A stretch of DNA of 64,000 nt, taken from assembly GCF_037975245.1 (NCBI RefSeq), contig NC_092570.1:9695501-9759500 (forward strand), in the 5' to 3' direction. Below the pieces are notes generated by a model. That model searched no databases. It was not told where the DNA came from and saw only the letters and a program-made list of their open reading frames with translations. Origin of the DNA: Apostichopus japonicus. Lineage: Eukaryota; Echinodermata; Holothuroidea; Aspidochirotida; Stichopodidae. Numbering within the stretch: the first letter of the stretch is position 1; every line of letters starts with the position of its first letter. Positions 1 to 64,000 of the stretch are shown one piece after another. The translations under genes were made by a program, and so were the position numbers.

Positions 1-643
<643 letters not shown>

Positions 644-949
644 ACCCATGCGTGTCATGTACCCCACCCGATAAAAGCTTTTGCGCTGTGCACTACGTGC
701 ATATTCCTACAGTTTTATCCATGTTCATTCATTTACACCCCCCCCCCCCCAATTTCCAATTGGGATTGACACCCCTGTATACGCCAAACGTACTATTAAA
801 TTAGCAATGTTTCAAGGTTTTTCGGAAGAATACGGTACTGGAAAAGAAATTTTAAAAATTAATAACCACTGGAATGTCAATCGTCAATCTTTTTGCCAAC
901 TTAACTTGTATATGTGTTGTTGTCTAGTGAACAAGTATAGCCGTATACA

Positions 950-1289
950 CAGTGGCGTAGGAAGGTACTTTTGAGTGGGGGGCTGAAGACTGATGGCCGG
1001 CCTGGGGGAGGGGGGAATTTTTTGCATTTCCAGGTAGCCTCAGATGCAATTTGGTGCAATATAGCACACTTCAACACCCATTCCATTTTGTAAACTTAAT
1101 TTTGTATGTTCACCAGGCCTTAGATGCAATTTGGTGCTTCAAATGAGATTTTTTTTTCATTTGGAAATGAAAAAGGGGTTTTCTAACTTGCTAAGCGGGG
1201 GGGGGGGGGGGGCGGAATGATACTTCCGCCCCTCCACATTTTTCACTGGGGTGGCTGGCGCCCCCAGCCCCCCGGTTCCTACGCCCTTG
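950..1289. mobile_element. hAT-type MITE, copy A
   Basis: A 340-bp element with no coding capacity. It starts CAGTGGCGTAGGAA and ends TTCCTACGCCCTTG, an imperfect terminal inverted repeat of the hAT type. Flanking 8-mers CGTATACA and CGGTTACA match at 6 of 8 positions, as expected for an old 8-bp target duplication. G-rich and C-rich tracts lie just inside the ends. A close relative lies at 42037-42402 with a perfect duplication, which supports these boundaries. A transposase in trans would have been needed. Confidence 0.8.
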
Positions 1290-4171
1290 CGGTTACACCA
1301 TGATGCAACAATTGATGAGTCGGCCCGGCTGTCATCAAAGACTAAGAAAATGTTTAAAATACTTACTTGGCCTAAGGTGCTAGATGACAACTTGCCATAC
1401 CGGCAGCATTTCACGTTCTAATATATTTTGAGGCTCTAGTGTTCAAAACAGTTATTATATCTGAGTAAAAATCAACTAAACATACATCTACGTATTTTTG
1501 CTTAATGCTATCTAACTGAATTGCAACTGGAAAAAAACAACAACGAAATGCAACGTTAAAAAACGTTATTTGGGTTTATTTAATATTAAAATTATTTTTG
1601 ACACCGTTTGAGACAAAAATCCCAAAGCTATGTATATGTCACATTGATTTCTAATATTTTTATTGAAATGAATCCCGCCTGTTTTATGAGAAGGTTCAGC
1701 CCGTCAAGATATGTTACATATCATCAACTATATCTCGAATAACATATAGGGTATTGAGATAAGTGTTTGTACTAAACATGTGGATTGTATATAGTCTCTG
1801 CAAGAAACAGTGTTTCGCGTAAAAAAGCAGAGATATCACTTTAAAAGAATGTATCGTTTTACGGGTGAAATTTATGTTTATCACCCTCACAAGTTCAACT
1901 ATATAAAGCACTATAAGCACTCATCATCATTTCACCAAATAAACTTGCGGAATATTTTGTTTTGCTTTCGAGAACACTCGGGAACTTTGACACACTGTCA
2001 ACATGTTGTTATACGCAAGCACTCCATGACAAACACTGTTGATCTCTACTGTGACTTCGACACGGCTATATACATTACAATGTATATACGAAGCTAGCGT
2101 TTCTATGTAAAAACAGAGTCAGTGCAACCTGGACAAAATAGACATATCACTTTGAGTGATATCCATGCAACTTCACTCCAATAGAGACCAGTATTTTACG
2201 CCGTACACAACATATGTTCTAAGTGACAAATTCATAATTCGCTAGGTTCGCTAATGATATAGTCATGTAATGTTTATGGAGTTTTTATTTTAAATATTAT
2301 TCTGTTAGCTCATTTGATTCCCTCCTAGCAGCTCTGCCGATAATCCCCAGACTTAATGTTTTGATATGGATCGTGTTTACTCGTCTTTTCTCACGCAAGA
2401 GAAAGTTTTTTTCTGACCAACATTTAATCCTTCTCGACCATTGCGATTTTAGCCGTTTATGTTCATTTTACTATAGAGGGCATGTGTTGTATGATTTGCT
2501 TTGTTTGGAGAGTTCTTGGCTTCACTTGTCACTTGTGACTGGCTCTTTGGAGCAAGATGCTAATTAATTTTAATATTTCTTGGAGAATGTGTTGTTATTC
2601 GACAAATCTAAACAGGTCGAATATACAACGTATCCCGTCAATCTCCCTCACGTTCCAGTATAGGGCGACGGAGACTTTGCTCAGATCTGAATTATCCGTG
2701 ACTCCGGGATCAGGAGTATATCACAATACTTATTATCATTGCAGGCACTTTTATTTCCCTGTGATTCAAGTAATTTCATGAATAACTGAACTTATACGTT
2801 GTTTACATCGTGATTACGTTTACTTAATGTGAGAGAAGAACAAGAGAATATATAAACAGAATCCACAGACATCGTTTATTTGGAGTGCTGCATCTTACAG
2901 AATTGAGAGACTTCGTAGCGTAACAACGAGTTAAATGAATCTGGAGGATTCATGTCAATTGGGTGCGCGCGTACCATGCATGGAGGGTCATGTGATGTGT
3001 TCCAGGGTGGTACCAAACTGATATTTCTCTGTAGCAGTTCGAGAATAGTGTTAGTGACTTCGTGAAAGATTTGCACAAAGACGGATCGGATATGGGAACT
3101 AACGGCATAAGAAGGTACTGGTACTTCAGGTCTACGAAATAGTGCTAATATGCTAACGTTAGACATGCTGGCACAGAACAAGTACAGATACATTGGGCTT
3201 GCAGCGGGAAATGTCGATGTCGCTGTCTGAATTGTATTTCAAGAACGATTTTTTGTCGAAAAGGATTGTTGAACTGGACGTGTTGCTGTAGGGAAATGTT
3301 TAGTTCAGTGCAACCACGGAATTGTCCATGGAACAGAGCCTAATGCTGCTCGACGCGAATATAGCTACCACGTTAGGCTACAAGCACGGTTATTGCTAGG
3401 TAACGGTTGTCGTCTGCTGCTCTAAGCACGCATACACATTTACGTACTAGTTGGGTGAAATCATCATGCGTAATAGGGAGAGTAATATATTAGTACCACC
3501 CTGGAACACATCACATGACCCTCCATACATGGTACGCTCGTACGCGCGTATTTACTGTGTGATAGTTTCTCCAGATTCATTTAACTCGATGTAGCGTAAC
3601 TCTTAAGGTAGCATATACGCCCATTAAATACCCCATTGACTTACACAGCTAAATCACAAAAGTAATGTGGTCTCTAAGTCTAGATAGAAGTTTTCACTAG
3701 CTAAACGCTACCCATCACCGGATAGCTGACAAGTTGGCCTTTCATAGCACCATCAATTTTCCGTATCATGACCATGTAGAATTTTTTACTATCCGAGCCG
3801 GAAGTTTTCGTCACTTGTAAACAAACCTCTTCACTCAGTGTTAAAACAAATTTCCTACGCTGCTCCTGGGAGGCCTAAAGGGGTCTAAAATTGCCTCATG
3901 CTATTTAACATGCAAGCCACAAAAAAAGTAGATCATATTGATAACAGGTCACAAAGATGTTCCCCTGCTGCTTTTTTGGCACTTGTGATGAAATTTTAAA
4001 TACAGCAAAACATTGACAGCTACGCCAACAATCCAAGTTGATAACATTTTAAGGATACATCCACAAGAAGAGTATAACAGCAAAAGTCAAGTTTTTGAGA
4101 AAAAAAAAAAACATTTATCTAGATGACGTCACATACATACTGTGATCCAATTCCGGGGAGTATCGAGGGTT
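1290..4171. other. Non-coding, no recognisable gene
   Basis: No known protein family was recognised. The longest coherent frame is minus strand 2876-3193 (105 codons, hydrophobic start, stop codon overlapping AATAAA); I cannot assign it. An imperfect inverted duplication at 2929-3012 and 3499-3587 is listed separately. Confidence 0.5.
2929..3587. repeat. Imperfect inverted repeat, arms 2929-3012 and 3499-3587
   Basis: The left arm runs from GAGTTAAATGAATCTGGAG to GTTCCAGGGTGGTACC. The right arm is its reverse complement with scattered changes (ACCACCCTGGAACACATCAC through ATTCATTTAACTC). The arms are separated by about 490 bp of unrelated sequence. No target duplication was identified, so it may be a foldback element or a local inverted duplication. 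Confidence 0.75.
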
Positions 4172-5662
4172 CTATGAGGTGCCGTTTATGACAAAATTAT
4201 GCTCCAATATATAGGTTATGAAACCATATATATATAGATTATACCCATATATATATATTTCATAGATTAAATCCCAATATGATACAGTTTATACTCCAGT
4301 ATTTATATATATATTGTAGTTTATACTCCATTATATATAGGTTATAGTTTATACTCCAATATATATAGGTTATAGTTTATACTCTAATATGTATAGGTTA
4401 TAGTTTATACTCTAATATATATAGGTTATAGCTTATACTTCAATATATATATAGGTTATAGTTTATACTTCAATATATATATATAGGTTATAGTTTATAC
4501 TCCAATATATATAGGTTATAGTTTATACTTCAATATATACAGTTTATACGAATTGAGTAAGTCTACGTCACGATGACTGGTTCGATAGTAACGTAGATCC
4601 GATCGATAATACGTGCGAGTGTTCCGCGCAGCTGCACGTACTATAGTGTGCCATACACCTAACCTTTTGGAGATTGTTTGATATATTGGCTGAAAACTAA
4701 ATGGATTTTTCGAATGTTTAAAAGTGAAGCATGTAGGTTAAAACACACGGCGGATTCACAGGGGAGCACACAAATGTAGGGGTCCGTTTACCATTGCATC
4801 AAGTAGGTGTGGGGGGTCAATGGAGTACTTCGCACGTGGAAAGACTTCGACAGGTCTAGCAGCCCTATTTGACTTTCGTAGTCCATAGTACCATACCAAT
4901 ACACTCACAGTGCAGTCGAACCAATAATCGTGATGTAGACTTGCTCAAGTCGTAAAAACTATATATAGATATTGAAGTATAAACTATAACCTATTAGAGT
5001 ATAAACTATAACCTATTAGAGTATAAACTAAAACCTATATATATTGGAGTATAAACTATATATATATTGGAGTATTTCATTTATATTCATTTATTTATTT
5101 CCAGTATAAATATAAATATTTATAAAAAGGACATCAAAAGTGAGTATGTAACAAGAAATTATTTTAAAATGTTAGTGTACAAATCACAAAAACAATAAAT
5201 AAATATATATATATATATATAAACATATACACACATATACATATACACACATATGCACATACACATACACGCGCATACACATATATGCACATACATACAT
5301 ATACACATATACATACATATATATATATATATATATACAAAACGTACAAGTGCAGCTGTGTACAATAAAGTATAAACTATAACCTATATATATTGGAGTA
5401 TAAACTATATATATCGAAGTATAAACTATAACCTATTATATATAGTAGAGTATAAACTATAACCTATATATATATATATATTGGAATATAAACTACAACC
5501 TATATTTATTGGAGTATAAACTATAATCTATATATATTGGAGTATAAACTATAACATATTGGGATATAATCTATAACATATATATCTGGGTATAATCTAA
5601 ATATTTATGGTTTCATAACCTTTATATTGGAGTATAATTTTGGCATAAACGGCACCTCATAG
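4172..5662. mobile_element. 1.5-kb foldback element with minisatellite arms
   Basis: The ends are inverted: CTATGAGGTGCCGTTTATG at the left and its complement ending CCTCATAG at the right, flanked on both sides by GGTT (possible 4-bp target duplication). Each arm is an AT-rich minisatellite built on units such as GGTTATAGTTTATACTCCAA, in opposite orientation in the two arms (about 4200-4560 and 4970-5640). The core (4560-4960) is unique sequence. A CA/TA-rich microsatellite lies at about 5200-5340 inside the right arm. No transposase is present. The superfamily is unknown. Confidence 0.75.
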
Positions 5663-5984
5663 GGTTCAGCTAGTCAAAATAGGTTACATTCAATCAACCA
5701 TTATTATGGAGTAAGAACAAGTTATCGTTTTCTTTTTCTACCCATGGGAAATACTTAACTGAGTGTGCATTTTAGGAAATGCTCCCATCGACGTTCACAT
5801 GTTGAAACATTTTAGCATTTTTCTAGCTGCACAACATCTTTTTTTTCCAGTTGTGTGAAGACTGTTTTGTGCAAAACGGTGTTTTACGTGGCAAAACGTT
5901 CTTACAAATATATTCTGGATTTCCATTTAGTTTCTAAACTGAATTAGTCGTATGTATGCTCTTCGTAATAATTTTGTTCTTAAA
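5663..5984. other. 3' flank of the hydrolase gene
   Basis: Downstream sequence of the minus-strand hydrolase gene. It contains no other gene; no canonical polyadenylation signal stood out. Confidence 0.5.
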
Positions 5985-8900
5985 TTATAATGTAACTTTA
6001 ATATATTCGTAAATTTCCTTGAGGATTTCGTCGCCATCTTGAAAATTAATTCCAGGTGCAACCCATACAGCACCATGGAATGCTGTAGGGTAATGGCGCC
6101 AAGTCACTTCAACGCCAGCTTCCTTTAAGTGTTCCGCGTACATGATCCCGTCATCCCGAAGTGGATCATAACCCATTGTTATGATGTACGCTGGTGGAAG
6201 ACCGGACAAACCTCTTCTCAAAAGTGGGGTTAATCTTGCATCTTGAAATAAGTCTTGTTTGGCATCCCATATAGGCGATTCACTGCCCGACTCTGGTACC
6301 GGTATACTAGGCGGAATAATATAAAAGTTGTCGTTCCGAAACTGGTCAGGTAGTAACTTATGTGATAGTCTCTTCTTGTATAGATGACTATCTCTAAACG
6401 TTTCTGCTATGTGTTTGTTAGCTGAGAAACTTCGAATAATGTCATCGGTAGTATCGTTTCCATATAAATGCATAGCAGAGTATAGAGCCATGGTGTCCCT
6501 AGGCATGACCCCTCCCGTGCCGAAGTCGTGCTCATACTTTTGGTAAGATGGCGTATTTAGATCAAGGATTTGTAACCAAGGGTAAATCAATATTTGAAGT
6601 TTGAGATCCGGTATCGATTTATCATCGGTAATCGCTTGCGACACAGTAGCCGAGAGGTACCCTCCAGCACTATCGCCACCAATCCCGATACGGTTTACAT
6701 CAACATTGTACTCCTTGGAACGCCTCATGAACCACTTGGTGGCTTTAAGAGATTCTTCAAAAGGTATCGGAAAAACACAATCTGGTGGTCGTTGATAGCT
6801 AAAACAATAGAAACAGTATGCAAATTATAAAACAATGACGTAAAAACAACATAAATGGAACATTATTATTAAGGGACATTATCATCGTCATCGTCATCAT
6901 CATCGTCATCATTGTTATCATCATCATCATCTTCATTGTCATCATCATCGTCGTCGTCATCGTCGTCGTCGTCGTCATCGTCATCGTTATCGTCATCATT
7001 GTTACTATTATTATTATTATTATTATTATTACACTCACTCTATGGACATCACAACAGCATTTAGATTCGCTGAGAGCTTCCTCGTCAGACCATCGTAGTG
7101 CTCTGAAGGTTAATTAAAAACGACAAATGTTCTTTAACAAAAGCAATCCAAAAAAATCTAAGATATGTAATTGAGTAAACTGGTACATTTGCGTAGTTTC
7201 TCATCTAAAATCGCTTCTGTCTTATAACGTTTTGAACCTGTCGACGGTGGGGTATGGCTCGTAATCAAGAAAATAAACTGATTATTTTGTTTAAACGATT
7301 GAATTATTTCGAGCACGTTCATCACTGACTACCTGCTTAATATCAACTCATAAATGGGAATAGCTCAAACAGGACATATACATTGAAAGAGAAAGTATAG
7401 CGGTGAACATGTGTGGCCATTATCTGACCAAAATTGTTGTGCAAAATACTGCAGACCTTTAAACAAGCATTAATTTAGTCTTGCTCGTCAATTTAAATGA
7501 GATTTTTAAATGAGTATTTGAATGTTTTCCAATAAATGGACTATTTTTAATTACTCTGTCTGTCGTCTTTCAAACAGATTTTGGGGGGGATCTTCTTATT
7601 TAAAGAATGGGATAGCTTGAAGGTTTCTTTAACAAATCGGGGTTGGGGTGGGGGTTGTTGTCATTAAATATCATAAATTATGAAACATGATACTTTCTGT
7701 TTCTTCCTTTCATTTAACTGTACTTCAATCAGTAATGATTGAATTATATTATCCTACCAGCGTCAAAAAGTGCCAACCCGCCGCCATGTATATAAATAAA
7801 TCCAGGGAGTGGCGGTTCATCTTCTGACCCTGGTGGTTGGTATATGTGAACTTTGACCCCATCTGCGATTACTTTAGTCAGTTTCACTTCGGTGGCATAT
7901 GATGTCCCTGACGGTAGAAACATTCTCAATGCTGTTAAACTATCCCTGAATCGTCGAACTCTCGTTGCTGGAGAATCATCAAATAAGGAACGGATTGCAA
8001 CCTGTCAAATAAGAAGGATTGTCCGAGTGAATCTGGAAAGTCCAGATGAATTTGGATATTTGACGGTTGAAAGAGGAACCCTATTTTAAAGGAATAGATA
8101 AATTACAGAGGAACATAATCTAAGCATTCTAGTGAAATTTGTACTTAATTCCGATATACCGTTTTTGAAATATTGAAAGTTGAAGTTATCTAATATTCTA
8201 CCAAAAGTGAACTTGAAGCAAACAGGTGTGACGTCATAGTTGCACACTGACAAATAATGTTTTGTTTTTTCTTTATTCTTCAGTCTATTGATTTGACCTT
8301 GGATTGGATAGGGTTACTAGATTGTGTACAGGGGATTTGAAGTTTATAAAATACCAATACCTTTGGTACATTCACATTATGGATGCATGCAATTGTGGAG
8401 TATAAAATTTGGCGTAACTTTTAAAGGAAAACAAAACATTATTTATCAGTTTGCAACATTAATGACGTCACACCTGTTTGCTCCAAGTTCACTTTTGGTA
8501 TAAAGGTGGCAACTTCAACTGTCAATATCTCAAAAATCGTACATAGGAATTGAATGCAAATTTCACTAGAATGCTTAGATTATGTTCCTCTTCAACATAT
8601 CAAAAAGAAATTTTGACCTGGGCTATTCTTTTAAGCATGCGATGAAATGTGCATTCAGTTCCTACGTATCGTTGATCATTTCCGACTAATTTGAGGTTCA
8701 CTTGAATCCAACAGGTGTTGTGTCATTGATGCACGCTGGTTTATTATGACTATGAAATGTACATATGTCTACCTATAAAGTTCATTTATGTTACAAACTG
8801 TCACAATTTGAACTAACAATATCTCGTAAACGCAGTCATGGGAAATAAATTTACATCTGGAATTTACTGTTTAAGAATCTCATTAAAATGTGTCGTCGGA

Positions 8901-9705
8901 TATCGGTGGTTTATTCTCTTTAATTAGCGTGCTTGAATGCAAATATGTGATTGTTTTCTCTTGTATATTCTAGAGGTTAAACGTTCATATTATTTATTCA
9001 ACGTAACCAAAGTCCAAACTAAAAATATGTAGGCCTATCTTAAAAAAGCATTTTATATTTAAGTGCTTCATTAATTCAAGCAATTGAATGTGTCACGGGC
9101 ATATATGATGCATGGCTGTAGGGTAGGGGAGGAATATGGCGTGCTGACGGGTTGGCAGCAGGTGAGTGGGCGGGGTTGGGGGTTGGATAAGGACTAACGT
9201 GACCTTAAAGCGGCATCATGCGCAAGTTGCGTGACTTGAGTCGAATGTACCAAATAGCTCGCACCTTCAGTCTATATATAGGCTTCCCCAACCCCCATTA
9301 CAATTAAAATAAAATAAAAGAGTTCGGGACCCAGAGAGCAAGTAATGGAAAGAGATGTGGAGAAGACGAAGATGAAGGTGGAGAGAGAGAGAGGTGGAGA
9401 GAGAAAGAGAGAGAGGGGGGGGGGGGGTGAGGGGGTATGCGCCACTGATTCTAGTGTGTTTCGGCTAGACATGAATATGACACTGTCTCCTATACTGCAC
9501 ACACAGTTGTAAGCCACATAATACTATATTCAATATGATAACTTTCAATATTCGTACTTACCATATTCAGGAGAAATTTTTGGAAAGCTACTACCGCCCT
9601 GTATTTTTGAGGTTCATTAATGTCCGATGGTACCGGCACATAAAACAAGTAAGCCACATAACCTCCCACTGCCAAAAGGAAGATGCGACGGCCCGATAGG
9701 AACAT
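5985..9705 (-). CDS. Arylacetamide deacetylase-like serine hydrolase, four exons
   Basis: Exons (minus strand) are 9562-9705, 7758-8001, 7039-7102 and 5985-6798, all with GT-AG introns and matching phases. They total 1266 nt and 421 aa, close to vertebrate AADAC/NCEH1 (about 400 aa). The start is the first ATG, with A at -3 and an in-frame TAA upstream. A short N-terminus with a membrane segment (residues 8-23, IFLLAVGGYVAYLFYV) is followed by an alpha/beta-hydrolase fold-3 domain: oxyanion-hole HGGG at 120-123, nucleophile in GGDSAGG (Ser194), acid in YDPLRDDG (Asp362) and FHGA (His392). The Asp-His spacing of 30 equals human AADAC. By family this is a type II ER-membrane esterase or lipase with a lumenal catalytic domain; the substrate cannot be predicted. 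Intron 1 holds a foldback element and intron 3 a trinucleotide repeat. All catalytic residues are intact, so it is probably functional. No promoter motif was clear. Confidence 0.93.
6870..7030. repeat. Trinucleotide repeat filling intron 3
   Basis: Degenerate ATC/GTC/ATT triplets cover most of the 240-bp intron between exons 3 and 4 of the hydrolase gene. They begin about 8 bp from the 5' splice site (GTGAGTGT, then ATA/ATT units). Confidence 0.95.
8090..8630. mobile_element. TTAA-flanked foldback element in intron 1
   Basis: A 541-bp element bounded by TTAA (8086-8089 and 8631-8634). The ends read AGGAATAG and CTATTCTT, with long imperfect inverted arms (about 8105-8270 against 8440-8605) that share AGAGGAACATAATCTAAGC. 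TTAA duplication points to a piggyBac- or Kolobok-type source; no transposase is encoded. A truncated relative lies at 61076-61385. It sits in intron 1 of the hydrolase gene. Confidence 0.8.
9361..9427. repeat. GA-rich tract ending in poly-G
   Basis: Purine-only AGAG repeats followed by a run of G, upstream half of intron 1 of the hydrolase gene. Confidence 0.85.
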
Positions 9706-10239
9706 CTTCGAGAAGTTAAATGACCTTGCTTTCAATTGTCTTCGTTATATCGTCGTACACATTAGTATAGTGTTACAATGATAGAGAGAGCTAATTACTG
9801 CATGTAAAACTGATTGATTCACCGTCATATGCATGAATTGCTGATCAATGCCACAACCTATCTTAACGACTACATGCTATATCATAGAGCTGTACTACGT
9901 AGGCCTATACAGAGAATATCATATCAATCTAACGCTTCCAGTCAAGTGTCTTGTTTGATGGAATGCATAAGAATCATGATAGCCTACACCCTGCATGTAC
10001 TTCAACTATGAAACACACCTAATTGTTACTTTGAACTGTACCATAAGTATTAGCTTAATCAAAAATAAACGTTGTAGAGATGAACCTCACATACGCTAAC
10101 CAAACGTCTCTTCTCTTTGTAGTGACCTTCATATATTGTTTATATGAAACAACATTGTCTCGATTCGTTTTGTCACGAACGAAAAATGTTATTTAAAGGG
10201 ATAGTGTCATGTAGGTCAAAGTTCCCGTACAGCAAGTAA

Positions 10240-10877
10240 CATAGGCATAGGAGCCTGATTTGATTGGGGGGGGGGGGGGCTGTAACGACTTGCCCGAAAA
10301 ATATAACCAAAATTTTTCGCGCGCTATGCGCGCGTTCAACATCCTAATGTGCTATCATATAGCCATTCATCAGTTATTACATCACATGCCGATAACCAAT
10401 GAACGCATATATGACATGCACAATAAGATGTTAAACGCGCGCGGAACGCGCTGAAAATTTTGGTTGTATTTTCCCTGTTATTACCATTCCATATTGGTTA
10501 TAACTATTGGGGAAGTCGTTACAAAAATAACGATAATAATAATTTCATTTCAACCATTGAAAAACACATTGCAAATTATTATTCTTTCCGTAGGTGCCCG
10601 AAAAATTCTCAGCATATTGCCCGAATTTTCACCCTCCAAATAAATTGGAAAACACATTGCAAGTTATTCATCTTTCGGTAGGTGCCCGAAAAATTCTCAG
10701 CATATTGCCCGAATTTTCACCCCCCCCCCCCCAAAAAAAATTAAAAAACACATTGCAAGTTATTCATCTTTCAGTAGGTGCCCGAAAAATTCTCAGCATA
10801 TTGCCCGAATTTTCACCAAAAATTTTGTTTGGGGGGGGGGCTGCAGCCCCCCAGCCCCCCCGCCTCCTACGCCTATG
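10240..10877. mobile_element. hAT-type element, copy C
   Basis: A 638-bp element flanked by perfect 8-bp duplications GCAAGTAA (10232-10239 and 10878-10885). Termini CATAGGCATAGGAGCC and GCCTCCTACGCCTATG are inverted at 14 of 16 positions. Poly-G/C tracts lie inside both ends. The interior has three tandem copies of a roughly 90-bp unit containing GTGCCCGAAAAATTCTCAGC (about 10555-10820) and a CG-rich self-complementary stretch (GCGCGCTATGCGCGC). Non-autonomous. Confidence 0.85.
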
Positions 10878-10885
10878 GCAAGTAA

Positions 10886-11846
10886 TATAATGTGTTTACA
10901 ATTCTGAGATCATTGGTTGCTTACACTTTAACGATAATCCATAACAGATTACCGACTTCATTTCAACCTCGAAAGAAGTTTTTGACAGAAACGTGCCATT
11001 TGGGAAATTGCTACCTTAACATTTTGAATCGGTCACATTGCTGGAGAATTATGGGCTCAAATTAATTCCATCTTTTATTCTATTGTCTTTTGTCGCGGTT
11101 GGGAAGGGGGGGGGGGTTAGTTGGATGATGTATAACCCAATGAATATTTCCATACTATTGTTGGTTAATAAGTAGATAAGTCTCAGAACCCATGCATGAC
11201 GTTGTCCCTTTTAACATGATCATAAATCTTAGTTAATATTATATAGAAGCTTATTCGTGTTAACTGAATCGTGTTTTAAATCAATAACAGGCCAAGCTTA
11301 TATCTATTTCACACAATCTTCTGTTTTATGTGAATATACTTATGCTATACTCTCATTGTATTGTGGTGCTGTGGACTTGTCTTGTAGCATAATTCACTAG
11401 ATATAAATTACATTCGGGATTTAAGCATAATATTTCAGCCGTGTTATCATTCCTGTTTATTTGCGTTGAAGTGAACGTTTTCTAAGTAAACTTTTAATTT
11501 TATTTACATGTCTTTTAAAGTATACTTGATATTTCTTATGTGGGGAACATTGTTTGCTTTTGATGGTAGGAATGCCGGACATGACGGATGAATTTATCTT
11601 TAAAATCATTGCATTTTCGCTATAATCTGTTTAAACTGTATAACCCCAGGTTCAGCGCTCCAATCCAGGGACATTAGTCTTCAGGGGAGCGGGTGTTTTC
11701 GGCTGTAATGGGGTCAACTACCTACACCGATATACCGGGTCGTTCGGCACATGATATATATCAACGATGCGCCTCGTGACGTTTACGTCTACCTTACTAC
11801 TACAGACACTACTGACAACACATAAACAAACAGAATAACGCAAAAA

Positions 11847-11848
<2 letters not shown>
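10886..11848. other. Non-coding, no gene seen
   Basis: AT-rich sequence without a recognised gene or element boundary. Confidence 0.6.

Positions 11849-11936
<88 letters not shown>
11849..11936. repeat. (AT)n microsatellite
   Basis: About 44 uninterrupted AT units. Confidence 0.97.
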
Positions 11937-11939
<3 letters not shown>

Positions 11940-13494
11940 TATACAATGTATGTAATCATAATTAAAGAAGTTAAGAAAGATAGAGGAAAAAGGTAAAGTA
12001 ATAAAGAACAACAAAATTGTTACTAGTCATCTGCAAATATTATTAAACAATAAAGAACACAGTCAATCTCATCCATGTCCGCACGTGACACTTGTAGGGG
12101 TAGGGGCTCACTCCATCTCTAGACACGCTCGGCCGTCTGTCCGATCCGGGCACATTATGGCCTGGTGGCGGAGGGGGGCATCTTATGACCAGGCGTTAGT
12201 CACGCCCACCGAAACCCAAAGGCCCTGTATAGAAATTGTGAAGGTTTATGGTTTCGATGATAATCGTAACCTATGCATTCATGAATGCGGAGAGTGTGTG
12301 TGCGTGTGCATGCGTGCGTTTGTTTTGGTATCTGACCGAGGACTTGAACAAAAGAATTTCAGGTCCTCGGTTGTGATGTCTAAAGAATCACCACGTCCTC
12401 GGAAGAATTCTATTGTATGGGGTATTGTTAAGTTTAGGGTACGTGGATTTGAACAATGGAAAATACAATGGGGTCCTCGGTCTGACTGTAATACAAAATG
12501 GGTGTGTGTGCGTGTGTGTGCGTGTGTAAACACAGTATCTCAAGAAAGGGAAGCTTGGACCAATCTAATATTTGGTATGTAGTTGGTAGACGTTCAGTAC
12601 AAAATTTTATTGAGGTCAAAGGTCAGTTGGAGTCACCAGACGCCAAACTGTGGAAACCTTGTTTTATAAGCTACCATATCTCCCACAGACCAGCCTATCA
12701 GATAACATGTACATTAAGCCTCATACGAATAGGAGGCTATTGACATTTGGAAATGAGCATATGGGCATCCGTAGAATCTAAAACTGAAAACACGAACATA
12801 TTTGCATTGGCTTCAACGTGCCGCCTGGAAGCCTTATTTTGCTTGCAGAAACGTGTACTTTGTAGTACAGCGGTTCTATTGGACGTTTTTCGTCGTTATT
12901 TCAGGTTGGATGTAGTTTCGTTGTGACCAGGCAGCGTTTATGAAACTTTTAACAGTTCGTCTAGTAAATTTTTTACTATGACCAATCTCAATGCGAAATA
13001 ATTGTGTAAAACGTTCTAACTTTGGCAGTGAGTTCACGAGCTTTTGTCTGGATCGGCTGTTGATCTCAATTTGTGTAGTCTCTTCCACCAGTTTTAGCAT
13101 AGCTAGGCCTTAAAAGTAACGTTCGACTTTCGTCACGTTTATGATTATGGGACAACTTGAACAAACCTGGCTTGGCCTGTGAGGAAGTTTATGTTGTCTA
13201 GGCCAGCAACGGTGGGGTAGGATAGGGTTCGTTAACACAACAACGTGAAGAATACCAGTCAGAATACCAATTCACTTAAGATGGCAAAACATCTCCTTCA
13301 TTATTTCTTAAGGCATTTTCCTACTGGCTATTAGTCATAATTCGCAAAACAACTTATGGAGTTTCGAGACAAGTTTGCTGTTGTTGCTGCTAGGATTTTT
13401 GGAAGATAGATGCTCTTACAACCTCAGATTTTCATTGTTTTAAGTTTAAATTTCATACTGCAAAGTAACTTTACCTTCCAATGCGCAATTACGT
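11937..13494. other. Non-coding, no recognised gene
   Basis: A 165-codon open frame (12085-12582) crosses GT-rich simple repeats and three copies of GTCCTCGG; I do not regard it as a gene. A perfect AGGTCA-A-AGGTCA direct repeat lies at 12613-12625. Confidence 0.5.
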
Positions 13495-13894
13495 CAGTGG
13501 TGGAGCTAGGGGTATTGGTCAGGGGGGAGGGCGAAAATGGTCTGTAGGGGTGCTTTCGACACTATCTAAGCGGAGCGCCACCACAGTTTGGCGCGGAGCG
13601 TACATACATTTTTTGAGTAAAGATACTCCCTAGATCGCCGGAAATGACCCTTACCGGGCCTTGCTAATATGCAGATGAACGAAGAATAAATAGGTGTCAT
13701 CGCCATTCTGTCAGAAAATTACACCAACAAAATGTGACAAATGTCGATAGGTATTTGAGAGCGCAAGAAAAAAGTCAATAATCGCGAATAAGTAAAAAGT
13801 GGTAAAAGCTGAAAAGGGCGCCAGCAGTCCATTTGAGTCCGTCAGGGGGGGGGGTGGCATCCGCCCCTCTGACTGTATGATCGCTCCGCCACTG
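13495..13894. mobile_element. hAT-type MITE, copy D
   Basis: A 400-bp element flanked by perfect 8-bp duplications AATTACGT (13487-13494 and 13895-13902). The termini CAGTGGTGGAGC and GCTCCGCCACTG are inverted with one mismatch. The interior carries a GC-rich core, ATCTAAGCGGAGCGCCACCA, which recurs in elements near 23.8, 52.7 and 54.4 kb. Non-coding. Confidence 0.88.
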
Positions 13895-14099
13895 AATTAC
13901 GTAGCACCATGTAATCTGCCTATAACTGCCTAACCTTTGTAAATAGAAAGTATTGATGTTGCAGATCTGTACTTTGGAGACTTGAACAACAATCATATAG
14001 GCCTACTGGAGAGTGAAATTTGGCGAGTAGATATTTAGCCACGGTCGCCAAGTAGCGAGTACTTTAAAAAATATTTGTCGAGGCCTGAAAACATTTAAA

Positions 14100-14480
14100 A
14101 CATGATTTCTCATGGTAGAAATCATGGATACTGTTCATACATGGTATATGGATTTGCCATATTGAGTGCAAAAATCCTATTGCTTGTGAGGTCAAATCTC
14201 CAATAGGTCACCAGAGGTCAAACTCTGACAACCTATTACATGATATCTAACGATGGAAATCGTGGATACCTCTAATACTTGGTGTGTGGATTCATAACAT
14301 TGAGTACAATACCCCTATTGTTTTTTTGTGGAGGTGTGTATGGCCACGTACAGTAGACTGACCTGTGTTTATTATGCCATAGTGTTATTGTAACAGCTAG
14401 TTCTGGTTATACTAAAGCAGAAGCCTAGTGCATTGAAGTCATCGAAACCTCAATGCATTTTGCATTCTGGTTCTAATGGT
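14100..14480 (+). repeat. Interspersed repeat R1, copy 1
   Basis: It contains GGTGTGTGGATTCATAACAT, the phrase ACAGTAGACTGACCTGTG, and ATTGAAGTCATCGAAACCTC. The same order of blocks recurs on the minus strand at about 25745-26110 and 53125-53345 and on the plus strand at about 41755-41965. Boundaries are approximate. The element class is unknown. Confidence 0.75.
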
Positions 14481-17400
14481 GATGTCTCCGACATCCTATC
14501 GAAGGCTGAGGACTGTCAAGTGAGTGGCCTAACTTACATATCAAATATAACCAATACAATGCGGGGCTCAACACCAAATACAGAGAGGCAACAATAAGTA
14601 CACTCGAATCATTGATGCTATAAACATAAATGAAATATGTTTCCAGTAAATAGCATAAGTGATAATGCTCACATCTAGCCGACGTGGCAGTCAATGATGG
14701 ACACCTTGCAGCAAGTCTCAGCCAGGTGCTAATGGCCCTAACCTAATTACTTGCATGTTCCTAATAGACACCTAAATGCATAAATACTAAAATAATATAA
14801 CACCATAATAAGACGTGCATATGCATAGCATAGGTACCACCAAACAGTAGCAAATCTATTTAAGGTCAACCTCTGACAAGAACTGTCACCAAGGGGACTA
14901 AAGAACATACATTAGCCCAAATAAGGAGATAAATGAACTAGCTGATCGGCTTAAGGCTCATTACCGGAAATCACCAACATTACTCGATAACGACTAAGAG
15001 AACAGGTGTAAACAACTTAGTGACGTACTCCCAGAGAATGAGCTCATACACAAAGAGGTGAACACATGAGTCATCTGGTTGCAGATGATCTCTCTCTCTC
15101 TCTCTCTCTCCACCTCTCTCCACCCAGGTGGAGCTTAGCCCTTGAATCTGTGGGCTAATGGGTTCTGTGATGGTTTACTCTTCGTGCTTACACATGGAGG
15201 ACAAATCAATGTCATTCCAAAAAATACAGGCTTAGTCATGACGACTTCCTGTACTGAAGTGACAGGCCATTGAACTCCATGAGCACCAAGAATTTGTAGA
15301 TGGAACCTATCACAGGGAGGGGGAATCTAAATGTGAGTAATTCCTAATTTACCAAAACATGAGGGGTGCTATACAAGACGTTTACTTGTATTCTACTTAA
15401 CAGTGAATTTAGTGCTATCGACTCTCGTGAAAGGCAAACATTGCAAATCGTTTCGTAAGATATTCACCTCCCATTTTTGCTAAATGTTTGGATTTGGAAT
15501 AACAAATACGAAAAAGCGATTTTCTACTTTTCCTTTCTGACAAAAGGTCGCCTCCCAATGACGTATTGATGAGTTAACTAAAAGTAACCAGATGAATGCC
15601 AAATTTGCAGAAAATGCCTTTACAATCATGACTTCATGGTGTGTATCCGGGTCAAGGGGCCTGTATATCATGAACCCGGATTTGTTGACGAAGGCGTTTG
15701 GAATTATCACACCATTGTGTGAGCCGGATACGGAGTGGAAGGGGTTAAGGTATGGGTTGCGCTTCTTTACTCATAGCAGACAAGTGGGAACTGTCTAAAG
15801 CTGCTTTTCGGAGATTTTGTTGTTGTCAATTTTAACCAAGTTTATATAGTATGAATAAACAAGAGTCTCAAATAGCTTCTTAGGTTGCTTTGGTAAGTAA
15901 AAATAAAATATGAGTAATTTATGATTTAAAACAAATGGCCCTGACAATTCGCATGATAGTGTACAATACAAATTTGAAAACACAAATAGAACATTGAAAT
16001 ATTGTCACGCGTCTCCTGCCTCGAGTCCATTTGCCTTTGGACTTTGGACTTGTCCTCAAATATGTCGCAAGTTCGGAATGTCCTACACGTACACGGAGTT
16101 TGGGAAAGTGTCCATCAATTTTCTAGATTCTCTCCGATATTGCAAGATGGCACACTTTGTGTAATTCATATTTAAGACAATCAATTTTAGTTGCTTGCAG
16201 CCGTTAGATCTACAATAAATTATTTGGCAAAACTATAGAGTGACTGAATATATTATGTTGACGTGAGACTGCTTGAAAATTGTCACTGTTGAGGCTACAT
16301 TAGTTTGGAATATTACGTATTGAGGACAAACCGCACATGCGTTCGATTTATGCTTTGCTTCAGGAACAGTGTTTTTTTCTGTGGTTTTTTGTTGTTGTTT
16401 TCTTCCAGTAACTCTTCATTTGTTCGGTCTCTGCGAGTTAGTCAAGATTTAGGCAAAGACGTATACTACGTCGTCTGTATTGTGTGATTGTCTTCTATAG
16501 ACACATTAGTACCAACACAATTCGTATAACAGTCATGATCAAATCTATGATGGGGCTTTTAACAATATGAACTGATGAAAAAGTATTTGCAAGTTATGTA
16601 TTGTTCATGTCTAAAAAATAAAATATAAAAAAAAAACTCGAAGCAAGAGGTAATATGTAAGTGCTGATTTTGTTCCACAACTAAAGCAAGGTTCGAGCTT
16701 TACTTGAGTGTAATTGCTACTTATAAGGTGTTTTATATTAGCCGCATTCTGAAATAGTCAATAGATATTTCATATGAAAGAAGAAAATGAACTATAGTGC
16801 TGTTTAGAGGTCGTTGATTATCTTTATAATTTCCTCTGTATCTTCTATCTACAATATTTTTGGTTGCTTGATCAAGTCATTTGACATACTTGATAAGTCA
16901 TCCACGTGGGCGTTGATTTCCTTCTCAATGTCCGTGTGGTTTGCTTTTTTTTCCTGGGTGTGGGTTTGGGGGCTTAGGGGGGTGGGAGGGGGAGCATTGT
17001 AAATGAGTTCAAGTCAGTGTGCGAATAAGTATGACTCGAAATCATAATCCGTAACGCTGATGGACCGCAAATTAGTTGCTAGGTATCTAGGCTTGGGATA
17101 GGACGCCTACGTGACTCATGACGTCATAAGGTCAAAAGTTCAACTAAGCTTTTTGGCCGATACGGCCGATACGCATAATGCTGAATGGACAAATATGGCT
17201 GTTATCCTGAAACCCATGTAAGAGATCAGACTCTAACTGTCTACAGTAATTATCTTAATTTAGGTTTAACGCAGGAAGAAGTCAAAGGTCAAACTTTGCC
17301 AAACTTGTGTACATACTAAAATGACCGAAACTGTGTGGTTTACTTCTTCCAAGTGAAATCTTTAATGGATATTTTGGTACACGGCTAAATTTGATTGCTT

Positions 17401-17517
17401 AACAAAATTGCAAAAGGTCTATTTTATCTATCACTTTCACATATAAGGGTGATGGATACACTTTTTATTTGTCAAATTAACAAAACCAAAAAACAAAAAA
17501 AGAGGAAAGAACGAGAA
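14481..17517. other. Non-coding, no gene seen
   Basis: AT-rich; a (TC)n microsatellite lies at 15089-15110. Open frames of 60-76 codons here lack family resemblance. Confidence 0.55.
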
Positions 17518-18657
17518 ATGATTGTGAAATTGAAGACTCCAAATAGGTCTTCGGTATATTTTGCGATTGTTCAAGCGATAAGAAAGAATGGAAAAACATA
17601 ACCACAACCATCTACGCTAACGATGATAAAGCCGCGATAGGTTCATATTAGAAAAATGCTTATATGTTAGACAAGTACAGGAAATTTAAACAAGAACCAA
17701 ATGTAAAGTTAAAAACGCAGATATTAGGTACATGCTAACGTGAAAATGATTGTGAAACTGAAGACTCCAAATAGGTTTTCAGTATATTTTGCGATTGTTC
17801 AAGCGACAAGAAAGAATGGAAAAACATAACCACAACCATTTTACGCTAACGATGATAAAGCCGCGATAGGTTCATATTAGAAAAATGCTTATATGTTAGA
17901 CAAGTACAGGAAATTTAAACAAGAACCAAATGTAAAGTTAAAAACGCAGATATTAGGTACATGCTAACGTGAAAATGATTGTGAAATTGAAGACTCCAAT
18001 AGTTTTTCAGTATATTTTGCAATTGTTCAAGAGATAAGAAAGAATGGAAAAACATAACCACAACCATCTACGCTAACGATGATAAGGCCGCGATAGGTTC
18101 ATATTAGAAAAATGCTTATATGTTAGACAAGTACAGGAAATTTAAACAAGAACCAAGTGTAAAGTTAAAAACGCAGATATTAGGTACATGCTAAGGTGAA
18201 AATGATTGTGAAATTGAAGACTCCAAATAGTTTTTCAGTATATTTTGCGATTGTTCAAGAGATAAGAAAGAATGGAAAAACATAACCACAACCATCTACG
18301 CTAACGATGATAAGGCCGCGATAGGTTCATATTAGAAAAATGCTTATATGTTAGACAAGTACAGGAAATTTAAACAAGAACCAAATGTAAAGTTAAAAAC
18401 GCAGATATTAGATACATGCTAACGTGAAAATGATTGTGAAATTGAAGACTCCAAATAGGGTTTTAAGTATATTTTGCGATTGTTCAAGCGATAAGAAAGA
18501 ATGGAAAAACATAACCACAACCATTTTACGCTAACGATGATAAAGCCGTGGTAGGTTCATATTAAAAAAATGCTTGTATGTTAGACAAGTACAGGAAATT
18601 TAAACAAGAACCAAATGTAAAGTTAAAAACGCAGATATTAGGTACATGCTAACGTGA
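17518..18657. repeat. 228-bp tandem array, five copies
   Basis: Unit starts at ATGATTGTGAAA occur at 17518, 17746, 17975, 18202 and 18430, giving periods of 227-229 bp. Copies differ only by scattered substitutions and one- to two-base indels, so the array is young or homogenised. Each unit contains GATGATAAAGCCGCGATAGG and ATGTTAGACAAGTACAGG. No coding potential. Confidence 0.95.
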
Positions 18658-20554
18658 ATGCGGAATGATATCTCGTAAAAAGCGTCATGTTAATTGATTA
18701 ATCAACTTAGAAATAAACTGTAAGAAACAAAACTGGATTGAAAAGTTAAACAAGTAGAAAACATATTTTTAGAGGTATGCTGTATTGGCCCAAAATATGC
18801 TAGAAATTCATATATGGTCACCCTCAACATGGAGAGTAAAGACCTCCAGGAAAGTACTTTTGAAAACTTCTAGCAATTATAGCGTGCTATAATTTAGGGC
18901 CTATGCTGACTACCTTTAAGTATATGATGATATCAAGAAAGTGGTGTGTGATTTTTAGATTAATATTACACATATGTATGCCATTATGATTGGTAATCAC
19001 TAAACTACGTTGGAATATTTTGCTGGTGTCTTATACATTCGCAATTAACATAAAGATCACAAATAAATAAACACTTAATGGATTTCGAACTTCAGTCTCT
19101 AAAAGTGACAATTCTTTGGAGAAGTGAGACATCATCTTTATGTCCATTTACTGCCTCCAACATGCTCATGTGTAGTCTTTCAAAGCTAAATTCGACAGCT
19201 TAAACTCTTTAAGAGCTCAAACGTAAATTGATTAATAATACTTCTACGAATGACATCATTTTCTTAAACAGAGTTTTAGAACTCTGTTATTTACACACAC
19301 TATGTGATATCTCATATTAATTATTATACAGCATGTTAAAAGTTCTTTGACCAGCTAAATCACGAGAAATAAAATATTAACAGATAATTACAAGAGTTTG
19401 TCCAATTATTGAATTCCCTTCGCTGGGTTCTGTTGTTACTCACAAATTAGACCGCACCCCCCCCCCCCCAAAAAAAAAAATTACTGAACTCGTTCCTTAA
19501 GAGCCTGAAAAAACGGTTAACTGTTCCACAAGAAAAAACTTAGTTGGTTAATGGTTAAAAATTGACCCCTCTTGGTCGTGGTGTCTAAGTCTGTGAGAAT
19601 TTCGGTTCAAGGTTAGGTGCAACAACATGAATCGGCCATAAAATGAGAGTCCAAGCCCAAATCACGATTGGGCCTGGCAGAATTTTATTTTAATTGTGGA
19701 CACCTCTAGACACCCGTATGTCACACACTCGGGCTTTCTCTGTTAAGGACACGATTTTGTTTAATGGAATTCTCGTTTTGGTGGGTCTCAAGAGAGGATT
19801 TATCTATTTTGTTCAGTGGATGGGTGTTTTCTTTCTTCTGCACTTCCGAGCGGCCGCAACGACGACTGCATTGGCCCAGTTACGCCGCTCTCTGGAGGTA
19901 TTTCTTCAGATTTATGATCAGTACCATACCATTTGTGAACATTTAACCGCTAATTTCCCCAAATTTCGCAAATGAAGCTATTTGCAACCTGGCAAGATCG
20001 TCTCTCAAGGGAGTGTATAGTAGAACGATTCAGTGAGACCGTTCGGCTTTTTTGACTTCGACTGCAGTGACTGACCGAGTACCGTTTCAAAGAGACCAAA
20101 TATGTTTTAAAGTTATAACTGTGTACTTGTAGACACTATTTCCGAATTGCGGTGTTGTTGCCCTAGGACGCTGTAGTCTCTTCAGATAGTTCTTGCCCTG
20201 TTCTAGCAATTTTGAATCAGATAAAACATATCAAAAGAGGAATTATTCCTCTATGACTCTGTGTAATATATGGTACTTAAGATCCCCACAGTGCACGGGT
20301 TAGGGTGGGGTGAGGTTTCCGCGGCGTTTTTGGTACATCTTTGTCTCTCCTGGCAACTTAACATAGTAATTAAATTTCTCCGGAAAGTATTCGAAGCCCT
20401 GGTGTGGGTACGTCAGCTGTTACATCTTCACTTTCCATATATTTAATGTTAACAGAAGTAATCAATCTGTAACAATCACTCTGTCGTATATTTGACGCTC
20501 CAGTGGGTCCTTTTACTACATTGATTTTCCAGTGTGAGAGCCAAACCCCTTTCC
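18658..20554. other. Non-coding, no gene seen
   Basis: AT-rich sequence with a poly-C/poly-A tract near 19456-19480. Nothing recognised. Confidence 0.55.
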
Positions 20555-20975
20555 CCCTGCGGATGTCCACGATGAACGCCAAGAATCAATCTGCTCTCAT
20601 CAGTGTCTAGTGTGCACATTCCCTGTTACCGCCAGTGTTAGAGCAAGCCCCCTCCCCTCTTCCCCCCCCCCCCTGCGGACATCCATGATGAACGCCAAGA
20701 ATTTATTTGCTCTCATCAGTGTCTATTATGCACATTACCTGTTACCGTCATTATTCTTTAACATATCGTATTACACAAAGGATGCATAAAAGTGACAATA
20801 CATGTTACTCTAATGAAATTGCTTACAGAATTATCAAACACTTCTCTACTGTTCCAACTAAGTGATGCTTCTAGTGGGCAAAGAATTAGCCTCCTCTTCC
20901 TAGAGTCTAATCTCCACATTCCCTGTTTCCGTCACTTTTTTCTTAACATTAAGTACTACACAAAATATGAATAAC
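20555..20975. repeat. Three diverged direct repeats downstream of the lipoxygenase gene
   Basis: The phrase GATGAACGCCAAGAAT, CTCTCATCAGTGTCTA, CACATT, CCTGTTACCG occurs at about 20560-20635 and 20680-20750. A weaker third copy lies near 20878-20940 (CAAAGAATTAGCC, CACATTCCCTGTTTCCGTCA). Copies 2 and 3 also share about 100 bp of following sequence (ATTACACAAA, TGGAATTGCT). Confidence 0.75.
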
Positions 20976-21156
20976 ATACATAGATATCATACTGTAATGG
21001 AATTGCTAAACAAATATTAGTACCGCTAACCACTCTACCGTTCCAATCTAACATCATATAAATAAATGCATGTTGGAGATACTTCTACTGTGTAACTAAC
21101 ACTGGATATGAATTGTCAGTCGAACTGTATTGAAATTATGAGCATCCTCTAATTAC

Positions 21157-23169
21157 CTAAATGCTTATAGCATTGGGAACACTATTTGGGTTCAGATATG
21201 TATATGGTACAAACCTAAATTGATTTTCTCTATCAATAGAGGCACTTATTCGGTTCAGCTTTTCACGAAACCTTTGCAATGCACTCTCACTGGCCGGATC
21301 AAAGAGATATTTGACCTCGAAGTTCCCCAGTGAATTTGTTTCTCGAGTACTCAGGATACGAGAAAAAGTGAGGATATCGATAGTAGTTTCTTTTGAAGGA
21401 AGTGCATTGTGGATGTCATCTTCAGTGCGTGGTACTTTGCTCGTGATTGGAGCACCTTGAAGATAACTTGGGTAATTTGGAGGAAAACCATAATCATCGT
21501 ACTGTGAAAAATTGCATGCTGCATGGGCAACACTACATGTGAAAATGACACAGGTCAATGTGTCTACAAGTTGATCTGCATTTTTAAACTCACCATCGCC
21601 AGGAATTCCTGGTACCCCGAAACCCCCATCAGAAATTGACATCGACAGCGTTCGTGCCCAGTCTTGCAACTCGTAATCGCCTGTGATCAGATCAGCGTTA
21701 CCGTAGAAATTGTTGACGATTTTGCTGACGTACTCCTTGATGGCTTCGTAAGTGGGCATCGCATCATCTCGATAGTAGTAGTTTGGCAAGGATTGAGGAT
21801 CGTCTACTCCTCTCTCCTTCAGGTCAGCTGGTAGATTACCCTGGACATCCAGTCTCCAGTTTTGAAGCTGTCGTGCCATAAGGTCAGTCATTCCTTTGCT
21901 TCCAACCGTCAGAGCGCTGTCTACCCATCCGCCTGGCTCGAGAAGAACACTGATCCCTATCTTATTGATTGCCAGCAGGTACAAGAAATGAGGAGCAAGG
22001 AGGCGAAACATTGGGTGTGATGGCGAGAGTGACCGATGTGCTGCCAGTGCGAATGGCTCCATTATCAGATGGGTAAATCCAAGATGTGTACAACTTTGAT
22101 GAAAATTAGAATCGGCATTGTTGAACCACATTTTGGCCAACAACCAGGTGTAGAAATCGTCGGATGGCAGAAAGACTGGGTTGCTTTCTGATGGGTCTTG
22201 GAAAAGCTGTATAGCCACTGGAAGTAACTTTTTCGCCCCATTCACAAAAAATAATGCCAGTGGAGCTGCGATAATGCGACCCTCAGCGCATGGCAGATCC
22301 TTCATCACTTTGTAGTCAACGTAGTAAAGTCTGTTAGCTTGTATAGCCTGACTTATGGTGAGACCCTCGAGTAATGGTGACAGCATATCATCCGTCACAG
22401 CGAAATTGTCCGGTATCTTCCGACATCTTCGGATTTGTGTCGGATTGCAGTGATTCAGTCTTTGCAATCCAAATGATTCGTCAGACTTCCACGTTTCGCT
22501 TCCGAGCGGCTTTGTAAGGACATCATTGTAGAGGTGAAAGATCTCGTCATAATTTTCCCACTTGCCAGTGAGAATGCTTTCAAGTTTCAAATGAGCAGAC
22601 AACTTTATTTTCATGGATGCGATATCCCACAAATACTCGTTGGAAAACTTTTCGTCGGATGGCAAATGTTTCAGTTGAGGCAACCAATTTGCTATGTACA
22701 CTTTCGTCTGATATTGCTCCTTCTTAATCTGTACTTCATGTCGACGATGGTTAGGGTTTGGGTCATCTTGAGGCAAAACAGTGTCAAATTCTGTGATTCG
22801 AAGCTTCTTGTTGGCGGTAATCCAGCGATGGATTGGAAACACAAAATTTTCTCCGCTGCTACCGGCCTCCCGGATCGTCAGCCATTCGACGTACCAATCA
22901 TCCAGCAATCCGGCAGAATCCCTCCACAGCTCAATAGCTACGATTTCCTTAAACTCCGGAGGAACTTGAATTTCAAAGTCGTCCAAAGTTCCGGCCTCAA
23001 AGTCATTTTGCCAGAGTAAGCTCAATGGAAATTCTTTAGATATGTCCCCTTTCTGGCTTACCAGTGCTAACTTAATATTGCTATCTGTCCCGGCTCCTTT
23101 TTTATCGCCGGTTTTTACCTCAACTCGCATGCTTGGACCATGAACTCCATGCCCACAAATGTTGCCCAT
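21157..23169 (-). CDS. Animal lipoxygenase, intronless, predicted R-type
   Basis: 670 aa in one uninterrupted frame. The start is the first ATG, with G at -3 and +4 and an in-frame TGA upstream near 23218. An N-terminal PLAT domain (about residues 13-117, with GTDSNIKL and NDFEAG loops for Ca2+/membrane contact) is followed by the catalytic domain. The signatures WKSDESFGLQRLNHCNP and YRDDAMPTYEAI are conserved. Non-haem iron ligands are all present: His362 and His367 in THLGFTH, His549 and Asn553 in AHAACN, and the C-terminal Ile670. Lipoxygenases add O2 to polyunsaturated fatty acids such as arachidonate. The Coffa position (AINKIGIS, Gly405, equal to Ala410 of human 5-LOX) is Gly, which predicts R stereochemistry. 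Vertebrate ALOX genes have about 14 exons, so lack of introns suggests a retrocopy or lineage-specific intron loss. The frame has no lesions and keeps TATA and CCAAT boxes, so it is probably expressed. Length is usual for the family. Confidence 0.96.
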   Translation of the reverse strand: MGNICGHGVHGPSMRVEVKTGDKKGAGTDSNIKLALVSQKGDISKEFPLSLLWQNDFEAGTLDDFEIQVPPEFKEIVAIELWRDSAGLLDDWYVEWLTIREAGSSGENFVFPIHRWITANKKLRITEFDTVLPQDDPNPNHRRHEVQIKKEQYQTKVYIANWLPQLKHLPSDEKFSNEYLWDIASMKIKLSAHLKLESILTGKWENYDEIFHLYNDVLTKPLGSETWKSDESFGLQRLNHCNPTQIRRCRKIPDNFAVTDDMLSPLLEGLTISQAIQANRLYYVDYKVMKDLPCAEGRIIAAPLALFFVNGAKKLLPVAIQLFQDPSESNPVFLPSDDFYTWLLAKMWFNNADSNFHQSCTHLGFTHLIMEPFALAAHRSLSPSHPMFRLLAPHFLYLLAINKIGISVLLEPGGWVDSALTVGSKGMTDLMARQLQNWRLDVQGNLPADLKERGVDDPQSLPNYYYRDDAMPTYEAIKEYVSKIVNNFYGNADLITGDYELQDWARTLSMSISDGGFGVPGIPGDGEFKNADQLVDTLTCVIFTCSVAHAACNFSQYDDYGFPPNYPSYLQGAPITSKVPRTEDDIHNALPSKETTIDILTFSRILSTRETNSLGNFEVKYLFDPASESALQRFREKLNRISASIDRENQFRFVPYTYLNPNSVPNAISI

Positions 23170-23260
23170 TGCTGCTTTATTCGGAACAAATATCACCGTT
23201 AAAGTACACCGGTTGTTTCAATGCACCGACTGAATGAGTCTTGCACCCCGAAAGTAGTAG

Positions 23261-23338
23261 TTATTTATACTGTCTGTATAGACAGCGAATCGACATGCAT
23301 GAACTTAAGTAGAAATATATATAGATATGTTTGATTGG
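23261..23338 (-). promoter_or_regulatory. Likely lipoxygenase core promoter
   Basis: On the minus strand TATAAATAA lies at 23261-23269, about 92 bp before the ATG, which would place transcription start near 23235. A CCAAT box lies at 23334-23338 and an inverted one near 23380. Spacing fits a classical TATA/CCAAT promoter; no experimental support. Confidence 0.6.
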
Positions 23339-23591
23339 CTGTGACAAGGATTTCCGCTTCAAATACTTCACGCGGCAACCAATCAGAATGGAGAGTCTAC
23401 TTCATTGATTTTACATAATGGAGAAAATGCAAAGTATACACTTTGTATTTAGCAGAATATCTGTATATCGATTACTACTAAACTCGGAAATATTCTTTTT
23501 CTTTTAAAACTGAATTCAGAGATATGCGACGGTACTTAGACAATCATATCTCTTTCCAGTAGCAACTTATTACTATGTTATGGTAAGGACG

Positions 23592-23905
23592 CAGGCACGT
23601 AGCCAAGGGGGGGGGGGCGAAGGGGGCAGCCGCCCCCCTTGAGCATATTTTGAAATGTTTTTTTTTAATGTTTTTATGATATCGCTAGTAATTTCAAAAG
23701 AGAAAATGCTAAGATGCAACTTACAAGGCATGGGAAGTGCCATTTCCAGCGATCTGGGAGGCATTTTCAGCCATAATTTTCTTGTACGCTTCGCGCCAAC
23801 ACATGGTGGCGCTACGCTTAGATAGTTTGCAATGCCATTTCTACGGCTCTGAAAGTTTGCCTACATTTTCGCCCCTTCCTTGGCAAATTCCTGGCTACGC
23901 GACTG
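23592..23905. mobile_element. hAT-type MITE, copy E
   Basis: A 314-bp element with termini CAGGCACGTAGCCA and TGGCTACGCGACTG (12 of 14 inverted matches). Flanking 8-mers TAAGGACG and TTAGGACG differ at one position. Inside is the reverse complement of the GC-rich core seen in copy D (GGTGGCGCTACGCTTAGAT). Non-coding. It lies about 400 bp upstream of the lipoxygenase ATG. Confidence 0.82.
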
Positions 23906-23913
23906 TTAGGACG

Positions 23914-25744
23914 TATGTAGGCAGCTATATGCGATAGATAACGATGTCTGATTCTTTTGACAAAATGAAAGTCAGACTAGTGTGGCTACACATGCTCCTC
24001 CTACATCAACGGTCATCTTAAATAGCCGAGATCGAATCAAGAACTGAGAGATTTCAAAGAAACACCAATCAAACTTCCAGTATTTGTTTAGGTAGAGAAA
24101 TATTGTTATGAATAACTGACCCAAACTGCAAAAGGGGATAGGTTTCTATTCGGAAGATATCACAGCTTTAACATTCATTCACACATAATGTCTGAATATT
24201 CTGGCAAATCGAAATATGACATCATCGTGCGGCCAAATGCTCCTATTTATTAATCTGTTCATTACCGACAATATTTATATTCTGTAATGGATATATAAGT
24301 TTGCAAATGAACATCCCGATGAAGCATATGAGTGAGCAATAACTATGATGATCGATGGGGCTATTTTATTTATTTTTTACAGCACGGTGTGATTTGGTAC
24401 TCAGATGGTTCTTTTCCCCCTCATTAGCCATACTTCGTATATAGAACAAGATTTTTCTGAATATAAGTTCAAGTTTGATCCAGTGATTGAAATACCACAG
24501 AAAGGTTGGTATTTTAATAGCGGTCTAGTTAACGTAACCTATAACTTAATATGTGTTAGACTGAGAATTATCTCCAATACTGAAACGTATAACCAAATCG
24601 TCAGCAAATCGCCTCCTTTTTTGGGGGATTTATCCAAAAAGAGTTAACTTTTCTTTTTCATTAAAAACCCTGCAGGGAAACAGAGGATAATTTGCCTCTT
24701 ACCGTGGTGTCATTAAAATGGAAATCAATGAAAGTGTAAACCAAACTTAAATTTTCTGCGGTTAATATGGTGACACGAATTCGCCAATAACATAACGATA
24801 GCATTGAATATGAGTCGTCTGCAACAAAATATAGTGGTTGCAAAATACTATTCGTTGCTACACGCCTCCGCAACGTACCGCGACTGAGATATAAATATAC
24901 TGATTCAACATAAACATGTCTATGGTCTCATGGATCAGGTAACAATAACAATAAGATCAACGACAAAGCTCCTCCCCCTCGTTTTCACATGACTGTCATA
25001 TATACGTTAAGTAAGCTATAGACACTACTTCCCACAGGGTATGAACTCCAGGGATAGGGACACAAATCAAAATTTGATTTTGTTTAGGTTTATTATGGAG
25101 GTAAAAACAGCTAGACCTCCATGGGTTTATGTGGGTGCATGCAACAACGAGGGAAGGTGGTGGGACATATTTGAGTTCTGCGTCCGGGAAAACTATCTGA
25201 ATGTGTTTTCCTCCCGAAAACAGGAACAACACACAATTAGAATATTGCTTGTCGTTAACTCAGAATACTTTAAACTTTCAAACGAAGGGAAATAGGGGAA
25301 TGTCTACAATAACGTACTCTCCCTTTTCGGTGGTTTCTATACGGGCCTACTATAGTTTGAACGCTTAGAGTCCGCCTACGAGTGTTTTATCTGAGAAATG
25401 GGGCGAAAAGGATTGGCGTCGCCTGTAATCTCTGAATCCACCCGTACTCTAAAATACACATGTATATAGACATACACAAGTGGAGAACATTTCACTTTAG
25501 TGTAATTTGTCCATTCGGGACAAACTATGTGTCCTGTTTACAAAGCAGTCCGATCAGTGCAAAACAGTGGCGTATCTCATTTGTTCGCTCTGAGAGCTAG
25601 ATCACTTGCGTCTAACTTCGAACAACGTGCAAGAGTAGATCACTACTCTCAATGAAGAATTAAATAATTCAATCGTTTGCGATCGTTATCTTCGTGTAGT
25701 TGGGGATAAGTAAAGGATACCCTCTTTATTTCGAATTAATAAAA
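23914..25744. other. Non-coding, no recognised gene
   Basis: Several open frames of 60-85 codons occur on both strands without family resemblance or clear splice partners. Confidence 0.5.
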
Positions 25745-26110
25745 ACCAGGATGCAAAATGCATTGAGGTTTCGATGACTTAATAGCACTAGACCTCTGCT
25801 TGTTAGTAACCAGAACTAGCCGTTACAATAGAAATCGCCCGTACCAAGGTTTTGATACAATTACACTATGGCATGGTAAGCACAGGTCAGTCTACTGTAC
25901 GTGGCTATACACACCTCCACCAAAAAAACAATAGGGGTCTTGTACTCAATGTTATGAATCCACACACCAAGTATGAGAAGTATCCACGATTTCCATCGTT
26001 ATATATCATGTAATAGGATTTTCACTTTGACCTCTGGTGACCTCAAATGAGATAAGTTGACCTCACAAGTAGCATGATCTTAAACTCAATATTGCAAATC
26101 CATATACCAT
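25745..26110 (-). repeat. Interspersed repeat R1, copy 2
   Basis: Reverse-oriented match to 14100-14480, including GAGGTTTCGATGACTT and CACAGGTCAGTCTACTGTAC. It continues into a region of related TTTGACC/TGACCTTTGACC phrases up to about 26640. Confidence 0.75.
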
Positions 26111-26771
26111 GTATGAAAATGAATAAAAAATAATATGTTTTTTGTACTGAAAGTGTCACTACTACATACTAAATATGAGATTCGTCCAAGCTTCCCTTCT
26201 TCATATATCGTGTTTACAATGTTTTCATATTTTGACCCCGGGTGACACCAAATGACCTTTGACCTTCTCTATAAACAATATGGTTCTTCTACTCAATGTG
26301 ATTCACCTACTCACCAAATATGAGATTGGTACAAGCTTTTCTTCTAGAGATATCGTGTTTACCAGGTTTTCACAATTTGACCCCTGGTGACCCCGAATGA
26401 CCTTTGTCTTCTACTACAAAGCTATAGGCTTTTTCTCCGAAATGTGGTACTCTTATATACGAAATATGAGATTGGTCCAAGCTTCCCTTCTTGAGATATC
26501 GTTCTTACAAGGTTTTCACAATTTCAACAATTTCAACATTAGGGTTCTCTCTACGCAATGGTGTACACCTACTAATCAAATATGAGATTGGTCCAAGTTT
26601 CTCTTCTTGAGATATCGTGTTTACAAGCGAGGCGTCACACACACACACACATACTCACCTCCACAATAATATTGGGACCAGTAACTTGGTACGTTTTGCA
26701 TCAACAATTGTTGGACCTGATTTGTGGGACCAGAATGTACACCTTATGTGTGGGACCTTAAAAACACACCT

Positions 26772-27112
26772 TTGTGGGACAAGACCAAATATGTGGGACC
26801 ACAAAAACACACCTAAGAAACATTATTTGTGGGACCAGACCAAATTGTGGGACCAAAAAAACACACCTGAGAAACATCATTTGTGGGACCAGACCAAATT
26901 GTGGGACCAAAAAAACACACCTGAGAAACATCATTTGTGGGACCAGACCAAATTGTGGGACCAAAAAAACACACCTGAGAAACATCATTTGTGGGACAAG
27001 ACCAAATTGTGGGACCAAAAAAAACACACCCGAGAAACATCATTTGTGGGACCAGACCAAATTGTGGGACCAAAAAAAACACACCTGAGAAACATCATTT
27101 GTGGGACCAGAT
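26772..27112. repeat. 54-55-bp tandem array
   Basis: About six units containing TTGTGGGACCAGACCAAATT and ACACACCTGAGAAACATCAT start at 26827, 26881, 26935, 26989, 27044 and 27099, with a diverged first unit from 26772. Because 54 is a multiple of 3, several frames on both strands stay open. These frames are not genes. The word TGTGGGACC recurs outside the array up to 30.3 kb and at 36.7 kb. Confidence 0.95.
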
Positions 27113-27879
27113 AAAACATGTTTCGAACTAAATTTGCGGAATCACACCCAATATGTGGGACCACAAATCATGCTGTTCCAACATGTCTGGGACCAAAAGC
27201 AGACCTTTCAAAAGGTTTGGGTACCAATCCCAAAATGCAGGATTAACTCCTTTTTGGGACGTACCATCAAATGAACACAAATACCGAGTCTCTGTCTCTA
27301 AGACAGAAATTAAAGGAGCTTTGGTAGTTGAAAGATAAATTATGCATAAGTTTCTGTACTGTTTCCCCCGAAATCAGCAATAGATATTCATCCTGCGAAT
27401 ATTTTCCCCAAAAAAACTGCCTCATCAATAGCAATTTCCAACAGGAATTTCTTTAATCGGCAGAAAAAACGGTATATATATGAATTTTTCTTAAGTTGAC
27501 ATCCCAGCTCAATAAGTTGGAGGAATACTGTACAGGAAGTAAGGAACACATTTATCTCTCATAACTACCTATCCTCCTTTAGCCATTCAGATGTGTCAAT
27601 TTAAGGAACTGTAAATATGTTAGGAAAAGAACACATTTTCAATTTTTCACACTTGTCCTTATCTTTCAGTCTGCACTGCATATAATTTGACAAATTGACC
27701 AGAGTAATTCACTTTTCATTCAGTTTGAGTTTGAACTAATACCTTTTCATGCACAACAAACTTGGCATCAAGTTATTCTAATTCAAAGTATTTCTCTGTT
27801 TAATTGATACATCAGAATAACTGCTGTTTGGTTAAAAGAACTTTTTAAGAAATAATGCTTAAGTTTTTTTCTATTAGTA
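27113..27879. other. Non-coding, no gene seen
   Basis: Scattered TGTGGGACC words in the first 120 bp, then AT-rich sequence. Confidence 0.55.
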
Positions 27880-28015
27880 GTGCTCAACAAGGATAGCAGC
27901 TTTATATGTATTCATACTGGGCAGAATCAACAATGTTGTCAGTTTGCACTAACATTTACAGTAGGCTCAAATGAGCACAGAAAATGTGGGACCAACCAAC
28001 TGTATATATGGGTAT

Positions 28016-28040
<25 letters not shown>

Positions 28041-28048
<8 letters not shown>

Positions 28049-28200
28049 CATATTTAAAGCGGAAGGCCCGGGTTCGAATCCCGGTGGAGGCTCGAAGTTT
28101 TTTCACTGTTCTGGATTTTCCTTCACATTAAGTTTTCAACGTGGACACCCTTATCAACTAGGCCGTGGACGCTGATTGTATGTCCAGAGGTTCGAAACAG
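28041..28200. mobile_element. tRNA-derived repeat fragments, inverted pair
   Basis: GGTTCGAATCC at 28071-28081 is a perfect RNA polymerase III B box within CCCGGGTTCGAATCCCGG. At 28141-28195 the reverse complement of the 5' half of the related unit at 38868-38920 appears (GGACGCTGATTGTATGTCCA). The 28-kb locus therefore carries both halves in opposite orientations, like a rearranged tRNA-derived SINE. Confidence 0.55.
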
Positions 28201-29704
28201 GTCAGGAAGGTCGTAATTCCACTGTAGGCGTTTGACACCTGTATCGACCAATACTAGTTCTGTTCGTGATGACATATTTTGCCTTACTCTAGAGATCAAA
28301 TCATGATGCTAACCAACTCGAAAATCATTTGTAATTCCTAAAGCCGGATATATATATATATATATATATATAGTTAAAGATAATTCCTGGCCTAGCATAT
28401 CCCCCCACAGAATTATTTAAGAAATACTAAGGATGACAGCTTTTTATATATTTCATATTGGGCAGAAGCAACTGTGTTGTCTGTTACCCCTTTCATTTAC
28501 AGTATAGGCTTCAATGAGCACAGAAAATGTGGGGCCAACCTGCTGTTGGTTAAAAGGATAAATCCTGGCTAACTTGCACTTCTTGTTTTATATCCCCACC
28601 GAATCGTTTTACAATTAAAATCTGCTTAGTTTTACTCAATTAGTATAGTTATAACAGGGGTTGCAGCTTTATATACTACATACTGGGTAGAAGCAACTGT
28701 TATGTCTGTTCCCACTATCATCTACAGTACAGGCCCTAATGAGCACAGAAAATGTGGGACCAACCTGCCAAATAACCTGCTGTACTGTATATATAGTAAA
28801 AGATTATTCCTGGCCTAGCACTTCCTGTTTTATATACCCACAGAACTTTTTAAGAAATAATAATAATAAGTTTTTTTTTCTTTCTATTAGTAGTCCTCAA
28901 CAAGGATAGCAGCTTTATTTGTATTCATACTGGGCAGAAGCAACAATATAGTCAGTTTTCACTAACATTTACAGTAGGCTCAAATGAGCACAGAAAATGT
29001 GGGACCAACCTGCCAATAACCTGCTGTAAAGGTCAAAGAATAACTCCTGGCCTTTCATATTTTATATTAATCCCACAAAATTGTTTTACAAAAAGCGGCT
29101 TAGCTTTACTCAATTAGTAGTCCTTAACAGGAGTTGCAGCTTGACATGTACTACATAATGGGCAGAAAGCAACTATTATGTCTGTTCCCAATGACATTTA
29201 CAGTAGGTCCTTATGAGCACAGGAAATGTGGGACCAACCTGTCAAATAACCTGCTGTATATATATATATATATATAAGATAATTCCTGGGCTAGCACTTC
29301 CTGTTTAATATCCCCACAGAATTGTTTAAGAAATAAGGCTAAATTTCTTTTTATTAGTAGTCCTCAACAGGGTTGACAGCCTGTTATGTATTTCATACTG
29401 GGCAGAAGCATCTGTGTGCTCCTCCACCCCTCACTTTTATTCACTTTTTGGCTACTCAATTAGTAGTCCTTATCATGGGTGGCAGCTTTATATACTCGGC
29501 AGAAGCAACAATGTCAGTTTCCACACACATTTACAGTACGATCTAATAAGCGCAGAAAATGTGGGACCAACCTGCCAACCTATTTAGTTCATTTAAGGAT
29601 AATTCCTGGTTTTGTCTTCATGTTGAATATACCCTTTAAAAACAAATTGCAAATTGCAAAAAAAAAAAGCTAGGTTTTTAATTTTAATTTTCAGGTTTAC
29701 AGAC

Positions 29705-30060
29705 TTGTTCAGGGCCAAGGCCTTCTCACACGACTTTACAACTTAACCCTGGTCATTGGTAACTTGTCACACCTACACACCAAAGTGTGTACAATTCAAT
29801 CTATCTCTCCTGGGGCACCACAGTGCACCACAACCATGTGTCCCCCGGGGGACGTCCCATAGGGTGCAGCCACAAACCGGCGCAAACAACTATATTTACA
29901 AGTTACCTCGCAAGTCCCCATTTATACATCTGTGTGAAGAGAGGAAATGGAGATAAAGCGCCTTGCCCGTGGACACAACGTAATGATCTGGCCAGGGCTC
30001 GAACCTGTAATCCTTAGAACGCAAGTCCACTGCCCACTTGACCACAACGCCCTCCACAGG
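29705..30060 (-). mobile_element. tRNA-derived SINE
   Basis: Read on the minus strand, a tRNA-like head ends with the B box GGTTCGAGCCC. It is followed by a conserved central block (ACGTTGTGTCC, GGCAAGGCGCTTTATCTCC, ATAAATGGGGACTTGCGAGG), as in the SINE at 51665-51962, then a diverged tail. Boundaries are approximate. It interrupts the ~235-bp array. Confidence 0.65.
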
Positions 30061-30410
30061 GGTTTAGGATATGCCCTTGATTTGAACACAGAAAATTTGG
30101 TTCCCCCATGTTCCCCCCACCCCCAATTTCATGTACATTTTGGCTATACTCAATTAGTAGCCCTCATCAAGGGTGGCAGCTTTATATACTGGGCAGAAGC
30201 AACAAATTTGTCAGTTTCCACTAAACTTAACAGTAGGCTCGAACGAGCACAGAAAATGTTGGACCAACCTGCATATAGTTAAAAGAATAATTCCTGGGCT
30301 TGCACTTACCCTTTTAAAAAAAATTGCAAAAAAGCTTAACATTTTTCTCAAGTAGAATTCCTTAACAAGGGTTTACAATATATGCCCCTGAGCACTGAAA
30401 ATGTGTTTCC

Positions 30411-33320
30411 CTCATGCTTCTCCCCTTTCTCATGTACTTTAAGGCTACTGTATAACAGTATATATAATAAGCACTATACAACAGTAAATTTATCCCAACC
30501 TTGTACGATATTGTAGGACTGGAAAACTCTTGAGATATTGACTGGAAACCATAGTTTTCAATAATAATAATATATAGCCAACATGCTTGTTAAACTGTGA
30601 GACCAAACAGGCATGAACAATATAGGGCATGGTACAGTTTAGTGTACCCCATGCCACCCCCCCCCCCCCTCTCTAACTCTCTGGTGGAAGTAAACCATGG
30701 CATTACACTGCATGCAAGGACTGCCAAAAACTTCCGAGGAAGTTTACCTTCATACTTTTTTTCCCTTCCACTAAAATAATTCAAAGGCATACATAAAACC
30801 TAGATATTACAGGAAACAACATTGATGATCTGTTATTTTTGTAGTATATGCCGGAAACAAAAATTGTACTGAAATTCAGCCCAATGATGTGAAGTGGCAA
30901 TACATCTATAATTAACACACTTCTTGAATACTGAACATTATATTATAGATTAGTATGGCAAGAGAGTGAAATCAGTGGAAATTCTTATATGAGAACATTT
31001 CTAGGTAAGTAATTTCTTTCTCAACTTTAAATGTGTACCAACAAGTGCAAAAGTGACTGGAGAAAAAAAATATATCAGAATCAATAGTCTGCATGTAAAT
31101 GCAGTCCATTTGCACACTAATTATAATTAGTCAAGATTACTTAGCTACTACCTTCAATTGTTCTCCAACAGTCTTTATCCAAAGAGAGTTGAAACAGTTT
31201 TCAAATTAATCTAATGGCCTGCAAATTAGAAGCTTCTTCTAAACTGTTTCCACAGTTACTAATCTCAGACTCTATGATTCAGTTATTTAGGTTACTGAAC
31301 ACATGTACAGTATGCATACTCCACAGACACTGTGATGAAAAACTATTCAGAAAACATGGGAACTACAAAACCCTAAAAAAAAAAACATGGGTAAATAAAA
31401 TTAAGTTTATTGTTATATTTTACACTTTTTACTATACACATACTGTAATCTGTAAACTGTAAACTACAATCTCTCAGTGACTTTTGATTCTCCCACAGGA
31501 CCCATTACCACTAAAGTCAAGAAAATGTGACCTTAAAGGTATGCAAATATAGAGAAACAGTTACCAAGAAGGGCAGACAATTTGACCTTTGGGGTTCACA
31601 TTGGTTTTTTTTCTGCAGAAGAGGATTCCAGTATATACAGTATATGCCTACTACTGTACATGCAATATCTAAGGCCCACTATATTTAGTTGTATCATGTA
31701 TGCAGTATGGAGCTACTTAACATTGGTAAAAATGTCTTTATACAGGTAATTGTACACAATTAACTGCAGGCATACTGTGATATTCATGGTAAAGTATGGC
31801 AGTTGTATGAAGCATGTGACTGCATACATGTGTACAACAGGTACAGTAAACACTGTATAGTGAAGTCATTTTTTTTTGGGTTCTCAAATTTGTCTTAATT
31901 TGTATCACAACAGCTTACATTATATAGTCTATGTACACTTCAAAGGTTCTTATTTTTGGTTTTGCATATTAGAAACAGAAATGTGAACAGGTGTCTTAAT
32001 CAAATCTTTTGATGTGAAATTGCAGTGAGGAGAAAGCTATAGTTAAAGATTCCTTGGTTTTTAAATTTCAATCGAAAATTCTTATTGATAGAAATAATAA
32101 TATCAGTTTCATTCCAATTACTTAAGTTTGGGACATCAAGTTAGAAATGATGTGTGCTTGTATGGCATTCTCTTCCTTTCAAATAAGAGTTAACTTCCTT
32201 TATTCCAATCGAATAGTCTAATACAAGCTGTGACAACATGTGGGATGAAACTAAAGCAAAACATGGTGCACCTTTGTATGCTCTTCTATACCAACTCCAT
32301 GAGCAGCTTCTACTTGTCACTATCACAATTCATAACATTGACCATACTTCCAGTTTGAGAGAGCTTTTACTAAATTTTCAAAACAGCCTCTGTAGACCTC
32401 AAGTGGCCATCAAAAAGCTTTCAAAAACTCATTTCATAAATGCCCCCCCCCCCCACACACACACACATATAAGCCGCACAATTGAACCAAACTTCAGCTA
32501 CTACATCATGGTGTGAATGAATAAATGAAAGCACTTTAATTGCTGCCAACTGAAAATTCTTGCCTCATAATTACAATTAGACATAATTTTGGCCTGTGCA
32601 TTTAAATGAAATTTACAATACCTCTCTTTAGGAGGTATATTGAGTAGGAGGTACTACAAGACAATTCTATCTCTTTGGAGTTAGCTTGAAGCGAGCAATA
32701 CTGTACTCAACTTGAAATTTGGGAGTTGAATGGAGTTAATTAAGTGCAATTTCATGTAATTAGCATATATAACTAAGGAATTTTGTCATCCGCAACAAGT
32801 CTAAGGGCAGTTCCAAGCAAAACAGGACATGACTCCCAAAATTTCAAATAGGTTTAATCGTAACAAATCTGGGATCAAATTAAAGCTAAGAATCAAAATT
32901 TCCTTAATCTACATAAGGAATACTATTTTCATGTCATTTACATATTGAAATTTACATAATTTAAATTGCAACATTAATAAAAATAATGGTTGTCAAGTTG
33001 ATACTAAATACATTTATATACATGATAAAAATGATAAACCTGAATTGGTGCATGATGTTTGAACTCTAGAGATCCAAACCATGGGCTTAACATTTCTGTA
33101 ACATATATACTTCATTACTGTTCAATGACCTACAGTAATTAGATTTTGTAAAAATATGTCATGCTGTAAGGGTAAATTTGGATGTTTTTTTAATTATTCC
33201 TTTGCAAGACAATAATTTGCAATGAAGTTTGTTTCCAAACCTAGGACATCGATAACCATTAAATACAAGCACATTTTTAAGTTCATCTGACTTGCCATCA
33301 TTAATGACTAATTAAAGTTT
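30411..33320. other. Non-coding, no gene seen
   Basis: AT-rich, low-complexity stretches (poly-C at 30657-30668 and 32444-32455, CA repeat at 32455-32466). No recognisable coding exons or RNA genes. Confidence 0.6.
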
Positions 33321-34365
33321 GTCACGTACGCTGTAACAATTTTGCTACAGCGTGACGTTACAGCTGATAATATACACACAAACTTTTGCAATGTAGTGTC
33401 CTATTCCCAGACATGATTGAAACATCCCCCCCCCCACTCTGGAACCAACCACTTCAAATGAGGTTGCCTTTAAAGTGATTTAGCTTTCAAATGTGAGATA
33501 TCAGCTCACCTTAAATGACTAATGAGAAACAATAGAGACAGGGAAAATATAACACATATTAATTATAGTTGACACCCTTTTTGAAAGCTGGTGGCACAAT
33601 TCCAACTTCTTCATTCAACTCAGCTACTGTATAAACCTACGTTTCTGGATATGCTATGTGATCTATGTTTATGGAACATAAATTGTCAAGTTATCTTTTA
33701 ATCAAGTCAGTTTTATGTTATATTCACATTATAAAATATTCGAAAATTTGTAATTGCCTGTTGTGTGTCACGCTGTAACGCTATGCTAATTTGAATTTTC
33801 ATTTCATGATTAATGTATTTTTAACAAATTTCCACATCTAAGATCAAAGACTGATGCTAGGGACCATCAGAACGATCTACTGTAAGTACCTTCAAAGCAC
33901 CACTGAAACATGACAGTGTGCCGCTCTACATCGACTTTGCATTGACATTTCAATTGTCACGCTGTAACGGTCACGCTGTAACGTTACATTGAGTAAGATT
34001 TTATTGCATATTTAAATTAATTGCCAAACAATTTTCAAAAATTAGGTGTCATATAAGACATTGCAGAAAGCAACAAAAGAGTTTCCAATATGGTAGCTGT
34101 TTAAACTTCACAGAGTTTTGGGTATACATGTTTGTGCAAAAAACTCTTGTTCATTTTACGTCACACTGTAACAAGGATGATTTATTAATCATATTTCATA
34201 AATACGATAGATGGATCAATGATTCATAGTTAATTTTTATACCTGTTTATCAAGAACATAGTTACAGTAGTTATTTTGTATTATTTTATTGCTGATAAAT
34301 AAATAAGTCTTTGTGAAAGAACCATATGAATATTGAACAAGCCTTCTGATTGTCACACTGTAATG
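33321..34365. repeat. Repeated GTCACGCTGTAACG motif, ~190-bp spacing
   Basis: The 14-mer or a one- to two-base variant occurs at 33767, 33956, 33970, 34160 and 34352, with an expanded form at 33321 and an inverted form near 33344. Intervals 33767-33956, 33970-34160 and 34160-34352 are 189, 190 and 192 bp. The intervening sequence is not clearly repeated. Confidence 0.75.
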
Positions 34366-36427
34366 CTTTGAACTTGCCCCTAAGCAAAGACATGCAATTG
34401 AGTTTACTACAGGTAGTTGTTTGGTGGAATTATAATTGTTTTGCACTTTGACAAGAGTTGACGCTCGAAATGCTTTATCACCTCTGTACCCCACTAATAA
34501 AAAATAAGAAGATACATTTTCATTTCTGTATATATATATATTGGGTGCATGTCCAGGTGGGAGGGGCGTCTGGAGAGTCCCCCACCCCCTCCCCCCTTAA
34601 AAAAGGGAAAAAGAAAAAAGGAAGAAGCAAAATGGGGAAGGCAAACAAATGGGAAAGGAGGAAAAGAAAAGAATGGGGGAAGGGGAAAGAAAAAGGATAA
34701 AGAGGTCAATTATATGATCATTAGGTAATTTAACATGATGGTTGTATAGATTACAACATGTACATGTATATGATCATCATGGTATCAAAGGGGAATATAT
34801 AGCGGTGAGTCATATACGGATGGTGCTAATATCTGTACTAAACCATATAGCTTCTATTACAGGGAAACTGGGCAGGCCGCTGGACCCAAGGCCACCATGC
34901 GCAAAGCAAGAGTTAACAAAACAGACAGTCTCCTGATGGTCTCCTCTTTAAAAGTCACTGAGAACCCTCCTTTTATTAAAAGCTGTATTCACCACTGAAA
35001 CTAAGGGTGTACAGTATATTTATGGATCTTATATTTGGGGTAGGAGTACACTGCCTTTGAAACCATTTTAGACTTTTGACATTCAAAAGAACTGAAACCT
35101 TTACAGCGTTTTGGAAGAGTTAAAAGCAGTCGCGTACTAAGCTTGGACAGAGGGGAAATCTGCCCGACTACCAAAGTCAAAGTCATGAGTGGCAACTTTT
35201 CCGTGCCCTATATATATATAAATATATACTGCTGAAGAAAGAACTTGGGAGTTCTTGTTTTAATTCCAATCTGTTCGTTCATAGATCATTGAAATTGATT
35301 TCTGAAAGGGTTACATTTATATAGGACAAATGGATTCAATAGTAAGTTGATACCTACCTCCCCCACCCACCCAGGCTTCCCCACCTACCCAGCCCCCCCC
35401 CCCCCCCAAAAAGGAAAAAAGATGGGGACAGGGCCACTCATTGAGGTAACAAAAATCCAAACATGTTCGGTAGCAGATTATGAAGAGACATTGAAAGTTC
35501 CCCAGCATCTTACTCCATAATGATCAAAATTGCACTATGTCACATAAATGAGAAACAACATTCGATATCATCATTTTCAATATGTCCTTTACTGTTATTC
35601 TGTGATACACATGGAAGTGTAATTTTTTGTGAATTTTCTCATGAAATTTTGATGATACAAGACAAAATATCCAGTATATGTGTGAATGGCTAACAATTGA
35701 TTCTTATATTGACATTTTTTCCACCGAAACCCCTACTCTACTGAAATTCAAATCCGTTTGGTGTTCACATGAACAATTATGTTATTGTTATGAAACAAGT
35801 ATGGTCATGACCATCAATATTTACCTAGTGGCCGTGAAATACCCCAATCAAGAAATTCATGAGCCTAGTCTTTGATCTCCTTTTATAATGCATGCTTTCA
35901 TGATTTATTTTAAGCCGAAACGAGTCTAGATCTACTTCCATGACAAAATTGTTTTACAGCAAAACTTTATATATATATATTTTTTGAAGTTGAAATTTCG
36001 GGCATGGATGCATGGCAATTTTTGACTTGCTGGTTATATCCTAACTCTAATACCAGTATCAAAGTTCAATATAGTTATAAGAACTGAATGGTTAATTTTG
36101 CATTACACTGATGAAAACAATAACAAGCCTACAGACCCACTTGTTATGACACATTCCCCGAAAATAACAGCTTCTATCTTGCAGGTACATTGAGAGGAGA
36201 AGTACTGTAGTGTGGTACTTCTTAAGCCAGTAGTGTATACCAACAGCTACAGTGACACGTACAGTAGGACTACTAAATAGTTCACTGAGGTTGGTCATGA
36301 CATTTGCTTTCATTGAAATATGAAGTAAGAATATCCTGTACAGGCCTGGCAGAAGATCATTAAAACTTGAGAGTTAATCAGTTGGCAAATAAACGAAACA
36401 AAAACTGTCAAAATGAGAGATATAAAG
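34366..36427. other. Non-coding, no gene seen
   Basis: Contains a purine-rich AAG/GGA tract at about 34600-34700, a C-rich tract near 35355-35410 and short TA repeats. Nothing recognised as a gene. Confidence 0.55.
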
Positions 36428-36800
36428 TACCAAGTTACTGGTCCCAATATTATTGTGGAGGTAAGTACAGTATGTGTGTTTTCCCTAACTACTGACCATA
36501 CCATTTGAGGGCGCTATTCACAATAGCCCTTCATCAAAATTAGTGTGTATTTAGAGTGTATTATGTTTTTTCCACACAAAAAGACACAATGAGAAAACAT
36601 ACAGAATTTTTGGCACCATGCATATTCATGAAGATGATCACTCAGAAGATGGAAAACTAGGGTTCTATAGGTTGTAATTTGTGGGACCAGGCAGTGGTCC
36701 CACAATTGCTATTGCTGTCCCACATTTCTAGATGTGTTTTCAGTCACTGGCTCCACAATTAATGTAAAGGTGAGTACACACACACACACGCACACCCGTA
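36428..36800 (+). repeat. Inverted relative of the 26.64-26.70-kb sequence
   Basis: AAGTTACTGGTCCCAATATT and ATTGTGGAGGTAAGTA are the reverse complement of the sequence at 26652-26690. A similar unit ends CCACAATTAATG with GTGAGTACACACAC at about 36750-36790. GTGGGACCAGGCAGTGGTCCCAC near 36683 is a local palindrome. This suggests a dispersed repeat ending in a CA tract. Confidence 0.55.
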
Positions 36801-38473
36801 CATCCGCCAGCATGACTGCATAGGTTACGATTATCATCGAAACCAAAAAAGGTTAGGAAAAAAGCAAAAACTGGCTGTAAAAGTCGAAACCTCCAAATAC
36901 ATTCTCATTACCGTGCATTTGGCATGAAAGGAAGGGAAAAACCTTGACGACAGCCATTCATTAATGCAAATAATAGTAGACCTTTATGAGAAAAAAAAAT
37001 ATCTTGCTAATTGCGGTAATCACATTTGAGAAACTAAAACAACAACGGTCTAAAAAGTAAAGAGTAAAAAAAAAACACACATATAAATGTGTACAAAAAT
37101 TTCTTACAAGAAATCTTAATCTAAAGGTAATCTTAAAAAAAAAAAAAAAAATCAGAAGAAACAATAAAAACCAATAAAGACAAAAGAAGACATTTGATTG
37201 TGATGTTCAAAACGCAGATTATAGAACTTCTGTCTCTATGAGTCAATATTGAAAGTGGTAGGAAATAAGGTAAAAATAATCAAACTGCACCGTGACTCAG
37301 ACAAGGACGAGTCGTTATGCATCCACACGATGGCATCTTATAGAGCAGCCAACATGCAGCCATTGAGCTTCGGTGAAGTGTTCGCTTCAATGTCTATCGG
37401 CATGCATCTTAGAGCGGCATGTAGCCAATGAGTTACCGTAGCCTACATCGAAATTAAATGTTATTACCGGGGAGTTGTTTTTAACTCCCCGCATGATGTA
37501 TAAGTCAACTGATATCTTTGACAACAGTAACAAGCTTGGGGTATATCATAAAATATACAATACTTATAACTATATTGATTTAGGTAAATCGTTCATGGAG
37601 ACGACATATTGACACAAGCCGTTCCAGAAAATTCAGTATTTTTTTATTGACTAAAATATGGCATTCTCGTGCGTATAAAGAAGCCTATTTCTAGATGTTT
37701 ATGCGATAAATGCACATCTTGTTAGACTTAAGATCAGTTCATTAGTCTTAAGTTAAGTTACTCTCGGGAACACGTCAAATGATTCATGGTGTATTTGTAG
37801 TCAGTTGAATTCTTTAGTTTAATTTACTTGGCCTCGCACACACATGCATGCTTAACGGAATTTTCGTAGTGATACAGATATTAATAAAAAATATATATAT
37901 AAAAAAAATGTACAACAATGGAAACGCTCTATCGTTTTCGAAGCCAAGCGAGTGAAAGTATTCATTAATTGAACATACAAAATCCCTTGGTATAGGCCTA
38001 CTCTTTGAACCTCCGATCAAAGACATACAAGTCAAACACCAAACATTTTCTATCATAAGCAATCGTTCACAACCTGACATTACTTTTTGGACACAGAAAG
38101 ATTATTGACCTCGTAAAGACCATTATGGAGCATATACTAGTGATACAGGACCCTCAATACATAAAGAATTCCTAGTGAGACGCCTTCCTGCTTTCTATCA
38201 ATATTCGAAAACGATTGCTCTGATTGACATAACAGTGAAAGTGTAGTGGCCCAAGACTTTGACTTTATTGTCAGTAAGAGTGATTTGAAACATGCTATGT
38301 GAGGACAGCCGGGTTTCTTGGAATAACGTATAGACAAACGGGGGCAGATGCGAACTGCTATTATCTCCACGTCAATATGTATAAGATAGGATAGAAAATT
38401 TATTGTCCATTTCAGAAAACAAAAAACGGAAATTATTACATAGGAGTAAAAACAAAACACAGCCACCGTGAAG

Positions 38474-38475
<2 letters not shown>
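36801..38475. other. Non-coding, no gene seen
   Basis: AT-rich with poly-A runs near 37070 and 37140. The hairpin GGGGAGTTGTTTTTAACTCC lies near 37470. The phrase GGTTTCTTGGAATAACGT at about 38312 is duplicated at about 38708. Confidence 0.55.

Positions 38476-38520
<45 letters not shown>
38476..38520. repeat. (AT)n microsatellite
   Basis: About 22 TA units. Confidence 0.95.
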
Positions 38521-38521
<1 letters not shown>

Positions 38522-38867
38522 GGCTAGAGGGAAAGGGGGAAGTGGGGATCTTCTGAATTGGGACCAGAATGACATTTCCCCTATAATTGGCATCATATAG
38601 ATGCACAAAGTAAAGGTCAAAGCGATAACATATCGCTTTGACCTTTACTTTTTTGCAACTCTGTGGAATACATTCTTGTTTTGGAGGTATTTAGCTGTCA
38701 AAAAAACAGCTGGGTTTCTTGGAATAACGTTTACACAAACAGGGGCAGTTGTAAACTGATATTATCTCCATTTGTGTAGTACAAAAATAGAAGTACAAAA
38801 ATACAAAAATACAAAATACAAAAGTAGAAGTACCCAAAAAACAACGCTATATTGTTAACCGGCTTCG

Positions 38868-38965
38868 AACCTCTGGACATACAATCAGCGTCCATAGCAT
38901 TATTGGTTAGGGTGTCCGCGTACAAAGCGGGAGGCCCGGGTTCGAATCCCGGTGGAGGTTGGAAG
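38868..38965 (+). mobile_element. tRNA-derived SINE head or tRNA pseudogene
   Basis: An A-box-like TGGTTAGGGTG at 38904-38914 and a perfect B box GGTTCGAATCC at 38939-38949 lie at tRNA-like spacing. The T-arm CCGGG/CCCGG pairs. The 5' half does not form a proper acceptor stem with GGTGGAGG, and a T-run follows within about 20 bp. It is better explained as a SINE head than as a functional tRNA. Confidence 0.6.
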
Positions 38966-39093
38966 TTTTTAATAAGTACAGTTAGGATGGTCGTACAGAA
39001 TTGTCGTGTTGCTTTTTGGAATCAGCGTGTCAAACTACATCTGACCGCGAGGTCAAAAAGTCAAAGGTCAAATCTTGAAAAATTTTAGGAGAT

Positions 39094-40075
39094 TGTCACG
39101 AACGACTTTATTCATTGTACGTGTATTCAGTATATGCTGGTCAGGGTGATAAGTAGGTCACTCGTCGTGACTGACAACTTGTGCGTTTTTTTCTGGAAGC
39201 TACGAGAAATGATGGCGCTATTCGGTATTAGCGAGTACAAATTTCCAGAACATACGGGAAGTTATTTTTAGCAGGTGACCGGATATCGTCGACCAATGAA
39301 CGTTGAACTATCAGTCGTATCTTCGAGACATGGATGATTCTCGATGTTTTTCCGTCAGGATTCCTGGAAAAGAACTTTCGGGAGATTAAACCCGGCTATA
39401 TATAAGAAGAGATATTTTCGGTGATGAGAGTTTAGTTTTCCGATCTATTGTGAAAAGAAATTCATCTGAGATAAAAGATTAATAATCGAGGGGACGGACG
39501 GAGGAACCGGTGGACTGTTTGTTTATTAGATTGGTGCGTCGTTTAACCGGGACAGGCGTGACTTCGGCAGAGTTTTTCGGAGTTCACCCAGGAGGAAGCC
39601 ATCCTTGGGATACAAACGTTGAGTCGAATTGGACCAGCGGGGAACGGTTTTGCTCCTGACCAAGTCACGGGATACCAGCCTACGAGGGAGAATCCCGACA
39701 TCGTTGTTGGTGACGCAAGGAGGTCAGAACAGCTACGAAAGGAACCGAGAGCCGGCACGCGCCGCGTAAGATAGGTTAAGTAATCTTTTAAAAATTTAAC
39801 GGCCGTATAATATTGTAAAATCTGTCTGTAATATTCCCAATTTCTAGTACCAATAATCCTTGTACAAATCAGTAGAGATCGTATCATTGTAAATATATCG
39901 TTTTTGTTAACTTTCAGAAACATCTCAGTAGTCTTTTGATCCTTTGAGTTTACTTCCCTGAATCTATCTAAAATTTTATTTTTATCGGCTTTGAAGGCCA
40001 AAGGAAAAACCCGGGGTCGCAACAGAGGGGGGGCTAGAGGGTGCCATTTTGTATTATCCCACGGAAGTTGTGACA
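39094..40075. mobile_element. Solo LTR of a retrotransposon, 982 bp
   Basis: It starts TGTCACGAAC and ends GTTGTGACA (TG...CA with a short inverted TGTCAC/GTGACA). It is flanked by perfect 5-bp duplications GAGAT (39089-39093 and 40076-40080). An internal CTATATATAAG at 39396-39406 fits an LTR promoter. No internal coding region or second LTR is present, so it was left by recombination between LTRs. Five-base duplications fit Ty3/Gypsy or BEL elements; which one cannot be decided. The long minus-strand open frame across it is incidental. Confidence 0.88.
39396..39406 (+). promoter_or_regulatory. TATA-like box within the solo LTR
   Basis: CTATATATAAG, about 300 bp into the LTR, is followed by a GATATT-rich segment. 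It would be the U3/R promoter if the LTR reads on the plus strand. Confidence 0.45.
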
Positions 40076-40849
40076 GAGATACGGGGCAAAACAAAAAAGT
40101 TTGTCAATATTTTGATATATGATAGAGCTCTTTGTGCTTTATAGAGGAAACCAACTCCCGCTTCAATCGGACACCCAGTTTTCAAGTTATGAGGGGCCAA
40201 AGGTTGGTTTTGATACCTTTCTAGCAATAACATTATGTGTGTACATTGTAGGCAAAAAAAATGTTAGGAAAGAGTGCACATCATCAAGGGAACAACTTCT
40301 AGTCAGGAAGTCTGACATGGCTGGTATACTAGGACAAGTTGTGAATGAAGTAGGGGCACATTTTCCAAAATAACCGTGATGTGATCCAAGGTCACCAAAG
40401 GTCATTTATGGGTCAAAATGGGTTTTTTTCTCAATAACTTGTGAAACTTCCACTGACAGGGTCCGACATGGTTGATATTTTGGGACTAGTTGTGAATGGG
40501 GTAAGGGATCGTTTCCAAACATAACGGTAATATGATCCAAGGTCAACAAAGGTCTATTAGGGGTCACAAACTAGTATTTTTGCAATAACTCAGAACCAAA
40601 TGTCCATCAAGGTTGGGAATTACGCTATTGTAATCCAATAGTCGACCTGCATCTGGGTGACCTTTGACCTCAGGTTGACCTCCAGTGACCTGTATTAGTT
40701 TCTTTGGTTATTTGAATTTTCGTGACCATATTCAAATCTCAACGGTACCTTCTGATCAATATTGTCCATGGGTTGACCCCTGTGCGACGTTCCTGTGCGA
40801 AGTTATTAGAGGTCAAGGTTTGGTTTGGTTTTAATAAACTTATATGTGG

Positions 40850-41760
40850 TTAGGATGGTCTTACAGACTTGTCATGTTGCTTTTTTGAATCAGTGTGTCA
40901 AACTACATCCTACTATGAGGTCAAAAGTTCAAATCTTGAAAAATATGCTCATTTTGGGACATACATGGCAAAGAAAAAAGTTGGTCAATATTTTGACACA
41001 AGATAGGGCTCTGTGTGCTATATAGAGGAAACCAACTCCCGCTTCAATCGGACACCAGGTTCTCAAGGTACGAGGGGCCAAAGGTTGTTTTGATACATTT
41101 TTAGCGATAGCATTGTGTGTGTACATTGGAGCAAATAACAATTTAAGGACAGAGTGCACATCATTAAGGGGAACATTTTTGATAAAAACCATTAGGTCAT
41201 CCAAGGTCATTCAAGGTTGATTATGTGAAAAAATGCCAAATTATGCTACGTTTTGCAACAACTTCTAGTCTGACATGGCTGATATATTGGGACAAGTTAT
41301 GAATAAAGTAGGGGCACGTTTTGCAAAATAACCGTGATGTGATCCAAGGTCACCAAAGGTCAAAATGTGTTTTTTGGCAATAACTTGTGAAACTACCATT
41401 TGACATGGTTGAGTTTTGTGGGTTAGTTGTGAATGGGGTAAAGGATCGTTTCCAAACATAACAGTCATGTGATCCAAGGTCAACAAAGGTCAATTAGGGG
41501 TCAAAAACTAGTATTTTTGCAATAACTTGTCTAACTAATGTCCATCAAGGTTGGGAGTTACGCTTTTGTAATCCAATAGTCGACCTGCATTTGGATGACC
41601 TTTGACCTCAGGTTGACCTCCAGTGACCTGTATTAGTTTCTTTCAAGTTGATTATTTGAAGTTTCGTGGCCATATTCCAATCTAATTTGCCCATAAGTTG
41701 ACTCCTCTGCAACCTAATGTGCGAAGTTATTAGAGATCAAGGTTTGGTTTGGTTTTGTAA
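40850..41760 (+). repeat. Repeat R2, copy 2
   Basis: Tandem to copy 1, intact, about 910 bp. Rich in AGGTCA-like half-sites (CCAAGGTCACCAAAGGTC and TGACCTTTGACCTCAGG). Confidence 0.85.
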
Positions 41761-41965
41761 TACTTGGTGTGTGAATTCATAACATTGAGTACAAGACCCC
41801 TATTGTTTTGTATGGAGGTGTGTATAGCCACGTAGAGTAGACTGACCTGTGTAATCATGCCATAGTGTTCTTGTAGGAGATAGTTCTGGTTATACTAACA
41901 ATTCAGCAGAAGTCTAGTGCATTGAAGTCATCGAAACCTCAATGAATTTTGCATTCTGGTTTTCT
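41755..41965 (+). repeat. Interspersed repeat R1, copy 3
   Basis: ACATTGAGTACAAGACCCCT through ATTGAAGTCATCGAAACCTC, same orientation as copy 1. It joins directly to repeat R2. Confidence 0.75.
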
Positions 41966-42036
41966 GTTAATGTCATCGTTAATTATTTTATTGACGGGTA
42001 AACCGCATATGATAACAACATAAACATACGTAAACT

Positions 42037-42402
42037 CAGTGGCGTAGGAAGGTACTTTTGAGTGGGGGGGCTGAAGACTGATGGCCGGCCTGGGGGAGGG
42101 GTCTAAGGGGAGGGGGTGTCCCCCTCCCCTTTGGAAATTTTTGCATTTCCAGGTAGCCTCAGATGCAATTTGGTGCAATATAGCACACTTCAACACCCAC
42201 TCCATTTTGTAAACTTAATTTTGTATTTTCACCAGGCCTTAGATGCAATTTGGTGCTCCAAATGAGATTTTTTTTCTCATTTGGAAATGAAAAAGGGGTT
42301 TTCTGACTTGCGAAGCGGGGGGGCGGAATGATACTTCCGCCCCTCCACATTTTTCACTGGGGGGGCTGGCGCCCCCCCAGCCCCCCGGTTCCTACGCCCT
42401 TG
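42037..42402. mobile_element. hAT-type MITE, copy B
   Basis: A 366-bp close relative of copy A (950-1289), flanked by perfect 8-bp duplications CGTAAACT (42029-42036 and 42403-42410). Ends CAGTGGCGTAGGAA and TTCCTACGCCCTTG. Compared with copy A it has an extra G/C-rich segment near 42100-42130. Non-coding. Confidence 0.92.
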
Positions 42403-44366
42403 CGTAAACTGCACTGATAACAAGCTGAGAACAGGAGATGACGGCGCTATTTCACTTAACGTAATAAAGGTTATACATCGACGTAGTAGATCGCTACGAC
42501 GACAGCTTTTCAAACAACAACTTTTAATCCAACGGCATAAATTCATGTGACAACGTAATGTCATGCAAAAAAGTGATGGCGCGCTTCTACTTTTTGAACT
42601 AGATTCTATAATTTGAACCAGATCCGAATAAGCGGGTCTGATTTGAGCCAGAGCCCTTTCCGTATACGTGTCGAACTAAATGTCGTCGTTACCGTTTTAT
42701 TCGTGCACGAATTGCGGATAAGTTCACAAGTTTTCTAACGGCAAAGGTATTATATTCGAGATGTGTCCGACGAAATAAGAAATAAGTTGAAGGGTTTAAT
42801 TGAGAGAGGATTGAAAAACGCAGAAGTTGCGGATTATCTGTAAGTGTCGGAAAGGAAAGTGAAATCTCTTCGCAAGGAATATGGATTGAGGAGAAGTGAT
42901 TTATTGAATGATATAAGCGGTGAGCATCCATGGTATTCTACTATCATTCTGTTAGTTTATTCCGTCAAACAAAAGGAAATGCCTATATGTTCATTCAATT
43001 AGTATTATACTGTGTTGTTTGATGTTTGCAACTTACCGATCTGGTTGTTGAATATACACATATAAATTATGTAGGCCTTTGGCTTAACTGTCTTTTAGGA
43101 TATGTTTCCGTTGGTCGATATTTATGTTGTGAGGTTGATTTTATTTTTGTGTGTACAATAGTACTTCGAATCACTTTACATAGGCTCACTGTTCAATAAT
43201 TTATCTCCACGGGTCACACGTATGCTGGTCTGAGCTGTGTGTAGGCCTACTACTTACTGATACTACCGAATACATGCACACCGATCCATCCATCTCTCAA
43301 CTTATAACCAAACATGCATTTATTGTTCCATAAATCTATTAGTCGTGATGGCTCTGACACCGATGTTGTTTATGATAATACTCTCTACTGAAATGACACC
43401 TGATATCCGGATGTTTTGTTGGCTAACGGTAATTAACAACACATTGTACCATCAAATCCATTGAATCAAATACTTAATGTATTTCTCTTCGGATTATCAA
43501 GAGTCAAATAACATTATTTTAAATGATAGATAAAGATGTAACATATGCATGTATTTCTCCATACAGACAACGATCTTGATGAAGCCATTGTTGCTGTAGT
43601 GGGGCGTCATCCAAACTACGGGGAGAAGATGGTCCATGGTAACCTGATTGCTAATAGGATCAACGTGTCACGCGACAGGATCAGAGAATCAATGAAGAGG
43701 GTTGATTCTGCGGGTAAACTATTTTACTAACGAGATGTCGAAAATTAATTAGTTCACATATGTGTATTTATGTGAAGCCTAACATCATAGAAATGTAACG
43801 AGTAAAATCCTGTATGAAGTTCAAAATTCGTTGTGCTACACGTAAACAGCAGGATCTACACGTGTTTACTTTGCTGACAGCTCTGAGGGGTGTGCACAGA
43901 ACTACGATATAAGACCCAAAACCCAACCAACTATTGATAAGTCCCCCCCCCCCCCGCCATGAAAATTTGTCTTGGGAATTTGGGTATGAAATAAATAAAA
44001 TGTGCAAGAAATGTATCATATGCCTGGCCGTATTTTTACTCATTTCATTCTAGTATTAAGTTACAGAAAACAAGTTATTTATTATTTTGTCGTTCTAAAT
44101 GTTAAAGATGTAACTCAATTTAAAGGCCATGGCTATATTCATATTCTCCAGTACGCCAAATAGAGGACGATTTTCCATTGCAGAACTAATATAAGGTTGA
44201 TAAACATCCATCCCATTACAGAAAGTTCGTCGACGCCAAACGGGTTTTCTATATCTTAAAATTGTATGGTTATAGTAAATGCTGTTGGTAAAGACAATGA
44301 TCCCTCTATGAATTATAGAAATGACATGTCACGTTAGTTCAAATGGTTTTCAAGGAATTCTAATAC

Positions 44367-45266
44367 ATACATACATACACGCATACGTACATACTTTTAT
44401 GAAGCGCAAACTCCATATGATCAATGCGCTAAAATTTACAAGAAAAATAACCAACAAAATGTACAATTAACTAAGCAGGTAAGTCTTAAGTTGTTTTTTG
44501 AGCAGTGCAACAGAATTAGAATTACGTATATGAGAGGGAAGAGAGTTCCACAACACAGGACCTGCACTGGAAAAGGCGACCTCACCCACCCGTTTCCTAG
44601 AAGATGACGTAAGAAGCAGAGTCCCATTCATTGCAGACCTGGTAACAGGACCAGATAATGGTGCGGTTTTCCGCTGAAGCATGTTAGAGAGATAGGCTGG
44701 GGCTGCATTATTCATACATTTATACACATAAAGACATAATTTAAAATGGATTCTTTCACGGATAGGAAACCAATGTAGGGCACGTAGCAGAGGTTTGGGG
44801 CTATCTAACCTAGCTGCCGAGAAAATAAATTTAGCACAACGATTTTGAAGGGATTGAAGGCGATTCAGGTCTTTTGATGTAGCATCATATAAAAGGGCAT
44901 TGCCATAGTCAAAACGTGAGAGGAGAACTACGCGGACAACAGAATGACGAGTTTCTTTATCAAGATATCGGACAATACGAAATAAATTCCTGAGATGATA
45001 ATTACATGATCAAACTAAGCTGTTAATCTGTTTTGTCATTTTAAAATCTGAATCAAAAATAATCCCGAGATTAAGAACTTCACTGGAGGGGTTATATGGC
45101 AGTTTCCAACTTCCAACTGAAGTGGAGGTAGTTTTTGGAGACTTTGTTTTATACCAGCTATGAAAAACTCAGTTTTGTCATTTTTGAATTTAAGCTTATT
45201 CAAGTTCATCCAAATCATAATGTCAGAGATTCAGTTTTGTAATTTCTTTAATGCCAGTTCAATGAT
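44367..45266 (-). mobile_element. 5'-truncated LINE (CR1/L2-like) fragment
   Basis: On the minus strand it reads as the thumb and C-terminal part of a non-LTR reverse transcriptase: WMNLNKLKFKNDKTEF, RFDYGNALLYDATSKDLNRL, LQSLQNRCAKFIF, then VLWNSLPSHIRNSNSV and the terminal LKTYLLS stop at 44467. There are in-frame stops (for example near 45233) and at least one frameshift, so it is dead. The 3' end has GCGCTTCATAAAAG followed by a TACA-type microsatellite, as in CR1/L2 elements. It lies in intron 2 of the integrase-core pseudogene, in opposite orientation. Confidence 0.85.
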
Positions 45267-45482
45267 TTTTAATGGTGGCGGGGCTTGACACGAACCCCTT
45301 AAATGTCCATAGCCAAGTTCATAATCGTATGTCCGATCGGCCCCATACTTTGTGCAATGGTGCGTCATTGATAGGTTCGTGCTCCTACATATGGCATCAA
45401 TAAAGTTTTGTAACGTTGGTTTCTGGCTCCTCTGGACCTCGGAATGAGAAGTTAATAATTATACGAGACAGCACTAATGACG

Positions 45483-45550
45483 ACAAGACAAGAAATTCTG
45501 CAGTGGCAGGTGACTATAGTCAACTGCCACTGCAGAATTTCTTGTCTTGT
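45483..45550. repeat. Perfect 27-bp hairpin
   Basis: Arms 45483-45509 and 45524-45550 are exact reverse complements with a 14-nt loop. The stem contains GAAATTCTGCAGTGGCAG. Confidence 0.95.
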
Positions 45551-45560
45551 AAGAGCTTGT

Positions 45561-45682
45561 AACTTGTAAACATTACGTAGCTTGAAATCGTTTAGCAGAG
45601 AACGAAATGGATTATAAATAGTTATTTACAATCCATTTCGTTCTCTGCTAAACGATTTCAAGCTACGTAATGTTTACAAGTT
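45561..45682. repeat. Perfect 52-bp hairpin
   Basis: Arms 45561-45612 and 45631-45682 are exact reverse complements with an 18-nt AT-rich loop. The stem contains AGCTTGAAATCGTTTAGC. It begins 10 bp after the 27-bp hairpin. Confidence 0.95.
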
Positions 45683-46977
45683 TTTACAATTACTCACGGA
45701 GCACATAATTAGGCGTTGACCGGTGGATGTCACAAATATATCTCCTTTGTGTAATCTAATCTCGATCCTTACATGAGAAGGGCTTCACATCATCTCTCCA
45801 TTAGCTTCGTAACATTATAATACTTTTAGCATGTGTTACCTTTGCCCTGTGCTAAAAGAAATGTTACATACAATATCACAAAGTATTGCGCATTGCTAAC
45901 ATTGATAGTGTAACCGATGAAAAATACTTTTAAGAAATATGCATATTTCTTACAGTTCTTTAAAGAAGTTACCGCTTAACTGCTAAAATCAGCGTGTAAA
46001 CAAGAACACTAAGAACGTATGTCGCACTAACATAGTAGTTACAGTATTTGCCTTTTTCCAGCTGATCAATTAATACAACCAAGATAGATGCATATACCAT
46101 ACTCGTAATCCGATATATTTTATTATTTCATCCTCAGGTGTTGAATTTCGAAGAAAAATCTCCTTACATCGTCGGGTGTACAGCGTTCCTGACCCTAATT
46201 ATTTTAAGCACATTGACGGGAACCATAAAGTGCTTAGGTATATAATAAATTAATGAAACTGGATTAACTAGTCGTAAGGACATTTACCGTGCATATTTGT
46301 TCATCGTAGTTCACAGCGCCGTCGCCCTACTTTTTTGAGAAAGGGACACCGGAGAACCCCACATAACACAGAGGGCATGAATTTTGTTTTTAGAAATTAC
46401 CTGTAATCTTCCTTTATAGAGGTAGCATACGCAAGTTAACCTGTTCATCAACATCACCTGATTACACATCTCATTAATGGGGAAACGATGTGTGTGGGAA
46501 TATTCCACACAATAGGCATGACAACCCATATCCTCCCCATTGGTGACGTCATTTGAAGTAATCCTATTTAACATATACGGCGAATCCCTGATATTGTACA
46601 GTCGTGTGATGAATGTTTACATAAAGGGAGATCCCAGCCGACTATGAGAATATATTCTGCATGTAACTAAAGAGTGTAAATATGCCAAATAAAAACTACA
46701 ATACCATGTAAACATTTACAAACCAATTTCAATGTGACAAGATTGTCCATTCGGCTTTTTCATATTATAGAACTTTAGCTACCACATTGCCCTTTTTTTC
46801 CTTATTTAGATGGCGCCTTGTGATCCATGGTGGAATTGACGGATACAGTCGGATGCCAGTGTTTTATAACTGCGCAAACAACAACAAGGCCCAGACGATG
46901 TTTGTGATGCATTCAAGATGGGTGTCATCGAGTTCGGGTTACCAAAGCAAGTACACTGAAAAAATAAACTAGTCAAT

Positions 46978-47225
46978 ATTGCCACGGACTAACGTTAAAT
47001 TAGTTTGTAACGTTAGTCAATGCACACGAACTAGCAAAAATCTTCGTTTCATCGCTGCTTCTTAGTCAGTTTACACTGACTAAGGAAAATATAATCGCAG
47101 CTTAGTCGGTGGCGACGGACTAAGGTATTTTAACCCATGGACTAAGAACGATACGGACACCCGATTTACGCCATAATCGTAGCTTAGTCGGTCGGTCGAC
47201 GGACTAATGTATTTTAACCCAATTC
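46978..47225. repeat. Left subterminal TTAGTC repeats
   Basis: About nine GACTAA/TTAGTC words in both orientations, including GCTTAGTCGGT twice and GACGGACTAA three times. They are probable transposase-binding sites by analogy with CACTA elements. Confidence 0.8.
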
Positions 47226-48840
47226 GATTCACTTCAATTTGGAAACCGAGAGGCAACGGCAGCTTGCTGGACTTGGCATAGTTTCATACGATCACTCTAA
47301 GCAACTTTCAACCGTAAATCACCCAAGGTCTTTAGAAGAATGGAGGTATTAACTGCCATCATCGGCCTACCTGTTATTCCTTTAACTTGAAGGTAAAATT
47401 AAAGTTAATTGTTAGGCCACTGGCACTAGTACTCATGTATTATGGTTAGTGTAACGCTACCGTTGTCACGCTGGCTTTTCGCAATACACAAGTGCAATGA
47501 CAGTGAGTAGCCTATAGGCTTCTACTGGGTACTGCAGTGCATTCTCAACACTAAAGTGTGCATTCTAAACACCATGTGTTATGTGTGTATTGGGCTAGAC
47601 TGAACAGTGGCACATAATCTTCTAATTTATTCCCAAACAAATGCTGGAACTATAAGTCTCAATAGTTTATTTGAAGTCTACACTCATTTGGTAAAGATTT
47701 CCTGTAATATCCCATGTGAATCTAAATGGGTAGGCTTTGTGATATTGAATAAGCAAGGCTAGACCTTCAAACGTACAGTCACAGTAGGCTGAACAAATTA
47801 TGTTGGCTAGTCAACGGTATTATATGTTGCGAGCAGTCAGGATGCACGCTTCAGTTCTATTTAACCTTTTCATTTATCATTTTTTAGTATTTAATTTCCG
47901 GTCACGCTCATGAAACAATTGCGACATTCCTTCACGGTCGACTTGTTTACTGTAAGAAGTATTAACCGTTTTTTCTCAGGAAAGCTTGATAGTCTGAAGT
48001 TATTATAACATGTGCTTTTAGTATACTGCCAAAAGAGTAAGTTGTTGTATTTGTATTGATATTTTATGTAGAAGTAACGGAAAATTTAGTATGTTTAGTT
48101 TGGTCTATAATTGCACGTTTTTTTTCTGTCCAATGTAGTGCAGGGTTCACTTGCGCGAATTCAAATTATTCTGTTTATGTATATGTATATGCATCGATTC
48201 GTAGATTATGATGTTTTTTGACATTAATTTGTAATTCAAGCATATCTGTTTAGTAGCAAAGTTTAAAGGTTAAGATTAATTAGTTTTCTCTTTTTGATCC
48301 TAGATAGAATGAAACTCATTGACGTAAATAATAGATCAGATGATACAGTTTAACGCAGTTGCTAAAACTCTGGGTATTCTCTAGTCTTCGCCGGTCCATT
48401 ATATACTTTAGTACTACTAGTAAGACTAAATCAAAACGACCGAAAGACAAACTTAGTGTAACAAAGTATTGATTCTCCTCTAGCCTAGGTCTAAACAGGC
48501 TTGTTATGTGAGCAAGCAAAATAACAACTAAAAACGATTAGGCCTATAAATAAGTTGGCTCAGTGCATTTCTGTTTCTAAAATTTTATATTTTTAAAGAT
48601 CATAAAAACAAACAAAGATTTAGCCCATGTTTTATTGTCTCTGTATTCTGGGCATTTGATTCTGGTTGCAATGGTGATGACACTCTCGTTCAAATTTTCA
48701 GCTTTATACAGTCTGCTTCAAACTTTGGGATTGTTTTTTGAGACTATAGTGGAAGCAAATCTCACATAACTTTGTGGTGACAACTTTATTTATTTATTTT
48801 TTCAAATGATGAATACTTTGCTGTTTCTTTTTTCCAGCAG

Positions 48841-49036
48841 GAATTGAAAAGCCAAATATCTAAGTCAAGGGTGAGGTTTCCTGTGATGTACGACACCAGT
48901 GTGGAGGCAACAACAGAAGAGGAGAACTGTGTTATATATGGCTTAAAGACATGTTTTAAGATGATATATTGGTACCCTTCGCAGAACAAAAGAGTTTATC
49001 CAAGAGTCCAAAAAGTAAAGGAACAAGTACCATAGA
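48841..49036 (+). CDS. Possible exon inside the transposon, unrecognised
   Basis: An open stretch of about 64 codons follows a pyrimidine-rich CCAGCAG acceptor and ends in TAG after KVKEQVP. It contains VMYDTSVEATTEEENCVIYG. A possible donor AAAGTAAAG lies just before the stop. I do not recognise it. It may be part of a short gene carried by the transposon, together with 49190-49340 and 50675-50755. Confidence 0.3.
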
Positions 49037-49185
49037 GAAAAAAGATGGAAGAGTGAGTTTAACTATTGTACCCAACTGTTTAATGATATTAAAGATACTT
49101 TTCATAACCTGTTTTAAAAAAAAAACAGTCTAGTATATCATTTACGTGCAAGCTTCATAAGTTTGGTCAAATTTTCACTGATCTG

Positions 49186-50422
49186 TAGAGCGGGAGTCCA
49201 GAGGGTTTGGTTAGCTGGGAAGGTAACCAATTGCCTGGTACATCACAATGTTCACAATGCATTCCTGTATATGAAACCTGACGACTGGCAAACCGACTGT
49301 GGTGGATGTGGCTGGGAGAGCAATTTTAAAGTCACCTAACAGCTAACCTAGATCAGTTTTCATGGTAACCACATCAAAGTAAGAACAATGTGTCAGGTAT
49401 GGCCCCAAGAGCAACAAATGGCCATCGCCAGTAATTATTGGTGGTGGGGTACCCCTGCCAGTGATCAACAATTGACCACTCACGGCTGACCTAGGTCAGC
49501 TCATGAGGTAACCACTTGAAACCTACTGGAAAATGTTGGTTAGGACTTCAGATACAAGGGATGGGCATTGCCAGTAATTTTTATTGGTGGGGTACCCCTG
49601 CCAGTAGACCCCCAATATGCCCATCCCCTCATTGACCTAGGTGAGCTCATGATTTGACCAGTTGAAACCTACAGGAAAATGATAGGTATCACTTCATATG
49701 TAAGGATGGGCATTTCCAGTATTTTATATTGGTGGGCCACCACTGCCAGAGTCCGCCCATCCCTTACATATAGAATCCTGTCAATCATTTTCCAGTAGTT
49801 TTCAACTGGTTAAATCATGAGCTGACCTAGATCAATGAGGGGGGGGGGCATTTTGGGGGTCTACTGGCAGGGGTACCCCACTAATATAAAATACTGGAAA
49901 TGCCCATCCCTTACATATGAAGTGATACCACTTTCCAGTAGTTTTCAACTGGTCAAATCATGAGCTCATCTAGGTCAATGGGGGATGGGCATTTTGGGGG
50001 TCTACTGGCAGGGGTACCCCACCAATAAAAATTACTGGCAATGCCCATCAGTTGTACCTGAAGTCCTAACCAACATTTTCCAGTAGGTTTCAAGTGGTTT
50101 CCTCATGAGCTGACCTAGGTCAGCCTTGAGGGGTCAATTATAGATCACTGGCAGGGGTACCCCACCACCAATAATTACTGGCAATGGCCATTTGTTGCTC
50201 TTGGGGCCATACCTGACACATTGTACTTACTTTGATGTGTTACCATGAAAACTGATCTAGGTTAGCTATCAGGTGACTTTAAAATTGCTCTCCCAGCCAC
50301 ACCCACCACAGTCGGTTTGCAAGTCGTCTGGTTTCATATACAGGAATGCACTGTGAACATTGTGATGTACAAGGCAATTGGTTACCTTCCCAGCTAACCA
50401 AACCCTCTGGGCTCCCGGTCTA
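49186..50422. repeat. 1.24-kb imperfect palindrome inside the transposon
   Basis: The left arm starts GCGGGAGTCCAGAGGGTTTG and the right arm ends in its complement; the centre is near 49805. The arms carry repeated GGGGTACCCCTGCCAGT units spaced by about 130 bp. Each arm's outer part encodes nearly the same peptide of about 47 codons (RVWLAGKVTNCLVHHNVH through the terminal DCGGCGWESNFKVT stop), with about three substitutions. Confidence 0.9.
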
Positions 50423-50674
50423 TTGGGATCATTATTAACATGATTAACATAATTATTAAGCTTTGAAAAATAACTTGGTGTTATGCTGTGCAAAGCTAAT
50501 AATTATTTGGTAAAGCTGCTATTCCTGGCTTATAATTTGAGGGACCTAGATTTAAATGTATACTTCCCAATATGTTATAAAATTTTAATGTAAATGTATG
50601 TTTATGATAATGTGAGTTATCATGTGCTATATCTGTATCTGTGCTTACATGTATATCATATTTTCTGTTCACAG

Positions 50675-50755
50675 GTCAATTACGGTGCAGATTTTGGCTT
50701 CCTGAAGACAAGTGGGAGGCCATTTGTAGTTAGGAGAAACACTCTTTGTTCGTGA
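50675..50755 (+). CDS. Possible terminal exon inside the transposon
   Basis: After the acceptor TTCTGTTCACAG, 26 codons (VNYGADFGFLKTSGRPFVVR and onward) end in TGA. AATAAA follows at 50900-50905. Unrecognised; low confidence as a gene. Confidence 0.3.
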   Translation, partial: VNYGADFGFLKTSGRPFVVRRNTLCS

Positions 50756-51044
50756 AGACTTAACTGGTGTCGATTTGGGGTACCACTTTAAAACGAAAGT
50801 CATGAGGAACCCTTGCCCAAGATTCAACTTTGCATTATTGTGCAGTGCTATACTTTTGCGATTCATGTTTGATCCATTAACTTGTCTTAACTTTGTTGGA
50901 ATAAAATCATATTTTTAGATTTTTGTTAACAGTGATTTCTTCCCTATCTGTCGAAAGTCAGCCTTTGTAGACATCAGAAGTTTTATCAGAAATAAATACT
51001 GCCAACGTACACATTATTTGTGTTTCTTCTGCTCTCTTTTCTTT

Positions 51045-51420
51045 CAGTGATGCTAGTCAGTGAAACTAGTCGGGTTTAATTCTTTCAGTGATTCTAGTCA
51101 GTGCAACTAGTCAGTCGATACCGACTAAGAAAGGTTAGTCGGGAGAGGCACCATCCTGACTAATGTAAAACCTGCTATAAACTAGTCGGTGGCTCATATA
51201 AATTAGTCGGTAAAGACCGACTAATGTCACCAACTAATGTAACTGACTAATATACATTTACCGACTAAGAAATTGTTGATCGACTAAGTTGACGGACTAA
51301 GATGACCCACTAAGAAATCCAACTGACTAAGGAATAAATTAGTCGGTATAGCAACTGACTAAGGCTATGTTAGTCGGGAGAGGCACCAGATGGACTAACG
51401 TTATGTTAGTCGGTGAACCA
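51045..51420. repeat. Right subterminal TTAGTC repeats
   Basis: About 20 TAGTC/GACTA words, commonly TTAGTCGG and GACTAAG. Two copies of TTAGTCGGGAGAGGCACCA lie about 240 bp apart. Confidence 0.85.
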
Positions 51421-51664
51421 ATTTAAGTTTTCAGTGTACGATCGAACAAGGGCGGGGGGAAATGTTCTTGGTTGCTCTTTTATGTTGCACCATCCGTTAC
51501 AGGGAGGAGTGTCCACAACCAACGAATTGAACGATGTTGGAGGGATTTGTTTACAGTATGCTATATTAAACAATTACTAACATCACTGTTTTTTACTAAA
51601 CTAAATAAATACACATATACATTTGGTGGGTTGAAATGGTATACATGAGAAGCTAACCAAGATA

Positions 51665-51962
51665 ATAATAATATTAGGCATTTAGCTACGCTATTCATGG
51701 TGAACTATATCACAGCGCTTACAAGTTATATTACCCCTGCTCAATGATAACCTGTCCCAGAGACAATCCCGCCAGGCGGCAGCAGTTATATACTGCGTCC
51801 AATGACAAGTTACCTCACAGGTACCCATTTAACCCCTGGGTGGAGAGAGGCAAGTGAGATAAAGCATCTTGCCCAAGGACACAACGTAATGAACTAGGCA
51901 GGAATCGAACCAGCAATCCTTGGATCACGAGTCCGACGCCTTAGCCAATTGGCCACCAAGCT
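51665..51962 (-). mobile_element. tRNA-derived SINE with target duplication
   Basis: Flanked by CAAGATA at 51658-51664 and 51963-51969. On the minus strand it has a tRNA-like head (GTGGCCAATTGGCTAAGGCG, B box GGTTCGATTCC), a conserved centre (TTGGGCAAGATGCTTTATCT, CTCCACCCAGGGG) and a tail ending with ATT repeats. It lies in intron 4 of the integrase-core pseudogene. Confidence 0.85.
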
Positions 51963-52654
51963 CAAGATACAGTGCAATCAAGCCAACATTGAATATTAAG
52001 TTAATAATGTAAACCAATATGTGTAAAAATAATACAAAACAATTTTCTTTACCAATTTCTGTAGATCATACGTGAGCGAACAAACTGTGAGCTACCGTTA
52101 AAATGTATCAAACCTCATTACCCGAATGATATGCTGAAGCTGCACATGTATCCGTGTGTGGGCCTTCGCTATATGTTAAAAATATCAGCCGACAGGAAAA
52201 CTTTGGAGCAAAATATTTTTAAAATTCAGGTTTTGGCACAATGAAACTACAGCTCTCCTAATATATATCTTTGTCATGTGCCACTGACCGCCAGGTTCTA
52301 GCCCAGTGATGTTCAATACCTTCCAAATGACATTTATTAATTAATTTATCTCCTACAGGGATGCGTCAGTACATTTTATAACTTATTCTGCAAAATGGAA
52401 GACGCAGAGGTTCTTTCGTGTGACGAAGAGGTGGATCTGGCAGCGCTTCATTTCGTATTTTTGCCAATAATAAGGGACCATCTGGAAACTTTCCGACAAA
52501 GTTTCATACAACACAAGATCCGCACGGAAGGAAACAGAGTACCATTGCAACTCTGGCCACCAGCAGTTGATGACGGATTTCATATAGACTTTATTGAAGA
52601 GGTGAATATGGCTTCAAACACACGCACACATATATTTATATATATATTAGGTGC

Positions 52655-52790
52655 GTATCCAGGATTTTCTAACCCGGGGCGCGAATTACTATCTAAGCGG
52701 AGCGCCACCATTGGTTGGCGCGCAACGTACAAGAATATTTCTGGTTTTGATACCCCCTAGATCACCGGAAATGCCCTTTGTTCTTAAAGC
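52655..52790 (+). mobile_element. Fragment sharing the hAT-MITE core
   Basis: ATCTAAGCGGAGCGCCACCA followed by GGTTGGCGCG and CACCGGAAATG matches the core of copy D. No second terminus or target duplication was found, so the boundaries are uncertain. Confidence 0.55.
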
Positions 52791-53124
52791 ATTTCATTTC
52801 GTACAAAATATAATTCAGAGGAACTTCTGATATTAATAAACAGTCAGCTACTATATACCCTGTGTCATTGCGTTTTATTAGTGAATACACGGACTTGTGA
52901 TTAACTATCCCCCTCTGTGATAGTATTATCCAATGTTATCGACTGTCCTGTTACTTACTGTATCCCCTGTATGGATATATAGATAAATGAATAAACAGAT
53001 AAACAAATAGATCATAAAACAATAAAACAATAACGAATAACTGAATGAAAGAAGGCATTAATAAATGAATGAATAAGTCATTGAATAATTATATGGCATT
53101 GGGGATATGAGACTTGTGATATTT

Positions 53125-53345
53125 ATACCCAGAATACAAAATGCACTGAGGTTTCGATGACTTCAGAGCACTATAGACTTCTGCTTGAAGTTAACGATAA
53201 AAAGCTGTGACAATATAATTGGTCCGAAACACTATGTGATGCACAATTACACTATATCATATATATGGCATGATTAACACAGGTCAGTCTACTACATGTA
53301 CCTGACATTACATACCTCCACGAAAAACAAGCAAGGCGTCAACAC
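53125..53345 (-). repeat. Interspersed repeat R1, copy 4
   Basis: GAGGTTTCGATGACTTCAGA and GCATGATTAACACAGGTCAG in the order of the minus-strand copy 2. Confidence 0.7.
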
Positions 53346-54300
53346 GCACACATACATACATGCACACACTATATATAAATACGTTTCAGCTATATACTGA
53401 CGGGCGGTGCCGCATGGGGTTTGGTATTTGCCGTTACACAGGGTTATACACAGAGTTTTATAAACTGGCAAATTAACACACAGGGGTAGAAAATCTCACA
53501 ATGCTATCTTTTGCCAATTCTTTTCTATCTGGTGCCGAAACTTCAATGCCTCTTGGGTACTTTTATATGAGTTTTCAAATAACTGATGACATCCTTATAA
53601 TGTAACAACATGGGTGGTGAGTTCATTTGATACTATAACCGGTATATTGCTAAGACCTCGGTGGCAATGTTAAAAGTTTTAAAAGGCGAACAAACAAATG
53701 CTTGGAACGGTGTAAACAGATAGTACAACTTACCGTTGCTCGATCAAGAAGGCATAGAAACTTAAACAACAGTGAAACTGCTTTCTTTTTCCGATGACCT
53801 CCGTAATGGGAAAACTTATCTCTTGTTTGTTGAGTAACTGCGCAAACATGAATGTTATTTTGTATGAATAATATGCATAAATGTATAGAAATTTGGGAAG
53901 TCGTTGAGAAAACAACAAATGAAGTTGGTAAAATGTAGGCCTACCCTTAACAAACACCACCGTGGCCATGTGATTTGGGGTTTGGTATAACTTTAAACAT
54001 GAGCCCAAGCTATTATGTTATTTCGTTCGTTTTGAGATGTTACTGAAACTTTTCAAACATAGATGAAGGTTCACAGGAAATTTGTATTCGTTTTTGTAAT
54101 TTTATACTAGATAATTGTTTTTTTTTCTTGCCGGATAAAATGTCGTAATTTCAGATTCAGCTATTTTGTCGAGCAGATGGAACGTTCTCAATCCAGCTCG
54201 TGGACAATAAATGTACACATTGTCAACTCCTTTTCTGCAGCCTTGCGTGCGTTTGAATAGAACTATAAATTTAACTATGTAAAAGTAAGCGTTAAAGCGT
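53346..54300. other. Non-coding, no gene seen
   Basis: AT-rich, nothing recognised. Confidence 0.55.
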
Positions 54301-54350
<50 letters not shown>

Positions 54351-54353
<3 letters not shown>

Positions 54354-56118
54354 GGTTCTGCCCAGGGTGGATTGAGTGCCGGCAGGACTATCTAACCGGA
54401 GCGCCACCATCGGTTGGCGTGGAGCGTACAAGAAAATTTTGGGTTTTGGAAACCCCCCAGATGACCGGAAACGGCCCTTCCCGAGTATTCTGAGCCACAT
54501 GTAGACAGCTTTGAAATTAGATCTCATGTCTGGAATTTTTTATAATTAATGAAAAAAGTTAGGACAAATATCTGGAGCACCAGAGTACAGACCAGCCGGT
54601 GGTGCCTATTAAATAAATCATTCAGGCTGAGATGATAATTTTAGATGGACAGTGAGTGAGAGTCCACTCCCAAATAAATATTGTTTCCATGTTCTTGTAG
54701 AAAACGTAAACTCCGCAAAATACAATTAGTTGTGATTTTGTAGTTACGTGAGATCCGTTATAACCGCCGAGGTGGTTAGGCTATTTGCTATACACTGAAC
54801 TAAGGTAGGATATTATTTTTTCGGTATTTTTGGAAATGCTAGAAAATACTTTCTTTTCCCCCCGCTTCACACCAGATGTGGTCTTACGGTATATTCATAA
54901 ATGGATGCACTAGAGCCGTGTTTACATGACATTAGTTGCATTTAGTACGATATGCAAGTTTGGCGTGAATTTTTCGAAAGTGCTTTGCTCGATCTTTCGT
55001 AAAATTTGAAAGGTGTAGCCTACCACCTTTCCGTACACAATTGGTACACAATTGATTTTCAGTTTTTTTTTCTCTATACGGTCAAGTGAATAAGTTGTAC
55101 ATTGAGTATAAACTCATCGCGAATGCAAAAAACGATGCGGGGATTTCCAGCAGACAAATGTTTTCTTTGCGGGATTACTGAGTCAGTTGAAGGGAAATCC
55201 CGCACCTTAGTGGGAACACTGAACTGAAGTCAAATTCATACGAAAGAAAACGTTTACTAACCAACATACAATACAAATATAAAAGAACGTGGAATGGCAA
55301 TATTGTTCAAAACATTTCCCGCGAGGCTGATTTATTACAGCAACCTTCCCGCGCTGGGCCGTGGGTGTCCGTGTGACACGTATACCCTGAAGCTTGCGAA
55401 ATAGCCATTGTAAGTGGGTTGGGGACACATCATTACTCGTTGGTATTGTGACTAAAATTGCGAGCACGCTCTCTGAACATTTTCCTTTTGTTTCTGAAAC
55501 TTTTCTTGTGAAATTTTACCTTTTTTTTATAGATGTACTTATTTGTCCTTTTTTTTTTTAGTGTTTCGTCCCGTTTTTTTTCTATTTTTTTTTTGTCCGA
55601 TTTTTTTTTGCGCCAGCCGGGCTGGATTTCCCGCGAGCATCGCGGATTTCCCGCGACCTGGTTCGGACTGTTCGCAAGGTTTTCCAGCCCTTGTCACTCG
55701 TGCCTAATGCAATATGATGTAAATTCACCCGCTACGAAGGTTAACGGCCGTATGTGTACTAGCTAGCTGGATAGTGCCTGTGTCTCGCGCGATAAAAATA
55801 GATATAAATGAAACTATCAAAAGTACGATCGGGAGTTGGAAACGGAAAACAGTCATTGGTCTGGAATGCGGAACTCTGGTATTTTTTACTAAGTATGACA
55901 CTGTGATGTGTTGGATATTTTGAACAGTTATGAACTGGATTTCCCCTAGTCTCAAACAGACTGTTTCTGTACGTTCGACCCTCCGGCTATGGAGCTGTTT
56001 TTTGGAGTTCCTATCGAAAATAAGTGCCGGTCGGAAAAGTCACTCAGGCAGATTGTGGCGGTCGGTAATTCAGCGTGCTGGTCGGGCCCGACCGGCGCCG
56101 ACCGGCAGCGGCAGAACC

Positions 56119-56121
<3 letters not shown>
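54351..56121. mobile_element. Possible 1.77-kb element inserted in a (TA)n tract
   Basis: CAGGGTTCTGCC at the left and GGCAGAACCCTG at the right form a perfect 12-bp inverted pair. TA tracts lie immediately outside both ends (54301-54350 and 56122-56204), so a target duplication cannot be distinguished. The left end contains the GC-rich core CCGGAGCGCCACCA shared with the hAT MITEs. No transposase was found. Two separate end fragments remain possible. Confidence 0.5.

Positions 56122-56204
<83 letters not shown>
56122..56204. repeat. (AT)n microsatellite
   Basis: About 41 AT units adjoining the right end of the 54351-56121 element. Confidence 0.95.
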
Positions 56205-56208
<4 letters not shown>

Positions 56209-57598
56209 GTTTATAAATGCATCTGGCAATAGTAGAGTGAGTGATGTCATCCATGCAATTTTATTGCAAATGTCTTTGTTTTTCTTTATTGTGTAACTTT
56301 CGTCTATCCAAAGAAAGATTTAATAAAATTCGTTGTTATACTATTTTACGTAGCTGCTGTATACATTTATGTTGTTATTGCACATAAGTATAACATCATT
56401 ACATCAAATCACGTCGTCGTCATTTGAATTTATATATGGTCATCACATGTAACAAACGTTGTTTGAATTTTCCCTTTTTGCGTTCCATAGAAAACAGCAA
56501 AGCGAGCTTAATGTAATGTCCAATCTTATTGAAATTTTTATTTTCTTATATTCCTTTTAATTGCTTACTTGACTCATTATAGTTTCTGGAACTTGAAGAT
56601 CTACTAGTCGGCGTTTGGGATAACTGCCAACTAGTTTAGCTCACTGACAGATCTTCTTGGAAAACACAACCGGAAGTGAATGTTGTACCTCTGCATTGCT
56701 CCTTTACACTATCAACATTTGTTATTTTCCTCCATTCAAGGTTTGACTAATATTATCGTGTCATGGTGCAGCAAATGTCTCTAGAGTTCAAACTGGTCAT
56801 CCTTTCCGCTTCGGGAGTCAGTAACAATTACCATTTCACCACATATTCCTCCTTTCATAAACTTGACTTTATAAAGTATGGGAGGAGGCCGCATCGGCTC
56901 TGGCAGAGCTAGTTTAGTAACCCCGGAGGCCAGAGAGCTTCCAATGGTTCACATCTCGGGAACAACCAGGCCACCGGGGACGGCTCAATTAGGTTTAGGT
57001 TACATCACGGGAGGTTAGCCTTGCCGGGTTTGGAGCAATGCCTTCTGCTACGATTTCGATTTTTGTGGAGAGGGGCCGGACGGGCGGCGGCTTCGTACGT
57101 TGGCTACTGTCACTCTGAGGAGTGGTGTAAGGACAATACAATTCCGTATTTGTGTACAAAACATTAATCGGAGGCATGTGCCCGCAGATGTGGGCCTATT
57201 GACCATTCCGTTCATAACTATAGGCTACAAGTTAGGTTATAAGCTCAGTGCGGTAGGCTACGTATATTACGTCGTCACTGTACTAAAATCACCATAGTAT
57301 TGTCAGCAATGAAAAGCCAGACTATCTGTTGATGACTTTCAGTCAATATTGGTCCTGTCAGTGACACATGTATTAGGTCCAATGCAACTTACTGTTGCGT
57401 CCCAGCGGGTACGGATAGTGACCGCGTAACTGGAAATGTCGGACGAATAATCGAGCGCATTAACAATCGATTTACATCTTCGGAAACTGATAAAGTCCAT
57501 ATGAAAATACACGAAGAACATAACAATAAGCCATTTACATTAACTGAGTGCGACTCAACGAGACTATATCTGTACCAGGACCGACCCTCACTGTCTAA
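56205..57598. other. Non-coding, no recognised gene
   Basis: Includes a GC-richer segment at about 56880-57110. No gene recognised on either strand. Confidence 0.5.
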
Positions 57599-57693
57599 GG
57601 GATTCTGGCAAATAAATGTTACAACATGTTGTAACATTTATTATGTTGTAATAAATGTTAAAACATGCTGTAACATTTATTCACCAGAATCCC
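57599..57693. repeat. 95-bp hairpin
   Basis: Arms of 30 bp (57599-57628 and 57664-57693) pair with a few mismatches: GGGATTCTGG at the left and CCAGAATCCC at the right. AATAAATGTTACAACATG is repeated inside, so the loop is itself self-complementary. Confidence 0.85.
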
Positions 57694-58510
57694 GCAGACA
57701 TCTATTATAAGATTGACTCCCAAATTCGCCTAGAAGAATCTAAGAGGACTGTTGCAAACTAATTACCGCCCAAAGGCACAGTTTCAATTACGCCATATAC
57801 TGTTTAAGAAAAGTCACCCAGGAAAGAACCTGGACACGAAAACCAAACTAACGAACGACTGATCCGCTCTCAACACCAGTCCCCTTGTATCGAGACTGTA
57901 ACTGTGTGATCATCGTCGGGTGTGTATAACCATTCCCCTCGAAAGGGAACAGATACTACGCACTCCCAGTCATGGAGCAGAATAAGCAATCAATGAAATC
58001 AACGTTTAACTTGTTGTGGATCACTGGAGTATGTCTAAACAAGGGTCATAGTGCAGTATAAGGGTCATAATGTCAGTATAAGTGTCATATTGTGTTTGCT
58101 GGGGAGGGTGGAATGCAGGATTTCGTCTACCAGTTTATAATCCATTTGTTGTTTTATTATTTTCGAGTTGCTCATGCATATAGGCTCTTACTACTAACCA
58201 GCTTTCGCACTCCCTCTAACGCATTCCATTACATTGTACACACATTGCTTAGCTTCTCTTTCTTCTCACCAGGCTATACCTCGCCTCCCATTAATATCCC
58301 TCCCACCTGTTTTTCTTCAACAATGCGTTGCAGGTTTTAACTATTTGTTAGTTAGTTCTGCCATCCTATTATGCCTGGAATCTGGGGGCGATGTAAAGTG
58401 GACAACTCGATGGTCAGAGTGGGACAAGCCTTAGTCAGAGTTAGACCCTACATACACACTGTGAACAGGTATACAGGAACGCTACATTGTATACATTTGT
58501 GGTTGAGTGA
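57694..58510. other. Non-coding, no gene seen
   Basis: Nothing recognised apart from a short internal repeat of AGGGTCATA phrases near 58040-58080. Confidence 0.5.
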
Positions 58511-58990
58511 GAGATTTCTGTTTGTGGGTTTTCAGTTGGGTTTTTGGTGGTTGTTTTACAGACTGGGATTGTTTTTGGTTCTGTTGACCTTTGGTCAGTG
58601 TCCGTTTTCTTTGCACGTAAAAAAGCAGGTATACAGGAATGTACAACTTATAAGTTGTACATTGTGTAAGTGTGGGGGTTAGGGGGTTAGGTGTTGGGGT
58701 TTGTGTGGTCGTTACATAATATGAGGTGGTGGGGTTTATTCTGTTTGTGGTTTGGAGTTTGGCTTTTTGGGGCTGGTTTGTAGTGATTTATTGTTTTGGT
58801 TCTGTTGGCCTTTGGGTCCGTGTCCTTTTTTCGTCACGTTAAACGCTACGTTATATACATATGTGGGTAAGTGGTAGATTTCTGTTTGCGGGTTTCAGTT
58901 GGGTTTTTGGTGGTTGTTATACAGACTGGGATTGTTTTTGGTTCTGTTGACCTTTGGTCCGTGTCCGTTTTCTTTGCACGTAAAAAGCAC
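58511..58990 (+). repeat. Direct repeats of a ~115-bp unit
   Basis: GATTTCTGTTTG, TCAGTTGGGTTTTTGGTGG, ACAGACTGGGATTG and CCGTTTTCTTTGCACGTAAA occur at 58511-58626 and 58872-58987 with about 95% identity. A partial copy lies near 58790. Confidence 0.85.
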
Positions 58991-59921
58991 ATTGTGTAAG
59001 TGTGATATAATTTCAACGAAAGAGTTTGCATTAAAGTGAAGTAAAGGAAATTCGAGCAAGTTGTAAATCTTTGGGTTTATTAGAGACGGGGTCTGTTGTC
59101 TTCTTTGTGATAGGTTGTTCTATGCGGTTATACGGTTTAGTGTGTCCTAAATTAAAAGGTAGCAGCAAAATGATTTGACCAGTGAGTGGTTAGAACTTCC
59201 TCCTGATCTAAAGATTATTTTCCTTTGCGAAGAACTCACATTGAGTTGGTTATTTGTATCTAATTAACTCGTAAAAGTGTAACGTAAAAATGTCTCAGTG
59301 GTAATTATTGTGATCTACGTACTAATATTAAAGAAAGAATGTTTGTGTGTGTGTGTGGGGAGGGGGGGGGGTGGTAAGAGAAGGAAGAATTGGCCAATGA
59401 AGACTAATGAGGATGTAGCGTACTAAAAGCGTCTGTCCTGCTCAGAGTCAGTTGGTGTACTTCATCGACCACACATAGTAAAGGTTATGTTTGAGACAAA
59501 CGGTGACGACTGTTTTAAATTGCGGCTATAACAAAATAATTCAATATAGTAAATGCTTTCCTAATATTCATTCCCAAATTGGGACAGACATACTAATCTA
59601 CATATTGACAAACAAAGTCCGATCATTGTACACTTATTTATCCTCTGCATGTGTCTACATTATCATGGTTTACGATATTCTTCGTGAAAAGAAAAAGTTT
59701 GAATGTGTGTTATTTCGTATATAGTTATATATATAGTCTGTTAGTAGAAGCCAAAACCAATTGCTGCAAAAGTGAAAAACAATTAACTCTTTTGAAACTG
59801 ATAAAACTGCAGGATATATGCTCACTCTGTTGTAGTGATAAATGAACATTAATATTTTCATGGTAAATTAATTTTTGAAAGGATTTAAAGGAACGCTATC
59901 TATACACAACAACATACACAA
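58991..59921. other. Non-coding, no gene seen
   Basis: Contains a TG/G-rich tract at about 59341-59372. Nothing else recognised. Confidence 0.5.
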
Positions 59922-60647
59922 CTACATTAAATCCTCACTGTTACTTTTAAGAAGGTACGAGAAGTGCTTTAAGTGATTAATAAAACAGACATCCTGGAAT
60001 ACTATTTTTTTTTTGAGTCTGTGCCCCCCCCCCCCTCTCCTCCTCGTAGGTGAGAGGGATTTGAATGTGAAATTTGGGCATTTTGCCGTACATGCCCACA
60101 CTAAACTTTTTAAAATTAGATCTCCTAGTAGAATTGTATTTTTGTTAGAACATTTTTTTATTATATCAGTTGATCAAGGGCGGCGGAACCGGGGGGCACG
60201 TGCCCCCCCACTTTTCCTCAGGTTAAAAATGTGCCCTTTTTCTACATAAAAATTGAGGTGTCTCAAGTTAGCAAGAGGCCAGGGAACCAGAATGAACACA
60301 CGCTATCTATACACAACAAAGGATTTGCAAAGGTAAGTATTTCAGACTGTCGGCATGGTCAATGCTGCACTATTATAAAGAAACAATCTGTTTGCATCAA
60401 TCTTAAATATTCCAAACTTATTATTGCCTAAATGGTCGCAGTTAGGGGGAGGGTCTACATTAAATCCTCACTGTTACTTTTAAGAAGGTACGAGAAGTGC
60501 TTTAAGTGATTAATAAAACAGACATCCTGGAATACTATTTTTTTTTGAGTCTGTGCCCCCCCCCCTCTCCTCCTCGTAGGTGAGAGGGATTTGAATGTGA
60601 AATTTGGGCATTTTGCCATACATGCCCACACTAAACTTTTTAAAATT
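59922..60647 (+). repeat. 196-bp direct duplication, 530 bp apart
   Basis: 59922-60117 and 60452-60647 are nearly identical (CTACATTAAATCCTCACTGT to ACTAAACTTTTTAAAATT), differing mostly in the lengths of T and C runs. The word ACGCTATCTATACACAACAA also occurs twice (59893 and 60301), so the copied unit may be longer and disturbed. Confidence 0.9.
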
Positions 60648-61075
60648 GGTATTTGGACATTATTATATGAGTCCCCGTCATTTCCCGTATGTTGTATGTA
60701 TGAACTTGAAATTTTAGGTCATGATTGAAGATGATAACCTTAAGTATATCATCACTGAAATTGCACGAATGTAGCTTACACGCAAACATGACGTAATAAC
60801 ACATATGATAAGTTTTGCCTAAATTTGAAAGACAAGTTGGGTAGAAGAGGCGGATTAACTTACAAAAATTATCTAAAAGTAGAGATGCTAATACATTACC
60901 ATGACCATTTGTGAATAGAGAAATTCATACGCGTTCCAACGATATCCCATTTGATTGATTTACACTTGAATAAAAGGTAGAAAATACTCGTCAAAAAAGG
61001 CGAAATTTTGCGATGTTTACTCTGTAATTTTGTACAGGGACTCCTTGTGGTTAGGGTTAGGCCGTAAGTAGTTAA

Positions 61076-61385
61076 AAGAATAGTCCAGGTCAAACTTTCT
61101 CTTATATATGTTAAAGAGGAACATAGAGTCTAAGCATTCTGGTGAAATTTGCATTCAAATCCTATGTACCGTTTTTGAGATATTGACAGTTGAAATTATC
61201 TGATACTCTTCCAAAGTGAACTTGAAGCAAAAAGGTGCCAGTCATAGTTGCACACTGACAAATAATTTTTATTTATTTTTTTTTTCAGTCTATTGATTTG
61301 ACCTTGGATTGGATAGGGTTACTAGTTTGTCAAAAAGAGGTGTGAAGTTTACAAAATATCAATTGAATACTTATGGTACATTAAA
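61076..61385 (+). mobile_element. Truncated TTAA foldback element, second copy
   Basis: Begins after TTAA at 61072-61075 with AAGAATAGTCCAGGTCAAA and follows the left arm and centre of the element at 8090-8630 (AAGAGGAACATA, TCTAAGCATTCT, ATTTGACCTTGGATTGGATA). The right arm is missing. Confidence 0.8.
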
Positions 61386-62799
61386 TCAAATAAAAGGAGT
61401 ATACCCCTGTTCGACCTCGCAAGAGGTCCTACGGGGGATAATATTTAAAGACCAACTATGGAGACAAATGGGGGGGGGGGGGGGGTCCATTAATTTGGGA
61501 GTTAACATACCCATAATCAACATGTGTAAAAAATAATCTTCGAAAACATACTATAACCCATCAAAAAAGACCACGAAAATGGATATTTTGGGTAGTCACG
61601 TGTCATGAACCTCTGGAATGTCTGAAAACAGAGATTGACCCAAAGAAGCCTCTGGTCACCGTGTGACGTCATTGTTTGTATACCGCGAAAATCAAACGCT
61701 GATATAGGCACTGTTTATACACAGATAGCGAGCAATTGTACTGTATTTGACTTCCAATTTCGAGCGTTTGAAAAGCTGTTAGCTTAAAGCAAGAACATAT
61801 AAAGGTAAACAAATGGTTTTAAGACAATTTTAGGAAGAAAAGTTAGTTAAATTGGTTATTTTATTAGCAAAATTTCCACTCAAATGGAAGCATCTTTTAC
61901 ATAGCGGAGCGTTAATAGGTCCGTACGGTACAATATACTGTAGAACATGCAAGCCGCTTGGCGATTCCGTAATACAATTTCGCAAGATACCGAAAACTGA
62001 ACAGAAGAATAGACCTAAAAGATGCCTCATGCGTTATATGTGACGGGAAAATGGCTTACGTTACTGTCAACGAATTACCAAAAAGACACTAAACGTAATC
62101 GAACAACTACGAGAAGACGCTGACCCGAATCGACCAGGGTAGCATATACATGACTAAGCTTCAGCTGAACATAGTACTTACTCGTTTTAATATCCAAAAG
62201 TACAAACACAGAAAAAGTATCCTTTCAATAAACAAAATTTAGCAGTGAATATCCAAATCCACGTTTCTCGTTCAATCCTGGGCGAAATACTATGGTGACT
62301 CTGTGTAATTCCATAGAGTTAGGTCTAGTTGAAACAGGCCTTGACCAGTAACATCCCACAATCACAAGACAGTCACTAACGAAATAAAACGTCCGATCGC
62401 AACATAGAACCGTTTTTATTCAACTCCTTGGACCACAGATGCCGGAATAAACACAACGGACAAGATAACACAATGTATCACGAACTCACGATACTGGAAT
62501 ACAACAAATGAAATAGATAAATGCGATGAAATCCTAACATGACTATTTACATATGATGTGATTTGTAACTCACTACATATACTAACAATGCTACACTAGG
62601 CACGGTATATACACGGTCATCTCTTACAGTAAATATTATACTGTCAATTGCGTGATATAATGTTACATGTAAGGACGTCCAGAGCTTGATTACGAGGAGA
62701 CTTGAAAGGGTCAATTTCACATTAGCTATGTCCGATACAGCTATCGACAGTATATAATTTTCGCAGAATGAGACATTTACAGCATACACAGAGGCAGGG
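61386..62799. other. Non-coding, no recognised gene
   Basis: A poly-G run at 61470-61485 and AT-rich sequence. Short frames at 61852-62043 (plus) and 62547-62807 (minus) are not assignable. Confidence 0.5.
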
Positions 62800-62986
62800 T
62801 CATGCACGTGGACTCATGGGCATGAGATACTCCGGGTGCTGAAAATCTTTCCGCGTGGATCTCACAAAATTGATCCAAAGTCTGCGGCGTTTTACGTCGG
62901 TTCTTTTTACTCGGAAATCTAAGAAAGCTGATGCTTTTGTTGGGTGACGTATAACTGCAACCTCCAACAACACAGAATTGTGGCAT
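62800..62986 (-). pseudogene. THAP zinc-finger domain fragment, frameshifted
   Basis: It begins MPQFCVVGGC, the typical THAP start (Met-Pro then a C-x4-C zinc pair), followed by KSISFLRFPSKKN. After one frame change near 62880 it continues as RRRLWINFVRSTRKDFQHPEY, as in THAP domains (SFxRFP...RRxxWxxxVRR). The second zinc pair (C-x2-H) is not seen before a stop. THAP domains bind DNA in P-element transposases and host THAP proteins; which one this was cannot be told. It could also be a first exon with a sequencing indel. Confidence 0.6.
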
Positions 62987-63619
62987 TTCGGGGGAAAGGA
63001 GTAATATCGATGATGTTTTTGGCAGCTCAGGTATACAACTTTACACACTAAAAGTATTGTTATGAGTGAGGTATACAAACAGTGACGTCACATGGTCACC
63101 TGATGTCTTCGGAATGTTTCAGGAATGTCTGAAATAGGTTTCATAAAAAGCTGACTTTTCTTCCCATTTTTCACGTATTTAACGTCCGAAATTGGTAAAG
63201 TTAATTACAGCAATGTAATTGGAGTGAGTTAAGGATTACATATATGCAAAATGGTGGGATTTTATGTTCATCGAAAAGTCTCCATAGTTGGTTTGTAGAA
63301 TAGACACTTTTTTTCTCTTTTTTTTCTAGGGAAAGTTGTCTTTTATTCAAACAGGGAGATGCTGAGAAGTGAAGTAATGTTCAATTAACATTGTAAAGAA
63401 GCCATAAATAAGAGGTCGGAACTGAAGAGCCTAGGTAGGGATTTCTAAAGGGGAAGGAATTTCTAAGTAAATGGGATTTAAAGACAGAGCGGTTTCTATT
63501 ATTTGGGTCGTAATTGGTTGCTATGTAGTTGGAGTTTTTGAATTGTACTTAGTGTACCTGGAATTTGGGGGCTAGACCCACTTAGGAAATGGACTTTCTA
63601 TAGGGATGAGGCTTTAAGT
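62987..63619. other. Non-coding, no gene seen
   Basis: AT-rich; nothing recognised. Confidence 0.5.
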
Positions 63620-64000
63620 GAGAAGTTTGAATACAGAGATTTGGTAGTTATTTCGGAAGTAAGTTAATGCTACATTATGTTTCAATAGGAGTTTGTTGAT
63701 CATTGGATCATTCTCTAGGTTGTTTTTATATAGTCTGGTATTAAATTCTACGAGTAGGGTGAATAAAGATTTTGTTTCCTCCGAGGAGAACGTGAGAGGT
63801 AGCTATAGCCTATAAGAAGGGATATTTAGGGCAAGTCGGTAAGCTGTGGTGTGGATTCTATTTAAATTTTGCTTATTGGAATTTGAAATGGTAAGCAAAG
63901 AGATGCTTCCGTAACTGAGAATTGGTTTTATTTTGGAATTGTAGATTTGGATAGTGGTTTTCGCAAGAAATTATACTTGTGTGAGAGGATTTGGATGTAT
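63620..64000 (-). mobile_element. LINE reverse-transcriptase fragment at the window edge
   Basis: On the minus strand IYNSKIKPILSYGSISLLT, then NLNRIHTTAYRLALNIPSYR, has the order of the thumb region of I/Jockey-type LINE reverse transcriptases (...RPILxYGS...LxRIQxxALRxALG.P). An in-frame TAG lies at about 63803. The element continues beyond position 64000. Inactive as read. Confidence 0.6.

Follow-up and report, generated by a model that had tools for sequence, protein, structure and literature searches.

A young transposon family of probable CACTA/EnSpm type with subterminal TAGTC arrays and a TA-preferring 2-bp target in Apostichopus japonicus

Results and discussion

The feature described here is a 4,483-bp insertion in an exon on contig NC_092570.1 of Apostichopus japonicus, located in a window of 64,000 nucleotides (the whole stretch of DNA that was analysed). 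It belongs, with a probability of roughly 93%, to the non-autonomous cut-and-paste DNA transposons of the CACTA/EnSpm type (CMCT group), as a member of a young family with several hundred occurrences of its left end in the genome. The assignment to this type is based on the CACT ends, the arrays of short words, a large coding element and a tnp2-like protein, while the mobility of the element is evident from empty sites, target duplications and near-identical copies. CACTA elements have long been described mainly from plants.

Boundaries and parts of the element

The element spans positions 46954-51436, as first located in the window, with flanks reading GTA on the left and TAC on the right. 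Its CACTG-type ends lie within a host exon, just as the first-pass annotation of this DNA had stated, and its parts are as follows:

46954-46962, + strand: left terminal inverted repeat, CACTGAAAA
51428-51436, - strand: right terminal inverted repeat, TTTTCAGTG
46952-46953: left copy of the target duplication, 2 bp, TA
51437-51438: right copy of the target duplication, 2 bp, TA
46970-47206: left subterminal array, 10 TAGTC/GACTA words, four tight convergent pairs among them
51054-51411: right subterminal array, 20 TAGTC/GACTA words, five tight convergent pairs among them
48781-49032, + strand: longest open frame inside the element, 84 aa, without a Pfam match above cut-off
49186-50422: long palindrome, arms of 184 and 259 nt that are 95-96% identical, TA on either side

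The perfect inverted repeat at the termini comprises 9 bp and, together with the TA flanks, is insignificant by itself, since 103 comparable pairs (all four bases used) occur in the window, many of them repeat-derived. The case for an element instead rests on the arrays together with the empty sites and the further copies. No transposase was found among the 10 longest of the 54 open stretches of the element, and a Pfam search of the same ten gave nothing above family cut-off (top match FAINT, E 0.0036); the 84-aa frame is possibly a decayed exon, though this is a guess. The palindrome belongs to the family, as it is covered in the scored full-length copies. It is 1.24 kb long and many-layered, and appears rearranged or enlarged in longer copies (e.g. 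L092, L099, L132 and L133). Two TIR-like TTTCAGTG words were also seen at 51042 and 51083, beside and within the right array.

Elsewhere in the window, tRNA-family matches are found at 38888-38960 (+) and 51890-51962 (-), the latter perhaps a SINE as it lies partly inside a stretch 80% similar to 29898-30028. PLAT and lipoxygenase domains share one open frame at 21157-23217 (-), for which the top solved-structure match by sequence is an 11R-lipoxygenase; the leading matches of this kind are enzymes from animals.

Subterminal words

The TAGTC/GACTA word is strongly concentrated at both ends, with 10 occurrences in the left 290 bp (dinucleotide-shuffle mean 0.63, maximum 4) and 20 in the right 397 bp (mean 1.59, maximum 6), counts that none of 300 shuffles reached at either end. 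The middle of the element holds five, which is at chance level (shuffle mean 6.02), and 400-bp sliding stretches starting outside 46500-51500 (50-bp steps) contain at most three words each. The ends hold 30 words when the five-base core is counted; of the strict six-base form TTAGTC/GACTAA, for which about 30 had been estimated earlier, the element has 25, 24 of them within the ends. In all 30 end words the base after the TAGTC core is A, C or G, followed mostly by G (25/30) and T (26/30).

The words are present in both orientations, as in CACTA/EnSpm elements, and form nine convergent pairs with spacings of 15, 17 or 22; this pairing is mildly above chance, being equalled in 327 of 20,000 orientation shuffles. 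Folded as single strands, both ends do better than shuffled sequence (z about -4.1 in each case). Searches of phage records gave no match, and two pattern scans of viral contigs returned 2 and 69 stretches which look like chance occurrences, since no 400-bp stretch starting at a word exceeded five words in these 71 loci. In one CACTA paper, TTAGTC occurs within a satellite monomer (PMC8978399).

The interrupted exon and its empty paralogues

The host exon encodes part of an rva_4 integrase core (PF24764), and this integrase-like gene lies in pieces between 46802 and 52760:

46802-46953, + strand: interrupted host exon, left part, rva_4 integrase core (PF24764), profile 19-54
51437-51561, + strand: interrupted host exon, right part, rva_4 integrase core
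52341-52760, + strand: open frame, next rva_4 part, profile 114-181

When the flanks were joined with one TA, they matched rva_4 profile 51-115 (E 5.2e-11). A joint keeping no TA scored best over a longer stretch (72.4 bits), whereas at the junction itself a single TA was superior (43 vs 29.8 bits). The no-TA joint was overturned by the paralogous exons, which carry a single TA. The genome was found to contain three uninterrupted paralogues of the joined flanks (80-82% identity; the C16 copy in two pieces), all with a single GTAC at the insertion point, and the C13 paralogous exon reads exactly CAAGTACGATCG. The empty site predicted beforehand from the host exon was thus recovered letter for letter. 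Few close paralogues of the interrupted exon exist in the genome (5 candidates).

The reading frame of the host exon is disturbed already upstream of the insertion. Set against all three paralogues, and leaving the insertion aside, the window exon has small changes in length and lacks one stretch, and it is for this reason considered a decayed copy. The insertion would accordingly have interrupted an rva_4 exon that was already decayed, and the locus is best described as a recent insertion into an old integrase-like pseudogene, not as a gene carrying a 4.5-kb intron.

Other copies and the target duplication

The genome (672 Mb, 35 contigs) was scanned for further copies, and 33 of 661 first-look candidates were scored (30 loci and L107-L109). 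Before duplications were counted, L095 was set aside, as its flanks are identical to those of L092 and the two were taken as one insertion in a duplicated segment, as was L101/L110, where no right end turned up within the retrieved stretch. All 31 countable independent copies with both ends have a matched 2-bp duplication, which for L088 and L089 requires the final element base to be read as changed. The duplicated dinucleotide is TA in 21 copies, CA in three, TG in three, TT in three and AA in one (TG/CA 6, TT/AA 4). The target is therefore 2 bp long and TA-preferring, neither fixed as TA nor GTAC. The first-pass annotation had left TA and GTAC open and favoured a 2-bp TA target; the length and the TA at this site stand, while GTAC and a restriction to TA do not. 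The duplication length falls within the 2 to 5 bp of CACTA/EnSpm elements, as do the CAC..GTG (CA..TG) termini within the CMC/CMCT pattern. The left CACTG is intact in 28 of the 30 loci (altered in L081 and L089) and in L107-L109, and the right CAGTG is altered in L079, L088 and L089 and was not found for L101.

Nineteen full-length copies are 97.5-99.9% identical in pairwise comparison, with 9-12 words in the left end and 18-21 in the right. A left-end 21-mer (up to 3 mismatches) matched the genome at 385 places, compared to 59 for the reversed control. A sample of another twenty exact left ends was taken, all of them on contigs C1 and C2: 16 follow the element for almost the full 800 bp with 94-97.5% identity, and two at about 90%. 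One of the twenty is an internal-deletion derivative (L120, G000:C2:8014554-8015373) in which element position 665 is joined to 4106, and in another, L130, only the first 266 bp are common with the window element. The search for same-ended copies and their flanks, proposed at the outset, hence yielded copies sharing one fixed target length.

A 17.8-kb relative with a transposase-like gene

L130 is the left end of a 17,834-bp element flanked on either side by CT. This element matches the window element over the left 266 bp at 89.6% and the right 478 bp at 92.7%, the remaining matches being array words and short pieces, and it contains an open frame of 815 codons. The 815-aa protein matched Transposase_21 (the CACTA tnp2 family) in Pfam with E 0.0019 and 17.9 bits, below the cut-off of 28.6, and gave weak C2H2-type matches near the N-terminus; NCBIfam returned nothing and solved structures nothing informative. 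Its motifs run in the order D386, CRFC (406), HYLVH (615) and E639, and D, D, CxxC, HxxxH, E is the order described for the CMCT group (CACTA-Mirage-Chapaev-Transib) in PMC12730594. Among 5000 residue shuffles of the same stretch, 320 also give CxxC followed by Hx3-4H, and the motif order alone is for this reason modest evidence. With the three paralogous empty sites, this element supplies what had been sought as an empty site or a coding copy, and the EnSpm/CACTA-like reading of the first-pass annotation is now supported by copies, 2-bp duplications, empty sites and a coding relative with the same ends.

Transposase-like places were scored for 55 of 452 candidates, down to about 31% identity, and most have open frames. 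Three further places are 99% identical to the 815-aa protein (two nearly full-length, one in two pieces), and in two of these the same array of the left end lies 4.0-4.1 kb upstream, in one case with its first three bases altered. The lineages in the genome lie at 99%, 61%, 45%, 38% and 31-36% identity, and many of their frames stay open over 800-940 codons, which suggests that CACTA-type elements spread in several bursts. A second gene may, as a guess, have its exons in the 17.8-kb element at the open stretches 7690-8061, 8847-9275, 12146-12628 and 15657-16058.

Could the 4.5-kb family be moved by a different, unseen transposase, with the 17.8-kb element not being its partner? What the two share is confined to their ends, where identity is about 90% and lies below that among the 4.5-kb copies. 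However, they have both termini and both arrays in common, and the same words recur in a more distant transposase lineage, and we consider this explanation unlikely. A non-autonomous Tc1/mariner element, for instance of the DD38E/IT kind with a CACTG start and TA insertion, was a serious rival, given that DD38E/IT elements of bees are reported to start with CACTA or CACTG, and Tc1/mariner elements to duplicate TA (PMC8472432). Its probability is now very small, as ten of the 31 duplications differ from TA, the frame in the relative with the same ends, which matches Transposase_21 weakly, is 815 aa long compared to about 340 aa for mariner (PMC8472432), and intact IT elements are given as 1.5-1.7 kb in PMC7731502. 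Equally improbable is a Chapaev-type element, for which the target would be GTAC (4 bp) and the ends ACTGAAAA. It was a similarly serious rival, since GTAC fits the flanks as well as TA in the window alone and Chapaev is described with CAC..GTG ends and 3-4-bp duplications (PMC4079192). The flanks of the other copies, which speak against both rivals, match over the 2 bp adjoining CACTG and not over 4 bp.

Returning to the CACTA/EnSpm-type reading, a transposase from the coding relatives would act in trans on the 4.5-kb elements. The TAGTC(V)GT words, many of them in convergent pairs, are predicted to be binding sites through which the two ends are joined, and this pairing would precede cutting. 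The enzyme would then cut at CACTG and insert into a 2-bp target, with TA preferred. The words may be read either by the zinc fingers of the transposase or by the product of the putative second gene.

Occurrence of the word across transposase lineages

Upstream of the 61%-identical transposase (L137) lies an end reading CACTGAAAACATAAACTAGTCAGT, whose roughly 240 bp hold 14 words; beyond its first 38 bp, just word-sized pieces of it align. Upstream of the 45% transposase (L138), CACTGTAAACATTAGTTAGTCAC is found with 7 words in 200 bp, a stretch that looks like an element end; for both places one end was seen. The 38%-identical transposase has no TAGTC array in the 2 kb examined. The TAGTCVGT word thus accompanies transposases of 61% and probably also of 45% protein identity. 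The strongest hint that the words probably do something is that they are kept while the intervening DNA has changed. A tentative extension, which we regard as possible but doubtful, is that selection maintains TAGTCVGT as a recognition site in the diverging transposase lineages of this one genome, and that the transposase itself reads it through its two N-terminal C2H2-like zinc fingers. If true, this would be a one-protein alternative to plant CACTA elements, in which a separate protein, TNPA, binds the subterminal words according to PMC2613891.

Comparison with known elements

The soybean Tgmt* element (plant CACTA/En-Spm), as described in PMC2613891, resembles the present family in its CACT ends and short inverted repeats, in subterminal words that are asymmetric, direct and inverted, and hairpin-capable (4 left and 24 right, compared to 10 and 20 here), and in the size of the large coding element (20.5 kb vs 17.8 kb). 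It differs by a 3-bp instead of a 2-bp duplication, CACTA instead of CACTG, and other words, and the tnp2 domain is barely recognisable here, unlike in Tgmt*. Among animal elements, the TRC elements, e.g. SmTRC1, are alike in having 2-bp direct repeats (7 of 14 SmTRC1 copies), a Transposase_21 protein and animal hosts, but their inverted repeats begin with CCC (54 bp in SmTRC1), in contrast to CACTG and 9 perfect bp here (PMC1636069). Duplications of 2 bp are also reported for the tunicate element ENS1_Cis and for CMC-NA; CMC-NA elements are short MITEs, and the passages of PMC6004678 that describe them mention no word arrays.

Three fungal elements, compared here by published description (PMC12730594, PMC12810828), have CMC-type or related transposases. 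ESTA and CNEST make TA duplications, and CNIRT6 starts with CACTG as here but makes a 3-bp duplication. CNEST, whose transposase groups with unclassified animal transposases, starts with CACGG and has 33-bp inverted repeats, unlike the present family. The ends combined with a 2-bp TA target had initially not been placed in a named family; short targets with CAC..GTG ends are, however, already published for members of the CMC/CMCT group (PMC6004678, PMC12730594, PMC12810828), so the family is probably new but of a known kind.

One genome here holds, side by side, near-identical copies, open transposase frames, several lineages and well-defined subterminal words. How such words change along with the proteins reading them, and why a 2-bp TA is preferred, thereby becomes testable.
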